DNA from: Magnetospirillum gryphiswaldense MSR-1 v2
GTDB lineage: Bacteria; Pseudomonadota; Alphaproteobacteria; Rhodospirillales; Magnetospirillaceae
DNA: 64,000 nucleotides
Assembly (NCBI RefSeq): GCF_000513295.1
Contig: NC_023065.1
Location: 558,001 to 622,000 of the forward strand
Direction of reading: 5' to 3'
Each line of letters starts with the position of its first letter. Position 1 is the first letter of the stretch. The position numbers were made by a program, and so were the translations under genes. The notes beneath the pieces are model-generated. The model had not been told where the DNA came from, made no database searches, and was given only the letters and a program-made list of their open reading frames with translations. Shown here piece after piece: positions 1-64,000 of this stretch.

Positions 1-529
1 GCTCGACCACCACCACCCGGCTGGGACGTTGCGGCTCGGGCAGGACCAGCGCCAGTTTCTGTTGCAAGACCGCCAGTGCCGCCATGCCGTCCGGGCGGGT
101 GCAGGCGCGGTGGTCGTCCTCGATCTCGCGGGCCATGGCCCGGCCCCAGGCGCGCTCGGCCTCGATCGGCACCATATGGGCGGCGGCACTGGCCAGATGC
201 GGCAGACCCCAAAAGGTCAGGCCCAGGACCAAGGCGGCACCGGCGGCCAGCCCCGCCCACAGCCAGGGCTTGGTCTGGCGTTGGGGCAGCAATGCCGCCA
301 GATCCTGGCCGTCGGCGATCACCAGACGAGCGGCAGGGAAATCGGCGCAGCGCAACCTGAGCGCCGCGCCGATGGTGTCGCCATCGCGGGCGATGCGGGC
401 CAGCGGCCAGCGTTCCACCAACGGACTGTCATGGGCGACGATTTCCAGCCCATGGCCGAGCACGCGGATTTCAACCGGGTGATCTTCGGCGGTCTTGCCG
501 TCGCGGTAGAGGCCGGCCAGCACCCGCAT
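1..529 (-). CDS. M48-family metallopeptidase, N-terminal part (cut by window edge)
   Basis: Read from the complement, the first 176 residues are visible, starting MRVLAGLYRDGKTAEDHPVE. An N-terminal globular region is followed by one hydrophobic segment (about residues 90-110, WLWAGLAAGAALVLGLTFWG) and then a stretch with VPIEAERAWG. This is the usual layout of M48 (Ste24/HtpX-like) proteins found next to DUF898 genes. The zinc-binding HEXXH motif would lie beyond the left edge, so the catalytic assignment is inferred from layout and neighbour. The ATG overlaps the stop of the upstream DUF898 gene (TGATG), so the two are probably translationally coupled. Confidence 0.7.
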   Translation of the reverse strand, partial: MRVLAGLYRDGKTAEDHPVEIRVLGHGLEIVAHDSPLVERWPLARIARDGDTIGAALRLRCADFPAARLVIADGQDLAALLPQRQTKPWLWAGLAAGAALVLGLTFWGLPHLASAAAHMVPIEAERAWGRAMAREIEDDHRACTRPDGMAALAVLQQKLALVLPEPQRPSRVVVVE

Positions 530-1596
530 CAGAATTCGCCGACGCCATCCAATGCCGCCAGCAGCCCTTCGCCGGTGCGCGGGATCGGCTGGGTGCCGGC
601 GAACAGCCGCGACAGATCGGGCTGGGATTCCATGCTCAGGCACTGGCAGGCGGTGCGCAAGGTACGCATGCTGGCCACCGGGCGCAGGATGCCCAGGGAC
701 AGCGCCGTGATCAGCGCGTTGCCGACGAACAGCCGCACCAGCCGCCACGCCCCCAACTCGAAGCTGAAACCGATGCCGTCGAAACGGGTATGGGCGGCGA
801 TCTGCCGCCAATAGGCGGCATTATAGGCGGCCAGCGGCAGGGCGGTGAACACCAGGGTCGAGCCGAACAGCCAGACATAGACCAAGGCCAGCTTGGCGAA
901 GAATTCGCCCGGCTCCATGGTCTCCGGGTTGGGATAATCCATGAACGCGCCGAGCAGCGCCATGCAGGCGACCACCGGGATGAAGCTGAACCACACCGCA
1001 GAAAAACGCTTGTACAGCGATCCCGAGGTGGCGTCGCAAGTGAAACCCGTATCACCGAAACGGGTGTGGTTCAGCCGGTAGCGTTCGATCTTCACCGACA
1101 TCCACGGCGCCGACCAGCCCAGGGTCAACCCCATCAGCACGATATGGCCCAGGATCAGCAAGGCATAGGTCAGGGCCGAACCGTCCTGGCCGGCGCGCAG
1201 GCCCCGCCACACGGTACGGGTCATCAGATAGCGCCGGGCCCGGTACAGGCCGACACCGATCAGGAAGAACAGGCTGAACTGGGCCAGGGCGAACAGCAAG
1301 GCGCCCAGGGGATTTTCCTCGACCAGCATGAGCTGGGCCACGGTGACCAGGATCATGTAGGGGGTGAAGACCACCAGCATGGCCAGCAGGAAGCCGATGA
1401 ACAATTCACCGCCGCGCCCCACATATTCCAACGGCTCGCCCCATATGGTGGTATGGCCCCACAAATAGGCGCGCACCCGGGTCTTGCCCCAAAATCGCCA
1501 CAAGGACAAAGTTACGATGTTGAGCAAGGCATTGACCACCGACAGGCGGATCACCGCTCCCAATCGGCCATGATGGACAAAGGCGCTTTCGGACAT
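529..1596 (-). CDS. DUF898 (YjgN-like) polytopic membrane protein
   Basis: A 355-residue inner-membrane protein of the DUF898/YjgN family, whose function is not established. Visible family marks are the N-terminal SLWRFWGKTRVRAYLWGHT, a second repeat-like part (MSVKIERYRLNHTRFGDTGF) and a third (RQIAAHTRFDGIGFSFELG), separated by pairs of membrane helices. The gene is followed without a gap by an M48 peptidase gene, the common pairing for this family. The start at MSESAFVHHG is preceded on the coding strand by a run of nine G that must act as the ribosome-binding site, with a 9-nt spacing. Confidence 0.85.
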   Translation of the reverse strand: MSESAFVHHGRLGAVIRLSVVNALLNIVTLSLWRFWGKTRVRAYLWGHTTIWGEPLEYVGRGGELFIGFLLAMLVVFTPYMILVTVAQLMLVEENPLGALLFALAQFSLFFLIGVGLYRARRYLMTRTVWRGLRAGQDGSALTYALLILGHIVLMGLTLGWSAPWMSVKIERYRLNHTRFGDTGFTCDATSGSLYKRFSAVWFSFIPVVACMALLGAFMDYPNPETMEPGEFFAKLALVYVWLFGSTLVFTALPLAAYNAAYWRQIAAHTRFDGIGFSFELGAWRLVRLFVGNALITALSLGILRPVASMRTLRTACQCLSMESQPDLSRLFAGTQPIPRTGEGLLAALDGVGEF

Positions 1597-1742
1597 GCTG
1601 GCAAACCCCCCCCCGGTTGAATGGGGAAAGTGTCCTTTTAGTCGAGGTCAAAGGCAATCCGCATTTTTTCGGCGCGTAACTTTTTTGCCTCTCGGGGCGA
1701 ACCCATGCTTATGACGACCCCCAGGACAGGACGACCCAAGCC

Positions 1743-2642
1743 ATGCTGATCCGCCCCGCCGCCGATTTACGCGATCATGACGTTACCGATCAGGCACTGT
1801 ATCTGGACCGCCGCCGGTTTCTCGCCCTGGGCGCGGCGGCGGGGACATTGCTGGCGGCGGGGCAGGGGCTGGCCGCCACCAGCGACGACGCGCCGACGCC
1901 GTTCGAGGCGGTGACCACCTACAACAATTACTACGAATTCGGCACTGCCAAGGAAGACCCGGCGGTAACCGCGCCGTCGCGCCTGAAGCTGGCACCGTGG
2001 TCGGTGGCGGTGGACGGGGAATGCGCCAAGCCCGGCACCGTCGCCCTTGACGACCTGATCAAGCCGCTGAAGCTCGAGGAACGCCTCTACCGCATGCGCT
2101 GTGTCGAGGGCTGGTCCATGGTCATCCCCTGGCAAGGCGTGCCGCTGGGGCAAGTGTTGAAGCGATTCGAGCCCAATTCCAAGGCTAAATACGTGGAATT
2201 CACCACCTTGGCCGACAAGGCGCAGATGCCCGGCCTGCGGGTGCCGGTGCTGGACTGGCCCTATGTGGAGGGCCTGCGTCTGGACGAGGCCATGCACCCC
2301 TTGACCCTGTTGGCCACCGGCCTTTACGGCAAGGATCTGCTGGCCCAGAACGGCGCCCCCTTGCGGCTGGTGGTGCCGTGGAAATACGGCTTCAAATCCA
2401 TCAAATCCATCGTTCGCATCCGCTTCAGCGAAACCCAGCCGGTGAATTCGTGGCAAAAGGCCAATAGCCGCGAATATGGCTTCTATTCCAACGTCAACCC
2501 GGAGGTTGACCATCCGCGCTGGTCGCAGGCGAGCGAGCGGCGCATCGGCGAGTTCCGCCGGCGCAAGACCTTGATGTTCAACGGCTATGCCGATCAGGTG
2601 GCCTCGCTTTATGCCGGCATGGATTTGCGGGTCAATTACTGA
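1743..2642 (+). CDS. msrP: Protein-methionine-sulfoxide reductase catalytic subunit MsrP
   Basis: MsrP (YedY) is a periplasmic molybdopterin enzyme that reduces methionine sulfoxide in envelope proteins, taking electrons from the quinone pool through the membrane haem protein MsrQ. The N-terminus carries a Tat signal ([13 protein letters not shown] followed by a hydrophobic stretch). The Mo-ligand cysteine lies in [15 protein letters not shown], and the highly conserved [14 protein letters not shown] block is near the C-terminus. Length (299 residues) is normal. The stop overlaps the msrQ start by one base, indicating a two-gene operon. Confidence 0.95.
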
Positions 2643-3226
2643 TGCGCTGGCTGAAACCTGCTGCCTTCGCCGTTGCGTTGCTGCCCTTGGCCTGGTTGTT
2701 GTGGCGGGCGGGTTTCGGCTCGCTCGGCGTCAACCCGGTGGAGACCATCAATCGTTATCTGGGCGATTGGGCGCTCAGGTTCCTGCTGATCGCCCTGGCG
2801 GTGACCCCGGTCCGGCAATGGACCGGCTGGCCAGCGCTGGCGCGGTTGCGCCGGATGACGGGGCTTTTCGCCTTTTTCTATGTCTGCCTGCATCTGGCCT
2901 CTTACGTCGGCATCGACCTGTTCTTCGATTGGGCGGCGCTGTGGGCCGATGTGGTGAAGCGCAATTACATCACCTTGGGCATGATCGCCGTGCTTTTGCT
3001 GGTGCCCTTGGCCCTGACCTCGACCAACGGCATGATCCGGCGCCTGGGTGGGGCACGCTGGCGGCGGCTGCATCTGCTGGTGTTTCCGGCGTCCATCCTG
3101 GGGGTGGCGCATTTCTGGATGATGGTCAAGGCCGACATCCGCGAACCCCTGGTTTACGCCGTGGTGCTATCGGTTTTGCTGGGCTGGCGCCTGTGGGGTT
3201 TCGCCCGGCGGGCGCAACGGGCATAA
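2642..3226 (+). CDS. msrQ: Haem-binding membrane subunit MsrQ
   Basis: MsrQ (YedZ) is the b-type haem membrane partner that passes quinol electrons to MsrP. The 194-residue product has about six hydrophobic helices of the ferric-reductase-like fold. Histidines sit in helices at FFYVCLHLASYVG and in RRLHLLVFPASILGVAHFW, the expected haem ligand areas. It begins at the ATG overlapping the msrP stop (TGATG). Confidence 0.93.
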   Translation: MRWLKPAAFAVALLPLAWLLWRAGFGSLGVNPVETINRYLGDWALRFLLIALAVTPVRQWTGWPALARLRRMTGLFAFFYVCLHLASYVGIDLFFDWAALWADVVKRNYITLGMIAVLLLVPLALTSTNGMIRRLGGARWRRLHLLVFPASILGVAHFWMMVKADIREPLVYAVVLSVLLGWRLWGFARRAQRA

Positions 3227-3233
3227 TGGCGCC

Positions 3234-3704
3234 ATGCGCAATCTCGTCCCTCTGACCGTCGCCTTGATGCTCCTGGCCGCCCCGGCGGCGGCCCAGGTCA
3301 AGTTCAAGCGTTGCCTGACCGAAGGCGAGGTCAAGGTGGAGAAGCTGGTCCGCCACGGCATCTTCCTGCGCGAGGGCGGCAATCGCTGCGACGAATATTA
3401 CAATCCCGGCACCGCCAAGATGTGGAGGGATTTCGACAGCAAGTTCGGTACCCGGCTGGCGCAGCAGACGGCCCGGCGCAAGAAGGTGTTCGAGCGCGAG
3501 TTCAAGGACAATCCGGTCGAGGTGATGACCTATTTCGATGGTCGGCTGGTGACCTATTATCGTTATTACCCGCTCAGCGTTGCCTATTGCGGCCACGTGG
3601 ACAAGTTACTGAAAGAGGTCAGTAAAAGCGGCTGGGGCGCGTTCGCCAAGCAGTCGGAAATCGTCCAGGCCGATGTCATCCATGACATGCGGGTGTGTAA
3701 TTAG
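3234..3704 (+). CDS. Secreted hypothetical protein
   Basis: A 156-residue product with a clear Sec signal peptide (MRNLVPLTVALMLLAAPAAAQ, cleavage probably after AAA). The mature part is basic and charged, has four cysteines (in KRCLTEG, NRCDEYY, AYCGHVD and the terminal RVCN) and could form two disulfides. No family is recognised. It starts 7 nt after msrQ and is followed by a terminator, so it may be the third gene of the msrPQ operon. A link to envelope oxidative repair is only positional. Confidence 0.75.
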   Translation: MRNLVPLTVALMLLAAPAAAQVKFKRCLTEGEVKVEKLVRHGIFLREGGNRCDEYYNPGTAKMWRDFDSKFGTRLAQQTARRKKVFEREFKDNPVEVMTYFDGRLVTYYRYYPLSVAYCGHVDKLLKEVSKSGWGAFAKQSEIVQADVIHDMRVCN

Positions 3705-3739
3705 GCTAGGGGCCGAAGGCCGGCCCGTGGCCCAAAACA

Positions 3740-3773
3740 AAACCGCCCCGGCCTTGCGACCGGGGCGGTTTTT
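3740..3773. terminator. Bidirectional intrinsic terminator
   Basis: A GC stem (AAACCGCCCCGG paired with CCGGGGCGGTTT) with a short loop is flanked by A-rich sequence on the left and T-rich sequence on the right. It lies between convergent genes and can serve both. Confidence 0.85.
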
Positions 3774-3792
3774 ATGCCGAACGCTTGAAAGC

Positions 3793-4014
3793 TTACGCTT
3801 CGTCGCCGCCGGTCGAGGCCAGGTACATGACAATGGCCAGGAAGGTGGCGGTCAGGGCCAGGCCCAGATAGATCATGAAGCTGAGCGGGTTGGCAGTGCT
3901 GGGCGCGGCGACCGCACCGAAGAACAGGCTGCCGACCACCGAGGTGGACAGATACAGGGCGATCACCAGCACGCCGGCCACGGTCAGGCCGAGAACCTTG
4001 GGAAGAACGCTCAT
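3793..4014 (-). CDS. Small two-helix membrane protein, hypothetical
   Basis: A 73-residue protein beginning MSVLPKVLGLTVAGVLVIAL. It has two hydrophobic segments (residues about 6-32 and 48-66) joined by a short APSTANP linker, and an acidic C-terminus (GGDEA). The start at 4014 is chosen because AGGAG lies 7-8 nt upstream; a longer in-frame start at 4038 lacks such a site. No family recognised. Confidence 0.7.
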   Translation of the reverse strand: MSVLPKVLGLTVAGVLVIALYLSTSVVGSLFFGAVAAPSTANPLSFMIYLGLALTATFLAIVMYLASTGGDEA

Positions 4015-4183
4015 GAGACAGGCTCCTAAAAATTTCATTTGCCGGCTAGAAGTCAGCCGGCCCCCTCGGCCAAAACCTCTACCAGATTGTGGTCTTATCT
4101 GAAAGGGTAATCAGCCATGAAAAGGCGGAAAACCCCGTGCGCGTCGGCCCATCTGTTCTTGGCGGCCAAAGCCTGCTACCAAG

Positions 4184-4256
4184 GGGATGGCGCATTCGTG
4201 TGCCAAGACGATGGCACATCCGTGTACCAAGTCGATGGCACGTCCGTGCCGGCAGG
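4184..4256. repeat. Three tandem 24-bp repeats upstream of glgB
   Basis: Three near-identical units of 24 bp beginning GATGGCRCAT and running through CCAAG follow one another in the glgB 5' region. Within them TGTGCCA and TGGCACA form a perfect dyad separated by 6 bp, and the next unit has a weaker copy. The layout resembles an array of operator sites; no regulator can be named. Confidence 0.6.
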
Positions 4257-4265
4257 GGATGAACA

Positions 4266-6461
4266 ATGACCAAGAAACACCCGCTCACGCTGGATCAGGC
4301 CGAGATCGGCGCCATCGCCGCCGGCACCCATGGCAACCCTTTCGCCATTCTGGGGCCGCATCACGGCCCTGACGGCTGGAGCCTGCGCGTCTTCGCCCCC
4401 GAGGCGGCGCGGGTCTGGGCCATCGGTCCGGCGGGCGAGGTGGAATTGCCCCGCCTGCACGCCGAGGGTTTCTTCTGTGCCCCGCTGTCCGACGCCCTGG
4501 CGGCGTCGTACCGCCTGCGCCTGGAGGTGGGCGGCAGGATGATGGAGCGCGAGGATACCTATCGGTTCCCATCGCTGTTGGGTGATCTGGACATCCACCT
4601 GCTGGTGGAAGGCCGCCATCTGCGCACCTTCGAGAAACTGGGCGCTCACCTGCAGGTGGTCGACGGCATCGCCGGCGTGCATTTCGCCGTCTGGGCCCCC
4701 AATGCCAAACGCGCCTCGGTGGTGGGCGATTTCAACGGCTGGGACGGGCGCCGCCACGTCATGCGATTGCGTCATGACGCCGGGGTGTGGGAATTGTTCA
4801 TCCCCGGCCTGGGCAACGGCACCCATTACAAATACGAACTGATCGGTCCGCACGGCAACCTGCTGCCGCTGAAGGCCGACCCTTACGGCCATTATGCCGA
4901 GGTGCCGCCGCGCACCGCCTCGGTAGTCGCCGATCTGGACGAGCGCGATTGGGCCGACGGCGCCTGGATGAAGGCGCAGGCCAAGCGCAACGACCGCCAC
5001 GCCCCCATCTCCATCTACGAAGTGCATCTGGGCTCGTGGATGCGGGTGCCGGAAGACGGCAACCGTATGCTGACCTATGGCGAGTTGGCCGACAAGCTGA
5101 CCGCCTATGTCCAGGACATGGGCTTCACCCATGTGGAATTCCTGCCGGTGCACGAGCATCCGTTCTCGGGCTCGTGGGGCTATCAGCCGGTGGGGCTGTT
5201 CGCGCCCACCTCGCGCCACGGCACGCCCGAGGATTTCCGCCTGCTGGTGGAACGTCTGCATCAGGCCGGGATCGGTGTCATCATCGATTGGGTCGCCGGC
5301 CATTTCCCCCGCGACGCCCACGGCCTGCATCATTTCGACGGCACCCATCTGTACGAGCATGAAGACCCGCGCCTGGGCCTGCACAAGGATTGGGATACCC
5401 ACATCTACAATTATGGCCGCACCGAAGTGTGCAACTTCCTGTATTCCAACGCGCTTTACTGGATGGAGCAATACCACGTCGACGGTCTGCGGGTGGATGC
5501 GGTGGCGTCCATGCTGTACTTGGATTATTCGCGCAATCATGGTGAATGGCTGCCCAACCGGCATGGCGGCAACGAAAACCTGGAAGCCATCGACTTTCTG
5601 CGGCAGATGAATGAAGTGGTCTATGCCGAACATCCCGGCGCCATGACCATCGCCGAGGAATCCACCGCTTGGCCCGGCGTGTCCAGGCCGACCTGGACCG
5701 GCGGCTTGGGCTTCGGTTTCAAGTGGAACATGGGGTGGATGCACGACACGCTGAATTATTTCAGCAAGGACCCCATCCACCGTCGTTTCCACCACGACAG
5801 CCTGACGTTCGGCCTGCTCTACGCCTTCACCGAAAACTTCGTGCTGCCGCTGTCGCACGATGAGGTGGTGCACGGCAAGGGCAGCATCCTGGGCCGTATG
5901 CCGGGCGACGATTGGCAGCGTTTCGCCAATCTGCGCGCCTATTACGCCTTCATGTGGACCCATCCGGGCAAGAAATTGCTGTTCATGGGCCAGGAATTCG
6001 GCCAGCAGCGCGAATGGAATTGCGAAGCATCGCTGGACTGGGATTCGCTGCAAAACGGCTTGCACCTGGGGGCCCAGCGTCTGGTGCGCGATCTCAACCG
6101 CTTGTATCGGGTCGAGCCGGCGCTGCATCAGTTGGACCACGACCCGGCGGGCTTCCAATGGGTGGATTGCAACGACCGCGACAATTCGGTGCTGTCGTTC
6201 TTGCGCCGGGGCTTCGACGGCGACGATTTCTGTCTGGTGGTGTGCAACCTGACCCCGGTGGTGCGCTATGATTATCGCATCGGCGTGCCGTTGGGCGGGC
6301 GCTACCGCGAGGTGCTCAACACCGATTCGCACTGGTATGGCGGCTCCGACATCAATAACGGCGACGGCGTTTGGGCCGAGGACGAACCTTGGCACGACCA
6401 GCCCCTGTCGGTGGCGGTGACCCTGCCGCCTTTGTCCACTTTGGTGTTCAAGCGGGCTTGA
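4266..6461 (+). CDS. glgB: 1,4-alpha-glucan branching enzyme
   Basis: GlgB introduces alpha-1,6 branches into glycogen. The 731-residue product has the family's full layout: N-terminal glycan-binding modules ([10 protein letters not shown]; then [19 protein letters not shown] of CBM48), the GH13 barrel with catalytic blocks [17 protein letters not shown] (nucleophile Asp), [11 protein letters not shown] (acid/base Glu) and [12 protein letters not shown], and a beta C-terminal domain. AGGGG precedes the ATG by about 8 nt. It heads the glgB-glgX-malQ-glgP run, all on the same strand with short gaps. Confidence 0.97.
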
Positions 6462-6518
6462 ACGGGTCGGGTTTCCATGGCTTTCTGCACCAATTCAAGC
6501 TGACGGGTCACATCTTCC

Positions 6519-8648
6519 ATGCCTCATCGCCGTCGTATTTGGCCCGGTTCCCCCTATCCTCTGGGTGCCACCTGGGATGGCAACGGCGTCAATTTCGCCC
6601 TGTTCTCGGCCCATGCCGAAGCGGTGGAATTGTGCCTGTTCGACCATAACGGCCGCGAGGTCGAGCGCATCCATCTGCCCGAATACACCGATCAGGTTTG
6701 GCACGGCTATTTGCCCGAGGCGCGGCCCGGCCTGCTGTATGGCTATCGCGTCCACGGCCCCTACGACCCGAATGAAGGGCATCGCTTCAACGCCGCCAAG
6801 CTGCTGATCGACCCTTACGCCAAGGCTTTGAGCGGCCAATTACTGTGGTCGGACACCCATTTCGGCTTCAAGCTGGGCAATCCGCGCGCCGATCTGGTCA
6901 TCGACAAGCGCGACAATGCCCGTTTCATGCCCAAATGTCGGGTGGTGGACACCGCCTTCACCTGGGGCGACGACCGCCGCCCCAATCGGCCTTGGGCGGA
7001 AACGGTGATCTACGAGGCTCATGTGCGCGGCTTCACCATGAAGCATCCGCATGTGCCGACCCAGCATCGCGGCACCTTCCTGGGGCTGTCACATCCGGCG
7101 GTGGTGGATTATCTGGTGAAACTGGGCGTCACCGCGGTGGAATTGCTGCCGGTTCACGCCATCGTCGACGAGCGTCATCTGATCGACCAGGGTCTGCGCA
7201 ATTATTGGGGCTATAACCCCATCGGCTTTTTCGCCGCCGATCCGCGCTATTACGGCGCCTCGTCCCACGGTGATTTCAAAACCATGGTCGGGCGTCTGCA
7301 CGATGCCGGCATCGAAGTGATTTTGGATGTGGTCTACAACCACACCGCCGAGGGCAATCATCTGGGGCCGACGCTCAGCTACAAGGGCATCGACAATGCC
7401 AGCTATTACCGGCTGATGCCGGGCGAGCCCGAGCATTACGAAAACTATTCCGGCTGCGGCAATACGCTGCAACTGTCCCATCCGCGCGTGCTTCAGATGG
7501 TCATGGATTCCTTGCGCTATTGGGTCGAGGACATGCATGTGGACGGCTTCCGCTTCGATCTGGCGGCGTCGTTGGCGCGGGAGAAATCCGGCTTCGACGG
7601 CGGTTCCGGCTTTTTGGACGCGGTGCGCCAAGACCCGGTGCTCTCAAGGGTCAAGCTGATCGCCGAGCCCTGGGATATCGGCGGCGACGGCTATCGTCTG
7701 GGTGCCTTTCCGCCCGGCTGGTCGGAATGGAATGGACAGTATCGCGACACCGTGCGGCGGTTCTGGCGCGGCGATGGCGGTCTGATCGGCGATCTGGCCT
7801 CGCGCCTGACCGGGTCCAGCGACCTGTTCGGCTGGGGTGGGCGGCGGCCCTGGGCCAGCATGAATTTCGTCACCTGCCATGACGGCTTCACCATGGCCGA
7901 TCTGGTCGCCTACGAGAAAAAGCGCAACGACGCCAACATGGAAGGCAACCGCGACGGCACCGATGCCAATTATTCGTGGAATTGCGGTATCGAGGGCCCG
8001 ACCGAGCAGCCCAAGGTACGCGCGTTGCGGACCCAGCAGATGCGCAACCTGATGGCGACGTTGTTGCTGTCGCAAGGGGTGCCGATGATCCTGGCCGGCG
8101 ACGAGTTCGGGCGCAGCCAGGGCGGCAACAACAACGCCTATTGCCAGGACAACGACATTTCCTGGATCGATTGGGACGATCAGGACCAGATCATGCTGGA
8201 TTTCGTCCGCCGGCTGATCAAATTGCGGCGCGACCACCCGGTGTTCAGCCGTCCGCGCTTTTTCAACGGCGTGCGCCGGCCCGGTCAGGCCATCAAGGAC
8301 ATCACCTGGGTGACGCCGGAAGGCCTGGAAATGAGCGATGCCGATTGGGCCATGCCCTATGCCCGCTCGTTGGGCTGCGTGCTGGGCGGCGATAGCGACG
8401 AAATCCAGGCGCATACCGCCGGCGGGCGGGCCGACGACACCTTCATGCTGCTGATGAACGCCTATACCGAGATCATCTTCTACACCCTGCCGCCGCCGCA
8501 ATTGGCGCTTGCTTGGGAGGTGGTGATCGACACCGCGCGGATGGATTCCATCCGGGCGGACGAAACCTGCGCCGCCGGCAGCCGTTTTCCGGTCAAGCCC
8601 CATTCGCTGGCGGTGTTGCGCCGGCGCAATGACCCATCCGATCAATAA
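6519..8648 (+). CDS. glgX: Glycogen debranching enzyme
   Basis: GlgX hydrolyses alpha-1,6 branches, mainly of limit dextrin made by glycogen phosphorylase. The 709-residue product begins with the isoamylase-type N-terminal domain (SPYPLGATWDGNGVNFALFSAHA). It then has GH13 blocks DVVYNHTAEG, VDGFRFDLAASLAR (nucleophile), LIAEPWDIGGDGYRLGAFP (acid/base) and VTCHDGFTMADLV. It lies 57 bp after glgB and 11 bp before malQ. Confidence 0.95.
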   Translation: MPHRRRIWPGSPYPLGATWDGNGVNFALFSAHAEAVELCLFDHNGREVERIHLPEYTDQVWHGYLPEARPGLLYGYRVHGPYDPNEGHRFNAAKLLIDPYAKALSGQLLWSDTHFGFKLGNPRADLVIDKRDNARFMPKCRVVDTAFTWGDDRRPNRPWAETVIYEAHVRGFTMKHPHVPTQHRGTFLGLSHPAVVDYLVKLGVTAVELLPVHAIVDERHLIDQGLRNYWGYNPIGFFAADPRYYGASSHGDFKTMVGRLHDAGIEVILDVVYNHTAEGNHLGPTLSYKGIDNASYYRLMPGEPEHYENYSGCGNTLQLSHPRVLQMVMDSLRYWVEDMHVDGFRFDLAASLAREKSGFDGGSGFLDAVRQDPVLSRVKLIAEPWDIGGDGYRLGAFPPGWSEWNGQYRDTVRRFWRGDGGLIGDLASRLTGSSDLFGWGGRRPWASMNFVTCHDGFTMADLVAYEKKRNDANMEGNRDGTDANYSWNCGIEGPTEQPKVRALRTQQMRNLMATLLLSQGVPMILAGDEFGRSQGGNNNAYCQDNDISWIDWDDQDQIMLDFVRRLIKLRRDHPVFSRPRFFNGVRRPGQAIKDITWVTPEGLEMSDADWAMPYARSLGCVLGGDSDEIQAHTAGGRADDTFMLLMNAYTEIIFYTLPPPQLALAWEVVIDTARMDSIRADETCAAGSRFPVKPHSLAVLRRRNDPSDQ

Positions 8649-8659
8649 GGAAGCCGACC

Positions 8660-10858
8660 ATGACCGCAACCGACACGCTCGACCAATTGGCGCGACTGGC
8701 CGGGATTGAAGATGGCTGGTGGGATTTCTACGGCCAGTGGCGGGTGGTGCCGGAAAGCACCAAGCGGGTGTTTCTGCGCGCCATGGGCTTCGCCATCGAC
8801 AGCGAGGCCGAACTGGCGGCCAGTCTGACCGAATTCGACCAGCGCCCGTGGCGCCGCTTGCTCGATCCGGTGACGGTAGTCGAGCAAGGTGGTGATTGGT
8901 GGGCGACCCTGACCATTCCGGCTGCCGCCGACAAGGACATGCTGGCCTGGACCGTCACCACCGAGGACGGCGCCCTGCATAGCGGTCAGGTGCAGGTGGA
9001 CAGCCAAACCTGGATCGAGGAACGCTGGCTGGACGGCGCCCTGATCAAGCGCTGGCGGCTGGTGCTGCCGGCAACGCTGCCGCAGGGCTATCATCGTCTG
9101 GAGATCCGGACCAAGGCCGGCGAGGCCCAGGCCCAATTGGTGGTGACGCCTGCGCGCGCCTTCGTGCCCAAGGCGGTGCAAGGTGCCGGCGCCTGGGGTA
9201 TCGCCACCCAGATATATGCCCTGCGCGACCCGACCGATTGGGGTGTGGGCAATTATGGTTCGCTCGCCCGGCTGGCGGCGGGGGCGGCGCGGCTGGGGGC
9301 GGCGACCATCGGCGTCAATCCGTTGCATGCCCTGTTCCCGACCCAGCCCGACAAGTTCAGCCCCTATGCGCCGTCGTCGCGCCGGTTTCTCAATGTCGGT
9401 TATCTGGACGTCGAGGCCATCCCCGAATTCGCCACCTGCCGGGCGGCCAAGCGGCTTTACGCCTCGCCCGGCTTCCAGGCCAACCTGGACCGGCTGCGCG
9501 CCTATCCCATGGTCGAATACGCCGATGTCGCCCATCTGCAAGGCCCGATCCTGGCCGAGCTTTACGCCTGGTTCCGCGCCGAGCATCTGGCGGCGGGCGA
9601 TGCCCGCGCCGAAGACTTCCGCGCCTTCCTGGCCAAGGGCGGCGACAAGGCCCGGCTGTTTTGCACCTTCGAGGCCCTGGCCGAACATTTCAGCCGTGCC
9701 GGCACGCCCTATTGGCGCCATTGGCCCGAGCAATTCCAGCACCCCGACAATCCGGCGGTGGCCCAGTTCGCCGCCGAACACGCGGACAAGGTGGAGTTTT
9801 ACGGCTGGCTGCAATTCGTCGCCGACGAACAATTGGCCGCCGCCCATCGCGCCGGCCTGGACGCCGGGGCCGGCATCGGCCTGTACCGCGATCTGGGCGT
9901 CGGCATCGCCGGCGACGGTGCCGATGCCTGGATGGAACAGGACCGGCTGGCCTTGGGCGTTTCCGTCGGCGCCCCGCCCGATCCGCTGGCCTTGAAGGGG
10001 CAGGATTGGGGGCTGGCGCCGTTCAATCCCATCACCTTGCGTGAGGCGGCCTACGAGCCCTTCATCGCCGTCATGCGCGCCAACATGACCCATGCTGGCG
10101 CCCTGCGTCTGGATCACGCCATGGCGTTGCAGCGGCTTTATTGGGTGCCGCCGGGGGTGGATGCCGACCAGGGTGCCTATGTGCGCTATCCGGTGGATGA
10201 TCTGTTCCGGCTGGTGGCGTTGGAATCGGTGCGCAACAATTGCCTGATCATCGGCGAGGATCTGGGCACCGTGCCCGAGGGCTTCCGCGAGCGCATGGAC
10301 CGCATGGCCTTGTTCGCCTATCGGGTCATGGTGTTCGAGAAGACCGGCCCCGACCGCTTCAAGGCGCCGGAAGAATTCCAGGACCAGGCCCTGTCCATTT
10401 TCGCCACCCATGATCTGCCCAGTTTGCGCGGCTGGTGGAATGGCATCGACATCGACAGCCGCGAACGCCTTGACCTTTATCCGCGTTCCGGCATGGCCGA
10501 ACAGGAACGCCTAGCCCGCGCCACCGACCGTGCCGCCCTGGTGGCGGCGCTGGCCGGCCAGGGGCTGCTGGACCATGGCTTTCCCGTGGACGGCGACCTG
10601 AGCGACGAACAGGTCTTGGCCCTGGCCGATGCCGCCCATCTGTATCTGGCCCGCGCCAAGTCACGGTTGATGATGGTGCAGTTGGAAGACGTGTTGGGGT
10701 TGAACCTGCAAATGAATTTGCCCGGCACCGTCAACCAGCATCCCAATTGGCGTCGCCGTTTTTCTGGGGAGATTCAGACCGTGCTGGATGATTTCCGCCT
10801 TGTGCGTATGTCCGAGGCCTTGCGTCAGGCAAGGCCGCAATGCAATGAAACGCCTTGA
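8660..10858 (+). CDS. malQ: 4-alpha-glucanotransferase (amylomaltase)
   Basis: MalQ transfers alpha-1,4-glucan segments between chains, recycling short maltodextrins left by phosphorylase and GlgX. At 732 residues it is the longer MalQ type with an N-terminal extension of about 170 residues before the GH77 core. The core shows GAWGIATQIYALRDPTDWGVG, DHAMALQRLYWVPPG, IIGEDLGTVPEGFRERM and FATHDLPSLRGWWNG, the GH77 catalytic blocks. AAGGA precedes the start. Confidence 0.95.
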   Translation: MTATDTLDQLARLAGIEDGWWDFYGQWRVVPESTKRVFLRAMGFAIDSEAELAASLTEFDQRPWRRLLDPVTVVEQGGDWWATLTIPAAADKDMLAWTVTTEDGALHSGQVQVDSQTWIEERWLDGALIKRWRLVLPATLPQGYHRLEIRTKAGEAQAQLVVTPARAFVPKAVQGAGAWGIATQIYALRDPTDWGVGNYGSLARLAAGAARLGAATIGVNPLHALFPTQPDKFSPYAPSSRRFLNVGYLDVEAIPEFATCRAAKRLYASPGFQANLDRLRAYPMVEYADVAHLQGPILAELYAWFRAEHLAAGDARAEDFRAFLAKGGDKARLFCTFEALAEHFSRAGTPYWRHWPEQFQHPDNPAVAQFAAEHADKVEFYGWLQFVADEQLAAAHRAGLDAGAGIGLYRDLGVGIAGDGADAWMEQDRLALGVSVGAPPDPLALKGQDWGLAPFNPITLREAAYEPFIAVMRANMTHAGALRLDHAMALQRLYWVPPGVDADQGAYVRYPVDDLFRLVALESVRNNCLIIGEDLGTVPEGFRERMDRMALFAYRVMVFEKTGPDRFKAPEEFQDQALSIFATHDLPSLRGWWNGIDIDSRERLDLYPRSGMAEQERLARATDRAALVAALAGQGLLDHGFPVDGDLSDEQVLALADAAHLYLARAKSRLMMVQLEDVLGLNLQMNLPGTVNQHPNWRRRFSGEIQTVLDDFRLVRMSEALRQARPQCNETP

Positions 10859-10918
10859 CTTAGGTGCGGGTTCAGGCGACTTCGTAACGCATAGGGTTTA
10901 GGCGGGAAGGACCAAAGC

Positions 10919-13375
10919 ATGCGCCGTGTCGGACCTCCGGTGGTCAAACTGCTCGACGACGATGTGGAGAGCATCAAGTACTCGCTGGCCAGCCATCTGC
11001 TGTATTCGGTGGGCAAGGAGCCGATCAGCGCCACCGCGCGCGACTGGTTCATGGCCGCCGCCTACGCCGTGCGCGACCGGGTGTCGGAACATTGGATGCC
11101 GACGCTCAACCGCTATTACGCCGAGGACAGGAAGCGCGTCTATTACATGTCCATGGAATTCCTGATCGGGCGGACCTTGTCCAATTCCATGATCAACCTG
11201 GGCATCTACGACACCGTCAAGCAGGCCGTCACCGACATGGGCGTCGATTTCGACGAGGTGTTGGGCTGGGAAGTGGAAGCGGCGCTGGGCAATGGCGGCC
11301 TGGGCCGTCTGGCCGCCTGTCTTTTGGATTCCATGGCCACCTTGGGGGTGCCGGGCTTCGGCTATGGCATCCGCTACGATTACGGCATGTTCACCCAGCA
11401 CGTCGAGCACGGCTGGCAGGTGGAAAGCCCGGAAAACTGGCTGCGTTACGGCAATCCGTGGGAATTCGCCCGCCCCGGCATCATCTATCCGGTGCGCTTC
11501 GGTGGTCGCGTCGTGCATTACAAGGATGTCTTGGGCCATACCCGCGCCCAGTGGATGGACACCGAGGAAGTCATGGCCATGGCCTATGACGTGCCCATTC
11601 CCGGCTATGGCGGCAAGACCGTCAACAATCTGCGCCTGTGGACGGCCAAATCCACCCGCGAATTCGACCTGAAATACTTCAATGCCGGCAATTATATCGA
11701 GGCCGTGCGCGACAAGGCGGAATCGGAAACCCTGTCCAAGGTGCTGTACCCGTCCGATCTGACCGATCGCGGCAAGGAATTGCGCTTCAAGCAGGAATAT
11801 TTCTTCGTCGCCGCTTCGATCCAGGACATCCTGTCTCGCTTCAGGAAGGCGCATAGCGATTGGGATAAGCTGCCCGACAAGGTGGCGGTGCAACTCAACG
11901 ACACCCATCCGGCCATGGTGGTGGCCGAACTGATGCGGGTGTTGGTGGATGAATATCAGATCGACTGGCATCGCGCCTGGGCGCTGACCCGGGCCACCTG
12001 CGCCTATACCAACCACACGCTTTTGCCCGAGGCCCTGGAAACCTGGCCGGTGGATCTGTTCCAGCGGGTGTTGCCGCGCCATCTGGAAATCATCTTCCAG
12101 CTCAATCACGAGTTCCTGCAAGAGGTCCGCCACCGTCATCCCGGCGATAACGACCTGTTGCGCCGGGTCTCGGTGATCGCCGAGGAAGGGGATCGCCGGG
12201 TGCGCATGGGCCATCTGGCGGTGATCGGCAGCCACAAGGTCAACGGTGTCGCCGCCATCCATACCGGGCTGATGAAATCCACCATCTTCTCGGATTTCGA
12301 TCATCTCAATCCGGGCAAGATCAACAACAAGACCAATGGCGTGACGCCGCGCCGCTGGTTGCTACTGTCCAATCCCGGCTTGGCCGCGCTGATTTCCGGC
12401 AAGATCGGCAAGGACTGGGTCATCCATCTCGACCAGTTGAAAAAGCTGGAGCCTTTGGCCGCCGATGCTGAGTTCCGCACTCAGTTCAGTGCGGTAAAGC
12501 ATGCCAACAAGGTCCGTCTGGCCGAGGTCATTTCCCAACGCCTGGGCGTCGATATCAACCCCGCTTCCTTGTTCGACGTCCAGATCAAGCGTATTCACGA
12601 ATACAAGCGCCAGCTTCTCAACGTCTTGCACGTCATCAGCCGGTATTCGCGCATCCGCGCCAATCCGCTGGTGGATGTGGTGCCGCGCGTCGTCATCATC
12701 GGCGGCAAGGCGGCGCCGGGCTATCTGTTGGCCAAGCTGATCATCAAGCTGATCAACGACGTGGCCGACGTGGTCAACAACGATCCCCTGGTCGGCGACA
12801 AGCTGAAGGTGGTGTTCGTCCCCAATTACAACGTTTCCACCGCAGAGCTGGTGATGCCGGCGGCTGATCTGTCGGAACAGATTTCCACCGCCGGCACCGA
12901 GGCTTCGGGCACCGGCAACATGAAGATGAGCATGAACGGGGCCTTGACCATCGGCACCTGGGACGGCGCCAATGTGGAAATCTGCGAGGAAGTGGGCGAG
13001 GAAAACATGTTCCTGTTCGGCCTGACCGCGCAGGAGGTGGCCCGCCTGCGCATTGACGGCTACAGCCCGCGTGCCGCCATCGCCGCCAACCAGGATCTGA
13101 AGCGGGCCATCGACCTGATCGCCTCGGGCTATTTCTCGCCCGATGAGCCGGAACGCTTCGGCGCTATCGTCGATATCCTCACCAATTCCGACCATTATCT
13201 GCTGACCGCCGATTTCGCCGGCTATATGACAGCGCAGGAGCGCGTCGACGAACTTTACCGCGATCAGCCGGAATGGAACCGCAAGGCCATCTTGAACGTC
13301 GCCCGCATGGGCAAATTCTCGTCCGACCGCACGGTATCGGAATATGCCCGCGATATCTGGGGGGTGCCGGTGTAA
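10919..13375 (+). CDS. glgP: Glycogen phosphorylase
   Basis: GlgP releases glucose-1-phosphate from glycogen using pyridoxal phosphate. The 818-residue product covers the whole family, including EAALGNGGLGRLAACLLDS, QLNDTHPAMVVAELMRVL, NGVTPRRWLLLSNP, KRIHEYKRQLLNVLHV and the PLP-site EASGTGNMKMSMNGA. An AAGGA ribosome site precedes the ATG. It closes the glycogen run. An IS630-family element lies 26 bp past its stop, but the gene is intact. Confidence 0.96.
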   Translation: MRRVGPPVVKLLDDDVESIKYSLASHLLYSVGKEPISATARDWFMAAAYAVRDRVSEHWMPTLNRYYAEDRKRVYYMSMEFLIGRTLSNSMINLGIYDTVKQAVTDMGVDFDEVLGWEVEAALGNGGLGRLAACLLDSMATLGVPGFGYGIRYDYGMFTQHVEHGWQVESPENWLRYGNPWEFARPGIIYPVRFGGRVVHYKDVLGHTRAQWMDTEEVMAMAYDVPIPGYGGKTVNNLRLWTAKSTREFDLKYFNAGNYIEAVRDKAESETLSKVLYPSDLTDRGKELRFKQEYFFVAASIQDILSRFRKAHSDWDKLPDKVAVQLNDTHPAMVVAELMRVLVDEYQIDWHRAWALTRATCAYTNHTLLPEALETWPVDLFQRVLPRHLEIIFQLNHEFLQEVRHRHPGDNDLLRRVSVIAEEGDRRVRMGHLAVIGSHKVNGVAAIHTGLMKSTIFSDFDHLNPGKINNKTNGVTPRRWLLLSNPGLAALISGKIGKDWVIHLDQLKKLEPLAADAEFRTQFSAVKHANKVRLAEVISQRLGVDINPASLFDVQIKRIHEYKRQLLNVLHVISRYSRIRANPLVDVVPRVVIIGGKAAPGYLLAKLIIKLINDVADVVNNDPLVGDKLKVVFVPNYNVSTAELVMPAADLSEQISTAGTEASGTGNMKMSMNGALTIGTWDGANVEICEEVGEENMFLFGLTAQEVARLRIDGYSPRAAIAANQDLKRAIDLIASGYFSPDEPERFGAIVDILTNSDHYLLTADFAGYMTAQERVDELYRDQPEWNRKAILNVARMGKFSSDRTVSEYARDIWGVPV

Positions 13376-13400
13376 TACCCGCGCCATAAGGGATAGGCCT

Positions 13401-14470
13401 TAGAGCGGTTTCACGCCGAGCGGAATCGGTAGAGGATTCCCCCTGAGGTCATTTTGTGATTCAACATCTTCGGTAACAACGCTCCCGAGGATGATGCGAT
13501 GACGTGGCGCTCAGGGCAGTCCTATTCTCAGGACTTGCGCGATAGAGTTTTGGCGGCTGTGGACAGCGGCATGAGCGCCTACGAGGTGGCGCCGCTGTTC
13601 CGGGTGAGCGTTTCGTACATCTACAAGGCCCAAGGCCGCCGCCGGGCCACCGGCGAGACGACGGTGAAGCCACGGCCTGGGCGGCCAGGACAGAAGCTGG
13701 CGGCTCACCTTGAGGCGTTGCAGGCGCAGATCAAGGTCGAGCCCGATGCCACGCTGGCTGAGTTGCGCGCCTGGGTTCTGGCCGAATTGGGCGTGTCGAT
13801 CAGCGTCGGCGGCCTGTGGAACACGCTTGAGCGGCTCGACCTCAGTCTGAAAAAAAGAGTGCGCATGCTGCCGAGCAGGAACGTCCCGACGTAGCCGAAG
13901 GACGCATCGCCTGGCGAGCCGAGCAGCCGGCGCTGGACCCAACCCGCTTGGTCTTCCTTGATGAAACCGGGGCATCGACCAACATGACCCGGCGCTACGG
14001 ACGGGCGCCGCGCGGTCAGCGGCTGCTGGCTGCGGTGCCGCACGGTCATTGGAAAATGACCACCTTCGTCGGGGCGCTCCGGCATGACGGAATCTCCGCC
14101 CCCTTCGTCATCGACAAGGCGATGAATGGCGCGATCTTCCTGGCCTATGTCGAGCAGGTCCTGGCTCCGACCTTGCGGCCCGGCGACATCGTCGTAATGG
14201 ACAATCTGCCCGCCCACAAGGTGGCAGGGGTCAAGCAACTCATCGAAGCCCGAGGGGCCACCCTGCGGTATCTGCCGCCCTACTCCCCAGACCTCAATCC
14301 CATCGAGCTCGCCTTCGCCAAGCTCAAGAGCCTGCTGCGAAAGGCGCAAGCCCGCACCATCAACACCTTATGGGACGTGATCGGAAAACTCATCGACCTG
14401 TTTCCGCCCGAGGAATGCGCCAATTTCTTCGCCCACGACGGATATGGACGCTCGATATGAAAATGCTCTA
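13401..14470 (+). mobile_element. IS630-family insertion sequence flanked by TA
   Basis: About 1.07 kb bounded by imperfect terminal inverted repeats: the left end reads TAGAGCGGTTTCA and the complement of the right end TAGAGCATTTTCA. TA at each end matches the TA target duplication of IS630/Tc1-mariner elements. The single transposase is encoded in two frames joined by a slippery A7 tract. It sits just after glgP and interrupts no recognisable gene. Confidence 0.88.
13499..14460 (+). CDS. IS630-family transposase, made by -1 frameshift
   Basis: The first frame (13499-13894, 131 residues) holds an N-terminal helix-turn-helix region ([20 protein letters not shown]). The second frame, open in phase with 13948-14460, holds the DDE catalytic core: [19 protein letters not shown] and [18 protein letters not shown]. 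Seven A at 13850-13856 (codons AAA AAA A) allow a -1 slip; the continued reading [15 protein letters not shown] has no stop, giving a product of about 320 residues. This is the known expression mode of many IS630 members, so the element is probably not broken. Confidence 0.88.
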
Positions 14471-14507
14471 GGCTTCTATCGCATTGGTTTTGTCACCAAA
14501 GAGTCTG

Positions 14508-14533
14508 TTGCAGTGCAATATGTTGCGGCGCAA
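14508..14533. promoter_or_regulatory. Two tandem TTGC-N3-GCAA palindromes
   Basis: TTGCAGTGCAA (14508-14518) and TTGCGGCGCAA (14523-14533) lie 15 bp apart, start to start, upstream of the small gene at 14566. A third copy of the same dyad lies at 37758. The sequence looks like a dimer operator. It resembles TGC/GCA dyads described for PhaR-type regulators, but that link is weak. Confidence 0.45.
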
Positions 14534-14565
14534 TATCTTCTGGTCAGCACCAAGGAGATATCGCC

Positions 14566-14745
14566 ATGCATCAGCTGTTGAGTGACATGCGCCGGCTATC
14601 CGAACTGCTTGAGGCGGAATGCGCCGACCGGCCTTTCGACCGTTCCCAAGCTCATACCTTGGCTTCACATTTGGCCGAAACGTGCCCGGAAATGGGGCAG
14701 ACCATGCGCCGCATCAGCGACCGCATGCGCGGCGAAGCCCGTTGA
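14566..14745 (+). CDS. Small hypothetical protein, 59 residues
   Basis: The product begins MHQLLSDMRRLSELLEAECA and ends RRISDRMRGEAR. It is mostly charged helix with two cysteines. AAGGAGA lies 9-10 nt before the ATG, which is strong support for translation. Just upstream are two TTGC-N3-GCAA palindromes that may control it. No family is recognised. Confidence 0.6.
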   Translation: MHQLLSDMRRLSELLEAECADRPFDRSQAHTLASHLAETCPEMGQTMRRISDRMRGEAR

Positions 14746-14766
14746 TCTGAATTGAATGTGTCGCGG

Positions 14767-14803
14767 TTTCGCCACCTGGGGCAGTCGCCCTTGGGTGGCG
14801 AAA
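14767..14803. terminator. Stem-loop between convergent genes
   Basis: A perfect 10-bp stem, TTTCGCCACC paired with GGTGGCGAAA, encloses a 17-nt loop. It sits just after the 59-residue gene and before the end of the opposing lipoprotein gene. There is no long T tract, so termination is likely but not certain. Confidence 0.6.
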
Positions 14804-14823
14804 GCCGTTTCGCCCAGCGGTCG

Positions 14824-15201
14824 TCAGCGCACGGGTAGTGGGGCGGGGACAAAGCCGATCAGGCGGTCGTTGCCCTCGTTATAAGGCTGGGAATAGCAGC
14901 TGGGCCGGGCGATGGACGCATAGCAATAGACCTGCTGGCGTGGTGGCGGCGGCCCCGGCCAGTCCACGCACCAAGCGCCCTCGCGCTGGGCCCGGATGGT
15001 GGAGCAATCCTTGCCGGTGATCCAGGTGGCCAGATGGTCGCCCATGGTCTTCTTGGTGTTGATGACGCTCAATACTTCCAGGTTCATCAACAGATTGGCG
15101 TCGCCGACGCGGGCGACCTCGCTCTCGATGCCGTCGCGCCCGAAAAAGGCACAGCCCGACAGCAGCAGAATTCCCGCCAGGGGGGCAAGGCGCCTGATCA
15201 T
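14824..15201 (-). CDS. Small lipoprotein, hypothetical
   Basis: A 125-residue product with a lipoprotein signal (MIRRLAPLAGILLLSGC, lipobox LLSGC, Cys17). The mature part has several cysteines (KDCSTIR, AWCVDWPG, VYCYAS, PSCYSQ) and the block NTKKTMGDHLATWITGKDC. Many proteobacteria have a lipoprotein gene with this general look, but I do not assign a family. Divergent from the thioredoxin-fold gene at 15313. Confidence 0.75.
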   Translation of the reverse strand: MIRRLAPLAGILLLSGCAFFGRDGIESEVARVGDANLLMNLEVLSVINTKKTMGDHLATWITGKDCSTIRAQREGAWCVDWPGPPPPRQQVYCYASIARPSCYSQPYNEGNDRLIGFVPAPLPVR

Positions 15202-15312
15202 CTTCTATGACCCCTTTGAACGATTCGCTATAGTGTCGGCCCGATGGGCGGACCCGGTCAAATCAATTATGGCCCGGACCTTCCCAACAAAGCCTTAACG
15301 GAGGATCGGGCA

Positions 15313-15867
15313 ATGGCGGTGGAAACGCCCATTTGCGATTTCGGCTGGCAGGCGCCCCCCTTTGCCTTGCCCGGCATCGATGGCCGCATTTGGTCGCTGG
15401 ATCAGGTGCGCGGACCCAAGGGAACGCTGATCATGTTCATCTGCAACCACTGCCCCTATGTGCAGGCGGTGGTCGACCGCATGGTGCGCGATGCCAACGA
15501 ATTGCGGGCCTTGGGTATCGGCGTTGCCGCCATCATGTCCAACGACGTGGTAGCCTATCCCGAGGATGGTTTCGACAACATGACAGTGTTTGCGGCGCGC
15601 CATGGCTTCGCCTTTCCCTATCTGTACGACGAAAGCCAGCAGGTGGCGCGGGCCTACGACGCGGTATGTACCCCCGATTTCTTCGGCTTTGATGCTGATC
15701 TTGGGCTGCAATATCGCGGGCGTCTGGATGAATCGCGCAAACAGGCGGCGCCGGTCGATGTTCGTCGCGATCTGTTCGAGGCCATGCGGCAGGTGGCTGA
15801 AACCGGGCGCGGCCCGGTCGATCAGATACCCTCCATGGGCTGTTCGATCAAATGGCGGACTGATTGA
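15313..15867 (+). CDS. Thioredoxin-fold (AhpC/TSA-like) protein
   Basis: A 184-residue cytoplasmic protein of the peroxiredoxin-like thioredoxin family. The active-site-like motif is CNHCPYV (FICNHCPYVQAVVDRM), followed by GIGVAAIMSNDV and DAVCTPDFFGFD, which carries the conserved cis-proline region. This subgroup is usually annotated as thioredoxin family protein without a proven substrate. The start is fixed by GGAGGA ending 7 nt before the ATG; a longer in-frame start at 15244 has no such site. Confidence 0.85.
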   Translation: MAVETPICDFGWQAPPFALPGIDGRIWSLDQVRGPKGTLIMFICNHCPYVQAVVDRMVRDANELRALGIGVAAIMSNDVVAYPEDGFDNMTVFAARHGFAFPYLYDESQQVARAYDAVCTPDFFGFDADLGLQYRGRLDESRKQAAPVDVRRDLFEAMRQVAETGRGPVDQIPSMGCSIKWRTD

Positions 15868-15948
15868 TGGCGGAAAACGCACGCCGGATTTGCCTCTGCT
15901 CGCCAAGCACACTATGTTGACGCCGACCGATTACCGGAGACGACTTCC

Positions 15949-16632
15949 TTGACCAGTTCCAAAGATGATGCCGCCACCGACTTGCTGATCCGCGAGGTTG
16001 ACGACGATCTGCGCCAGGAAAACCTGGAGAAGGCGTGGAAGAAGTATGGCGGCCTGTTCATTGGCGGTGCCGTGGCCATCGTGCTGGCCGTTGCCGGCGC
16101 TCAGGCCTGGCAGACTTGGCGCCATGGTCAGAACCTGCAGGCGTCCTTGCGTTTCACCGAGGCCAGCCAGATGCTGGACAAGGGCGACAAGGCCAAGGGG
16201 ACAGAGGCCTTGCAGGCGCTGGTCGCCTCGGGTCCGTCCGGCTACAAGCTGTTGTCCGAGTTGAAGCTGGCCCAGGTCAAGCTGGCCGATGGCGATGCCG
16301 CCGCCGCCGCCGCGCTCTACGACCGTATCGCCGCAGATGGTGGGGTTGATGACATTTATCGGGATATGGCCGTACTGAAATCGGCCTATCTCAAGTTGGA
16401 AACCGGCGATATCGCCTTGGTGGAAAAATCAGTGGCGCCGTTGGCGGTGGAATCGGGCGCTTGGCGCCATTCCGCCCGCGAAATTCTGGCGCTGTTGGCG
16501 CTGAAGGCGGGCGATAACGCCAAGGCCATGGATTTGTTGCGTAAGGTCGCCGACGATGTGGCCGCTCCGGCGGGTATCCGCGGTCGCGCCGCCGAATTGC
16601 TGGCGGCGCTGGAAAGCGCGGCCAAGGGCTGA
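15949..16632 (+). CDS. YfgM-like tetratricopeptide membrane protein
   Basis: A 227-residue protein with one N-terminal membrane anchor (GGLFIGGAVAIVLAVAGAQAW, about residues 32-52) and a periplasmic TPR-like helical region. The N-terminal LIREVDDDLRQENLEKAWKKYG is the typical family start. In E. coli YfgM binds the SecYEG translocon and periplasmic chaperones. The order yfgM-bamB-der is conserved in proteobacteria and supports the call. The start appears to be TTG at 15949; no better ATG is present. Confidence 0.85.
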   Translation: MTSSKDDAATDLLIREVDDDLRQENLEKAWKKYGGLFIGGAVAIVLAVAGAQAWQTWRHGQNLQASLRFTEASQMLDKGDKAKGTEALQALVASGPSGYKLLSELKLAQVKLADGDAAAAAALYDRIAADGGVDDIYRDMAVLKSAYLKLETGDIALVEKSVAPLAVESGAWRHSAREILALLALKAGDNAKAMDLLRKVADDVAAPAGIRGRAAELLAALESAAKG

Positions 16633-16646
16633 ACGGGGGAAAGTGC

Positions 16647-17963
16647 ATGAGCCGTCGTCTGCTGTGGGTCGTGATCGCCAGTTTGGGCTTGTCGGCCTGT
16701 TCGAGCTGGATGGGTGAGAAGGAAGCGCCGCCCTTGCCGGGCAAGCGTATTTCCGTTCTTTCAGGGGAACGCTCGCTGGCGCCGGAATTGTCTGGCGATC
16801 AGGCGTTGATCAAGCTGCCGCCACCCGAGCCCAATGACGACTGGCCGCAGGCCGGTGGTTATTCCAACCACGCCATGCATCACATGGAGATCAACGACCA
16901 GCTTCGGCGGGTGTGGCGCAGCTCCATCGGCGAGGGCTCGAGCAAGCGGGCCAAGCTGCTGGCGCAGCCGATCGTGGCCGAGGGGCGTATCTTCACCTTG
17001 GATTCCAGCGCCGAAATCCGCGCGTTCGACGCGGCGACCGGCGCCAAGATCTGGGCCTTCGATATCACGCCCAAGGATGAGGACGACACCTTCTCGGGCG
17101 GCGGCCTCGCCTATGAGGACGGCCAGCTGTTCGTTTCCACCGGCTTTGCCCAGGTGGTGTCGCTGGATGCCGGCAACGGCCAGGTGCTGTGGCGCCAGAC
17201 CCTGTCGGGCCCCATGCGCGGTCCGCCGACCGTGCGGGCCGGTCGTGTCTTCGTCATTACCGTCGATAACCAGACCCACGCCCTGGCCGCCGAAGACGGC
17301 GGTGTGCTGTGGAGCCATCAGGGCATCAGTGAAACCGCCAGCCTGTTGGGCGGGACCAGCCCGGCGGTGGACGGCAACGTGGTGGTGGTGCCTTATTCGT
17401 CGGGCGAGCTGTTCGCGTTGCGCGTCGATAACGGCTCGGTTCTGTGGCAAGAGCAATTGGCGACCATGCGTCGCACCGAAGGGGCCTCGGCCCTGACCGA
17501 TATCCGGGCGCGCCCGATCATCGATCGCGGGCGGGTCTACGCCATCGGCCATGCCGATCTGGTGGTCGCCGTCGATTTGCGCACCGGTCGCCGGTTGTGG
17601 GAACGCGAGATCGGCGGCATCCAAAGCCCGTGGGTGGGCGGCGATTATCTGTTCCTGGTCAACAATTCCAACGAGGCGGTGGCGCTGGACGCCAAGACCG
17701 GCAAGATCATCTGGGTCACCCAGTTGCAGATGTGGGAGGACGAGGAAGACCGTACCGGCCGCATCATCTGGGCCGGTCCGATCCTGGCCTCCGACCGTCT
17801 GATCCTGGCCTCCAGCCATGAAAAGCTGCTGGCCCTGTCCCCCTATACCGGTGCGGTGCTGGGCATCGAAGAATCCCCCGATGGCGTCAGCATCCCGCCG
17901 TCGGTGGCCCAGGGCACCGTGTATTTCCTGACCGATGATGCCGATTTGGTGGCGTACCGCTGA
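16647..17963 (+). CDS. bamB: Outer membrane protein assembly factor BamB
   Basis: BamB is the beta-propeller lipoprotein of the BAM complex. The 438-residue product has a lipoprotein signal ([18 protein letters not shown], Cys18) and PQQ-type propeller blades (for example [57 protein letters not shown]). It is slightly longer than the E. coli protein because of a proline-rich N-terminal linker. It lies 14 bp after yfgM and 1 bp before der. Confidence 0.92.
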
Positions 17964-17964
17964 T

Positions 17965-19377
17965 ATGACCTTTACCGTAGCCATCGTTGGCCGCCCCAAT
18001 GTGGGCAAGTCTACCTTGTTCAACCGTCTGGCCGGGCGTCGTCTGGCCATCGTCCACGACATGCCCGGCGTCACCCGTGACCGCCGCGAGGCTGCCGCCA
18101 GCCTGCTGGGCATGGAATTCCGGGTCATCGACACCGCCGGCTTCGAGGATGCGCACGACGAATCCATCGAGGCGCGCATGCGCTATCAGACCGACACCGC
18201 CGTGGCCGAGGCCGACGTGGTGCTGATGCTGATCGACGCCCGTGCCGGGGTGACGCCGCTGGATGCCCATTTCGCCGATTATCTGCGCAAGCAGAAGACG
18301 CCGGTGATCCTGGTCGCCAACAAGTGCGAGGGCAAGGCCGGGGCGCCGGGGATGTATGAATCCTACGGCCTGGGTCTGGGCGAGCCGGTACCGTTCTCGG
18401 CCGAGCACGGCGAAGGGTTGGCCGAATTGTTCGACGCCCTGCGTCCCCATGCCGAAGCCGCCGGGGCATTGGATTTCGACGACGACGAGGAAGACGACTT
18501 CTTCGCCGCCGATCCCGTCGACGACGAGGAAATCGAGACCGAGGACCGGCCCGAGCGACCGTTGCAATTGGTCATCGTCGGTCGCCCCAATGTGGGCAAG
18601 TCGACCCTGGTCAACCGCCTTTTGGGCCAGGATCGCATGCTGACCGGCCCCGAGGCCGGGCTGACCCGTGACGCCATTTCGGTGGATTGGCAGCATCGGG
18701 ATCGCGGCATCCGGCTGGTGGACACTGCCGGCCTGCGCAAGCGCGCCAATATCGAAGACCCGGTGGAAAAGCTGTCGGCCTCCAACACCTTGGAAGCCAT
18801 CCGCATGGCCGAGGTGGTGGTGCTGGTGATGGATTCTGCGGCCATCTTGGACAAGCAGGATCTGACCATCGCCCGCATGGTGGTGGAGGAAGGCCGCTCG
18901 CTGGTCATCGCCATCAATAAATGGGACGCGGTGGAAAAGCCGCAGGAAGCCTTGCAGCGTCTGGCCGACCGCCTGGAAACCTCGCTGCCCATGGTGCGCG
19001 GCCTGCCGACGGTGACCATCAGCGCGCTCACCGGGCGCGGCGTCGACAAGATGATGGACGCGGTGCTGGCGGTGCACAAGACCTGGAACCGCCGCATTCC
19101 CACCTCGCAGTTGAACCGCTGGCTGGAAGACGTGCTGTCGCATCATCCGCCGCCGGCCATGCCGGGTGGGCGCCGCCTGAAGATCCGTTATATGACGCAG
19201 ATCAAGGCCCGTCCGCCGACCTTCGTCATCTTCGCCTCCAAGCCCGAGCAATTGCCGGAAAGCTATAGCCGCTATCTGATCAATGGTTTGCGCGAGAACT
19301 TCAAAATGGCCGGGGTGCCCATGCGCCTTTATGTGCGCGGCGGGCGCAATCCTTACGCCGACAAGAAAAAGAAATAA
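17965..19377 (+). CDS. der: Ribosome biogenesis GTPase Der (EngA)
   Basis: Der is the essential double-GTPase for 50S subunit maturation. Both G domains are visible: GRPNVGKST at residues 9-17 with DTAGF and NKCE, and a second GRPNVGKST from residue 206 with DTAGLRKR and NKWD. The C-terminal KH-like domain includes [21 protein letters not shown]. An acidic linker rich in Asp/Glu separates the two G domains. The start is [14 protein letters not shown], two bases after the bamB stop. Confidence 0.97.
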
Positions 19378-19383
19378 AGCTCG

Positions 19384-19421
19384 TAAGCGGGCTATCGCCT
19401 GGGGTGATAGCCCGCGCTTAC
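19384..19421. terminator. Stem-loop between convergent der and RMD1 genes
   Basis: AAGCGGGCTATC pairs with GATAGCCCGCGCTT (one small bulge) around a short loop, just after der. No long T tract, so it may be Rho-independent only weakly. Confidence 0.6.
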
Positions 19422-19427
19422 TTCGGC

Positions 19428-20231
19428 TCAGAAAAACTTTTCCCACAGCGACAGCACGATCTCGAAGACGATCAGGAAGACGATGTACCATTCCACCCGT
19501 AGCGAGCGGCTGGTATGGACAAGGTCCAGCAGGGTCTCGGCGGTGTTGCTGATGACTTCCAGCTTGTGATCGAGCGCGCGCGAGCGTTCGCGGATTTCAT
19601 ATTCGCGCTCCAGCCGCCCGAATAGCCCTTCCAATTGCGGCAGGTTCCACAGGGCTTCCGGCTTTTCCAGCACTTCGGCGCGACCGACCATGCGGTGCTG
19701 GGTCAGCAATACGTCGCCGATCTGTGACAGCAATTCCTTGATCTTGAAGTTGCGGCTGCCGTGGCGCTTCAGCCGTCCGGCCAGGGGCTCGACCCGGTCG
19801 AAGACGCCGGCGACGCGGACTTCGAAGTGTTCCAGCAGCATGTCCTTGGCCAGTACGTCGGCCACCACCTGCATGCGTTCCGGCGTCAGTTCCGACAAAA
19901 TGATGGTGCCGTCGGGGTCCACATGCTCGGTCCCACCGGGAACGATGTCGATATGTGCCTGCTCGCGCCCCGGTTCCAGCAGCGGGTCGCTGACCAGCCG
20001 GGTGATGTCGGCCAGATAATGCGCCTCTTCATCGGCGGTGACGTCGAACAGGACGACGACGCCGTAGCGGAACAGCACCGCATAGCCCTTGCGCCCGACC
20101 CTCAGGGTCAGGGGCGTGGTGGCCAGCGCCTGGGTCAATTCAAAACCACGGATGTCCAGGCGTTCGCCCAGCAGGAAACCGCGCACGATCAGATTGTGCC
20201 GCGCCAGGGCGGCTGGGGATTCTTCGCTCAT
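19428..20231 (-). CDS. RMD1/DUF155-family protein
   Basis: A 267-residue protein of the RMD1 (DUF155, YagE) family, known from yeast mitochondrial Rmd1/Mrx10 and widespread in bacteria without a settled role. Marks are YAVLFRYGVVVLFDVTADEE, LTPERMQVVADVLAKD and LLSQIGDVLLTQHRMVGRAE. A C-terminal membrane anchor (VEWYIVFLIVFEIVLSLWEK) puts the main part in the cytoplasm. Convergent to der. Confidence 0.88.
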   Translation of the reverse strand: MSEESPAALARHNLIVRGFLLGERLDIRGFELTQALATTPLTLRVGRKGYAVLFRYGVVVLFDVTADEEAHYLADITRLVSDPLLEPGREQAHIDIVPGGTEHVDPDGTIILSELTPERMQVVADVLAKDMLLEHFEVRVAGVFDRVEPLAGRLKRHGSRNFKIKELLSQIGDVLLTQHRMVGRAEVLEKPEALWNLPQLEGLFGRLEREYEIRERSRALDHKLEVISNTAETLLDLVHTSRSLRVEWYIVFLIVFEIVLSLWEKFF

Positions 20232-20275
20232 GATCGGGCGATGCTGCCGTCATGGCGGGATGAAATCAAGTGAAG

Positions 20276-21232
20276 CTATTCCGCCGCCTGAAGTTGTGGC
20301 GTCATCAGCGCCTCGGCCAAGGCGCGGGTGGTTTCGTCGATGGCGGCTTGGGCCTGGTCCAGCACCGCGCTCATCTGCATGAAGGAATGGGGCACGCCGT
20401 CATAGACCGACAACTGATGGGGGATGCCAACGCGGCGTAATTTTTCGGCCAAAGCCAAGCTGTCGTCCAGCAGGCAATCCAGGCCGGCGCCGATGACCAG
20501 TTGCGGTGGCAAGCCGTGCAAATCGGCCAGCAGGGGAGCGGCCAAGGGATTGTCGCGCTGGGCGAAATCGGCCAGGTATTGCGACCAGAACCAATCCACC
20601 CGTTCGGTGGTCAGGCCGAATTGCCCGCCGCCGAACCGTTGGTGCGAGGCGGTCAGCAGATCGGCGGAGAACATGCCATAAAGCAGCACGCCCAGGCGCG
20701 GCTGGGGCAGGCGCTGATCGCGCAGGCGCAGCATGGCGGCCAGGGCCAGGTTGGCGCCGGCGGAATCGCCGCCCACGGCCAAAGCGTTGCCATCCAGGCC
20801 GAAATCGGCGCCGTGGGCGCGGACCCAGGCGATGGCCGCCAGAGCTTCGTCCACCTGACGGGGAAAGCGTGCCTCGGGGGCCAGCGAATACCCTAAGGCC
20901 AGCACGGCGGCGCCGGAACGCTGGGCCAGCAGGCGCAGCAGCCGTTCGTGAGTGTCCATGCTGTTGAGAGCGAAGCCGCCGCCGTGAAAGTACAGCAGCA
21001 CCGGTCGTCGGCTCGGCCCTTGCGGCTGGCTGTCGAACAGGCGCAGGCGCAAGTCGTCGACGGTGATGTCCTGGCGCCGTGCCAGGGGTGGCAAATCGTG
21101 GTTCCAGATGCCCTGATAAGCCAAGGCGCGGGCCCGGGCCTCGGCCAAGGATTGGCGCAGCGGATCGGCTGGGGCTGCCCCGTGTCGGGCGGCGTGGGCC
21201 TGGATCAGACTAAGGGCTGGGGATGAGGTCAT
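20276..21232 (-). CDS. Alpha/beta hydrolase of the hormone-sensitive-lipase type
   Basis: A 318-residue esterase/lipase-like enzyme. The oxyanion motif HGGG is in LLYFHGGGFALNSMDTHE, the nucleophile serine in AVGGDSAGANLALA, the acid in VIGAGLDCLLDDS and the histidine in YDGVPHSFMQM. The natural substrate is unknown. The start MTSSPALSLIQ at 21232 is preferred: GGAG lies about 10 nt upstream, and the longer reading from 21274 would begin inside a promoter-like sequence. Confidence 0.85.
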   Translation of the reverse strand: MTSSPALSLIQAHAARHGAAPADPLRQSLAEARARALAYQGIWNHDLPPLARRQDITVDDLRLRLFDSQPQGPSRRPVLLYFHGGGFALNSMDTHERLLRLLAQRSGAAVLALGYSLAPEARFPRQVDEALAAIAWVRAHGADFGLDGNALAVGGDSAGANLALAAMLRLRDQRLPQPRLGVLLYGMFSADLLTASHQRFGGGQFGLTTERVDWFWSQYLADFAQRDNPLAAPLLADLHGLPPQLVIGAGLDCLLDDSLALAEKLRRVGIPHQLSVYDGVPHSFMQMSAVLDQAQAAIDETTRALAEALMTPQLQAAE

Positions 21233-21262
21233 GGCATCGACTCCGCTGGAACCGTTGTCAGG

Positions 21263-21288
21263 ATTATACAACATCGATTGTCTGTCAA
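21263..21288 (-). promoter_or_regulatory. Sigma-70-like promoter for the esterase gene
   Basis: On the complement, TTGACA (21283-21288) and TATAAT (21263-21268) are both perfect consensus hexamers, but the spacer is only 14 bp, shorter than the usual 17. It lies about 30 bp before the chosen start. The flanking region to 21449 is AT-rich and may also hold the promoter of the divergent coiled-coil gene. Confidence 0.5.
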
Positions 21289-21449
21289 ACTAAAATATAA
21301 ATACACATTTTCAATGTAAAAAATGGAAATCGGCTTAATCTGTTGCGATTCCAAGCATTCGGCGGGGAAAGATGGCTGGGAGGTGATTGATTTTTAACGC
21401 TTCAACGGGCATCCTCGGCCACGGTTTATCAGGATAAGGATCGGGCGGG

Positions 21450-24347
21450 ATGGGTGAGACGACGCAGCGGGATCAGGCCGAAGACCGCGCCGAAACCGAA
21501 CAGGCAATCCTGGTGGCCGAAAAGCCGCCGATTTTGATGGTTGAGCCGCCGTTTCCCAAGTCCGCCCCCAAGGCGCGGCGCAAGAATACCCAGGCTGCTG
21601 GTCGTATGGTCCGTGTCGTCAATTTCGTCGCCGGGCTGTTGACGTTCATCTGGCTGGGCTTCTGCGGTCAGTACGTCAACACCAATATCGGCTGGGACAA
21701 CCTGATGGCGTTGCAGCCGCAGGAACTGGGCGGCATCGTCGGCGCCGCTTTCGTCCCTGTCGCCCTGTTGTGGATGGTCCTGGCCTGGCTCGACCGTGGT
21801 CGGGTGATGCGCATCGTCGCCCAGGAACTGGATGACCATCTGCGCCGCCTGACCTATCCGTCCGACGAATCCGAGGCCCGGGTCAAGGCGGTGTCCGATT
21901 CGCTGCTGGCGCAGACCAAGGCATTGACCGAGGCGTCGGAACGCGCTGCCGTCGATGCCGACAAGGTGCGGACCTTGATGGCCGGCCAGATCGACACTCT
22001 GTCGTCGGTGTTGGGCCGGGTCAGCAGCGACGCCCGCGGCGCGGTTGACGCGTTGAAGGGCGAGGTCGACCGTCTGACCAATGCCGCCGATTCCGCCACC
22101 ACGCGGGCGCGCGAAATCGAGCATTTGCTGCGCTTGCAAACCCAGGAACTCAACGTGGTGACCGAGACCGCCGCCAGCAGGGTGCGCGAATTCGGTGATT
22201 CCCTGCACCAGCAGGCCGAAGCCATCGACCAGACCTCGAGCCGGGCCGCCCAGCGGGCGGAAACCATGTCGGCCCAGATCGCCAAGCATGCCGAGGCGTT
22301 GGACAAGACGTCGCAAGCGGCGGTGGTGCGGGCCGAACAGGTCGGCCAGATTTTCAGCGAACGGGCCATGGCCCTGGCCGAAGGCGCCAGCAAGGCGGCG
22401 GAAAGCACCGAGGCGGTGTCCAGCACCCTGTCGCAACGGGTCGAGGCCCTGGAAACCTTGTTCAACCGCCAGAACACCGATCTCGATCAGGCGGCGGTTC
22501 GTCTGGCCGAACAGACCGGGCGCATCAGTCAGTCGCTTCAACAGCAGGCCACCGGCCTTGACCAGATCACCGACCGCGTGCTGTCGCGCATCCGCATCGT
22601 CGAGGAAGCCTTGTCGGTGCAGTCGCGTGAAGTGTCGTCGGCATCGGATCAGGCCATGAACCGCTTCCGCGAGATGGAAGAGGTTCTGGCCCGCCACGCC
22701 GAGCAATTGCGTACCACTTCGGACGAAGCCGCCGCCCAGATGGGCGAAGTGGGCGAAGTCTTCGCCCAGCGTCGCGACGATGTGGATCAGGCGGCGGAAC
22801 GGGCCGGTGGCCGCGTGCGCGAAACCGGCGAGCTGTTCCAGTCGCAGGCGCGTGCCTTGTCGGCGGCGTCCGATCAGATGCAGGCCCGGGCCCGCGAAGT
22901 GTCGGAAACCCTGCGGCTGCATATCGAGGATTTGGGCAAGGGGGCGGACCGCGCCGCTGCCCAGGCCGAGGCCATCCGCCAGTCCCTGCGCAAGCAGGCC
23001 GACGAACTGGCCGATGCCGCCAATGTGGTGTCCACTCAGTCGCGCCTGTCGGAAGCGTCGCTCAACCAGCAATCGCGTCATCTGATTTCCACCTCGGATC
23101 AGGTCATGGCCAAGGTCAAGACCATTTCCGACACCTTGCGCCAGAACACCAACGATCTGGTGGCGGTGTCGTCGCGCGTCGGCGTCGAGTTGGAAGCGGT
23201 GGGCGAGGGCCTGCGCCAGCGCACCATGGAAGTGGGCTCGGCTGCCGTCAAGGCGGTGGCCGACACCGCCGGTGTCTCGGAAATGCTGGAGCAGCGGTCC
23301 GAGCAGATGGGGGGTATCGCCGAACAGGTGGCCACCCGCCTGCGCGGCACCATCGACGCCCTGCGCCGTCAGACCGAACAATTGGTGGCTTCCGCCGACC
23401 AGACCCAGGTCAGCGTCACCGCCGTCGGCGAGAAGCTGAAGGATCAGACCGAAGCGGTGGCCCGCGTCGCCGACGATTCGTCGGAAGTGTTGCAGGCCTT
23501 CGGTCAAGCCATCGCCAAACACGCGGTGGAAGTGGGCGAGGCGGCACAACGGGTGTTCCACAATTCGCAGACCGCCGGCGACGCGTTGCGCCAGATCGTC
23601 CGCGATTTCGAGGAATCGTCCAACAAGACCGCCGGTCAGGTCACCGCCGCCGGCGACATGCTGCGCGCCGGTATCCGCGATCTCAATCAGGCGTCGGAAC
23701 GGATCACCTCGTCGGTGCGCGCCTCGGGCGATTCGTTGCGTCGCTATGCCCTGGAATTGCAGGAATCCACCGACCGTACCGGGGCCAAGCTGGAAACCTC
23801 GTTCGAGGTCATTCGCCAGAAGTCCAACGATCTGGGCGTCACCGGCGAAAGGCTGTCGCAGCAGGCGGAAAATCTGGCCGCCACCTTCGGTCGTCAGATC
23901 GACGAATTGGTCAGCGCCTCGAAGCTGGCGGAAATGCGGGCCGAGCAGATCGAGGAACGCCGCGCCAATGCCTCGGTCGAACATTTCCTGCGCAACGCCG
24001 CCTTCATCGTCGAAAAGCTGCAATCGCTATCGGTGGATATCGGTCGCATCTTCGCCACCAACATCGACGAAAAGGCTTGGCGCGAATTCCATGCCGGCGA
24101 TCAAAGCGTGTTCGTGCGCAAGATTTTGAAGAACCTGGACAAGCACCAGATCGCCGCCATCAAGAACAAGTACGAGGACGATGGCGAGTTCCGCGAATAC
24201 GTCACCCGCTATCTGGCCGAGTTCGAGGCGTTGCTGAACCAGGCGCGTCAGTCCGATTACGCCGACGTCCTGACCGGCACCTTCACCTCGTCGGAAGTCG
24301 GCAAGTTGTATCTGGTGGTCGCCCGGTCCTTGGGCCGGTTGGAATAA
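21450..24347 (+). CDS. Membrane-anchored coiled-coil protein of 25-residue repeats
   Basis: A 965-residue protein. Residues 1-50 are a charged cytoplasmic head. Two membrane helices follow (about 55-72, VNFVAGLLTFIWLGFCG; and 93-114, GGIVGAAFVPVALLWMVLAWL). From residue 152 to 837 the sequence is a chain of 27 units of exactly 25 residues, broken once by an 11-residue unit (327-337). Each unit opens with a hydrophobic residue, often as L/F-x-x-Q-x-x-x-L. The last 128 residues form a conserved-looking non-repeat domain (FIVEKLQSLSVDIGRIFATN, WREFHAGDQSVFVRKILKNL). The topology recalls the Caulobacter polarity factor TipN (two N-terminal helices, long coiled coil), but I cannot show homology. 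Monocistronic, with a terminator behind it. Confidence 0.85.
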   Translation: MGETTQRDQAEDRAETEQAILVAEKPPILMVEPPFPKSAPKARRKNTQAAGRMVRVVNFVAGLLTFIWLGFCGQYVNTNIGWDNLMALQPQELGGIVGAAFVPVALLWMVLAWLDRGRVMRIVAQELDDHLRRLTYPSDESEARVKAVSDSLLAQTKALTEASERAAVDADKVRTLMAGQIDTLSSVLGRVSSDARGAVDALKGEVDRLTNAADSATTRAREIEHLLRLQTQELNVVTETAASRVREFGDSLHQQAEAIDQTSSRAAQRAETMSAQIAKHAEALDKTSQAAVVRAEQVGQIFSERAMALAEGASKAAESTEAVSSTLSQRVEALETLFNRQNTDLDQAAVRLAEQTGRISQSLQQQATGLDQITDRVLSRIRIVEEALSVQSREVSSASDQAMNRFREMEEVLARHAEQLRTTSDEAAAQMGEVGEVFAQRRDDVDQAAERAGGRVRETGELFQSQARALSAASDQMQARAREVSETLRLHIEDLGKGADRAAAQAEAIRQSLRKQADELADAANVVSTQSRLSEASLNQQSRHLISTSDQVMAKVKTISDTLRQNTNDLVAVSSRVGVELEAVGEGLRQRTMEVGSAAVKAVADTAGVSEMLEQRSEQMGGIAEQVATRLRGTIDALRRQTEQLVASADQTQVSVTAVGEKLKDQTEAVARVADDSSEVLQAFGQAIAKHAVEVGEAAQRVFHNSQTAGDALRQIVRDFEESSNKTAGQVTAAGDMLRAGIRDLNQASERITSSVRASGDSLRRYALELQESTDRTGAKLETSFEVIRQKSNDLGVTGERLSQQAENLAATFGRQIDELVSASKLAEMRAEQIEERRANASVEHFLRNAAFIVEKLQSLSVDIGRIFATNIDEKAWREFHAGDQSVFVRKILKNLDKHQIAAIKNKYEDDGEFREYVTRYLAEFEALLNQARQSDYADVLTGTFTSSEVGKLYLVVARSLGRLE

Positions 24348-24366
24348 GGTCCGGTTCATGCCGGTT

Positions 24367-24399
24367 CAGGGCGCTTCCGCTTTCGGTGGAAGCGCCCTG
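24367..24399 (+). terminator. Intrinsic terminator after the coiled-coil gene
   Basis: CAGGGCGCTTCC pairs perfectly with GGAAGCGCCCTG around a 9-nt loop, followed by ATCGTTTCC. Confidence 0.8.
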
Positions 24400-24474
24400 A
24401 TCGTTTCCGCTGCCCTATCTTTTCGTTATGCTGGAAAGGTCGGACGAGCAGCCAAGGCGAAAGGTTGATATGCC

Positions 24475-28805
<4,331 letters not shown>

Positions 28806-28809
<4 letters not shown>

Positions 28810-29984
28810 GGATGAGAATGGACAGCGTGGATTTTGTCGAACGGCCGACGATCCTGGTGGTGGACGATACCCCCGACAACCTGGCGGTGTTGAGCAGCCT
28901 GTTGAAGGACGAGTATCGGGTCAAGGTCGCCAGCAGCGGCGAAAAGGCGCTGAAGGTGGCCGCCGCCGCCAATCCCCCCGACCTGATCTTGCTGGATATC
29001 ATGATGCCGGGACTGGACGGCTATGAAGTCTGCCAACGTCTGAAGCTTGACCCGGCGACGCGGGACATTCCGGTGATTTTCCTGACCGCCAAAAGCGATG
29101 TGGATTCGGAACGGCACGGGCTGGAATTGGGGGCGGTGGATTACATCAGCAAGCCGATCAGTCCACCCATCGTGCTGGCGCGGGTGCGCACCCATCTGGA
29201 ACTCAAGGCCTCCTCCGATTTTCTGCGCGACCAGAACGAATTTCTCGAACACGAAGTGGCCAAGCGTACCGAGGAGGTGATGGCCATCCAGGACGTGACC
29301 ATCCTGGCCATGGCCTCGCTGGCCGAGACCCGTGATCTGGAAACCGGCAACCATATCCGCCGCACCCAGTTCTATATCAAGGCCTTGGCGGAAAAGCTGC
29401 GCGGCCATCCGCGCTTTGCCGGACAACTGGATGAGTATGCCATCGACATGTTGTTCAAATCGGCGCCATTGCACGATATCGGCAAGGTCGGTATTCCTGA
29501 TCGCATCCTGCTGAAGCCGGGGCGCTTCGTGCCGGAAGAGTTCGAGATCATGAAAACCCACACCACCTTGGGCCGTGACGCCATCGAACACGCCGAGCAT
29601 TCACTGGGGTCGAGGGTCGAGTTTTTGACCATGGCCAAGGAAATCGCCTTTTCCCACCAGGAAAAGTGGGATGGCAGCGGCTATCCGCAGAACTTGGCCG
29701 GCGACCATATCCCGTTGTCGGCGCGGTTGATGGCAGTGGCTGACGTCTATGATGCGTTGATCAGCCGTCGGGTTTACAAGGCGGCAATGACGCATGACGC
29801 GGCAGTGGCCATCATGGTCGAAGGCCGGGGTAGTCATTTTGATCCCGATATTCTGGATGCTTTTCTGGAAATCCAGGAGGAATTTCGTCAGATTGCCTTA
29901 AGGCACGCCGATTCCGATGCCGATTTGGCGCGAAAGCGGGAGTTGCTGGCACGATCCGGCACCGCCTGCACCGAGAAGGAATAA
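28806..29984 (+). CDS. REC-HD-GYP response regulator (c-di-GMP phosphodiesterase), copy 1
   Basis: A 392-residue cytoplasmic regulator: receiver domain ([14 protein letters not shown], acceptor Asp in [15 protein letters not shown], Lys in YISKPISPP), a helical linker ([16 protein letters not shown]) and an HD-GYP domain with the signatures [28 protein letters not shown] and WDGSGYP. HD-GYP enzymes hydrolyse c-di-GMP; all the metal-site motifs are present. The first ATG (28806) overlaps the kinase stop (ATGA); in-frame ATGs at 28812 and 28818 are alternatives. Confidence 0.92.
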
Positions 29985-31090
29985 TGCTCCCCATGCTTGC
30001 TGGCGAGTTCACCGATAAGGCGACCATCCTGGTGGTTGATGACACCGCCGAGGAACTGGCCCTGATTGTCGGCCTGCTCAAGGATCAGTACCGGGTCCGG
30101 GTCGCCAATAGCGGCGAACGGGCCCTGACCATGCTGGCCACCGGCGACATGCCGGACATGATCCTGCTGGACGTGATGATGTCGGATATTGACGGCTACG
30201 AGGTCTGCCGTCAGCTCAAGGCCAATCCGCGCACCCGTGCCATTCCGGTGATGTTTTTGACCGGACGCACGCGCATGGCCGACGAAAAGCGCGGCTTCGA
30301 TCTGGGCGCGGTGGATTATGTGCCCAAGCCGGTCAGTCCGCCCATCCTGCTGGCCCGCCTCCGCGCCCATCTGCGGTTGAAAGCCGCCGCCGACTTCCTG
30401 CGCGACAAGAACGGCTTTCTGGAGCGCGAGGTGGCCAAGCGCACCAAGGAGGCCACCGCCATCAAGGATGTCACCATCCTGGCCATGGCATCCCTGGCGG
30501 AAACCCGCGACCTGATGACCGGCAATCATATTCGCCGCACCCAGTATTACATGAGCGCGCTGGCCACGTCCTTGCAAACCAATCCGCGTTTCAGCCGTCA
30601 TCTCGACGAGGCGGCGATCACCATGCTGTTCAAGTCGGCCCCCTTGCACGATATCGGCAAGATCGGCATCCCCGACCGCATCCTGCTGAAGCCCGGTCCC
30701 TTGGACGCAGAAGAGTTCGAGGTGATGAAGAATCATGCGGCCCAAGGCCGCCATGCCATCGAGCATGCCGAGCAATGGTTGGGCAAGACGCTGGAATTTT
30801 TGACCACGGCCAAGGAAATCGCCCATTACCACCACGAGCGCTGGGACGGCAATGGCTATCCCGAGGGGCTTTCCGGCGATGATATCCCCATTTCCGCCCG
30901 CCTGATGGCGGTGGCCGACGTCTATGATGCCTTGATCAGCCGTCGCGTCTACAAGGATCCCTACGCCCATGACATGGCGGTGGCCACCATCATCGAAGGC
31001 CGGGGCAGCCGGTTCGACCCCGACGTGGTCGATGCGTTCCTCTCGATTCAGGAAGAATTCCGCGCCATCGCCGAGCAATACGCCGATTGA
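29984..31090 (+). CDS. REC-HD-GYP response regulator, copy 2
   Basis: A 368-residue paralogue of the preceding gene, colinear over its whole length: receiver (ILVVDDTAEELALI, acceptor in LLDVMMSDIDGYEVC), linker (REVAKRTKEATAIKDV) and HD-GYP ([35 protein letters not shown]). The catalytic motifs are intact here too. The start overlaps the previous stop (TAATG). The pair clearly arose by tandem duplication. Confidence 0.92.
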   Translation: MLPMLAGEFTDKATILVVDDTAEELALIVGLLKDQYRVRVANSGERALTMLATGDMPDMILLDVMMSDIDGYEVCRQLKANPRTRAIPVMFLTGRTRMADEKRGFDLGAVDYVPKPVSPPILLARLRAHLRLKAAADFLRDKNGFLEREVAKRTKEATAIKDVTILAMASLAETRDLMTGNHIRRTQYYMSALATSLQTNPRFSRHLDEAAITMLFKSAPLHDIGKIGIPDRILLKPGPLDAEEFEVMKNHAAQGRHAIEHAEQWLGKTLEFLTTAKEIAHYHHERWDGNGYPEGLSGDDIPISARLMAVADVYDALISRRVYKDPYAHDMAVATIIEGRGSRFDPDVVDAFLSIQEEFRAIAEQYAD

Positions 31091-31109
31091 TGTCCGGCCT
31101 GAAAAAGAT

Positions 31110-31143
31110 GCGCCGCCCGCATCAGGGCTGACGCGGGCGGCGC
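31110..31143. terminator. Strong stem-loop between convergent operons
   Basis: GCGCCGCCCGC pairs perfectly with GCGGGCGGCGC around a 12-nt loop, between the second HD-GYP gene and the end of accC on the other strand. Confidence 0.75.
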
Positions 31144-31159
31144 TAAGTAATTGATTTAA

Positions 31160-32503
31160 TCAGTTATGTCGGTCGACAAACTTTTCCAGCCAGTGGATAT
31201 CGTAATCGCCGTTGACGAAATCCTGGTCCTGCACCAGACGGTTATGCAGGGGCAGGGTGGTCTTGATGCCGTCGATGACGTACTCGCCCAAGGCCCGGCG
31301 CAGGCGCATCAGCGCCTCGTTGCGGGAATTGCCCGAGACGATCAGCTTGGCGATCATGCTGTCGTAATGGGGCGGGATACGGTAATTGGCATAAAGGCCG
31401 GAATCGACGCGCACGCCCAAGCCGCCGGGGGCGTGATAGCCGGTGATGCGACCGGGCGAGGGCACGAAGGTCTGCGGGTCTTCGGCGTTGACGCGGCATT
31501 CGAAGGCATGGCCCTGGAAGCGGACGTCTTCCTGGGTGTAGCCCAGGGGGGCGCCGGCGGCGATGCGCAATTGCTCGCGCACCAGATCGATGCCGGTGAT
31601 GGCCTCGGTGATCGGGTGCTCGACCTGCAGGCGGGTGTTCATTTCGATGAAATAGAACTCGCCGTCCTCGAACAAAAATTCCAAGGTGCCGGCATTGCGG
31701 TAACCCAGCTTCTGCACCGCCTTGCGGGCGATGTCGCCGATACGGGCGCGCTGTTCGTCATTGAGCGCCGGCGACGGTGCTTCTTCCAGCACCTTCTGAT
31801 GGCGACGCTGCAACGAACAATCGCGTTCACCCAAATGCACCACCGCGCCGTAATTGTCGGCCAGAATCTGCATTTCGATATGACGCGGCTTGCCCAGGTA
31901 CTTTTCCAGGTAGACGTCGGCATTGCCGAACGCCGCCTTGGCCTCGTTCCTGGCCATCTTATAGGCTTCAGACAGTTCGTCGGCCGAACGGGCCACCTTC
32001 ATGCCCTTGCCGCCGCCGCCGGCGGTGGCCTTGATCAGCACCGGATAGCCGATCTTGGCGGCGCATTCGAGCGCGTCGTCGACCGTTTCCAAGGCGCCTT
32101 CAGAGCCGGGCACGCAGGGCAGACCGGCTGCCGCCGCCGCCTGCTTGGCGGTGATCTTGTCACCCATCATGCGGATATGGTCGGCGGTGGGGCCGATGAA
32201 GACGAAGCCGTGTTCCTCGACCATCTGGGCGAAATCGGCGTTTTCCGACAAGAAACCGTAGCCGGGGTGGATGGCATCGGCGCCGGTGATGGTCGCCGCC
32301 GACAGGATCGCCGCCTTGTTCAGGTACGAATCCTTGGCCGAGGGCGGGCCGATGCACACGGCCTCGTCGGCCAGGCGCACATGCATGGCGTCGTTGTCGG
32401 CGGTGGAATGGACAGCGACCGTGCGAATGCCCATTTCCCGGCAGGCGCGATGGATGCGCAGTGCGATTTCGCCGCGATTGGCGATCAGTACCTTTTCGAA
32501 CAT
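31160..32503 (-). CDS. accC: Acetyl-CoA carboxylase, biotin carboxylase subunit
   Basis: AccC carboxylates biotin on AccB in the first step of fatty-acid synthesis. The 447-residue product has the N-terminal [17 protein letters not shown], the ATP-grasp core ([37 protein letters not shown]) and [20 protein letters not shown]. The start is the ATG at 32503; a TTG directly before it would add one codon. It follows accB after 8 bp in an aroQ-accB-accC operon. Confidence 0.97.
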
Positions 32504-32511
32504 CAAGGCAT

Positions 32512-32961
32512 TTACTCGATAATGACCAGAGGTTCGCCGAATTCCACCGGTTGGTTGTCGGTGACCAGGATACGGGTCACCTTGCCACCACGGTGGGCGC
32601 GGATGGGATTGAAGGTCTTCATGGCCTCGATCAGCATCAAGGTCTGGCCTTCCGACACGGTGGAACCGACGTCGATGAACTTGGCGGCGCCGGGCTCCGG
32701 CGACAGATAGGCGACGCCGACCATGGGCGAGGTCACCGCGCCGGGATGGCCGACGCCATCATCGGCGGCAGCCGGTGCCGCCACCGGGGCGGCAGCGGGA
32801 GCGGTGGTCGGGACGGCGTGGTGCACGGCCATGGGCAAGCCCTGGCGGGCGACGCGGATACGGACGGAACCGGTATCGTATTCGATCTCGGTCAGATTGG
32901 TCTGGTCCAACAGTTCGGCCAGCGAACGGACCAGATCGGCATCGAAGGATTTGGTGGCCAT
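32512..32961 (-). CDS. accB: Acetyl-CoA carboxylase, biotin carboxyl carrier protein
   Basis: AccB carries the biotin of acetyl-CoA carboxylase. The 149-residue product has an N-terminal helical part, an Ala/Pro linker (about residues 50-65) and the C-terminal biotinyl domain. The biotin lysine is in [12 protein letters not shown], a variant of the usual EAMKLMNEI. The last residues FGEPLVIIE end the domain. Middle gene of the aroQ-accB-accC operon. Confidence 0.95.
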
Positions 32962-32968
32962 TGGGCTG

Positions 32969-33415
32969 TCAACTTCCCCTGATCAGACGGGCGAGCGCGT
33001 CGAGCGCAAGAATGTATCCGTGGCTGCCAAAGCCGCAGATCATCCCCTTCGCCGCCTTGGAAACGAAGGAGTGGTGGCGGAATTCTTCCCGCCGGTGAAT
33101 GTGCGACATATGCACCTCGACCGTCGGAACCTGGACCGCCAAAAGCGCGTCCAAAATCGCCACCGAGGTGTGGGTATAGGCGCCGGCATTGATGATGATG
33201 CCGACACAGCGCTGGCGGGCGCTTTGAATCCAGTCCACGAGGTCGCCTTCGTGGTTGGATTGATGAAACTCGATCTCCAGCCCCAGGGACGCGGCATGCG
33301 TCCGTGCCGACGCTTCGACGCAGGCCAGGGTTTCATGGCCGTACAGTTCCGGCTGGCGTGTTCCCAGCAGGTTCAGGTTCGGGCCGTTGACGATCAGGAT
33401 AATCGGCTTCGTCAT
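32969..33415 (-). CDS. aroQ: Type II 3-dehydroquinate dehydratase
   Basis: AroQ dehydrates 3-dehydroquinate to 3-dehydroshikimate. The 148-residue product shows [17 protein letters not shown] (catalytic Tyr), [50 protein letters not shown] (catalytic His) and [11 protein letters not shown]. The start [11 protein letters not shown] is preceded by AGGA; a longer in-frame start at 33553 is not supported by the family. First gene of the operon with accB and accC, an order common in alphaproteobacteria. Confidence 0.95.
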
Positions 33416-33570
33416 TTCGTCCTTATAGCACGCGCAACAGACGGCGCAACCCGAACCTGTCGGCCACGAAATATTGTTAGCAGCCGGATGCCATAGTTTA
33501 CCGGTGCGGACCTGTGGGGCACACTGAACGGACGCAACTTTCATGAAATCCAAGCGGGGAGGGGATGCTT

Positions 33571-34305
33571 ATGCGCAAGATCATTCTGATCGTGGTCGCC
33601 GTATTGGTGGTGGCCATCGGCGCCGGTGTGGCGTTTCTGTCGTCCAACCTGGACAGCATCGTCAAGAAGGTGATCGAGACGGCGGGGACCGAGGTGGCCG
33701 GGGTCAAGGTCAGCGTCGGCGACGTCAAGATTTCCCTGTCCGAGGGCAAGGCCACCATCGCCGGTCTGACCGTCGCCAATCCGCCGGGCTTTTCCGCTCC
33801 GCACGCCTTCAAGCTCGGCGCCATTGCCGTGGCCCTGGACACCGGTTCGCTGACCGCCAATCCCATCGTCATCAAGGATATCTCGGTGGCGGCGCCGGAA
33901 GTGACCTATGAAATGGGCGCCGGCGGCGGCAGTAATATCGACGCCATCCAGAAGAACGTAGCGGCCAAGACCGCCGGCAGCGGCGATAAGGCGACGGCGG
34001 AGAAGGGCGGCGAAAAGAAGCTGGTCATCGATCGTCTGGTCATCAGCAAGGGCACCGTCAATCTGGCCACCGCCATTCCCGGTGTCAAAAGCAGTGCCAC
34101 CTTGGCCGATATCGTGCTGACCGGCATCGGTCGCAAATCGGGCGGCGCCAGTGCCGGCGAAGTGGCCAAGCAAGTGATGGATGCCCTGACCAAGTCGGCG
34201 CTGAAGGCCGGCCAGTCCATGGGCATCGGCTCCATCGGCGATGCGGTCAAGGGCGCGGTGCCCGGCGATGCCGGCGGCGCGCTGAAGGGTGTGTTCGGTA
34301 AATAA
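33571..34305 (+). CDS. AsmA-like membrane-anchored protein, hypothetical
   Basis: A 244-residue protein with an N-terminal anchor (KIILIVVAVLVVAIGAGVAFL) and an AsmA-like start of the mature part (VGDVKISLSEGKATIAGLTVANPPGFSAPHAFKLG). The next part contains FKLGAIAVALDTGSL and a Gly/Ala-rich tail. AsmA-like proteins are involved in envelope lipid traffic, but this one is short and the assignment is only partial. The ATG at 33571 suits the GGAGGGG site; ATG 33565 is too close to it. Confidence 0.65.
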   Translation: MRKIILIVVAVLVVAIGAGVAFLSSNLDSIVKKVIETAGTEVAGVKVSVGDVKISLSEGKATIAGLTVANPPGFSAPHAFKLGAIAVALDTGSLTANPIVIKDISVAAPEVTYEMGAGGGSNIDAIQKNVAAKTAGSGDKATAEKGGEKKLVIDRLVISKGTVNLATAIPGVKSSATLADIVLTGIGRKSGGASAGEVAKQVMDALTKSALKAGQSMGIGSIGDAVKGAVPGDAGGALKGVFGK

Positions 34306-34410
34306 CGGGTTTGCCCGTGCCGTGGCGGGCGCCCCACGGGCATAAGGTTGCAACGCTGCCCGGCACTGACCATACTGCGACCCTCTTGTTTCCATGATGG
34401 GACCGGTCGC

Positions 34411-35394
34411 ATGAAAGTCATGATCAACGGCGAAGAGCGCGCCTTGGCGGCGGCGCAAAGCGTCGAGGCGGTTTTGTTGGGTTTGGGCATCGATCCGCGC
34501 AAGGTGGCGGTCGAACGCAATCTTGAGATCGTGCCCAAATCCACCTACGCCCAGGTCATGGTCGGCGATGGCGACCGGCTGGAAATCGTTCATTTCATCG
34601 GCGGAGGATCGGCGGACGTGGTCAGCGACGATTATTTCGAGGTGGCCGGGCGCAAGTTCCGTTCGCGCCTGCTGGTGGGCACCGGCAAATACAAGGATTT
34701 CGACGAAACCGCCAAGGCCATCGCCGAATCGGGGGCGGAAATCGTCACCGTCGCCGTGCGCCGGGTCAATCTGTCCGATCCCAGCCAGCCCATGCTGGTG
34801 GATTACGTCAGCCCGAAGCAATACACCTATCTGCCCAACACCGCCGGCTGTTTCACCGCCGACGACGCCGTGCGCACGCTGCGCCTGGCGCGCGAGGCCG
34901 GCGGCTGGGATCTGGTCAAGCTGGAAGTCCTGGGTGACCAGAAGACGCTCTATCCCAATATGCCGGAAACCCTGAAGGCGGCCGAGGCGCTGATCAAGGA
35001 CGGCTTCAAGGTCATGGTTTATTGTTCCGACGACCCCATCCAGGCCAAGATGCTGGAGGACATGGGGTGCGTCGCCATCATGCCGTTGGGGTCGCTGATC
35101 GGCTCGGGCCTGGGCATCATCAATCCCATCAATATCCGCTTGATCAAGGAAAGCGCCAAGGTGCCGGTCCTGGTCGATGCCGGCGTCGGCACCGCGTCGG
35201 ACGCCGCGGTGGCCATGGAGCTGGGCTGCGACGGCGTGCTGATGAATACCGCCATCGCCGCCGCCAAGGACCCCATCGGCATGGCCAAGGCCATGCGGTT
35301 GGCGGTGGAGGCCGGTCGCCTGGCCTATCTGTCGGGCCGCATGCCCAAGAAGATGTATGCCGACCCCAGCTCGCCCCTGGCCGGGCTGATCTGA
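34411..35394 (+). CDS. thiSG: Fused sulfur carrier ThiS / thiazole synthase ThiG
   Basis: A 327-residue fusion. Residues 1-66 are a ThiS ubiquitin-like domain ([20 protein letters not shown] ... [13 protein letters not shown]). The rest is ThiG, which forms the thiazole ring of thiamine: [18 protein letters not shown], the Schiff-base Lys in [49 protein letters not shown]. In free ThiS the C-terminal Gly-Gly is thiocarboxylated; here it is followed directly by ThiG, so either processing or another route is needed. Fusions of this kind are annotated in other alphaproteobacteria. No TPP riboswitch is recognised in front. Confidence 0.93.
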
Positions 35395-35589
35395 AAGGGG
35401 CGGGACGGGACACTGCCAATGGTGTTGCCGTCCCCCTTTTGGCCACAATACGTTCCGTCGCCCGGTTGTGCTTGGCCGTCCATAAGTTATTGATTTTATT
35501 GAGCCAACTTGAGCATTAGGAAAATATTTTTTCCCAAGGGTTATTTTTCACTTTTCGTCGCCGAAAAACGCTGTATATAGCCACTTCAG

Positions 35590-35945
35590 GTGAGACGTAC
35601 AGCGCACGTGCCTCTGGCCCTACGGGGTTTAAGCAACGACGTCCAAGGCGTCTTCTGGGTGCAAGCGGGTTAACTCCCCGGTGCTTGGAGGATCAAGCTA
35701 TGAACGTAGTGGCTCGGCAGACGCTGTCAGAGTTTTCCTATTCCAGCTTCGTGAACGGGTTACCCGCTCTGCAGGCCTTCGACCTGCTGTGGTGCGACGT
35801 CCGAAGTACCTCCCGGCGGATCTAACGGCTTCCCGAACAGCCGTCGTTTTCGGACTGACGACCCTGCCTGATGGCGGGGTTTCGGGGCCGCTTTCCTGAC
35901 ATTCGGGCTCGACGCCCAAATCAATACATCTGGGGAGGACTCGCG
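35590..35945 (+). promoter_or_regulatory. Structured leader of the decarboxylase gene (speF-type leader candidate)
   Basis: About 350 nt of untranslated leader before the decarboxylase. In order it has: a small GACG/CGTC hairpin (about 35640); CAAGC (35662-35666) able to pair with GCTTG (35683-35687); a 41-codon uORF; then two hairpins, ACGGCT/AGCCGT followed by CGTTTTC (terminator-like, about 35825-35850) and CCCTGCC/GGCGGGG (about 35862-35880). GCTTG can instead pair with CAAGC at 35694-35698, looping out the uORF ribosome site. A regulatory RNA motif called speF is known upstream of alphaproteobacterial ornithine decarboxylases; identity with it is inferred from position. Confidence 0.6.
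35700..35825 (+). CDS. Leader peptide (uORF), 41 residues
   Basis: An ORF with a strong GGAGG site 8 nt before its ATG, beginning MNVVARQTLSEFSYSSF and ending DLLWCDVRSTSRRI. It lies wholly inside the decarboxylase leader and ends at the start of a terminator-like hairpin. E. coli speF is controlled by an ornithine-sensing leader peptide (SpeFL); this peptide shows no clear sequence match to it, so function as a sensor is inferred from layout. Confidence 0.55.
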   Translation: MNVVARQTLSEFSYSSFVNGLPALQAFDLLWCDVRSTSRRI

Positions 35946-37076
35946 ATGACCGCGAAGATCGCTCGTTTTCTGGAGGAAGTCCGTCCTGCGACGCCGTGTG
36001 TGGTCGTCGATCTGGACGTCGTGCGAGACAATTACATGGGCCTGCGCCACTGGCTGCCCTTGGCTCAGGTGTATTATGCCGTCAAGGCCAACCCGGCGCC
36101 GGAAATCATCCGCATGCTGGTGGGCCTGGGCTCCAGCTTCGACGTCGCCTCGCGCGGTGAAGTCGATCTGTGCCTGGAAAACGGTGCCCGCGCCGACAAC
36201 ATCTCGTTTGGCAACACCATTAAGAAGCAGTCGGACATCGCCTACGCCTATTCCAAGGGTGTGCGTCTGTACGCTTTCGACTCGGAAGCGGAACTGGAAA
36301 AGCTGGCCGAATCGGCCCCCGGTTCGCGCGTGTTCTGCCGCATCCTGATGACTTGCGATGGGGCCGAATGGCCGCTGTCGCGCAAGTTCGGCTGCGAGAT
36401 CGAGATGGCCAAGGATCTGCTGGTCAAGGCGCGTGAACTGGGCATGGACCCTTACGGCGTGTCCTTCCACGTGGGCAGCCAGCAGACCGACCTCAATCAG
36501 TGGGACATCGCTGTCGGCAAGGCCGCCATGCTGTTCACCGCCCTGAACGAAGCCGGCATCGACCTGAAGATGATGAATTTGGGCGGCGGCTTCCCGGCCA
36601 AGTACCGCACCGACATCCCGGCGGTGGAACGCTATGCCGACGCCGTCATGCACGCCATGACCAACCATTTCGGCAATGCCCTGCCGGCCATGATCATCGA
36701 GCCGGGCCGGTCGCTGGTCGGCGATGCCGGCGTGTTGGAAGCGGAAGTGGTGCTGATCTCCAAGAAGTCCTATGACGAGGACGTGCGCTGGGTCTATCTG
36801 GACATCGGAAAGTTCGGCGGCTTGGCCGAAACCATGGACGAGGCCATCAAGTACCGCATTCAGACCCCCCGTGACGGCGAGGAAACCGCCCCCGTCGTGC
36901 TGGCCGGTCCGACCTGCGATTCCGCCGACATCCTGTACGAGAAGGCCGGTTACGAAATGCCGGTGACCCTGAAGGTGGGTGACAAGGTGCGCATCCTGTC
37001 GACCGGCGCCTACACCACCTCGTATTCGGCGGTGAACTTCAATGGCTTTGCCCCCTTGAAGGCCTATTTCATCTGA
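35946..37076 (+). CDS. PLP-dependent ornithine/lysine-type decarboxylase (fold III)
   Basis: A 376-residue alanine-racemase-fold decarboxylase, most likely ornithine decarboxylase making putrescine. The PLP lysine is in VYYAVKANPAPEI, followed by SFDVASRGEVDLC, VSFHVGSQQTD (PLP ring stacking), NLGGGFPAKY (phosphate loop), EPGRSLVGDAG and the catalytic cysteine in LAGPTCDSADILYE near the C-terminus. Specificity for ornithine or lysine cannot be read with confidence. GGGGAGGA lies 9 nt before the ATG. Regulated by the long leader described separately. Confidence 0.93.
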   Translation: MTAKIARFLEEVRPATPCVVVDLDVVRDNYMGLRHWLPLAQVYYAVKANPAPEIIRMLVGLGSSFDVASRGEVDLCLENGARADNISFGNTIKKQSDIAYAYSKGVRLYAFDSEAELEKLAESAPGSRVFCRILMTCDGAEWPLSRKFGCEIEMAKDLLVKARELGMDPYGVSFHVGSQQTDLNQWDIAVGKAAMLFTALNEAGIDLKMMNLGGGFPAKYRTDIPAVERYADAVMHAMTNHFGNALPAMIIEPGRSLVGDAGVLEAEVVLISKKSYDEDVRWVYLDIGKFGGLAETMDEAIKYRIQTPRDGEETAPVVLAGPTCDSADILYEKAGYEMPVTLKVGDKVRILSTGAYTTSYSAVNFNGFAPLKAYFI

Positions 37077-37092
37077 TCCTATTGATCAGGAC

Positions 37093-37136
37093 AAACAATC
37101 GGGGCGCGGCCGCAAGGGTCGCGCCCTGTTTGTTTT
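37093..37136 (+). terminator. Intrinsic terminator after the decarboxylase
   Basis: GGGCGCG pairs with CGCGCCC, extended by AAACA/TGTTT, with a short GC-rich loop and a T-rich tail (TGTTTGTTTT). Confidence 0.85.
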
Positions 37137-37169
37137 GCGTCACGGTCAGCACGTGCGGACAAAACCAGG

Positions 37170-37276
37170 CGCAACGCGGATGGACGCGGATTGGCACGGA
37201 TGAACCCGGATAAAGATAAAATCCGCGTCTATCCGTGCAGCCGCGAAGCGGCATCCGCGTTTATCCGTGTTGCGGC
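37170..37276. repeat. Nested palindromic intergenic repeat, copy 1
   Basis: Outer arms (37170-37192 and 37252-37275) and inner arms (37193-37211 and 37221-37238) are both inverted repeats built from the unit ACGCGGAT/ATCCGCGT. A small hairpin GCCGC-GAA-GCGGC (37240-37252) sits between the right arms. The whole could fold as a three-way junction. It belongs to the same repeat style as the element at 46307. It has no coding potential; translations full of IRVHPC are artefacts of the repeat. Confidence 0.7.
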
Positions 37277-37368
37277 TGGATTTCTCCGTCCCCCCGGTCT
37301 GTCGAGCAGACGGCACAAAAAAGGGCGCCAGCCCACAGGCCGCGCCCCGTTTGTCGCCGATACGACGA

Positions 37369-37626
37369 TCACTCGTGTGGGTGGTCGTGGCAGAATTCCT
37401 CCAGCCCGTGTTGCCAGCCCTCTTCGGTTTCCAGGTGATGGTCATGGGCCAGCTTGACCTCGGCCTCCAGGGCGGCCTCGACCGTGGCGCAGCCATCGGG
37501 TTGGTCAAGCACGGTTTCCGCCCATTCGGCGGCGACGACGGTGGGCACATGCTTGAAGCAGGCGACGGCGTCCAATTGTTCGGGGGTCAGGCCGCTGAAA
37601 GCGACGCAATCGGTGAGGGACAACAT
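37369..37626 (-). CDS. Small His-rich hypothetical protein
   Basis: An 85-residue cytoplasmic protein starting MLSLTDCVAFSGLTPEQLDA. The C-terminus is rich in His and acid residues (KLAHDHHLETEEGWQHGL, FCHDHPHE) and may bind metal. Cysteines occur in TDCVAF, VACFKH, DGCATV and EFCHDH. The start at 37626 has GGAG upstream; the longer reading from 37704 does not. No family is recognised. Confidence 0.65.
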   Translation of the reverse strand: MLSLTDCVAFSGLTPEQLDAVACFKHVPTVVAAEWAETVLDQPDGCATVEAALEAEVKLAHDHHLETEEGWQHGLEEFCHDHPHE

Positions 37627-37757
37627 GGCCGATCTCCGTGACTGTGGAATGGCATCTGTCACTGTCTTATTCAACGCTGACGATCCTAGCATAAAGCCGT
37701 GCATAATTTCGAGATGTCCCTAGTTCTTGTAATAAAATTCGCACCGCACCATAAATG

Positions 37758-37768
37758 TTGCGACGCAA
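37758..37768. promoter_or_regulatory. TTGC-N3-GCAA palindrome
   Basis: TTGCGACGCAA, preceded by TG and followed by TAT exactly like the copy at 14523. It lies about 60 bp before the small membrane protein gene at 37829. Confidence 0.4.
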
Positions 37769-37828
37769 TATGCTGCCGATTGACCAAGGTCACTTGATTC
37801 GGCGGCCTCCTGGGGGCAAGCTTCAGCC

Positions 37829-38077
37829 ATGTTCATGAAATTCCTTTTGACCGTCGCGGTGGTCGTACTGATCTGGTTCGGCTTCCGCTTTGCCCAGCGT
37901 CTGGCCATGCAAAGGCAAGCGCCGCGCGAGCCTGCGGATCAGGCGGCCAAACCCAAGCCGCGCTTTACCCCGGATGCCGACGGCGAATCTGTGCGTGATC
38001 TGGTCAAGTGCCCGATCTGCAACACATGGCGTGCGCCCAATCTGGGCACGTGCGGGCGCAAGGAATGTCCCCATTGA
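37829..38077 (+). CDS. Small membrane protein with C-terminal zinc ribbon
   Basis: An 82-residue product. One N-terminal helix (MKFLLTVAVVVLIWFGFRFA) is followed by a proline-rich linker and a cysteine motif: CPIC (residues about 61-64), then CGRKECPH at the C-terminus, enough ligands for one zinc. The layout (anchor plus ribbon) fits a small envelope or membrane-complex accessory protein, without a named family. ATG 37835 is an alternative start. Followed by a lipoprotein gene after 10 bp. Confidence 0.65.
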   Translation: MFMKFLLTVAVVVLIWFGFRFAQRLAMQRQAPREPADQAAKPKPRFTPDADGESVRDLVKCPICNTWRAPNLGTCGRKECPH

Positions 38078-38087
38078 AGGTGTGTCG

Positions 38088-38498
38088 ATGAACAAGCTCA
38101 TGGTCTTGTTGACGGTGTTGAGCCTGACCGGCTGCGCTTTGCCGCCACCGGATCAGCCGGCCCATCCCAGCCGCATGGGGCGGTTTTTGGGGCTGGTGTC
38201 GCAATGCGGCTGTTCGGATATCGGTCCCGACCGCATGCTGGCCGAATACGGCAAGGCGGTGGCCGGGCGCTATGGCGAGGCCGACATCAAATCCATGCGT
38301 GGCTACGTGGATCTGGGCCTGTCGGAGAAATTCGACAACCAGCTGGAAATATGTGCCGAGGCGTGCGGTCAGTCGTGCATGGTCAATGCCGTCGCCGAAG
38401 CCATGGGCGGGCGCCCCATCGCTGGCGCCGGCACCTGTCTGGTATCGGAACGCGACCTGCACCTGACGGTGGGGCGGACCGGCGGCGACTGGGATTAA
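38088..38498 (+). CDS. Lipoprotein, hypothetical
   Basis: A 136-residue product with a lipoprotein signal (MNKLMVLLTVLSLTGC, lipobox LTGC). The mature part has cysteine pairs (SQCGCSDIG; EICAEACGQSCMVNAV; GTCLVSE) and two short Gly-rich segments (AMGGRPIAGAG, VGRTGGDWD). It lies 10 bp after the zinc-ribbon gene, probably in the same operon. No family recognised. Confidence 0.7.
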   Translation: MNKLMVLLTVLSLTGCALPPPDQPAHPSRMGRFLGLVSQCGCSDIGPDRMLAEYGKAVAGRYGEADIKSMRGYVDLGLSEKFDNQLEICAEACGQSCMVNAVAEAMGGRPIAGAGTCLVSERDLHLTVGRTGGDWD

Positions 38499-38507
38499 CG
38501 CATTGAC

Positions 38508-38746
38508 CGTGAAAAAGTCCCTCGGCTTTGCCTCGGTGTACTTTTCCCCGATTTGAATAGGGAAAACCCGTGCTCAAGCAAGCTTTCCGCGCGGGTTTAA
38601 ATCTCTTCCCCGCCAGGAGACAGGCAAAGCCTGTCTCCTGGAAAACAGAAACGGGAAAAATAGGCGCAGGGCCGCCCCAAGCCTATTTTTCTCCAATTTT
38701 ATCAACGGGGAAAAGTACACTGAGCGAAGCGAAGGACTTTTTCACG
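38508..38746. repeat. 239-bp nested palindromic element
   Basis: Arms of about 42 bp (38508-38550 and 38706-38746) are near-perfect inverted repeats, beginning CGTGAAAAAGTCC and ending ACTTTTCCCC. Between them are three further hairpins: AAACCCG/CGGGTTT (38564-38598), a perfect 13-bp stem CCAGGAGACAGGC with AAA loop (38613-38641), and AAAAATAGGC/GCCTATTTTT (38656-38690). The right arm runs into the 3' end of ctaE and supplies its TGA stop. It looks like a non-autonomous repeat (REP/MITE-like). Confidence 0.75.
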
Positions 38747-39536
38747 AATTTCCCCACCAATAGACCCAGACGAACAGAAACAGCCAGACCACATCGACGA
38801 AGTGCCAGTACCAGGCGGCGGCCTCGAAGCCCACATGCTGGCCGGGGGTGAAGTGGCCCGTTTGGGCGCGCAAGGTGCAGACGATCAGGAAGCACACGCC
38901 GACCAGCACATGGAAGCCGTGGAAGCCGGTGGCCATGTAGAACACCGACGGGTAGACACCTTCGGTGAATTTGAAGGTGGCTTCGCCGTATTCGACCATT
39001 TGCAGGCTGAGGAACAATATCCCCAGCGCCACCGTGACCGCCAGACCCAGCACCGATTGCCGCTGATGGCCCTTGCTGACGCCATGATGGGCCCAGGTCA
39101 GCGTCGCCCCCGAACTCAGCAGGATCAGGGTGTTGATGAAGGGCAGGCTCCAGGTGTGCAGGGGCTCGATGCCGGCGGGCGGCCACTGGCTGACCGACGG
39201 GTTGACCCCCAGGGCGCCGTTGAAGAAGGCCCAGAAGAAGCCTGCGAAGAACATCACCTCCGAGGCGATGAACAGCGCCATGCCCAGGCGCAGGCCATGG
39301 CGGACGGCGGGGGTGTGGGCATGGTCGCGCCGGGCTTCGCGCACCACGTCGCGCCACCACAAAAACGCGGTGACGGCGACGATGGCCAGACCGGCCAGCA
39401 TCCAGCCCTTTTGCCCGCGATCGTGGAACCACTGCACCGCCCCCAGGGCCATGATGAAGGCGCCGATGGAGGCGGTCAGCGGCCAGGGGCTGGGATTGAG
39501 CAGATGAAAGGGATGATCGGAATGGCTGTCGCTCAT
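38742..39536 (-). CDS. ctaE: Cytochrome c oxidase subunit III
   Basis: A 264-residue, seven-helix CoxC protein of the aa3 oxidase. It shows PFHLLNPSPWPLTASIGAF, GMALFIASEVMFFAGFFWAFF, LPFINTLILLSSGATLTWAHH, FYMATGFHGFHVLVGVCFL and a C-terminal WHFVDVVWLFLFVWVYWWG. The final codons GNS and the TGA are formed at the edge of a palindromic repeat, so the original C-terminus may have been trimmed or extended by a residue or two. Starts at the ATG overlapping the ctaG stop (ATGA). Confidence 0.95.
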   Translation of the reverse strand: MSDSHSDHPFHLLNPSPWPLTASIGAFIMALGAVQWFHDRGQKGWMLAGLAIVAVTAFLWWRDVVREARRDHAHTPAVRHGLRLGMALFIASEVMFFAGFFWAFFNGALGVNPSVSQWPPAGIEPLHTWSLPFINTLILLSSGATLTWAHHGVSKGHQRQSVLGLAVTVALGILFLSLQMVEYGEATFKFTEGVYPSVFYMATGFHGFHVLVGVCFLIVCTLRAQTGHFTPGQHVGFEAAAWYWHFVDVVWLFLFVWVYWWGNS

Positions 39537-40075
39537 GACCGGTCCCGCCTGTGGCTGATGGGGAAGAAGGTATAGGACAGGGTGATGGTGGTGATTTCCG
39601 CCGTGCTTTCGTCATCGGCCAGGGCCGGATCGACGAAGAAGCTGACCGGCATGTCCACGCTTTGCCCCGGCTCCAGCCGTTGTTCGGTGAAGCAGAAGCA
39701 TTGCACCTTGTTGAAATAGCGTCCGGCCTTGGCCGGGGTGACGTTGAAGGTGGCGGTGCCGATCACCGGCTGGTCCGACAGATTGGTGGCGCTGTAGATG
39801 GCCAGGGTCTGCTCGCCCAGATGGGTGCTGATCTGCCGCTGTTCGGGGGTGAAGCGCCAGGGCATGCCCTTGGCCAGCGAGGCGTCGAAACGGACGATGA
39901 TAGGCCGCCCGTTCACGCCTTCCGGGGCGGCGGCGACACGGGTGGTGCCGCCATAGCCGGTGACCCGGCAGAACAGGTCGTAAAGCGGCACGCTGGCCGC
40001 CACCAGCCCGATCATGAAAACCACCGCCGCAAGTGAGGCGGCGACGGTCACTCTCTGGCGGCGGCGGGACGACAT
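39533..40075 (-). CDS. ctaG: Cytochrome c oxidase assembly protein CtaG (Cox11)
   Basis: Cox11/CtaG delivers copper to the CuB site of subunit I. The 180-residue product has one N-terminal membrane helix (VTVAASLAAVVFMIGLVAASVP) and a periplasmic domain with PLYDLFCRVTGYGGTT and the copper motif NKVQCFCFTEQ. The start MSSRRRQRV at 40075 is used. Overlaps ctaE by four bases (ATGA) and follows ctaD by 4 bp. Confidence 0.94.
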   Translation of the reverse strand: MSSRRRQRVTVAASLAAVVFMIGLVAASVPLYDLFCRVTGYGGTTRVAAAPEGVNGRPIIVRFDASLAKGMPWRFTPEQRQISTHLGEQTLAIYSATNLSDQPVIGTATFNVTPAKAGRYFNKVQCFCFTEQRLEPGQSVDMPVSFFVDPALADDESTAEITTITLSYTFFPISHRRDRS

Positions 40076-40079
40076 GGTC

Positions 40080-42466
<2,387 letters not shown>

Positions 42467-42624
42467 GCGGGCGCCTCCCTGTGGCTTCGCCTGAATACCG
42501 TTTGCCGGATGTTTCTTGCTGTTATTGCGAATTAATAGAAACAGTGGGCATTGCTGGACCGTCCGCCAAGGGGGATGGCCGCATTTTTTTCCATTGATGC
42601 AGGGTGCGTGTGCGAAGGGCAGCC

Positions 42625-42650
42625 TTGCAAAGGCTTGCCGGGATTATAAT
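42625..42650 (+). promoter_or_regulatory. Candidate promoter before the rhodanese gene
   Basis: TTGCAA (42625-42630) and a perfect TATAAT (42645-42650) are spaced by 14 bp, again short of 17. AGCCTT-GCA-AAGGCT forms a dyad over the -35. The rest of 42467-42698 holds no gene that I can see. Confidence 0.4.
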
Positions 42651-42698
42651 ATGAGGCAGGTCTAAAGAATGATCCGCTATTTTGATAGGAAAAAAATC

Positions 42699-43061
42699 AT
42701 GATGACTCGTTTGTTCGGGGCGGTTTTTGGCGGTGCTCAGGCCGGCAATGTGAAGATGGTGAGCCCCGCGGACGTGCGCCAGTGGATCGATGCCGGCCAA
42801 GCGGTGGTCATCGATGTGCGCGAGGTCAACGAACATGCCGCCGAGCGTATCAAGGGCGCCATCAACCTGCCGCTGTCCACCTTTGAAGTCAGCCAATTGC
42901 CGGCCATTCCCGAGGGGGGAAAGCTGGTTTTCCATTGCCGGTCCGGCCAGCGTTGCGGCATGGCCGCCGCCAAGGCGGTGGGGGCCGGCTACAGTGGTGA
43001 AATCAACCGTATGGAAGGCGGCATCATGGCTTGGCGCGGCATGGGCTATCCGGTCGAATAG
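42699..43061 (+). CDS. Rhodanese-like sulfurtransferase
   Basis: A 120-residue single rhodanese domain: VSPADVRQWIDAGQAVVIDVREVNEH, HAAERIKGAINLPLS and the active-site loop HCRSGQRCGMAA with the persulfide cysteine (Cys of HCRS). No signal peptide; cytoplasmic. AGGA lies 8 nt before the ATG at 42699. It precedes fccAB by 145 bp, which suggests a role in handling sulfane sulfur, but it may be a separate transcript. Confidence 0.88.
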   Translation: MMTRLFGAVFGGAQAGNVKMVSPADVRQWIDAGQAVVIDVREVNEHAAERIKGAINLPLSTFEVSQLPAIPEGGKLVFHCRSGQRCGMAAAKAVGAGYSGEINRMEGGIMAWRGMGYPVE

Positions 43062-43112
43062 AATTGGAATAGTTTCCGCATCCCTGAATTTGCAAGGATT
43101 TCTGCCGCATTG

Positions 43113-43150
43113 CAGCAGGTTGAAAGGGTTGTCAACCCCCGTCGCTGCTG
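43113..43150. promoter_or_regulatory. Dyad element before fccA (operator candidate)
   Basis: A perfect 13-bp dyad GGGTTG-T-CAACCC (43126-43138) is nested in an outer dyad CAGCAG/CTGCTG (43113-43118, 43145-43150). It lies about 60 bp before fccA and just upstream of a TATAAC-like -10. It could be a repressor site or an RNA hairpin. Confidence 0.45.
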
Positions 43151-43205
43151 GTAGTTTTCCCTAATATAACCGTAAATAATGAAAATTCAGGGAGGAGATG
43201 ACGTC

Positions 43206-43514
43206 ATGAGGGGATTCCTCACCACGCCCGTACTATGTCTTGCGTTCGGACTGGCCATGGCGCCGGTTGCCGCCGGGGCCGCCGATGCGGTTGCCGTGAT
43301 GGCCGATGCCTGCGCCGGCTGCCATGGTACCGACGGCCACAGCGTCGGCGGCATGCCGGCTTTTTCCGGCAAAAAAGCGGATGAGCTGAAGAAGGTTCTG
43401 CACGACTACAAGTCGGGCAGCCGCGAGGCGACGGTCATGGACCGTATCGCCAAGGCCTATAGCGTCGAGCAATTGGACGCCATCGCCGACTATTACGCCA
43501 GCCGCAAGAAATAA
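43206..43514 (+). CDS. fccA: Flavocytochrome c sulfide dehydrogenase, cytochrome subunit (fccA-like)
   Basis: A 102-residue periplasmic monohaem cytochrome c. Signal peptide about residues 1-28 (LTTPVLCLAFGLAMAPVAAGAA), one haem site CAGCH (MADACAGCHGTDGHSV), and a C-terminal helix (SVEQLDAIADYYASRKK). GGAGGAG lies 8 nt before the ATG at 43206. It is 11 bp from the flavoprotein gene, the standard FccAB arrangement. FccA in some bacteria is dihaem; this is the short one-haem type. Confidence 0.88.
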   Translation: MRGFLTTPVLCLAFGLAMAPVAAGAADAVAVMADACAGCHGTDGHSVGGMPAFSGKKADELKKVLHDYKSGSREATVMDRIAKAYSVEQLDAIADYYASRKK

Positions 43515-43525
43515 GGGGAACCACC

Positions 43526-44800
43526 ATGACCAACATCTCTCGCCGGACCTTTAATGGTCTGCTGGGTGCTGCCGGTGCGCTGACCCTGGCCGGCGGCCTG
43601 TCGGCCTGTTCCAGCGGCGCCCGCGTCGTCGTCGTCGGCGGCGGCTTTGGCGGCGCCACCGCCGCCAAGTACCTGAAGCGCTATGATCCCAGCCTGGACG
43701 TCACCCTGATCGATTCCCAGGCCACCCACTTCACCTGCCCGTTCTCGAACACCGTCCTGGTGGGCATGAACGACATGTCGTACATCGAGCGCAAGTTCGA
43801 CAAGCTCACCAGCATGCACGGCGTCAAGGTGTTCACCGACATGGTGACCGCCATCGACCCGGCCACCAAGGTGGTCAAGACCGCCGGCGGCAAGACCTTT
43901 GAATACGACCGTCTGATCGTGTCGCCGGGCATCGACTTCAAGTGGAACGCCATCGAGGGCTACGACGCCGCCGCCGCCGAGATCATGCCCCATGCCTGGA
44001 AGGCCGGTCCGCAGACCGTGCTGCTGAAGAAGCAGTTGGAAGCCATGCCCAATGGCGGTCTGGTGGTCATCGCGCCGCCGGGCAACCCGTTCCGCTGCCC
44101 GCCCGGCCCGTACGAGCGCGCCAGCCTGATCGCCGGCTATCTGAAGAAGCACAAGCCCAAGTCCAAGCTGTTGATTCTCGACGCCAAGGACGCCTTCGCC
44201 AAGGACAAGCTGTTCAAGGAAGGCTGGGAAAAGATGTACGACGACATCATCGAATGGGTGCCGGCGGCCAAGAACGGCAAGGTCACCAAGGTGAATGCCA
44301 AGGATGGCACCGTCGAGACCGATTTCGAGAAGTACAAGCCGGCGGTTGCCAACATCATTCCGCCGCAGACCGCCGGTCAGATCGCCATCACCGCCGGCCT
44401 GACCGACAAGTCGGGCTTCTGCCCGGTCGATCCCAACACCTTCGAATCGACCCTGGCCAAGAACGTCTATGTCATCGGTGATGCCGCCATCGCCGGCGAC
44501 ATGCCGAAATCGGGCTATTCGGCGTCGTCCCAGGCCAAGGTCTGCGCCGCCGCCATCGTCGCCACCTTGAAGGGCGAAAAGCCCTTGCCGCTGTCGGCCA
44601 TCAACACCTGCTATTCGCTGGTGGCCGCCGATTACGGCATCTCGGTCGCCGCCGTGTTCGCGGTCAAGGACGGCAAGATTTCCTCCATTCCCGGTTCCGG
44701 TGGTGTCAGCCCCATGGGGGCAAACTACCAGTTCCGTAAAAAGGAAGCCGACTTCGCCACCGGCTGGTATCAAAGCATCTGTCAGGATAGCTGGGCCTAA
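43526..44800 (+). CDS. fccB: Flavocytochrome c sulfide dehydrogenase, flavoprotein subunit
   Basis: FccB oxidises sulfide to sulfur or polysulfide and passes electrons to the cytochrome subunit. The 424-residue product has a Tat signal (NISRRTFNGLLGAAGALTLAGG), FAD-binding VVVVGGGFGGATAAKYL, a cysteine at the probable flavin site (THFTCPFSNTVL), and further redox-type cysteines in GNPFRCPPGPYERA and SGFCPVDPNTFES. The C-terminal NVYVIGDAAIAGDMPKSG is the second nucleotide block. Encoded directly after fccA. Confidence 0.92.
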   Translation: MTNISRRTFNGLLGAAGALTLAGGLSACSSGARVVVVGGGFGGATAAKYLKRYDPSLDVTLIDSQATHFTCPFSNTVLVGMNDMSYIERKFDKLTSMHGVKVFTDMVTAIDPATKVVKTAGGKTFEYDRLIVSPGIDFKWNAIEGYDAAAAEIMPHAWKAGPQTVLLKKQLEAMPNGGLVVIAPPGNPFRCPPGPYERASLIAGYLKKHKPKSKLLILDAKDAFAKDKLFKEGWEKMYDDIIEWVPAAKNGKVTKVNAKDGTVETDFEKYKPAVANIIPPQTAGQIAITAGLTDKSGFCPVDPNTFESTLAKNVYVIGDAAIAGDMPKSGYSASSQAKVCAAAIVATLKGEKPLPLSAINTCYSLVAADYGISVAAVFAVKDGKISSIPGSGGVSPMGANYQFRKKEADFATGWYQSICQDSWA

Positions 44801-44822
44801 TCATTGTATTGACCATTCTTAA

Positions 44823-44850
44823 CCCGCCCCTTGTGAAAGGGGCGGGCTTT
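44823..44850 (+). terminator. Intrinsic terminator after fccB
   Basis: CCCGCCCCTT pairs with AAGGGGCGGG around a 4-nt loop, followed by CTTTGG. It closes the fccAB unit. Confidence 0.8.
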
Positions 44851-44953
44851 GGTCGTTGTTCATGATCCTGTGAAAAAATAGCCCTACATTAGTGTATTTA
44901 TGTGTTGCGGCTCATATTGTTGATTATCTATATTAGCTTTTATGCAAACGCGA

Positions 44954-44984
44954 GGCGGGATAACCCGCCCGATCACGGGATCGG
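44954..44984. repeat. Two adjacent small hairpins before the dihaem cytochrome gene
   Basis: GGCGGG-ATAA-CCCGCC (44954-44969) and CCGATC/GATCGG (44969-44984) lie side by side about 30-60 bp before the start at 45014. They may be part of a 5' leader. The rest of 44851-45013 is AT-rich and shows no gene. Confidence 0.45.
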
Positions 44985-45013
44985 CTACACGTCCAAGAGG
45001 GGGCTTTGTCCAC

Positions 45014-45688
45014 ATGCTCATGCGTCGCCTACACACCATCACCATCCTGGCCGCGGCCTCGTTGTCCGGTCTGGCCGGCGCCGTCCAGGCGGCTGAAATC
45101 GAATCCACCCTGGCCCGTGGCGGTCGTCTGTACGACAACTGGTCGAAGGAATTGAAGACCACCCGCCCCGAGGAACCGCACCCGGCCTATACCGGTAAGG
45201 CGCCGAAGAATTCGTGGCGCTGCACCGCCTGTCATGGCTGGGACTATTCCGGCGACAAGGGCGCCGGGGTCAAGGGTATCACCGGGGCCAAGGGCAAGCC
45301 GGAAGCGTCCATCGTCGCCATCTTGCGCGACAAGACCCATGGCTATGGCCCCGACAAGCTGTCGGACAAGGATGCCAATGATCTGGCCATGTTCGTGTCC
45401 AAGGGCCAGATCGACATGTCCAAATATGTCGACCCCACTACCAACCTGTCCAAGGGCAACCCTGCCAAGGGCGAGATTTATTACAACACCCTGTGCGGTG
45501 TCTGCCATGGGCCCGACGGCAAGAAGGTCAGCACCGGCATGGCCCTGGGCCAGGCCGCGGATTACCCGGCGGCCATGCTGCACAAGGCGCTGAACGGTCA
45601 GCCGGCGGAAGCCATGCCCATGCTGCGCGCGTTCGACCACGGTATTTCCGCCGATATCGTCGCCTATACCAAGTCGTTGCCGAAGTAA
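45014..45688 (+). CDS. Periplasmic dihaem c-type cytochrome
   Basis: A 224-residue protein with a signal peptide (about 1-28, RRLHTITILAAASLSGLAGAVQA). There are two cytochrome c domains: haem site CTACH at residues 70-74 (SWRCTACHGWDYSGDKG) and CGVCH at 161-165 (TLCGVCHGPDGKKV). Likely axial methionines are present in the second domain (AMPMLRAF). It lies 6 bp before a NapC/NirT-type gene, so it probably exchanges electrons with that quinol dehydrogenase. Start ATG 45014 or 45020; a longer reading from 44942 has no ribosome site. Confidence 0.85.
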   Translation: MLMRRLHTITILAAASLSGLAGAVQAAEIESTLARGGRLYDNWSKELKTTRPEEPHPAYTGKAPKNSWRCTACHGWDYSGDKGAGVKGITGAKGKPEASIVAILRDKTHGYGPDKLSDKDANDLAMFVSKGQIDMSKYVDPTTNLSKGNPAKGEIYYNTLCGVCHGPDGKKVSTGMALGQAADYPAAMLHKALNGQPAEAMPMLRAFDHGISADIVAYTKSLPK

Positions 45689-45694
45689 GCGGCG

Positions 45695-46297
45695 ATGAGC
45701 GGGCAAGCCCCCAACGCCCCCGATGGTGGCGCCGCGCATCCGCGGCGCCACAAGCGCCCGCCCGTCCAAGCCTTCTGGCGCAAGGCGGTGTTGGTGTGGA
45801 TCGGCGTGGCGCTCGGCATTTTCGGCATGGCCGGTTTCGTCACCGCCATCGAATGGACCAACCGCACCGAATTCTGCGTTTCATGCCATTCCATGAAGCA
45901 GAATTACGCTGAGTACAAGGATAGCGTCCATTACATCAACCGCAGCGGCGCCCATGCCCAATGCGCCGATTGCCATGTGCCCAAGGCCCTGGGGCCGAAG
46001 CTGGTGCGCAAGGTGATGGCGGTCAACGACATCATCGCCGAAATCAAGGGCACCATCGACACCCCGGAAAAGCTGGAGGCCATGCGGCCCGTCCTGGCCG
46101 AGCGGGTGTGGAAATACATGGCCGACAGCGATTCGCGCGAATGCCGCAATTGCCATTCCTTCGATTCCATGAACATGGCCAAGCAAGGCACCGCCGGTCG
46201 CCTGAAACACCCGGAAGCGGCACTTGAAGGCAAGACCTGCATCAATTGCCACAAGGGCGTGGCCCATAAACTACCGTCCAGCAAGGACGATCTGTAA
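45695..46297 (+). CDS. NapC/NirT-family tetrahaem quinol dehydrogenase
   Basis: A 200-residue membrane-anchored cytochrome. One N-terminal helix (KAVLVWIGVALGIFGMAGFVTAI, about residues 30-52) is followed by four haem sites: CVSCH (with SMKQNY), CADCH, CRNCH and CINCH. This is the NapC/NirT/CymA pattern, which passes electrons from quinol to periplasmic reductases or cytochromes. No reductase is encoded nearby; the dihaem cytochrome upstream is the only visible partner. A charged N-terminal tail precedes the helix. Confidence 0.9.
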   Translation: MSGQAPNAPDGGAAHPRRHKRPPVQAFWRKAVLVWIGVALGIFGMAGFVTAIEWTNRTEFCVSCHSMKQNYAEYKDSVHYINRSGAHAQCADCHVPKALGPKLVRKVMAVNDIIAEIKGTIDTPEKLEAMRPVLAERVWKYMADSDSRECRNCHSFDSMNMAKQGTAGRLKHPEAALEGKTCINCHKGVAHKLPSSKDDL

Positions 46298-46306
46298 AAA
46301 AGTCAT

Positions 46307-46371
46307 GACACGGATGGACACGTATAAATACGGATGTAAGTGAAAGTATTGTATCCGTGTCCATCCGTGTC
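46307..46371. repeat. Palindromic intergenic repeat, copy 2
   Basis: GACACGGATGGACACG (46307-46322) is exactly inverted at 46356-46371, giving a perfect 16-bp stem with a 33-nt AT-rich loop. It shares the ACGGAT/ATCCGT unit with the repeat at 37170-37276. It lies between the convergent tetrahaem cytochrome and recQ genes and could act as a terminator for both. Confidence 0.75.
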
Positions 46372-46389
46372 TTTAAATAAACTGTTGTT

Positions 46390-48192
46390 CTACCCCAGCA
46401 GAACTTCCAGGAACAGATCGCCATAGCGTTCCAGCTTGGCTTCGCCGATGCCGTGGATGCCGCGCATTTCCGCCAATGATGTCGGGCGCTCGGCGGCCAG
46501 TTCGATCAGCGTGCGGTCGGGGAACACGGCATAGGCCGGGATGCCCTGGTCGGTGGCCAGTTCGCGCCGCAGCTTCTTCAATTCCGCCAGCAGATCGTGG
46601 TCGATGTCGTTGCGCAGCACCGCTGGCACCGGCTTGTCCCGTTTGCTCTTACCCTTGGCCTTCAGCGTGTCGGTACGCACGTCGATACGGGCGCGACCGC
46701 GCAACACCTCGCCGCCTTGTTCGGTAATGCGCCAGCCGCCATGCTCCGACAGATCCTGGCTGATCAGGCCGCCGGCATAGATTTGCCGGAACAAGGCGCG
46801 CCACTGGTCGCGGCTTTGGTCCTTGCCGACGCCGAAGGTGGGCAATTTGTCGTGGCCGAAGCGCAGGATATTGTCGTTGTCCTGGCCGATCAGGATGTTG
46901 ACCAGATGCTCGGTGCCAAAGCGCTGACCGGTACGCCAGATGGCCGACAGCGCCTTTTGCGCGTCAACCGTGCCGTCGCGCACCTGGGCGCCGTTGAGGC
47001 ACAGGTCGCAATGGCCGCACGGCTGGGTGGTCTCGCCGAAATAGGACAGCAGGGTCTGGCGGCGGCACCTGGGGGCCTCGCATAAGGCCAAAAGCGCATT
47101 CAGCTTTTGCCGCTCCACCCGCTTTTGTTCGTCCGAGGCTTGGCTGTCCTCGATCTGCTGGCGGCGCAGGCGCACATCGCCCAATCCGTACAGGGTCAGG
47201 GTTTCCGCCGGCAAGCCGTCGCGTCCGGCGCGACCGATTTCCTGATAATAGGCTTCGATGGATTTGGGCAGATCGGCATGGGCGACGAAGCGCACGTCGG
47301 GTTTGTCGATGCCCATGCCGAACGCCACGGTGGCGACCATGACGATTCCGTCCTCGCGCAGGAAGGTGTCCTGGTTGTTTTCGCGCCGGCCTTTGTCCAG
47401 GCCGGCGTGATAGACCAAGGCGCGGTGGCCGGCATCGTTAAGACCCTGGGCCAGATCCTCGCAGCCGGCGCGCGAACTGCAATAGATGATGCCGCTGTCG
47501 CCCTTACGTTCTTTGAGGAAGCCCAGCAATTGCCGGCGCGGGCTGTCCTTGGCCTGCATGGCCAGCATCAGATTGGGCCGGTCGAAGCCGCCGATGAAGA
47601 TGCGCGGCGGCGCGTCGAACAGGCGTTCGGCGATGTCGGCGCGGGTGGCGGCGTCGGCGGTGGCGGTGAAGGCGATGGTCTGGACCTGACCGAGCGCACG
47701 GCGGAATTCACCCAAGGCCAGATATTCGGGGCGGAAATCGTGGCCCCACTGGCTGACGCAATGGGCCTCGTCGATGGCCAGACGGGCGGTGCCGCTGCGG
47801 CGCAGGAAATCCACCGTTTCCGACCGGGCCAGCCGTTCGGGGGCGAGGTACAGCAATTTCAGCTCGCGGCGGCGGATCAAGTCGAAGACCCGCCGGCTTT
47901 CGTCGGAATCGTTGGCGGAATTCATCGCCGCCGCCGCCACGCCGTAATTGGTCATTTGCGCCACCTGATCACGCATCAGCGCGATCAGCGGCGACACCAC
48001 CACGGTCAGGCCATCGCCGATGATCGCCGGCAATTGGTAGCACAGCGACTTGCCGGCGCCGGTGGGCATGATGGCCAACACATCCTCGCCGGCCAGGATG
48101 GGGGTGATGATATCCTCTTGCCCCGGTCGAAACGAATCGAAGCCGAATACCGAGGACAGGCAGGCGCGGGCAGAGGCGAGGGAAGCGGTCAT
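46390..48192 (-). CDS. recQ: ATP-dependent DNA helicase RecQ
   Basis: RecQ unwinds DNA 3'-5' in recombination and repair. The 600-residue product has Walker A (LAIMPTGAGKSLCYQLP), DEAH (LAIDEAHCVSQWGHDFRPEY), motif VI (QEIGRAGRDGLPAE), the RecQ zinc cysteines (CEAPRCRR ... CGHCDLC), winged helix and a C-terminal HRDC domain (ELKKLRRELATDQGIPAYAV). The start MTASLASARACL at 48192 follows family length; the frame is open further upstream to 48453 but without homology. Confidence 0.95.
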   Translation of the reverse strand: MTASLASARACLSSVFGFDSFRPGQEDIITPILAGEDVLAIMPTGAGKSLCYQLPAIIGDGLTVVVSPLIALMRDQVAQMTNYGVAAAAMNSANDSDESRRVFDLIRRRELKLLYLAPERLARSETVDFLRRSGTARLAIDEAHCVSQWGHDFRPEYLALGEFRRALGQVQTIAFTATADAATRADIAERLFDAPPRIFIGGFDRPNLMLAMQAKDSPRRQLLGFLKERKGDSGIIYCSSRAGCEDLAQGLNDAGHRALVYHAGLDKGRRENNQDTFLREDGIVMVATVAFGMGIDKPDVRFVAHADLPKSIEAYYQEIGRAGRDGLPAETLTLYGLGDVRLRRQQIEDSQASDEQKRVERQKLNALLALCEAPRCRRQTLLSYFGETTQPCGHCDLCLNGAQVRDGTVDAQKALSAIWRTGQRFGTEHLVNILIGQDNDNILRFGHDKLPTFGVGKDQSRDQWRALFRQIYAGGLISQDLSEHGGWRITEQGGEVLRGRARIDVRTDTLKAKGKSKRDKPVPAVLRNDIDHDLLAELKKLRRELATDQGIPAYAVFPDRTLIELAAERPTSLAEMRGIHGIGEAKLERYGDLFLEVLLG

Positions 48193-48430
48193 GACCAACG
48201 GGGCAGGGGGCAAGGGGCGGCATTGTAGCCTTTGACGTCCGGCCATGCCACGAAATCCCCGTCTTGGTATATTGGTGCCGTCGCCCCACCCCTGGGAGCG
48301 AGGGGCTGAAACCTTATTGTGACAGTGGGCAATCGATGGCCATCTATTACCAAAGTGTTCGGGTTGTTCGAAATAAATACATAAAAAACAAATAGTTAGA
48401 ATGAATTGGCGAGAATGTTTTGTGACAGTC

Positions 48431-48471
48431 TTTGTCATAAAACCTTCATCCATGCATCGCTGTTCTGTAAC
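48431..48471 (+). promoter_or_regulatory. PHO box and promoter of pstS
   Basis: TTGTCATAAAACCTTCAT (48432-48449) matches the PhoB-box pattern of two CTGTCAT-like 7-mers separated by four A/T-rich bases. A further half-site (TGTGACAG) lies just upstream at 48421-48428. A -10-like TGTAAC (about 48466) follows at the expected distance. PhoB is encoded in the same gene run, so autoregulation by phosphate is likely. Confidence 0.7.
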
Positions 48472-48549
48472 ACAGAATGGCTAAAGTGGCGTCCAGCGAG
48501 ACCGCCTGGTTTCGCGCCAGATTTGTTCGATCTATCGGAGGACCCACCT

Positions 48550-49581
48550 ATGAGGAAGACCCTGGCCGTTGCGGCCGTTGCCCTTGCGACCGTTTCCTTT
48601 GCCGGCGCTGCTCAGGCCCGCGACCAGATCCGCGTTGTCGGGTCGTCCACGGTTTATCCGTTCACCACCGCCGTTGCCGAGCAGTTCGGCAAGGCCGGCA
48701 AGTTCAAGACCCCGGTGGTCGAATCCACCGGCACCGGCGGCGGCTTCAAGCTGTTCTGCGCCGGCGTCGGCCCGGATCATCCGGATCTGACCAATGCCTC
48801 GCGCGCCATCAAGAAGTCGGAAATGGAATCCTGCGCCAAGAACGGCGTCACCGACGTCGTCGAGATGAAGGTGGGTTATGACGGCATCGTGCTGGCCGCT
48901 TCCAAGAAGGCCAAGCACATCGACGTCACCCGCAAGCAGCTGTTCCTGGCCTTGGCCAAGGAAGTGCCGGTAAATGGCAAGCTGGTGGAAAATCCCTACA
49001 CCACCTGGAACCAGATCGACCCCAGCCTGCCGGCCTCCAAGATCGAAGTGCTGGGCCCGCCGCCCACCTCCGGTACCCGTGACGCCTTCCTGGAACTGGT
49101 GATGGAAATCGGTGCCGAAGCTTTCCCGGAAATCAAGGAACTGAAGAAGACCGACGAAAAGGCCTTCAAGAAGGTGTTCTCGTCCATCCGTGAAGACGGC
49201 GCCTATGTGGAAGCCGGCGAAAACGACAACCTGATCGTTCAGAAGCTGGATGCCAACGCCAACGCTTTCGGCATCTTCGGCTATTCCTTCCTGGACCAGA
49301 ACTCGGACAAGCTGCAGGGTTCCATGGTCGATGGCGTCGCGCCGACCTTCGAAGCCATCGCCGCTGGCAAGTACCCGGTGTCGCGTCCGCTGTTCGTCTA
49401 TGCCAAGAAGGCCCACGTTGGCCAGATCCCCGGCATCAAGGAATACCTGGCCGAATACACCTCGGAAAAGGCCTGGGGCAAGTCCGGCTATCTGGCCGAC
49501 AAGGGCCTGATCCCCATGCCTGACGCCGAGCGTAAGGAATGGGCCGCCAAGATCAACGGTCTTGAAGCCCTGAAGATGTAA
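48550..49581 (+). CDS. pstS: Phosphate ABC transporter, substrate-binding protein
   Basis: PstS binds phosphate in the periplasm. The 343-residue product has a signal peptide (MRKTLAVAAVALATVSFAGAAQA) and the binding-site blocks VVGSSTVYPFTTAVAEQFG, ESTGTGGGFKLFCAG, LTNASRAIKKSE, VGYDGIVLA and PPPTSGTRDAFLEL. The start at 48550 follows GGAGGA; a longer reading from 48406 overlaps the PHO box and is rejected. A terminator follows before pstC. Confidence 0.96.
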   Translation: MRKTLAVAAVALATVSFAGAAQARDQIRVVGSSTVYPFTTAVAEQFGKAGKFKTPVVESTGTGGGFKLFCAGVGPDHPDLTNASRAIKKSEMESCAKNGVTDVVEMKVGYDGIVLAASKKAKHIDVTRKQLFLALAKEVPVNGKLVENPYTTWNQIDPSLPASKIEVLGPPPTSGTRDAFLELVMEIGAEAFPEIKELKKTDEKAFKKVFSSIREDGAYVEAGENDNLIVQKLDANANAFGIFGYSFLDQNSDKLQGSMVDGVAPTFEAIAAGKYPVSRPLFVYAKKAHVGQIPGIKEYLAEYTSEKAWGKSGYLADKGLIPMPDAERKEWAAKINGLEALKM

Positions 49582-49587
49582 TGGTAC

Positions 49588-49626
49588 TGCGGTCGCCCTG
49601 GTGTCCCTCGGGCGACCGCATTTTTC
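49588..49626 (+). terminator. Stem-loop with T tract between pstS and pstC
   Basis: TGCGGTCGCCC pairs perfectly with GGGCGACCGCA around an 11-nt loop, followed by TTTTTC. Partial read-through would give much more PstS than transporter. Confidence 0.88.
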
Positions 49627-49692
49627 TTTTAACGATTTGACGCCTTTCCCCGCCCCAATTTTGGGGGCAGAACCGCCAACCTGACGGGTCCC

Positions 49693-51069
49693 ATGCAGCT
49701 CCTCACCTTGATGGTCGTCCTGCTGTTGCTGACGACGTTCGGCTATCGTCTGGGGCGCAACCGCGCCCTGGCCTCCGCCAGCGGCAATCCCCGCCTGCTG
49801 CACTCGCTGCCCTCTTATCACGGCTATTACGTCGCCTTGTGGTGCGGCCTGCCGGCGCTTTTCGTCATTATCGGCTGGCTGATGCTGGAACCGGCCATCT
49901 TGCATGGCACGGTGATGTCGTCCTTGCCGGCGGATCTGCAAAGCCTGCCGGAAGAGCGTCTGGCCCTGGTCTACAACGAGGTCAGGAACGTCGCCCGTCA
50001 CGGCCATGTGCCCAGCAATGCGGCTGTGGGCGAGGCGGCGCAGCATTACACCAGCCTGCGCACCACCATGTTCTTCTCGGTGGCGGTGGCGTCGCTGGCC
50101 GTGGCCGTGGCCGCCCTGGCCTTCGCCCATCGTCGCATTCACACCAATCTGCGCGCCCGCAACCGGGTGGAAGCGGCGGTCAAGGTGTTCCTGGTGGCGG
50201 CGTCGACGGTGGCCATCTTCACCACCATCGGCATCGTGCTGTCGCTGCTGTTTGAAAGCTTGCGCTTCTTCCAGACGGTGTCGCTGTTCGACTTCCTGTT
50301 CGGTACCCAGTGGAGCCCGCAGATGGCCATCCGCGCCGATCAGGTGGGCAGCTCGGGGGCGTTCGGCGCCGTACCGTTGTTCGCCGGCACGCTGTTGATC
50401 TCGGGTATCGCCATGCTGGTCGCCGTGCCCCTGGGCCTGCTGTCGGCCATCTACATGTCCGAATACGCGGCCCCCAAGTTCCGCTCGGTGGTCAAGCCGC
50501 TGCTTGAGGTTCTGGCCGGTATCCCCACCGTGGTCTACGGCTTCTTCGCCGCCCTGACCGTGGCGCCGTTCATCCGCGACATGGGCGCCCATGTGGGCTT
50601 GTCGGTGGCCTCCGAAAGCGCCCTGGCCGCCGGTCTGGTCATGGGCATCATGATCATCCCCTTCGTCTCGTCGCTGTCCGACGACGTCATCACCGCCGTG
50701 CCGCAAAGCTTGCGCGAAGGCTCGTACGGTCTGGGCGCCACCAAGTCGGAAACCATCCGTCAGGTGGTCATTCCGGCGGCGCTGCCCGGCATCGTCGGCG
50801 GCGTGCTGCTGGCCGCCAGCCGCGCCATCGGCGAAACCATGATCGTGGTGATGGCCGCCGGCCTGGCCGCCAACCTGACCGCCAATCCGTTGGAAGCGGT
50901 GACCACGGTGACCACCCAGATCGTCACCCTGCTGGTGGGCGATCAGGAATTCGACAGCCCGAAGACGCTGGCCGCTTTCGCCCTGGGGCTGGTGCTGTTC
51001 ACCGTCACCTTGGCGCTGAACGTGGTCGCGCTCCACATCGTCAACAAATATCGTGAAAAATATGACTGA
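49693..51069 (+). CDS. pstC: Phosphate ABC transporter, permease PstC
   Basis: A 458-residue inner-membrane permease, longer than the 300-320 residue E. coli form because of an N-terminal region with two extra helices (LLTLMVVLLLLTTFGYRLG; YVALWCGLPALFVIIGWLML). The core permease has GAVPLFAGTLLISGIAMLVAVPLGL, LEVLAGIPTVVYGFFA and the ABC-coupling EAA-like loop LREGSYGLGATKSETIRQVVIP. The extended type is usual in alphaproteobacteria. Overlaps pstA by 8 bp. Confidence 0.95.
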   Translation: MQLLTLMVVLLLLTTFGYRLGRNRALASASGNPRLLHSLPSYHGYYVALWCGLPALFVIIGWLMLEPAILHGTVMSSLPADLQSLPEERLALVYNEVRNVARHGHVPSNAAVGEAAQHYTSLRTTMFFSVAVASLAVAVAALAFAHRRIHTNLRARNRVEAAVKVFLVAASTVAIFTTIGIVLSLLFESLRFFQTVSLFDFLFGTQWSPQMAIRADQVGSSGAFGAVPLFAGTLLISGIAMLVAVPLGLLSAIYMSEYAAPKFRSVVKPLLEVLAGIPTVVYGFFAALTVAPFIRDMGAHVGLSVASESALAAGLVMGIMIIPFVSSLSDDVITAVPQSLREGSYGLGATKSETIRQVVIPAALPGIVGGVLLAASRAIGETMIVVMAAGLAANLTANPLEAVTTVTTQIVTLLVGDQEFDSPKTLAAFALGLVLFTVTLALNVVALHIVNKYREKYD

Positions 51070-52378
51070 GGCCGCCCCCATGGTTGAAAAAGCGATCGCC
51101 GTGACCCCGGCCCAGGCAGCCGCCTCGCGGCTCAAGCAACGCTACGCCGCCGAACGCCGGTTCAAGGCTCTTGGCATCTCCGCCATCGTGCTGGCCCTGG
51201 GCTTTCTGGCCCTGCTGCTGGTCACCATCCTGTCCAACGGCCTGACCGCCTTTGTCCAGACCAACATCCGCGTCGACGTCACCTTGGACGCCGAGACCCT
51301 GGGGGTCGACCCGGTCAAGCCCAGTGCCGATGCCCTGGCCGCCGCTAATTACGGCCAGGTGATCAAGAACGCCATGTACAAGGCCTTCCCGACGGTGGAA
51401 AGCCGCCCTGAACGCCGGCAGTTGGCCGCCCTGGTGTCGTCGGGCGCCGATGTCGGCTTGCGCAAGATGCTGGTGGCCAATCCCAGCCTGCTGGGCAGCA
51501 CGCAAAGCGTCTGGCTGGTCGCCGACGACGATGTCGACATGGCCATGAAGGGACATATCACCCGTACGGCCGGGGCCGAGGGCAGTCGCCTGACCGATGC
51601 CCAGTTGGGCTGGCTGGACGCGTTGGAAAAGAAGGGCGACGTCGCCAAGAAGTTCAACACCGCCCTGTTCACCGTCGGCGACTCGCGTGAACCGGAACAG
51701 GCCGGCCTGTGGGGCGCGGTGGTCGGCTCGTTCTTCTCGCTGTCCATCACGCTGTTGGTCTGCTTCCCGCTGGGGGTGGCCACCGCCGTTTACCTGGAAG
51801 AATTCGCCCCCAAGAACCGCTGGACCGACCTGATCGAGGTCAACATCAACAATCTGGCGGCGGTGCCGTCGGTGGTGTTCGGTCTGTTGGGTCTGGCCAT
51901 CTTCCTCAACTTCTTCGGCTTCCCGCGTTCGGCCCCGCTGGTCGGCGGTCTGGTGCTGGCGCTGATCTCCCTGCCCACCATCATCATCGCCGGTCGTGCC
52001 GCCATGAAGGCGGTGCCGCCGTCGATCCGCGAGGCCGCCTTGGGCCTGGGCGCCAGCAAGCTGCAAATGGTCACCGACCACGTGCTGCCCCTGTCCATGC
52101 CCGGCATCCTGACCGGCACCATCTTGGGGATGGCCCACGCCCTGGGGGAAACCGCGCCGCTTCTGATGATCGGCATGGTCGCTTTCATCGTCGACATTCC
52201 GGCCAGTCCGCTGGACCCGTCGGCGGTGCTGCCGGTGCAGGTCTATCTGTGGGCCGACAGCCCGGAACGCGCCTTTGTCGAGCGGACCAGCGCCGCCATC
52301 ATGGTGCTGCTGTTCTTCCTGGGCATGATGAACGTGGTCGCCATCTTGCTTCGCAAGAAGTTTGAACGCCGCTGGTAG
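51062..52378 (+). CDS. pstA: Phosphate ABC transporter, permease PstA
   Basis: A 438-residue permease, again longer than E. coli PstA: a periplasmic insert of about 170 residues follows the first helix (FKALGISAIVLALGFLALLL). The core contains VVGSFFSLSITLLVCFPLGVATAVYLEEF, NINNLAAVPSVVFGLLGLA, and the coupling loop IREAALGLGASKLQMVTDHVLP. The ATG at 51062 is inside the end of pstC; a GTG at 51053 is a possible earlier start. Confidence 0.94.
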   Translation: MTEAAPMVEKAIAVTPAQAAASRLKQRYAAERRFKALGISAIVLALGFLALLLVTILSNGLTAFVQTNIRVDVTLDAETLGVDPVKPSADALAAANYGQVIKNAMYKAFPTVESRPERRQLAALVSSGADVGLRKMLVANPSLLGSTQSVWLVADDDVDMAMKGHITRTAGAEGSRLTDAQLGWLDALEKKGDVAKKFNTALFTVGDSREPEQAGLWGAVVGSFFSLSITLLVCFPLGVATAVYLEEFAPKNRWTDLIEVNINNLAAVPSVVFGLLGLAIFLNFFGFPRSAPLVGGLVLALISLPTIIIAGRAAMKAVPPSIREAALGLGASKLQMVTDHVLPLSMPGILTGTILGMAHALGETAPLLMIGMVAFIVDIPASPLDPSAVLPVQVYLWADSPERAFVERTSAAIMVLLFFLGMMNVVAILLRKKFERRW

Positions 52379-52388
52379 GATTTGATCC

Positions 52389-53174
52389 ATGAACGCGATA
52401 CCCGTCACCGAACCGCGCCTGTCCAAGGTTTCTGCCCGCGACGTCAACGTCTATTACGGCCAGAAGCATGCGTTGAAGCATGTGGATCTGGACATCCGCC
52501 CCAACGACGTCACCGCCCTGATCGGGCCGTCGGGCTGCGGCAAGTCCACCTTTCTGCGCTGCATCAACCGCATGAACGATCTGATCGATACCGCTCAGGT
52601 TACCGGGTCTTTGACCCTGGACGGCGACGACGTCTATGACAAGAACATCGACGTGGTGCAGTTGCGCGCCCGTGTCGGCATGGTGTTCCAAAAGCCCAAT
52701 CCGTTCCCCAAGTCGATCTATGACAACGTCGCCTACGGCCCGCGCATCCATGGCATGGCCCGCGATCAGGCCGAACTGGACGAAATCGTCATGGGCAGCC
52801 TGGAAAAGGCCGGCCTGCTGGCCGAGGTCAAGGATCGGCTGGAAGAAACCGGCACCGGCCTGTCGGGCGGTCAGCAGCAGCGCCTGTGCATCGCCCGGGC
52901 CATCGCGGTGGCCCCCGAGGTGATCCTGATGGACGAGCCGTGCTCGGCCCTTGACCCCATCGCCACCGCCAAGGTCGAGGAACTGATCGACGAATTGCGT
53001 GAGAACTTCACCATCGTCATCGTCACCCATTCCATGCAGCAGGCGGCCCGCGTGTCGCAGCGCACGGCGTTCTTCCATCTGGGGGAACTGGTCGAGGTCG
53101 GCGACACCGAGCAGATTTTCACCAACCCGCAGCATCCGCTGACCCAGGGCTACATCACTGGCCGCTTCGGCTGA
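52389..53174 (+). CDS. pstB: Phosphate ABC transporter, ATP-binding protein
   Basis: A 261-residue ABC ATPase: Walker [21 protein letters not shown]-loop [20 protein letters not shown], signature [14 protein letters not shown], Walker [17 protein letters not shown] and switch His in [15 protein letters not shown]. The ERISDRTAFF-like block ([13 protein letters not shown]) is typical of PstB. Lies 10 bp after pstA and 10 bp before phoU. Confidence 0.97.
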
Positions 53175-53184
53175 GGACGATGAC

Positions 53185-53877
53185 ATGAGCGACCATACCG
53201 TAAAGTCCTATGACGAAGAACTGGCCCACCTGACCAACATCATCGCCCGCATGGGCGGGATGGCCGAGGCCCAGTTCGCGTCCGCCCTGCAAGCTTTGTC
53301 CAAGCGCGACAGCGATCTGGCCGCCCGCGTGGTCGCCGGCGACACCCGCGTCGACGAGCTTGAACACGAAGTGCAGCAATTCACCGTCCGCCTGTTGGCC
53401 CTGCGCCAGCCGGTGGCGTCTGATCTGCGCCACATCGTCGCCGCCCTCAAGATCGGCTCCGAACTTGAACGCGTTGCCGATTATGCCGCCAATGTGGCCA
53501 AGCGCTCGTTGGTGCTCAACCAGCTACCGCCGGTCAAGCCGGTCGCCGCCGTGCTGCATCTGGCCCATCTGGTGCAGGAAATCCTGAAAGACATCCTCGA
53601 CGCCTATATCGAGCGCGACGTGGAAAAGGCCATCCGGGTGTGGAACCGGGATGAGGAGGTGGACGATCTGTACACCGGCCTGTTCCGTGAATTGATCACC
53701 TATATGATGGAAGACCCGCGCACCATCACCGCCTGCACCCATCTGATGTTCATGGCCAAGAATATCGAACGCATCGGCGACCATGCCACCAACATCGCCG
53801 AAACCCTGCATTTCCTGGTGGTCGGCACGCCGATCAAGGGCGAGCGCCCCAAGGGCAACACCGTGGATACCGAGTGA
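53185..53877 (+). CDS. phoU: Phosphate signalling protein PhoU
   Basis: PhoU links PstSCAB activity to PhoR/PhoB signalling and limits phosphate uptake. The 230-residue all-helical product has two PhoU repeats; each contains the metal-binding E/DxxxD type motif (for example LRHIVAALKIGSELERVADYA and LMFMAKNIERIGDHATNIAE). GAGGA lies just before the ATG. Confidence 0.95.
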   Translation: MSDHTVKSYDEELAHLTNIIARMGGMAEAQFASALQALSKRDSDLAARVVAGDTRVDELEHEVQQFTVRLLALRQPVASDLRHIVAALKIGSELERVADYAANVAKRSLVLNQLPPVKPVAAVLHLAHLVQEILKDILDAYIERDVEKAIRVWNRDEEVDDLYTGLFRELITYMMEDPRTITACTHLMFMAKNIERIGDHATNIAETLHFLVVGTPIKGERPKGNTVDTE

Positions 53878-53886
53878 GCCACCGAC

Positions 53887-54588
53887 ATGGATATGAAGCC
53901 GCTTATTCTGATCGTCGAGGACGAGGCCGCCCTGGCCACCATGCTGCGCTATAACCTGGAAAAGGAAGGCTATCGCGTCTGCGAGGCCGGCGACGGCGAG
54001 GAAGCCCTGACCCTGGTGTCGGAGCGCAAGCCCGATCTGGTGGTGCTGGACTGGATGCTCCCCAGCCTGTCCGGCATCGAGGTCTGCCGCCAGCTGCGCC
54101 GCAAGCCGGCAACGCGTGAACTGCCCATCATCATGCTGACCGCGCGTGGCGAAGAGGGCGACAAAATCCGGGGCCTCAATACCGGCGCCGATGATTACAT
54201 GACCAAGCCGTTCAGCCTGCCCGAGCTGATGGCCCGTATCCGCGCCATGCTGCGCCGGGTGCAGCCGGTGCCGCAAAAGGGCATGCTGGAATATGGCGAC
54301 ATCGCCATGGATCTGGCCGCCCACCGCGTCACCCGCGGCGACCGCCCGGTGCATCTGGGGCCGACGGAATTCCGCCTGCTGCAATTCTTCATGCAGCATC
54401 CCGGCAACGTCTTCTCGCGCGAAGAACTGCTGAACGCGGTGTGGGGGCCGGACATCTATGTGGAACCGCGCACCGTCGACGTCCATATCCGCCGTCTGCG
54501 CAAGGCGCTGAACGGCGACAACGATGCCGACATCATCCGCACCGTGCGTGCCGCCGGCTATGCCTTGGACTCGGAACAGGCGGCCTGA
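53887..54588 (+). CDS. phoB: Phosphate regulon response regulator PhoB
   Basis: A 233-residue OmpR/PhoB-type regulator. The receiver shows ILIVEDEAALATML, acceptor Asp in VVLDWMLPSLSGIE, and Lys in DDYMTKPFS. The winged-helix part shows LGPTEFRLLQFFMQHPGNVFSREEL, VDVHIRRLRKAL and IIRTVRAAGYALD. It should bind the PHO box before pstS. The cognate sensor phoR is not in this cluster. Confidence 0.95.
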   Translation: MDMKPLILIVEDEAALATMLRYNLEKEGYRVCEAGDGEEALTLVSERKPDLVVLDWMLPSLSGIEVCRQLRRKPATRELPIIMLTARGEEGDKIRGLNTGADDYMTKPFSLPELMARIRAMLRRVQPVPQKGMLEYGDIAMDLAAHRVTRGDRPVHLGPTEFRLLQFFMQHPGNVFSREELLNAVWGPDIYVEPRTVDVHIRRLRKALNGDNDADIIRTVRAAGYALDSEQAA

Positions 54589-55130
54589 TGACCGGGATTC
54601 TGGTCTGCGTCGTCGGCCCCTCGGGGGCGGGCAAGGACAGCGTCATGGCTGCCGCCCGCGCCCTGTTGGGCGCTGACGACCGCGTGGTCTTCCCCCGCCG
54701 CATCGTCACCCGCCCCGCCGATGCCGGCGGCGAGGACCATGTGGCGGTGAGTGCGGAAAAGTTCGTGTCCTTGCGCGATGCCGGCGCCCTGGCCCTGCAT
54801 TGGGAAGCCCACGGTATCGCCTATGGCATCCCGGCCAGAATCCGCGACGATCTGGCCCGGGGCTGTGCCGTCATCGCCAATATCTCCCGCACCGCCATCG
54901 CCGAAGCCCGCCGGGGCTTTGACGCCGTGGTGGTGGAAATCACCGCCGACCCGGAAGTCTTGGCCCGTCGTCTGGCCGGACGCGGTCGCGAAACCGCTGA
55001 AGACATCGCCGGTCGCCTGGCCCGCGCGGCCAGCGTGCCGGCGGATGCCGACGAAACCATCGTCAACGATGGCGAACTGGCGGAAGCGGCACAGGCCTTC
55101 GCCGCGATCTTGAAGCGGGCTTGCCGGTAG
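54588..55130 (+). CDS. phnN: Ribose 1,5-bisphosphate phosphokinase PhnN
   Basis: PhnN makes phosphoribosyl pyrophosphate from ribose 1,5-bisphosphate, a product of phosphonate breakdown by C-P lyase. The 180-residue guanylate-kinase-fold product shows the P-loop CVVGPSGAGKDSVM, then RIVTRPADAGGEDH and LHWEAHGIAYGIP. Its ATG overlaps the phoB stop (TGATG), so it is part of the Pho operon. No other phn genes are in the window. Confidence 0.88.
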   Translation: MTGILVCVVGPSGAGKDSVMAAARALLGADDRVVFPRRIVTRPADAGGEDHVAVSAEKFVSLRDAGALALHWEAHGIAYGIPARIRDDLARGCAVIANISRTAIAEARRGFDAVVVEITADPEVLARRLAGRGRETAEDIAGRLARAASVPADADETIVNDGELAEAAQAFAAILKRACR

Positions 55131-55176
55131 GGGTGGAATTTTCTAAGCCATGTCAAAGATTGACATGCGGGGCGCC

Positions 55177-55464
55177 ATGGCCACCAACGTGCATTTGACT
55201 CCCGAACTGGAAGCCTTTGCCCGTCATTGCGTCGAAGGCGGGCGCTACAACAACATGAGCGAAGTGGTACGAGCGGGGCTTCGCTTGCTGCAATCCGCCG
55301 AGGAAGCCGAGCGCAACGGCGCAGCCACGTTGGACGACGTGCTTGCCGACATGGACACGGCCATCGATGTAGCCTCGTGGACAATCGTGCTGCGGCCCGG
55401 GTTTTGCGCGACAGCTTGGCCGATGCCGCCCGTCGCCTGGGCTGATCCCCGGACCTTGGGGTGA
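55177..55464 (+). CDS. ParD-like antitoxin with altered C-terminus
   Basis: A 95-residue product whose N-terminal part is a typical ParD ribbon-helix-helix antitoxin: NVHLTPELEAFARHCVEGGRYNNMSEVVRAGLRLL. After DDVLADMDTAIDVAS the sequence turns into low-complexity residues (TIVLRPGFCATAWPMPPVAW) because the original end was lost; the underlying DNA in another frame reads as ParE. ATGs at 55150 and 55165 are alternatives; 55177 fits the family (MATNVHLT). Confidence 0.65.
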   Translation: MATNVHLTPELEAFARHCVEGGRYNNMSEVVRAGLRLLQSAEEAERNGAATLDDVLADMDTAIDVASWTIVLRPGFCATAWPMPPVAWADPRTLG

Positions 55465-55499
55465 ACCGCCCCAGGATTGCCGGAGGCTCAAACTCCTGA
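55377..55499 (+). pseudogene. ParE toxin remnant
   Basis: In the frame one step from parD, the reading VDNRAAARVLRDSLADAARRLG, a stop (TGA 55443-55445), then SPDLGVNRPRIAGGSNS and another stop matches the helix and PxLGxxRPxIAxG region of ParE/RelE toxins. The start and the C-terminal half are missing and there is an internal stop, so no toxin can be made. It appears fused by deletion to the 3' end of parD. Confidence 0.6.
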
Positions 55500-55532
55500 G
55501 TGGATTGAGCCCATGAGCAAGACGACGAAGAT

Positions 55533-55827
55533 TCACTCCCGCGCGGCGCGGATGTCGTCGAACAGGCAGAAGCGATGGAAGCGGCAGAACTCTGCCAAGG
55601 CGGCAAGGTCGATCTCGATGCGGCCGTCATAGCCGATGTCGTGTCCCGCATCGGCCAGAAGGTCCTCGATCTCCATCAGATACAGAAAGGCCGCCAGGGA
55701 ATCGATCACCATGACCGGGGCCGCCCAGCGACCGCACGAACGGCTCCGCCGATGACAGGATATTGGTGAAGACGTATTCGTCCGCCCTGGCGAAGGCCAG
55801 GGGTGAAAGTGGAATGTGGTCGCTCAT
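55533..55827 (-). pseudogene. Hypothetical gene broken by a frameshift
   Basis: From the ATG at 55827, which overlaps the stop of the preceding gene (ATGA), the reading MSDHIPLSPLAFARADEYVF ... EPFVRSLGG is plausible for about 36 residues. It then degenerates, while the neighbouring frame becomes plausible (PVMVIDSLAAFLYLMEIEDL ... LAALAEFCRFHRFCLFDDIR) and ends at 55533. Joined, they give about 97 residues. A 59-residue ORF from ATG 55712 is the alternative. No family recognised. Confidence 0.45.
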
Positions 55828-56246
55828 GGCCGTACGCCGCAGCCCGAACCCGTCTGGTAGACGCCTCGCCCTTGGGGCAGCACGCCCATCAGGCGGCCCA
55901 GGCCGATGATCGAGGCGGCGACCAAGGTCGCGTCGGCTCCAGGGCAATGGGTCAGGGAATCGGCCCCGGCTTCCAGGGCCTCAAGGGTGGTGACCACATC
56001 GCCGCGCCTGGTCATGACGATGATGCCGGGCCCAAAGCCCTGTCGCCGCCGGATGGATTTGATCGTGTCGATGGCTTGGCGGGGGTGGCGGCGCAGGTCG
56101 AGCAGCACGATGTCTCCCCGGTTCACGGCTCCCCGCCCATCGATGAATTCCGGCACTTCCTTGTCGGCCACCCTTATCCCGCCCCTGCGGAGCAAATGCC
56201 GCAATTCATCGTCAAATCCGCCATCAAGGCTGAGAATTACCTGCAT
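55824..56246 (-). CDS. Atypical receiver-domain protein
   Basis: A 140-residue protein (start MQVILSLDGGFDDELRHLL; ATG 56282 is an alternative). The block GDIVLLDLRRHPRQAIDTIK looks like the phosphoacceptor region of a response regulator, followed by GIIVMTRRGDVVTTLEALEAGADSLTHCPG. The conserved Lys of the usual DDYLxKPF motif is absent (SLTHCPG), and no output domain follows. It may be a degenerate or stand-alone pseudo-receiver. Coupled by an ATGA overlap to the broken gene downstream. Confidence 0.5.
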   Translation of the reverse strand: MQVILSLDGGFDDELRHLLRRGGIRVADKEVPEFIDGRGAVNRGDIVLLDLRRHPRQAIDTIKSIRRRQGFGPGIIVMTRRGDVVTTLEALEAGADSLTHCPGADATLVAASIIGLGRLMGVLPQGRGVYQTGSGCGVRP

Positions 56247-56282
56247 GATAGAGTTTTCACGAAAGTCAAAAACTGGATGCAT

Positions 56283-57023
56283 ATGATAGAATTGATGATG
56301 ATCCTGAAATTGTCATCATCGAGTATCAGCGGTTCCAGTCTAAGAACATCCCGCGCGGACTTTCCTCTGTCCGCCAAGCAATGCGCTCCAGTTTCCAGAT
56401 TTTTGAGCATCCTGCGTCCGATTATTGTGTAACCGGCGGAATTCTAGCGATCTTGCGGATTAGATCATTGGGCGCAAATATGTACGGATACGTCTTTTTG
56501 TTGTTAAAATGTAATTTTTATCAATCTCTGGGGTGTTGTTTTATGGGGTTGGGGGCCAAGAACGACGAGGTTCCAAGAGGAGGCGCTGCTGACATGGCCT
56601 TTGTCAGCCAACAGCATGCGCGGCTTGCCCTGCGGCCGTGCCTTTAGATGTTCGACGTCGCGATAATCTGAGATTCGTCACCGATCAAGGCGGCCACGAT
56701 GGCCCGCTATGCCCTCTGCTCTTGTCTAAAGGGTGAAGGGAAATACCCCCTGACAGAAGGGAGTGTCATATCGCGTACCAATACCGGGTGAGCGGTTTTT
56801 TCACTCCACTTTGCCAGCAAAGCCTGAAAGATCTTGGGGGTGCCGCAATACGTGAAGGGGCTGCATCCATATACTTTGAGGTTGATGGGGGATCATCGAG
56901 CGTTTCGTCAATGTTCCGTGCAGAACAACGATATCCTGATATTCAATAAATATCTGTCACACCTTAGCCTTCCATTGCAATATGGACATATCTCTAAAAT
57001 ACTACAAATTTATGCATAACAAT
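56283..57023. other. AT-rich, gene-poor accessory stretch
   Basis: This 740-bp stretch has clearly lower GC than its surroundings. Besides the IS5 fragment it holds only short ORFs without family likeness or good ribosome sites. A reading on the complement near 56730-56860 (FTYCGTPKIFQALLAKWSEK) may be another eroded gene. It looks like a mobile-element graveyard. Confidence 0.5.
56541..56680 (-). pseudogene. IS5-family transposase fragment
   Basis: On the complement the reading ISDYRDVEHLKARPQGKP followed by RMLLADKGHVSS matches the central DDE region of IS5-type transposases (the D of LLADKG). It degenerates at both ends. Only about 40 codons remain. Confidence 0.5.
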
Positions 57024-57587
57024 TTACAGCTCTATTACGCGCAAGCTGGAAACGAGGCAATCGCGCTTCGCAATTATCCGGCGCTCGGAAAGAAAGTGCA
57101 TTGTTCCGCCAATGATTACCGGAATGGTGTATGTCTCAGTCCACTTTCCCGTGCGCTGAGAGAAAAACACTGAATGAATACCGGAGAAGTCTCCGCATAT
57201 GACACCCGGAAGCTGTCTGTCCCACAATTCATTAAAGACCGAATCGCCGCGAATTACCTTGGCATCTTGTCCAATAATTTTTGACTTATCGAATGAACCA
57301 TTTTCTTCAGGCAAGAATGTCATATCAAGAATGATACTTTTTGTGCTGGCAACAGTCTTTGCCGACAAGGGGGATGCCATCAGTCGCCGGATGTCACATT
57401 CCAGGCGCGTTCCAAATTTCCACATCAGGTCTCGCAGCCGTCTGCGTCGGGAGAGATCTGGTTCACTGACCCCGCGCTCCCACCGGGACACCGTCCCCTG
57501 GTCGACATTCAGCATCTCGGCGATCACGGCTTGTTTCAGCCCGTGATAGCGGCGCAACAGGCGCAATTGGGTTTTCCAGTCGTTCAT
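57024..57587 (-). CDS. XRE-family transcriptional regulator
   Basis: A 187-residue protein starting MNDWKTQLRLLRRYHGL. An N-terminal helix-turn-helix (LKQAVIAEMLNVDQGTVSRWERGVSEPD) is followed by a segment of about 110 residues with GDFSGIHSVFFSQRTGKW and TIPVIIGG, possibly a small ligand-sensing domain. Its ATG overlaps the stop of the upstream EamA transporter (ATGA), so the two are co-expressed and the regulator may control export by that transporter. Confidence 0.8.
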   Translation of the reverse strand: MNDWKTQLRLLRRYHGLKQAVIAEMLNVDQGTVSRWERGVSEPDLSRRRRLRDLMWKFGTRLECDIRRLMASPLSAKTVASTKSIILDMTFLPEENGSFDKSKIIGQDAKVIRGDSVFNELWDRQLPGVICGDFSGIHSVFFSQRTGKWTETYTIPVIIGGTMHFLSERRIIAKRDCLVSSLRVIEL

Positions 57588-58426
57588 GTACGTGTCGTCA
57601 CGAAGATGGTGGAAACGGAAACCAATAGACCGCCAAGGGCCACGTTCCAAGACAGAGTTTCGCCAAAGATCACCCAACCTATCAAGGCGGAAACGAAGAT
57701 TCCGATGTTGTCCACCGGGCTGACCGCTGAGGCCGGAGCCAGCGAGAAAGCCTTAGCCGCGGCAAGCATAGCCAAACCGCCGCCTGCGGCCCCCATCGTG
57801 ATGGCGGCCAATTCCCACGGCTCCGGGGCCTTCCACACCGACACGGCGGGGGCCATCGACATGATCGCGAAGGCCAGTTGAGAATAGGCGACGACGGTCA
57901 GTGGCGCGTTGGCTTCGGTCAGGGCCTTTACCGCCACTTGCGATGCGGCGGACAACAGAGCCGCCCCCAGCGCGGCCAGCAGGCCCAGCGACCAAGCATT
58001 CCAACGTTCCGGCATGATGATCAGAAGAATCCCCAGGAATCCTGCCGCCACCCCAAGCCAGCGACAGGGTGAAACCCGCTCTCCCAGGGTCAGCCGGGCC
58101 AGCCCGGTCAGCGGGAATATACGGGCATGGAAGATAATGGCCACGGCGGCCAGGGCAGAATTGGCATTGGCGTAGAAAAGGCACAACCCGGCCAGGAATC
58201 CGAATCCGGCACGAATGGCAAAAACCCGCCACCCCACCAGCAATGTCGGTCCGGCCACCACGAAAGCCACGCCCATGAACGCGGCCGCCACGGCGTTACG
58301 CAAGAACAACACCTCGAACGGATGAAGGCTCAGGCTGGCATGCTTCAAGAACGAAAGCTGGGCCGAAAAAAAGAAAACGGATGCCAGCATGAAAAGGCTG
58401 CCAAGCACTTGACGATTCTCCGCCAT
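57584..58426 (-). CDS. EamA/DMT-family transporter
   Basis: A 280-residue inner-membrane protein with about ten helices in two EamA halves (LGSLFMLASVFFFSAQLSFLK ... ; WSLGLLAALGAALLSAASQV ...). The family exports amino acids, nucleosides or other metabolites. The start MAENRQVLGSLF has GGGGAG 8 nt upstream; an in-frame TTG at 58483 gives a longer but less likely form. Operon with the XRE regulator. Confidence 0.85.
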   Translation of the reverse strand: MAENRQVLGSLFMLASVFFFSAQLSFLKHASLSLHPFEVLFLRNAVAAAFMGVAFVVAGPTLLVGWRVFAIRAGFGFLAGLCLFYANANSALAAVAIIFHARIFPLTGLARLTLGERVSPCRWLGVAAGFLGILLIIMPERWNAWSLGLLAALGAALLSAASQVAVKALTEANAPLTVVAYSQLAFAIMSMAPAVSVWKAPEPWELAAITMGAAGGGLAMLAAAKAFSLAPASAVSPVDNIGIFVSALIGWVIFGETLSWNVALGGLLVSVSTIFVTTRT

Positions 58427-58510
58427 CTCGTCGCTCCCCGGTGAAGGAGGGCGGAGCGTGACGGGCTCGGTCTCCTGGGTCAAGCGGGATCGGAAGATGC
58501 CTCCCGGCCT

Positions 58511-58717
58511 CTACAAGCCCAGATCGATGCTAATCAGCCTCCTGCCGACGGCCAGGGCGACGGCGTGAGTCACGGTGGCGGCGGCCAGCTTTTTCTTGGC
58601 GTTCTCTATGTGGAATATCACGGTGGATTCGGAAATGGAGAGAATCTGGGCGACCTCCCACGCAGTTTTTCCGCTGGCCACCCAGGTCAGACATTCCGTT
58701 TCCCGTTTGGTGAGCAT
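58511..58717 (-). CDS. LuxR-type HTH-only protein
   Basis: A 68-residue product made of just the LuxR/GerE DNA-binding domain: LTKRETECLTWVASGKTAWE, VAQILSISESTVIFHIENAKKKL, THAVALAVGRRLI. The autoinducer-binding half typical of quorum regulators is missing: the same frame is closed by a stop about 60 bp upstream. It may be a truncated LuxR or a genuine stand-alone GerE-like regulator. Residues of the recognition helix look intact. Confidence 0.7.
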   Translation of the reverse strand: MLTKRETECLTWVASGKTAWEVAQILSISESTVIFHIENAKKKLAAATVTHAVALAVGRRLISIDLGL

Positions 58718-59020
58718 CTGACCGCCTGATTCCGCTGTATTCAGGCGGAATCCTAGCCGTCACGCCCCCAAGATCACTGGGCACAAATATGCAGCAGAAC
58801 ATTCATTGATAGCATTAGCTGTGCCGGCATCGCGCCAAAGAAGTAATCGGTGGGACGTAACGACGATGCGCCCCAGCCAAGGCCCATACCCTCCAATATC
58901 TTCCAGGTGTTGCCGGTGTGGAACGACCGATAGTCTGGCTCCCAGTATTGGTTGGAAGAGAACGTAAGATACGCACAGCATTGCGTTTGAGGTTCGTCTT
59001 CTCTTGGTATTCGGGAATTC
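58718..59020. other. Intergenic stretch without a confident gene
   Basis: Two overlapping ORFs on the complement (58774-59022 and 58760-59038) have no recognisable family and no good ribosome site. The former (NQYWEPDYRSFHTGNTWK) might be an eroded upstream part of the LuxR gene. The promoter of the TIGR03032 gene must also lie here. Confidence 0.4.
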
Positions 59021-60214
59021 ATGGCTGCTTCTCATCAAGTCTTAGGAACCTCTCCCGGTCTTGCCGCGATCAAAGCGCAGGAAAAGCTGCCGACGCCCGT
59101 TTTGCGGCCTTCGCCAGGGCTGGGTGGCTGGCTGAAGGATGTTGGGGGAAGCCTTTGCTTCACCACCTACCAGTCATCCCGATTGTTCTTCCTGTTCGCC
59201 GGAGAGGACGGTCAAACCGAAGCGCAGGAACGCATCGTCGGCAGCGCCATGGGGCTGGCCATCGATGGCAACAAGCTTTGGGTCAGCAACAAGGAACAGG
59301 TCTGGCGCTTTTCCAATGTCGGCCCCCTGACCATCAAGGACCGGCAATGGCAGGCGGTCTACATGCCGCGCAAGGGCTATTTCCTCGGCGGCTGCGACAC
59401 CCACGACATCGTCGCCGACACCATGTTCGGCAACCAGCGCTATGAGCTGGCCTTCGTCAACACGCTCTATTCCTGCATTGCCGCCATCGACGCCCATTAC
59501 GGCTTCCGCCCCCTCTGGAAGCCCGATTTCATCACGGCTCTAAGCCCCGAGGACCGTTGCCACCTGAACGGCATGGGCACCCGCGACGGGGAAATCGCCT
59601 ATGTCACCCTGTGCGGGCAGAGCGATACCCCGATCGGCTGGAAGGCGAAAAAGAACGGTGGCGGTATGGTCGTGGATATCCGCGCCAACCATGTCCTGTG
59701 CCGGGGGCTGTCCATGCCCCACAGCCCCCGCTGGCACAACGGGCGATTGTGGCTGCTGAATTCCGGCGACGGCGATTTCGGTTATCTGGACGGCGACAAA
59801 TTCGTCCCCGTCGCCCTGTGTGCCGGCTTCGCCCGTGGATTGTGCTTTGTCGGCGACTATGCGGTCATCGGCCTGTCCCGCTTGCGCGACAACACCTTCG
59901 CCTCGGGCATGGCCATCAAGGACCGACTGGAACGATTGCATGTTCCGCAGCGCTGCGGCCTGATCGTCGTCGATTTGAACAGCGGCGCCGTGGTGCATTG
60001 GCTGACCATCGAAGGTGTGGTGAGCGAACTTTACGACGCCGCCTTCCTGCCGGGTATCACCCGTCCTTACACCCCGGGCTTTTCCGAACCCGACCTGCAC
60101 CGCCGGATCAGCCACGCCGTCCCCGGAATTCATCCCTTTGCGCCGCCGCGTCCCCGTCCCGACCGGGACGGCGAAGACTCCGCGACCTCTGACAGCAACG
60201 GAATCGTGCTATGA
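59021..60214 (+). CDS. TIGR03032-family protein
   Basis: A 397-residue protein of the TIGR03032 family, of unknown function and often found next to giant repeat proteins. Visible parts are LKDVGGSLCFTTYQSSRLFFL, GSAMGLAIDGNKLWVSNKEQVW, GGCDTHDIVADTMFGNQRYEL, GLSMPHSPRWHNGRLWLLNSGDG, and GFARGLCFVGDYAVIGLSRLR, which look like beta-propeller strands. No signal peptide is seen. It overlaps the next gene by 4 bp (ATGA), so both are coupled. Confidence 0.85.
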   Translation: MAASHQVLGTSPGLAAIKAQEKLPTPVLRPSPGLGGWLKDVGGSLCFTTYQSSRLFFLFAGEDGQTEAQERIVGSAMGLAIDGNKLWVSNKEQVWRFSNVGPLTIKDRQWQAVYMPRKGYFLGGCDTHDIVADTMFGNQRYELAFVNTLYSCIAAIDAHYGFRPLWKPDFITALSPEDRCHLNGMGTRDGEIAYVTLCGQSDTPIGWKAKKNGGGMVVDIRANHVLCRGLSMPHSPRWHNGRLWLLNSGDGDFGYLDGDKFVPVALCAGFARGLCFVGDYAVIGLSRLRDNTFASGMAIKDRLERLHVPQRCGLIVVDLNSGAVVHWLTIEGVVSELYDAAFLPGITRPYTPGFSEPDLHRRISHAVPGIHPFAPPRPRPDRDGEDSATSDSNGIVL

Positions 60215-63200
60215 ACGCCATCTCCCGCCAGTACAAGCGCCGCCCCCCCAAGATGAAGATCGGCATGATGGCGCTGGAGCCGCGCATCATGTTCGACGGT
60301 GCGGCAATCGTCGACGTGGTGGACAAGACTGTCGCGGCGGACAAAAGCGTGGCTCCGCCTGCCGTGGATACCAGCGCCAAAAGCACGGTGGCCGAGATCA
60401 TCGCCAAGGCCGATGTCCAGAACACGGCGGTAGCCATTACCGTGGTGCAGAGCAGCGCCCCGGCCACCGATGCCAGCGGCAGCCGGAACGAGGTCGTCGT
60501 CGTCGATACCACCGTGGTTGATTGGCAGACCCTAGTGGCGGATATGAACCCCAATATTCCGCTGATTCTGCTGCGTCCCAATGCCGACGGCATGGGGGAA
60601 TTGGAGGTGATGGCCCAGGCCCTGTCGCAATACAGCAACCTGGACGCCATCCATCTGGTGGCCGAGGGCCGCACCGGCGGCATCATCCTGGCCGGCCAGG
60701 CCATCTGGAACGGCAGCCTGGACGCCGCCAGTCCCTATCTGGCCCAGATCGGCGCCGCGTTGAAGCCGGGCGGCGACTTCATACTGTATTCCTGCTCGGT
60801 GGCCGGCGGCGAGGCCGGCAAGGCCTTCATCGACGACCTGTCCAAGGCCATGGGAGACGTGGACATCGCGGCCTCGACCGACCGGACCGGCCCCACCATC
60901 CTCGGCGGCGACTGGGATCTGGAATATCAGACGGGCGACGTGGAGACGGTCCTGCCGTTTACCCTGCAAGGCATGCAGGACATCAGCCATTGTTTGGGAT
61001 GTACTTCCAGTGGATCCGGTGGAAATGAGATTATCATTGGTCCAGACGGAATTACCCAATGGGCACATCATAAAGATAGCGATGCAAGTTATGGGTGGGT
61101 TGCCGATGTGGCGTTTACTTTAAATGGTATAAATACAAACAATCAACCCTTGTCGATTGGCGCTGGTGTCTACACAGCTGCAATGGCCCCAGTAAGTGAG
61201 TTTATTCCCCAAATAGTCGAGTGCAGCGCATCCCCCAACACCGCTCCCACCTTCACCGGCGGCGCCAATGCCGGCTTGACCCTGTCGGAAAACGCCACCA
61301 TCACCACCATCACCACGGCGATGCTGGAGGTGAAGGACGCCGAGCAGGCGGCTAATGCGCGGACCTATACCCTGACCACCGCGCCGACCAAGGGCACCCT
61401 GACCAAAAGCGGCGTGACGGTATCGGCCAACGGCACCTTCACCCAGGCCGACATCGATGCCGGTAACATCAAGTACACGCCTACCGCCAACAACATCGGG
61501 GCCGACAGCCTTGGGTTCAAGGTATCGGACGGCACCGCCGAACTGACCAACCAGACCTTCAGCATCACCATCAGCGACGTCAACCCAAGTATTTCCAACA
61601 ACACGGTGTCGTGGAACGAAAATGCCACCGGCACGGTGACCACGGTGACACCTAGCACCGACACCAACGGATTGACCTATGCCATCACCGCCGGCAACAC
61701 CGGCGGCGCCTTCGCCATCGACAGCAGCGGCCAGATCACCGTCAACACCGCCTCGGCGGTGGATTTCGAGACCAATCCCACCTTTACCCTGACGGTGACG
61801 GTGGATGACGAGGACGCCGACACCAACGCCGATTCCACCGCCACCATCACCATCAACCTGACCAACGTCAACGAGGCACCGGTCAACACCAAGCCCACCA
61901 CCCAAAGTGTGGCCGAGGACGGCACGCTGACCTTCTCGGCCGGCAACGGCAACGCCCTGTCGGTGACCGACGTCGATGCCGGCACCACTTTGACCACGGT
62001 GGTTTCCGTAGCCTCGGGCAAGGGCACGCTGGCGGTGACCACCGGCGGTGGCGCCAACATCACCGGCGACGGCAGCAATTCGGTGACCATCGTCGGCACC
62101 GTGGCGCAGGTGCAGAACGCCCTGTCCAGCGTGACCTATACCCCCACGGCCAATGCCAGCGGCACCGGCTATGCCACGCTGACCATCCAATCCACCGACA
62201 ACGGCACCGGCACGCTGAGCGACACCGACACGGTGACCATCGACGTCACCGCGGTGGCCGACACGCCATCCGTCACCAACACCAGCACCACGCCCGGCAC
62301 CCAGACCACGTCCGGGCTGGTGCTGTCGCGCAATGCCGCCGACAGCACCGAGGTGACCCATTTCAAGATCACCGGCATCACCAACGGCAATCTGTTCAAG
62401 AACAACGGCACCACCGCCATCAACAACGGCGATTTCATCACCTTCGCCGAGGGTAATGCGGGGCTGAAATTCACCCCCACCGGCGGCGGCGATGGCAGTT
62501 TCACCGCCCAGGCGTCGACCAGTGCCGCCGATGGCGGTCTGGGCGGCAGCACGGTCAGCGCCGCCATCGCCGTGGGCATGGCGGTAACCAGCCCGACGGT
62601 GAATGAAGACACCGATTCGGGTGCCATCACCGTGACCAAGGGTGGGGCCGAGACTCATTTCAAGGTTACCGGCATCACTGGCGGCACGCTTTATTCCGAT
62701 GCCGGGTTCACCTCCCAGGTGACCGATGGCAGCTTCATCGCCTATGGCGGCGCCACCGCCAGCCTGTATTTCCGGCCCACCGCCCAACGCAACACCACCA
62801 CCGGCGGCAACGGCGCCTTTACCGTGCAGGCGTCGGACGGCACCACTGTCAGCGGCACGGCGGTGACCAGCACCATTACCCTGACCGCCATCGCCGACAC
62901 GCCGACGATCAGCAGCCACACCGTCACCGAGGATGCGACATCGCAGGCGGTCACCATCACCCGCTCGGCCAATGACGGGACAGAGACCACCCATTACAAG
63001 GTGACCTCCATCACCGGCGGCACGCTTTATTCTGATGTCGGGCTGACCCAGCAGATCAGCAATAACGGTTTCGTCGCCAGCGGTGGGGCCACCACCACCG
63101 TCTATTTTGTGCCCACGGCCAACCGCAACAGCACCACCGGCGGCAACGCCAGTTTCGCGGTGCAGGCGTCGTCATCCAATGCCGATGGCGGTCTGGGCGG

Positions 63201-64000
63201 CAGCACCGCCACCAGCACCATCACCTTGACCCCAGTGGCCGATACGCCCAGCGTCACCAACGCCACTACCAACGAGGACACGCAAAGCAGCTCGGGTCTG
63301 GTGATCAGCCGCAATGCCGGCGACGGGGCGGAAACCACCCATTTCAAGATCACCGCCATCACCGGCGGCACGTTGTACAAGGCCGACGGCACCACCCAGA
63401 TCAGCAACGGCGACTTCATCACCTTCGCCGAGGGCAATGCCGGGCTGAAGTTCAGCCCCACCGCCAATTCCTCCAGCAATGGCAGCTTCGCGGTGGAGGC
63501 ATCCACCGACGGCAGTACGGTCGCCGGATCGTCGGCGATGGCGACGGTGACGGTGAACGCGGTGGCCGACACGCCCGCCATCACCAATACCAGCACCACG
63601 CCCGGCACCCAGACCACATCCGGTCTGGTGCTAAGCCGCGCGGCGGTGGACGGAGCCGAGATAACCCATTTCAAGGTCACCGGCATCACCAACGGTAATC
63701 TGTTCAAGAACAACGGCACCACCGCCATCAACAACGGCGATTTCATCACCTTCGCCGAGGGCAATGCCGGGCTGAAATTCACCCCCACCGGCGGCGGCGA
63801 TGGCAGTTTCACCGCCCAGGCGTCGACCAGTGCCGCCGATGGCGGTCTGGGCGGCAGCACGGTCAATGCCGCCATCGCCGTGGGTGCGGCGGTGGCCAGC
63901 CCGACCCTCAACGAAGACACCGATTCCGGCGCCATCGCCATTACCAAGGGCAATGCCGAGACCCATTACAAGATCACCGGCATCACCGGCGGCGCGCTTT
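60211..64000 (+). CDS. Giant DUF4347/cadherin-like repeat protein (cut by right edge)
   Basis: At least 1263 residues, open to the window end. Near the N-terminus is the motif MMALEPRIMFDGAA, a LEPR-type signature of very large exported proteins. A DUF4347 domain follows (about 110-250: LDAIHLVAEGRTGGIILAGQ, LKPGGDFILYSCSVAGGEAG, DVDIAASTDRTGPTILGGDW). Then an AT-richer stretch (about 265-340), a cadherin-like/CSPG repeat (LSENATITTITTAMLEVKDA), a cadherin repeat ending TITINLTNVNEAP, and long Thr/Gly/Asn-rich repeats (ITGITNGNLFKNNGTT and alike). It is probably a type I-secreted surface adhesin; the secretion genes would lie outside the window. Confidence 0.85.
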   Translation, partial: MNAISRQYKRRPPKMKIGMMALEPRIMFDGAAIVDVVDKTVAADKSVAPPAVDTSAKSTVAEIIAKADVQNTAVAITVVQSSAPATDASGSRNEVVVVDTTVVDWQTLVADMNPNIPLILLRPNADGMGELEVMAQALSQYSNLDAIHLVAEGRTGGIILAGQAIWNGSLDAASPYLAQIGAALKPGGDFILYSCSVAGGEAGKAFIDDLSKAMGDVDIAASTDRTGPTILGGDWDLEYQTGDVETVLPFTLQGMQDISHCLGCTSSGSGGNEIIIGPDGITQWAHHKDSDASYGWVADVAFTLNGINTNNQPLSIGAGVYTAAMAPVSEFIPQIVECSASPNTAPTFTGGANAGLTLSENATITTITTAMLEVKDAEQAANARTYTLTTAPTKGTLTKSGVTVSANGTFTQADIDAGNIKYTPTANNIGADSLGFKVSDGTAELTNQTFSITISDVNPSISNNTVSWNENATGTVTTVTPSTDTNGLTYAITAGNTGGAFAIDSSGQITVNTASAVDFETNPTFTLTVTVDDEDADTNADSTATITINLTNVNEAPVNTKPTTQSVAEDGTLTFSAGNGNALSVTDVDAGTTLTTVVSVASGKGTLAVTTGGGANITGDGSNSVTIVGTVAQVQNALSSVTYTPTANASGTGYATLTIQSTDNGTGTLSDTDTVTIDVTAVADTPSVTNTSTTPGTQTTSGLVLSRNAADSTEVTHFKITGITNGNLFKNNGTTAINNGDFITFAEGNAGLKFTPTGGGDGSFTAQASTSAADGGLGGSTVSAAIAVGMAVTSPTVNEDTDSGAITVTKGGAETHFKVTGITGGTLYSDAGFTSQVTDGSFIAYGGATASLYFRPTAQRNTTTGGNGAFTVQASDGTTVSGTAVTSTITLTAIADTPTISSHTVTEDATSQAVTITRSANDGTETTHYKVTSITGGTLYSDVGLTQQISNNGFVASGGATTTVYFVPTANRNSTTGGNASFAVQASSSNADGGLGGSTATSTITLTPVADTPSVTNATTNEDTQSSSGLVISRNAGDGAETTHFKITAITGGTLYKADGTTQISNGDFITFAEGNAGLKFSPTANSSSNGSFAVEASTDGSTVAGSSAMATVTVNAVADTPAITNTSTTPGTQTTSGLVLSRAAVDGAEITHFKVTGITNGNLFKNNGTTAINNGDFITFAEGNAGLKFTPTGGGDGSFTAQASTSAADGGLGGSTVNAAIAVGAAVASPTLNEDTDSGAIAITKGNAETHYKITGITGGAL
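62272..64000 (+). repeat. 1308-bp-spaced near-identical DNA repeats in the adhesin
   Basis: The stretch from about 62272 to 62690 recurs almost unchanged from about 63580 to the right edge, offset by 1308 bp (436 codons), for example accgccatcaacaacggcga at 62413 and 63721. Intervening units are shorter, diverged relatives of the same fold. Confidence 0.8.

Follow-up and report, generated by a model that had tools for sequence, protein, structure and literature searches.

The speF leader motif (Rfam RF00518) was described in alphaproteobacteria in 2005 (Corbino 2005, PMC1273637). In the in-line probing reported for its A. tumefaciens representative, ornithine, lysine, diaminopimelate, putrescine, cadaverine and spermidine were not bound (PMC1273637), and in 2020 the function of this leader was still termed unclear (PMC7717549). 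Another Rfam family, ar45 (RF02347), is classed as an alphaproteobacterial 'sRNA', and its expression in Bartonella is reported to be separate from that of speF (PMC7717549). The odc1 leader (uORF-25-1), which also precedes an alphaproteobacterial ornithine decarboxylase (ODC) gene, combines a hairpin that hides a ribosome site with a conserved upstream open reading frame (uORF) of fixed length, 11 residues, which starts at a UUG two bases ahead of the one that opens the main ORF, also a UUG (PMC8632094). Outside this class, translation of Salmonella orf34 (speFL) is reported to block Rho before speF; that leader has a uORF with rare codons, of which two consecutive Arg codons matter, a hairpin downstream of its stop and no intrinsic terminator, and the passages describing it mention no element that hides the ribosome site of the uORF (PMC6386406). 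A structured RNA and a uORF jointly control a gene, through Rho or reinitiation, in the Mbox and B12 riboswitches of M. tuberculosis (PMC12810186, PMC11260477), which have known ligands and belong to other genes and another phylum.

The leader analysed here lies in a stretch of 64,000 nucleotides, called the window below, from Magnetospirillum gryphiswaldense MSR-1 v2 (contig NC_023065.1, positions 558,001 to 622,000), whose genome is a single contig of 4,365,796 bases. Its features are collected in Table 1. We consider it plausible, though still short of probable, that polyamine genes in this and related bacteria are preceded by a two-part control module, in which an RNA that hides a ribosome site acts as the gate to a leader peptide.

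Table 1. Features of the decarboxylase leader, in positions of the window
Feature	Position	Strand	Basis
Probable -10 box TATATA	35574..35579	+	By eye; similar box at the same place in many aligned relatives
Conserved 5' block AGACGTAC-GCGCACGTGCC-CTGGCC with small hairpin P1	35593..35629	+	MAFFT alignments
Structured RNA element, extent taken from models R1 and R2	35602..35702	+	Model matches
Conserved core AAGCAACGACGTC with GACGUC/GGCGUC hairpin	35631..35652	+	Mostly invariant alignment columns
Anti-Shine-Dalgarno strand UCUUCUGGGUGC	35651..35662	+	RNAalifold, pairing tests
GUGCUUGGAGGA, strand with uORF GGAGG (35687-35691), pairs with 35651-35662	35681..35692	+	RNAalifold, pairing tests
uORF, 41 codons, MNVVARQTLSEFSYSSFVNGLPALQAFDLLWCDVRSTSRRI	ATG 35700 to TAA 35823-35825	+	Sequence, tblastn, family alignment
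CGA-AGT (Arg-Ser), two adjacent rare codons unchanged throughout the close group	35802..35807	+	uORF alignment, codon usage
Hairpin starting inside the uORF stop codon (ACGGCU/AGCCGU)	35825..35844	+	By eye; compensatory changes in relatives
Second hairpin CCCTGCC/GGCGGGG	35862..35879	+	By eye; not an intrinsic terminator by scan
ODC Shine-Dalgarno	35934..35938	+	By eye
Ornithine/lysine-type PLP decarboxylase (ODC) gene	35946..37076	+	Pfam Orn_Arg_deC_N and Orn_DAP_Arg_deC

Relation to described leaders

The decarboxylase gene matches a lysine/ornithine decarboxylase in the PDB (E 9.1e-60) and is of the COG0019 ornithine decarboxylase type, the kind of gene expected behind RF00518 speF RNAs; no NCBIfam model reached its cut-off. 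A consensus promoter scan detected no promoter for the leader, and the -10 box was recognised by eye; the transcript probably starts near 35586-35592. Just 5' of the leader, ThiS and ThiG domains share one open frame (34348-35394).

A preliminary description of the locus had noted that its position matches that of the alphaproteobacterial speF leader. The two resemble each other in standing at the same place before a like decarboxylase, in being long and structured, and in a conservation that starts near the transcript start, but RF00518 did not match the window at its gathering score (over 37 bits) nor, within 35300-36100, at E values up to 10. The model also found nothing in 20 loci of the family at E<=1, and exceeded its cut-off in 4 of 190 genomes of the class. 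In two same-genus speF leaders inspected by eye (L070 and L071, locus numbers being given with L), no frame-conserved uORF was seen, unlike in the window. One RF00518 leader (L317) is also matched weakly, with E 0.0033, by a model of the element (R2, below), which hints at a link between the element and speF.

Resemblance to ar45 is confined to short blocks. The ar45 covariance model does not match the window; the blocks GCACGUGCC (35604-35612) and AAGCAACGACG (35631-35641) are common to both and occur in ar45 order, and the conserved 5' block is similar to the 5' part of ar45 in its alignment to L231. In the window element, unlike ar45, these blocks lead into the hairpin by which the uORF ribosome site is hidden. 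Within a single ODC leader, ar45 lies directly 5' of speF in L231 and L236, and below the ar45 gathering score in L210, L213 and L215. To judge from this arrangement, the Rfam families ar45 and speF look like halves of one leader.

The odc1 leader is a near analogue that stands before a like gene in the same class, and it makes the window leader less novel. Both have a hairpin whose right shoulder hides a ribosome site, which in the window is that of the uORF. The paired UUG starts and the 11-residue uORF of odc1 are absent, since the window uORF has an AUG start and 41 codons, and a search for TTGnnTTG in the last 80 bases of 27 leaders of the class was negative. More generally, the detached uORFs with an AGT codon described below differ from odc1 in having about 14 to 61 codons, mostly AUG starts, ends well before the gene, and a stop hairpin. 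With a hairpin placed on its stop codon or immediately behind it, the window uORF resembles leaders of the SpeFL/ORF34 type.

A helix over the ribosome site of the uORF

ODC is present in 54 of 55 genomes of the family, and upstream sequence was taken from 54 ODC loci (one genome contributing two), including loci on contigs named Magnetospirillum aberrantis (of the same genus), Paramagnetospirillum caucaseum and Telmatospirillum siberiense. Rows for one locus with only 2 bases of upstream sequence (L049) and one partial ODC match (G200) were removed before counting. The close group consists of 35 leaders, including the window, that were chosen by a uORF peptide tail of the form RS(T/P/M); one of these, at a contig end (L029), was left out of the RNA alignment and retained for uORF counts.

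Judged by these alignments, the conserved structure is a predicted 12-bp helix that buries the ribosome site of the uORF. RNAalifold selects this helix (35651-35662 with 35681-35692) in the remaining 34 close leaders, where 99.5% of cells are paired, 7 of the 12 pairs never vary and no double changes occur. Variation comes from more distant relatives. A model built from the close leaders (R1) was searched against 49 sources at E<=0.1 and found the element in 33 of them, and matched none of six RF00518 loci (L070-L075). In 32 distinct R1 sequences, comprising the window and other groups, all 12 helix pairs have changed on both sides while 92.0% of cells remain paired. Four pairs of the core hairpin, which form helix 2 of this test, are paired in 94.3% of cells. 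The whole structure has 98 double-change cells in these sequences, compared with 36.9 +/- 4.4 after shuffling (0 of 500) and 14-28 when partners are slid by 1-3 columns, a count that is favoured by an alignment fitted to the modelled structure.

An alignment-free test, in which start codons were placed manually and plain shuffling of bases served as the control, also points to this helix. The longest helix covers the Shine-Dalgarno core in 35/35 close leaders and in 26/31 others (the exceptions being L048, L067, L125, L207 and L238), and 14 of the 31 leaders outside the close group beat their base shuffles at p<0.05. Examples are UUCUUUUUUGGGG with CCCCGGGAGGGAA (L232) and GUCUUCUUAUCGCC with GGCGAUAGGGAGGC (L054). 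Folding energy of the leader as a whole is ordinary (z -1.21, with 13 of 100 shuffles equally good).

The preliminary description had proposed mutually exclusive hairpins, in which GCTTG (35683-35687) pairs either with an upstream CAAGC (35662-35666), leaving the Shine-Dalgarno free, or with a downstream CAAGC (35694-35698). These coordinates are correct, as are the 41-codon uORF and the hairpin that follows it. The upstream stem can pair in 93.5% of cells across the 34 leaders but lacks covariation, and it is not favoured because it shares bases with the better-supported 12-bp helix and excludes it; the conserved upstream pairing is this helix, which buries the Shine-Dalgarno instead of freeing it. 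The downstream stem pairs in 68.4% of cells. Of its five pairs, two are broken in most of the 34 leaders, the one at columns 96/105 in 23 and the one at 97/104 in 22, and the full downstream CAAGC is confined to six, namely the window and its five nearest relatives. With no covariation in one stem and the other broken in most leaders, the alignment contradicts the mutually exclusive arrangement.

The uORF, its rare serine codon and its stop hairpin

The window uORF is more than a chance reading frame. Its GGAGG is separated from the ATG by 8 bases, which is the average Shine-Dalgarno spacer reported for M. gryphiswaldense (PMC9549626), and its stop precedes the ODC start by 120 bases. With a rule requiring an ATG or GTG start, a Shine-Dalgarno-like site and 25-65 codons, a uORF was found in 52 of 53 family leaders of at least 250 bases, and the only miss (L066) was counted as such; tblastn with the window peptide gave matches in 11 of 199 genomes of the order, its own included. 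Locus L066 belongs to a 0.9 Mb genome of the same family (G043), which has kept ODC; neither the 5' block nor a uORF was found in its leader. By C-terminal type, 35 of the uORFs, including that of the window, end in RS(T/P/M) and 17 encode other peptides; a listed ORF in L119 was treated as chance. All 34 distinct uORFs of the close group are open and have 37 to 49 codons, and their length changes stay in frame, so that frame-disrupting indels are absent from the alignment in which the alternative stem fails.

Pooled dN/dS in the close group is 0.75 over the full uORF and 0.62 within its last 20 codons, which implies modest amino-acid constraint. A second C-terminal motif, YxxLLGR(K/R/E)NP(H/L)SS, recurs outside the close group before ODC in several families. 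An HMM built from 11 peptides of this type gave 11 strong matches (E<=3.2e-6) in the 199 order genomes and 3 (E<=1e-4) in 289 genomes of the class, all before ODC; 8 of these 14 are model-building sequences and 6 are new. In 299 genomes of the phylum, a set containing no positive control, it gave 0 matches at E<=1e-4. Eight weak order matches (E 0.003-0.05) have no adjacent ODC and were taken as chance. The sequence LLGRDVPSSST of Tistlia consotensis (L125) looks intermediate between the HMM motif and the window-type tail.

These peptides raise an unlikely alternative to the two-part module, namely a ligand-sensing arrest peptide resembling SpeFL/ORF34, in which a stall caused by free ornithine or a polyamine near the C-terminal motif would alone set ODC, and the 5' RNA would set the basal level. 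The exclusive occurrence of strong HMM matches before ODC is consistent with this, as are uORFs of this type in f11 and f31 ODC leaders in which no 5' element was detected. However, peptides differ greatly between groups while the AGT codon described below mostly stays, the HMM does not match the uORF of the window, and the uORFs before homospermidine synthase genes carry another peptide. The orf34/speFL peptide is presumably unrelated to that of the window.

The most tightly conserved part of the uORF is, as read from the alignment, at the level of codons. The pair CGA-AGT is unchanged in 34/34 distinct close-group uORFs, while the Asp codon two places before CGA is split evenly between GAC and GAT (17 each) and four codons are used for the intervening Val. 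Both members of the pair are rare in 34 long frames of the window, where AGT accounts for 3.5% of Ser codons and CGA for 2.5% of Arg codons. As the close group was chosen by its RS(T/P/M) tail, its Ser was selected but the codon was not. AGT lies within the last 12 codons in 63 of 66 listed distinct uORFs, whereas AGT makes up 6 of 261 other Ser codons in the same uORFs, these being raw counts of leaders uncorrected for kinship. By group, it occurs there in 35/35 close leaders, in 22/25 other listed ODC leaders bearing the element (exceptions being L054, L061 and L062), and in 7/7 leaders that have the peptide motif and no detected element. Among detached uORFs behind R2 matches class-wide, it is found in 6 of 9 (L299, L301, L305, L306, L307 and L313, not L311, L312 or L320), and in none of six rows for overlapping-type uORFs, two of which are duplicates. 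Five R1 matches (L108, L110, L119, L211 and L219) have no recognisable AGT uORF and were left out of these counts. A literature search found no account of this uORF family or of its AGT codon, subscription papers being mostly outside its reach.

Slow decoding of AGT, and of CGA, near the stop could itself be the signal, if the pause depended on polyamines or on charged tRNA. This codon-level sensing is unlikely. It would account for the enrichment of AGT at uORF ends and for invariant, rare codons among neighbours whose third positions vary, and it agrees with the finding that CGAAGU has no pairing partner at a constant position (on average 1.11 candidates in each leader, compared with 0.68 after shuffling), which also leaves RNA pairing of this sequence unsupported. 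On the other hand, a protein could read the AGT bases as RNA, the kinship of the leaders and the tail-based selection of Ser in the close group bear on the counts, and a minority of leaders lack AGT. A frameshift at AGT was rejected, as both other frames stop at scattered places after it and no frame is conserved.

The hairpin at the uORF stop changes in concert among relatives, with stems such as TGACGGC/GCCGTCA, TGACAGC/GCTGTCA, TGACGAC/GTCGTCA and TGACAAC/GTTGTCG; in L001, L015, L036, L041 and L047 the script took another or poor pairing. Of the 35 close leaders, 29 have UGAC as the stop with its following base. The preliminary description had called the hairpin terminator-like. The hairpin exists, but a scan of 35400-36000 found no intrinsic terminator, and a T-rich stretch (at least 5 T in 8) follows the hairpin in 3 of 35 close leaders. 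In this the leader differs from a classical attenuator, where an intrinsic terminator follows the leader ORF. We found no support for a ribosome on the uORF stop freeing the ODC ribosome site, as the calculated folding access rises in 3/35 leaders and falls in 21/35. Of the translation-coupled attenuation layout that had been proposed, the frame-conserved uORF and the ribosome site within an RNA structure stand, and the alternative stems and the terminator do not. The earlier observation is thus confirmed in part, and its interpretation supported in part.

Distribution of the module and a candidate mechanism

The R2 model matches 58 of 199 order genomes, many in the family of the window more than once, and finds the element in 14 of 27 ODC loci sampled at one per class genome. 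Three architectures are distinguished. The element lies on the ODC start itself in L224, L227, L304 and L318 (in L238, an R1 match with a 94-base leader, direct ODC pairing is seen by eye only); in L196, L197, L198 and L303 it lies before a uORF with a stop codon that overlaps the ATG of ODC; or, as in the window, it precedes a detached uORF. Among 80 listed matches from an exact-motif scan of genome contigs, ODC stands beside 17, and the remaining listed matches are, by estimate, probably chance. A leader in a record titled Stygiobacter sp. (L117, VBWB01000001.1) is identical over 300 bases to one in the genus of the window (L015), and the record name looks wrong.

The element also occurs away from the main ODC gene, in 21 second loci that comprise 20 R2 places not directly before it and L003 of the window's own genome. 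As judged by tblastn, a homospermidine synthase gene (hss) is directly behind nine of these (L279, L280, L281, L283, L285, L286, L287, L289 and L290), and an ODC-like paralog is behind nine others (L003, L288, L291, L292, L293, L295, L296, L297 and L298), in 7 of which, including the window's own genome, hss follows the paralog. The hss at L279 matches solved homospermidine synthases in the PDB with E 5.7e-181. In L294, the element is followed by a GGACT frame (Pfam) and then by the main ODC. In L296, a GGACT-like (AIG2) stretch was seen by eye behind the ODC-like domain in one frame. Two further loci (L282 and L284) have neither odc nor hss within about 3 kb downstream; their element copies have uORFs without AGT and are perhaps decayed. 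AGT is near the uORF end in 14 of the 21 loci, being absent from L282, L284, L292, L293, L295, L296 and L298, and in each of the nine leaders directly before hss the uORF closes with AGT-ATG-stop. The second copy in the window genome (L003 1027-1136, corresponding to G000:C1:1481434-1481543) precedes a uORF of 18 codons that reads MVVPTCGRPQILSRKSSM and ends AGT-ATG-TGA. A search of 20 of these loci at E<=0.05 gave no match to any Rfam family. What is new in these comparisons, then, appears to be the rare AGT near the uORF end and the presence of the module before hss and a second decarboxylase gene.

In the two-part module that we favour, the first part is an RNA element related to ar45 and speF leaders, with a structure, supported by covariation, in which the anti-Shine-Dalgarno strand covers the ribosome site of the next frame. 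The hidden frame is ODC itself in some lineages, and a detached uORF in Magnetospirillum and many others. The second part is the detached uORF, which ends with the rare AGT and, in most of the close leaders, a UGA-C stop; a hairpin encloses the stop. When polyamines are scarce, the element would open and the uORF would be translated. A ribosome pausing at AGT or at the stop could then shield the untranslated leader against Rho or keep it from refolding, and ODC would be expressed, whereas with abundant polyamines the ribosome site would stay hidden and ODC would be off. We infer this sign of control by parsimony, since opening must raise ODC where the element lies on ODC's own ribosome site, and uORF translation should therefore activate ODC as well. 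The nearest precedents from experiment are Salmonella orf34, with its reported Rho control (PMC6386406), and the mycobacterial pairs of riboswitch and uORF (PMC12810186, PMC11260477). Weighing against the module are the reported failure of pathway metabolites to bind the A. tumefaciens speF leader (PMC1273637), the mostly falling access to the ODC ribosome site in the folding calculation, the modest peptide constraint, the leaders that lack AGT, the absence of double changes in the helix within the close group, and the five leaders in which the alignment-free test did not show the helix.

The 5' element could instead be a genuine switch that binds a metabolite or a protein, with the uORF translated as a decoy and playing no part. 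This is very unlikely: the element does lie directly on ODC in some leaders and R2 matches are widespread in the order, but frame, AGT and stop hairpin are conserved in the uORF, and pathway ligands are reported not to be bound by the A. tumefaciens relative (PMC1273637). A switch in which GCTTG chooses between two CAAGC partners, combined with intrinsic termination, is extremely improbable, as both pairings are present in the window and its five nearest relatives but the downstream stem is broken in most of the 34 leaders and the scan found no intrinsic terminator.

For the two-part module, the comparison offers a testable answer to what a speF-related leader does, in that an ar45-like RNA would hide the ribosome site of ODC or of a uORF. 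Finding the module before hss and the ODC-like paralog as well suggests that it controls a polyamine regulon. In a broader proposal, possible but unlikely, this shared RNA-plus-uORF module would run the alphaproteobacterial polyamine regulon (ODC, the ODC-like paralog and hss), and the AGU beside the stop hairpin, rather than the peptide, would be the conserved pause point that reports the polyamine level.
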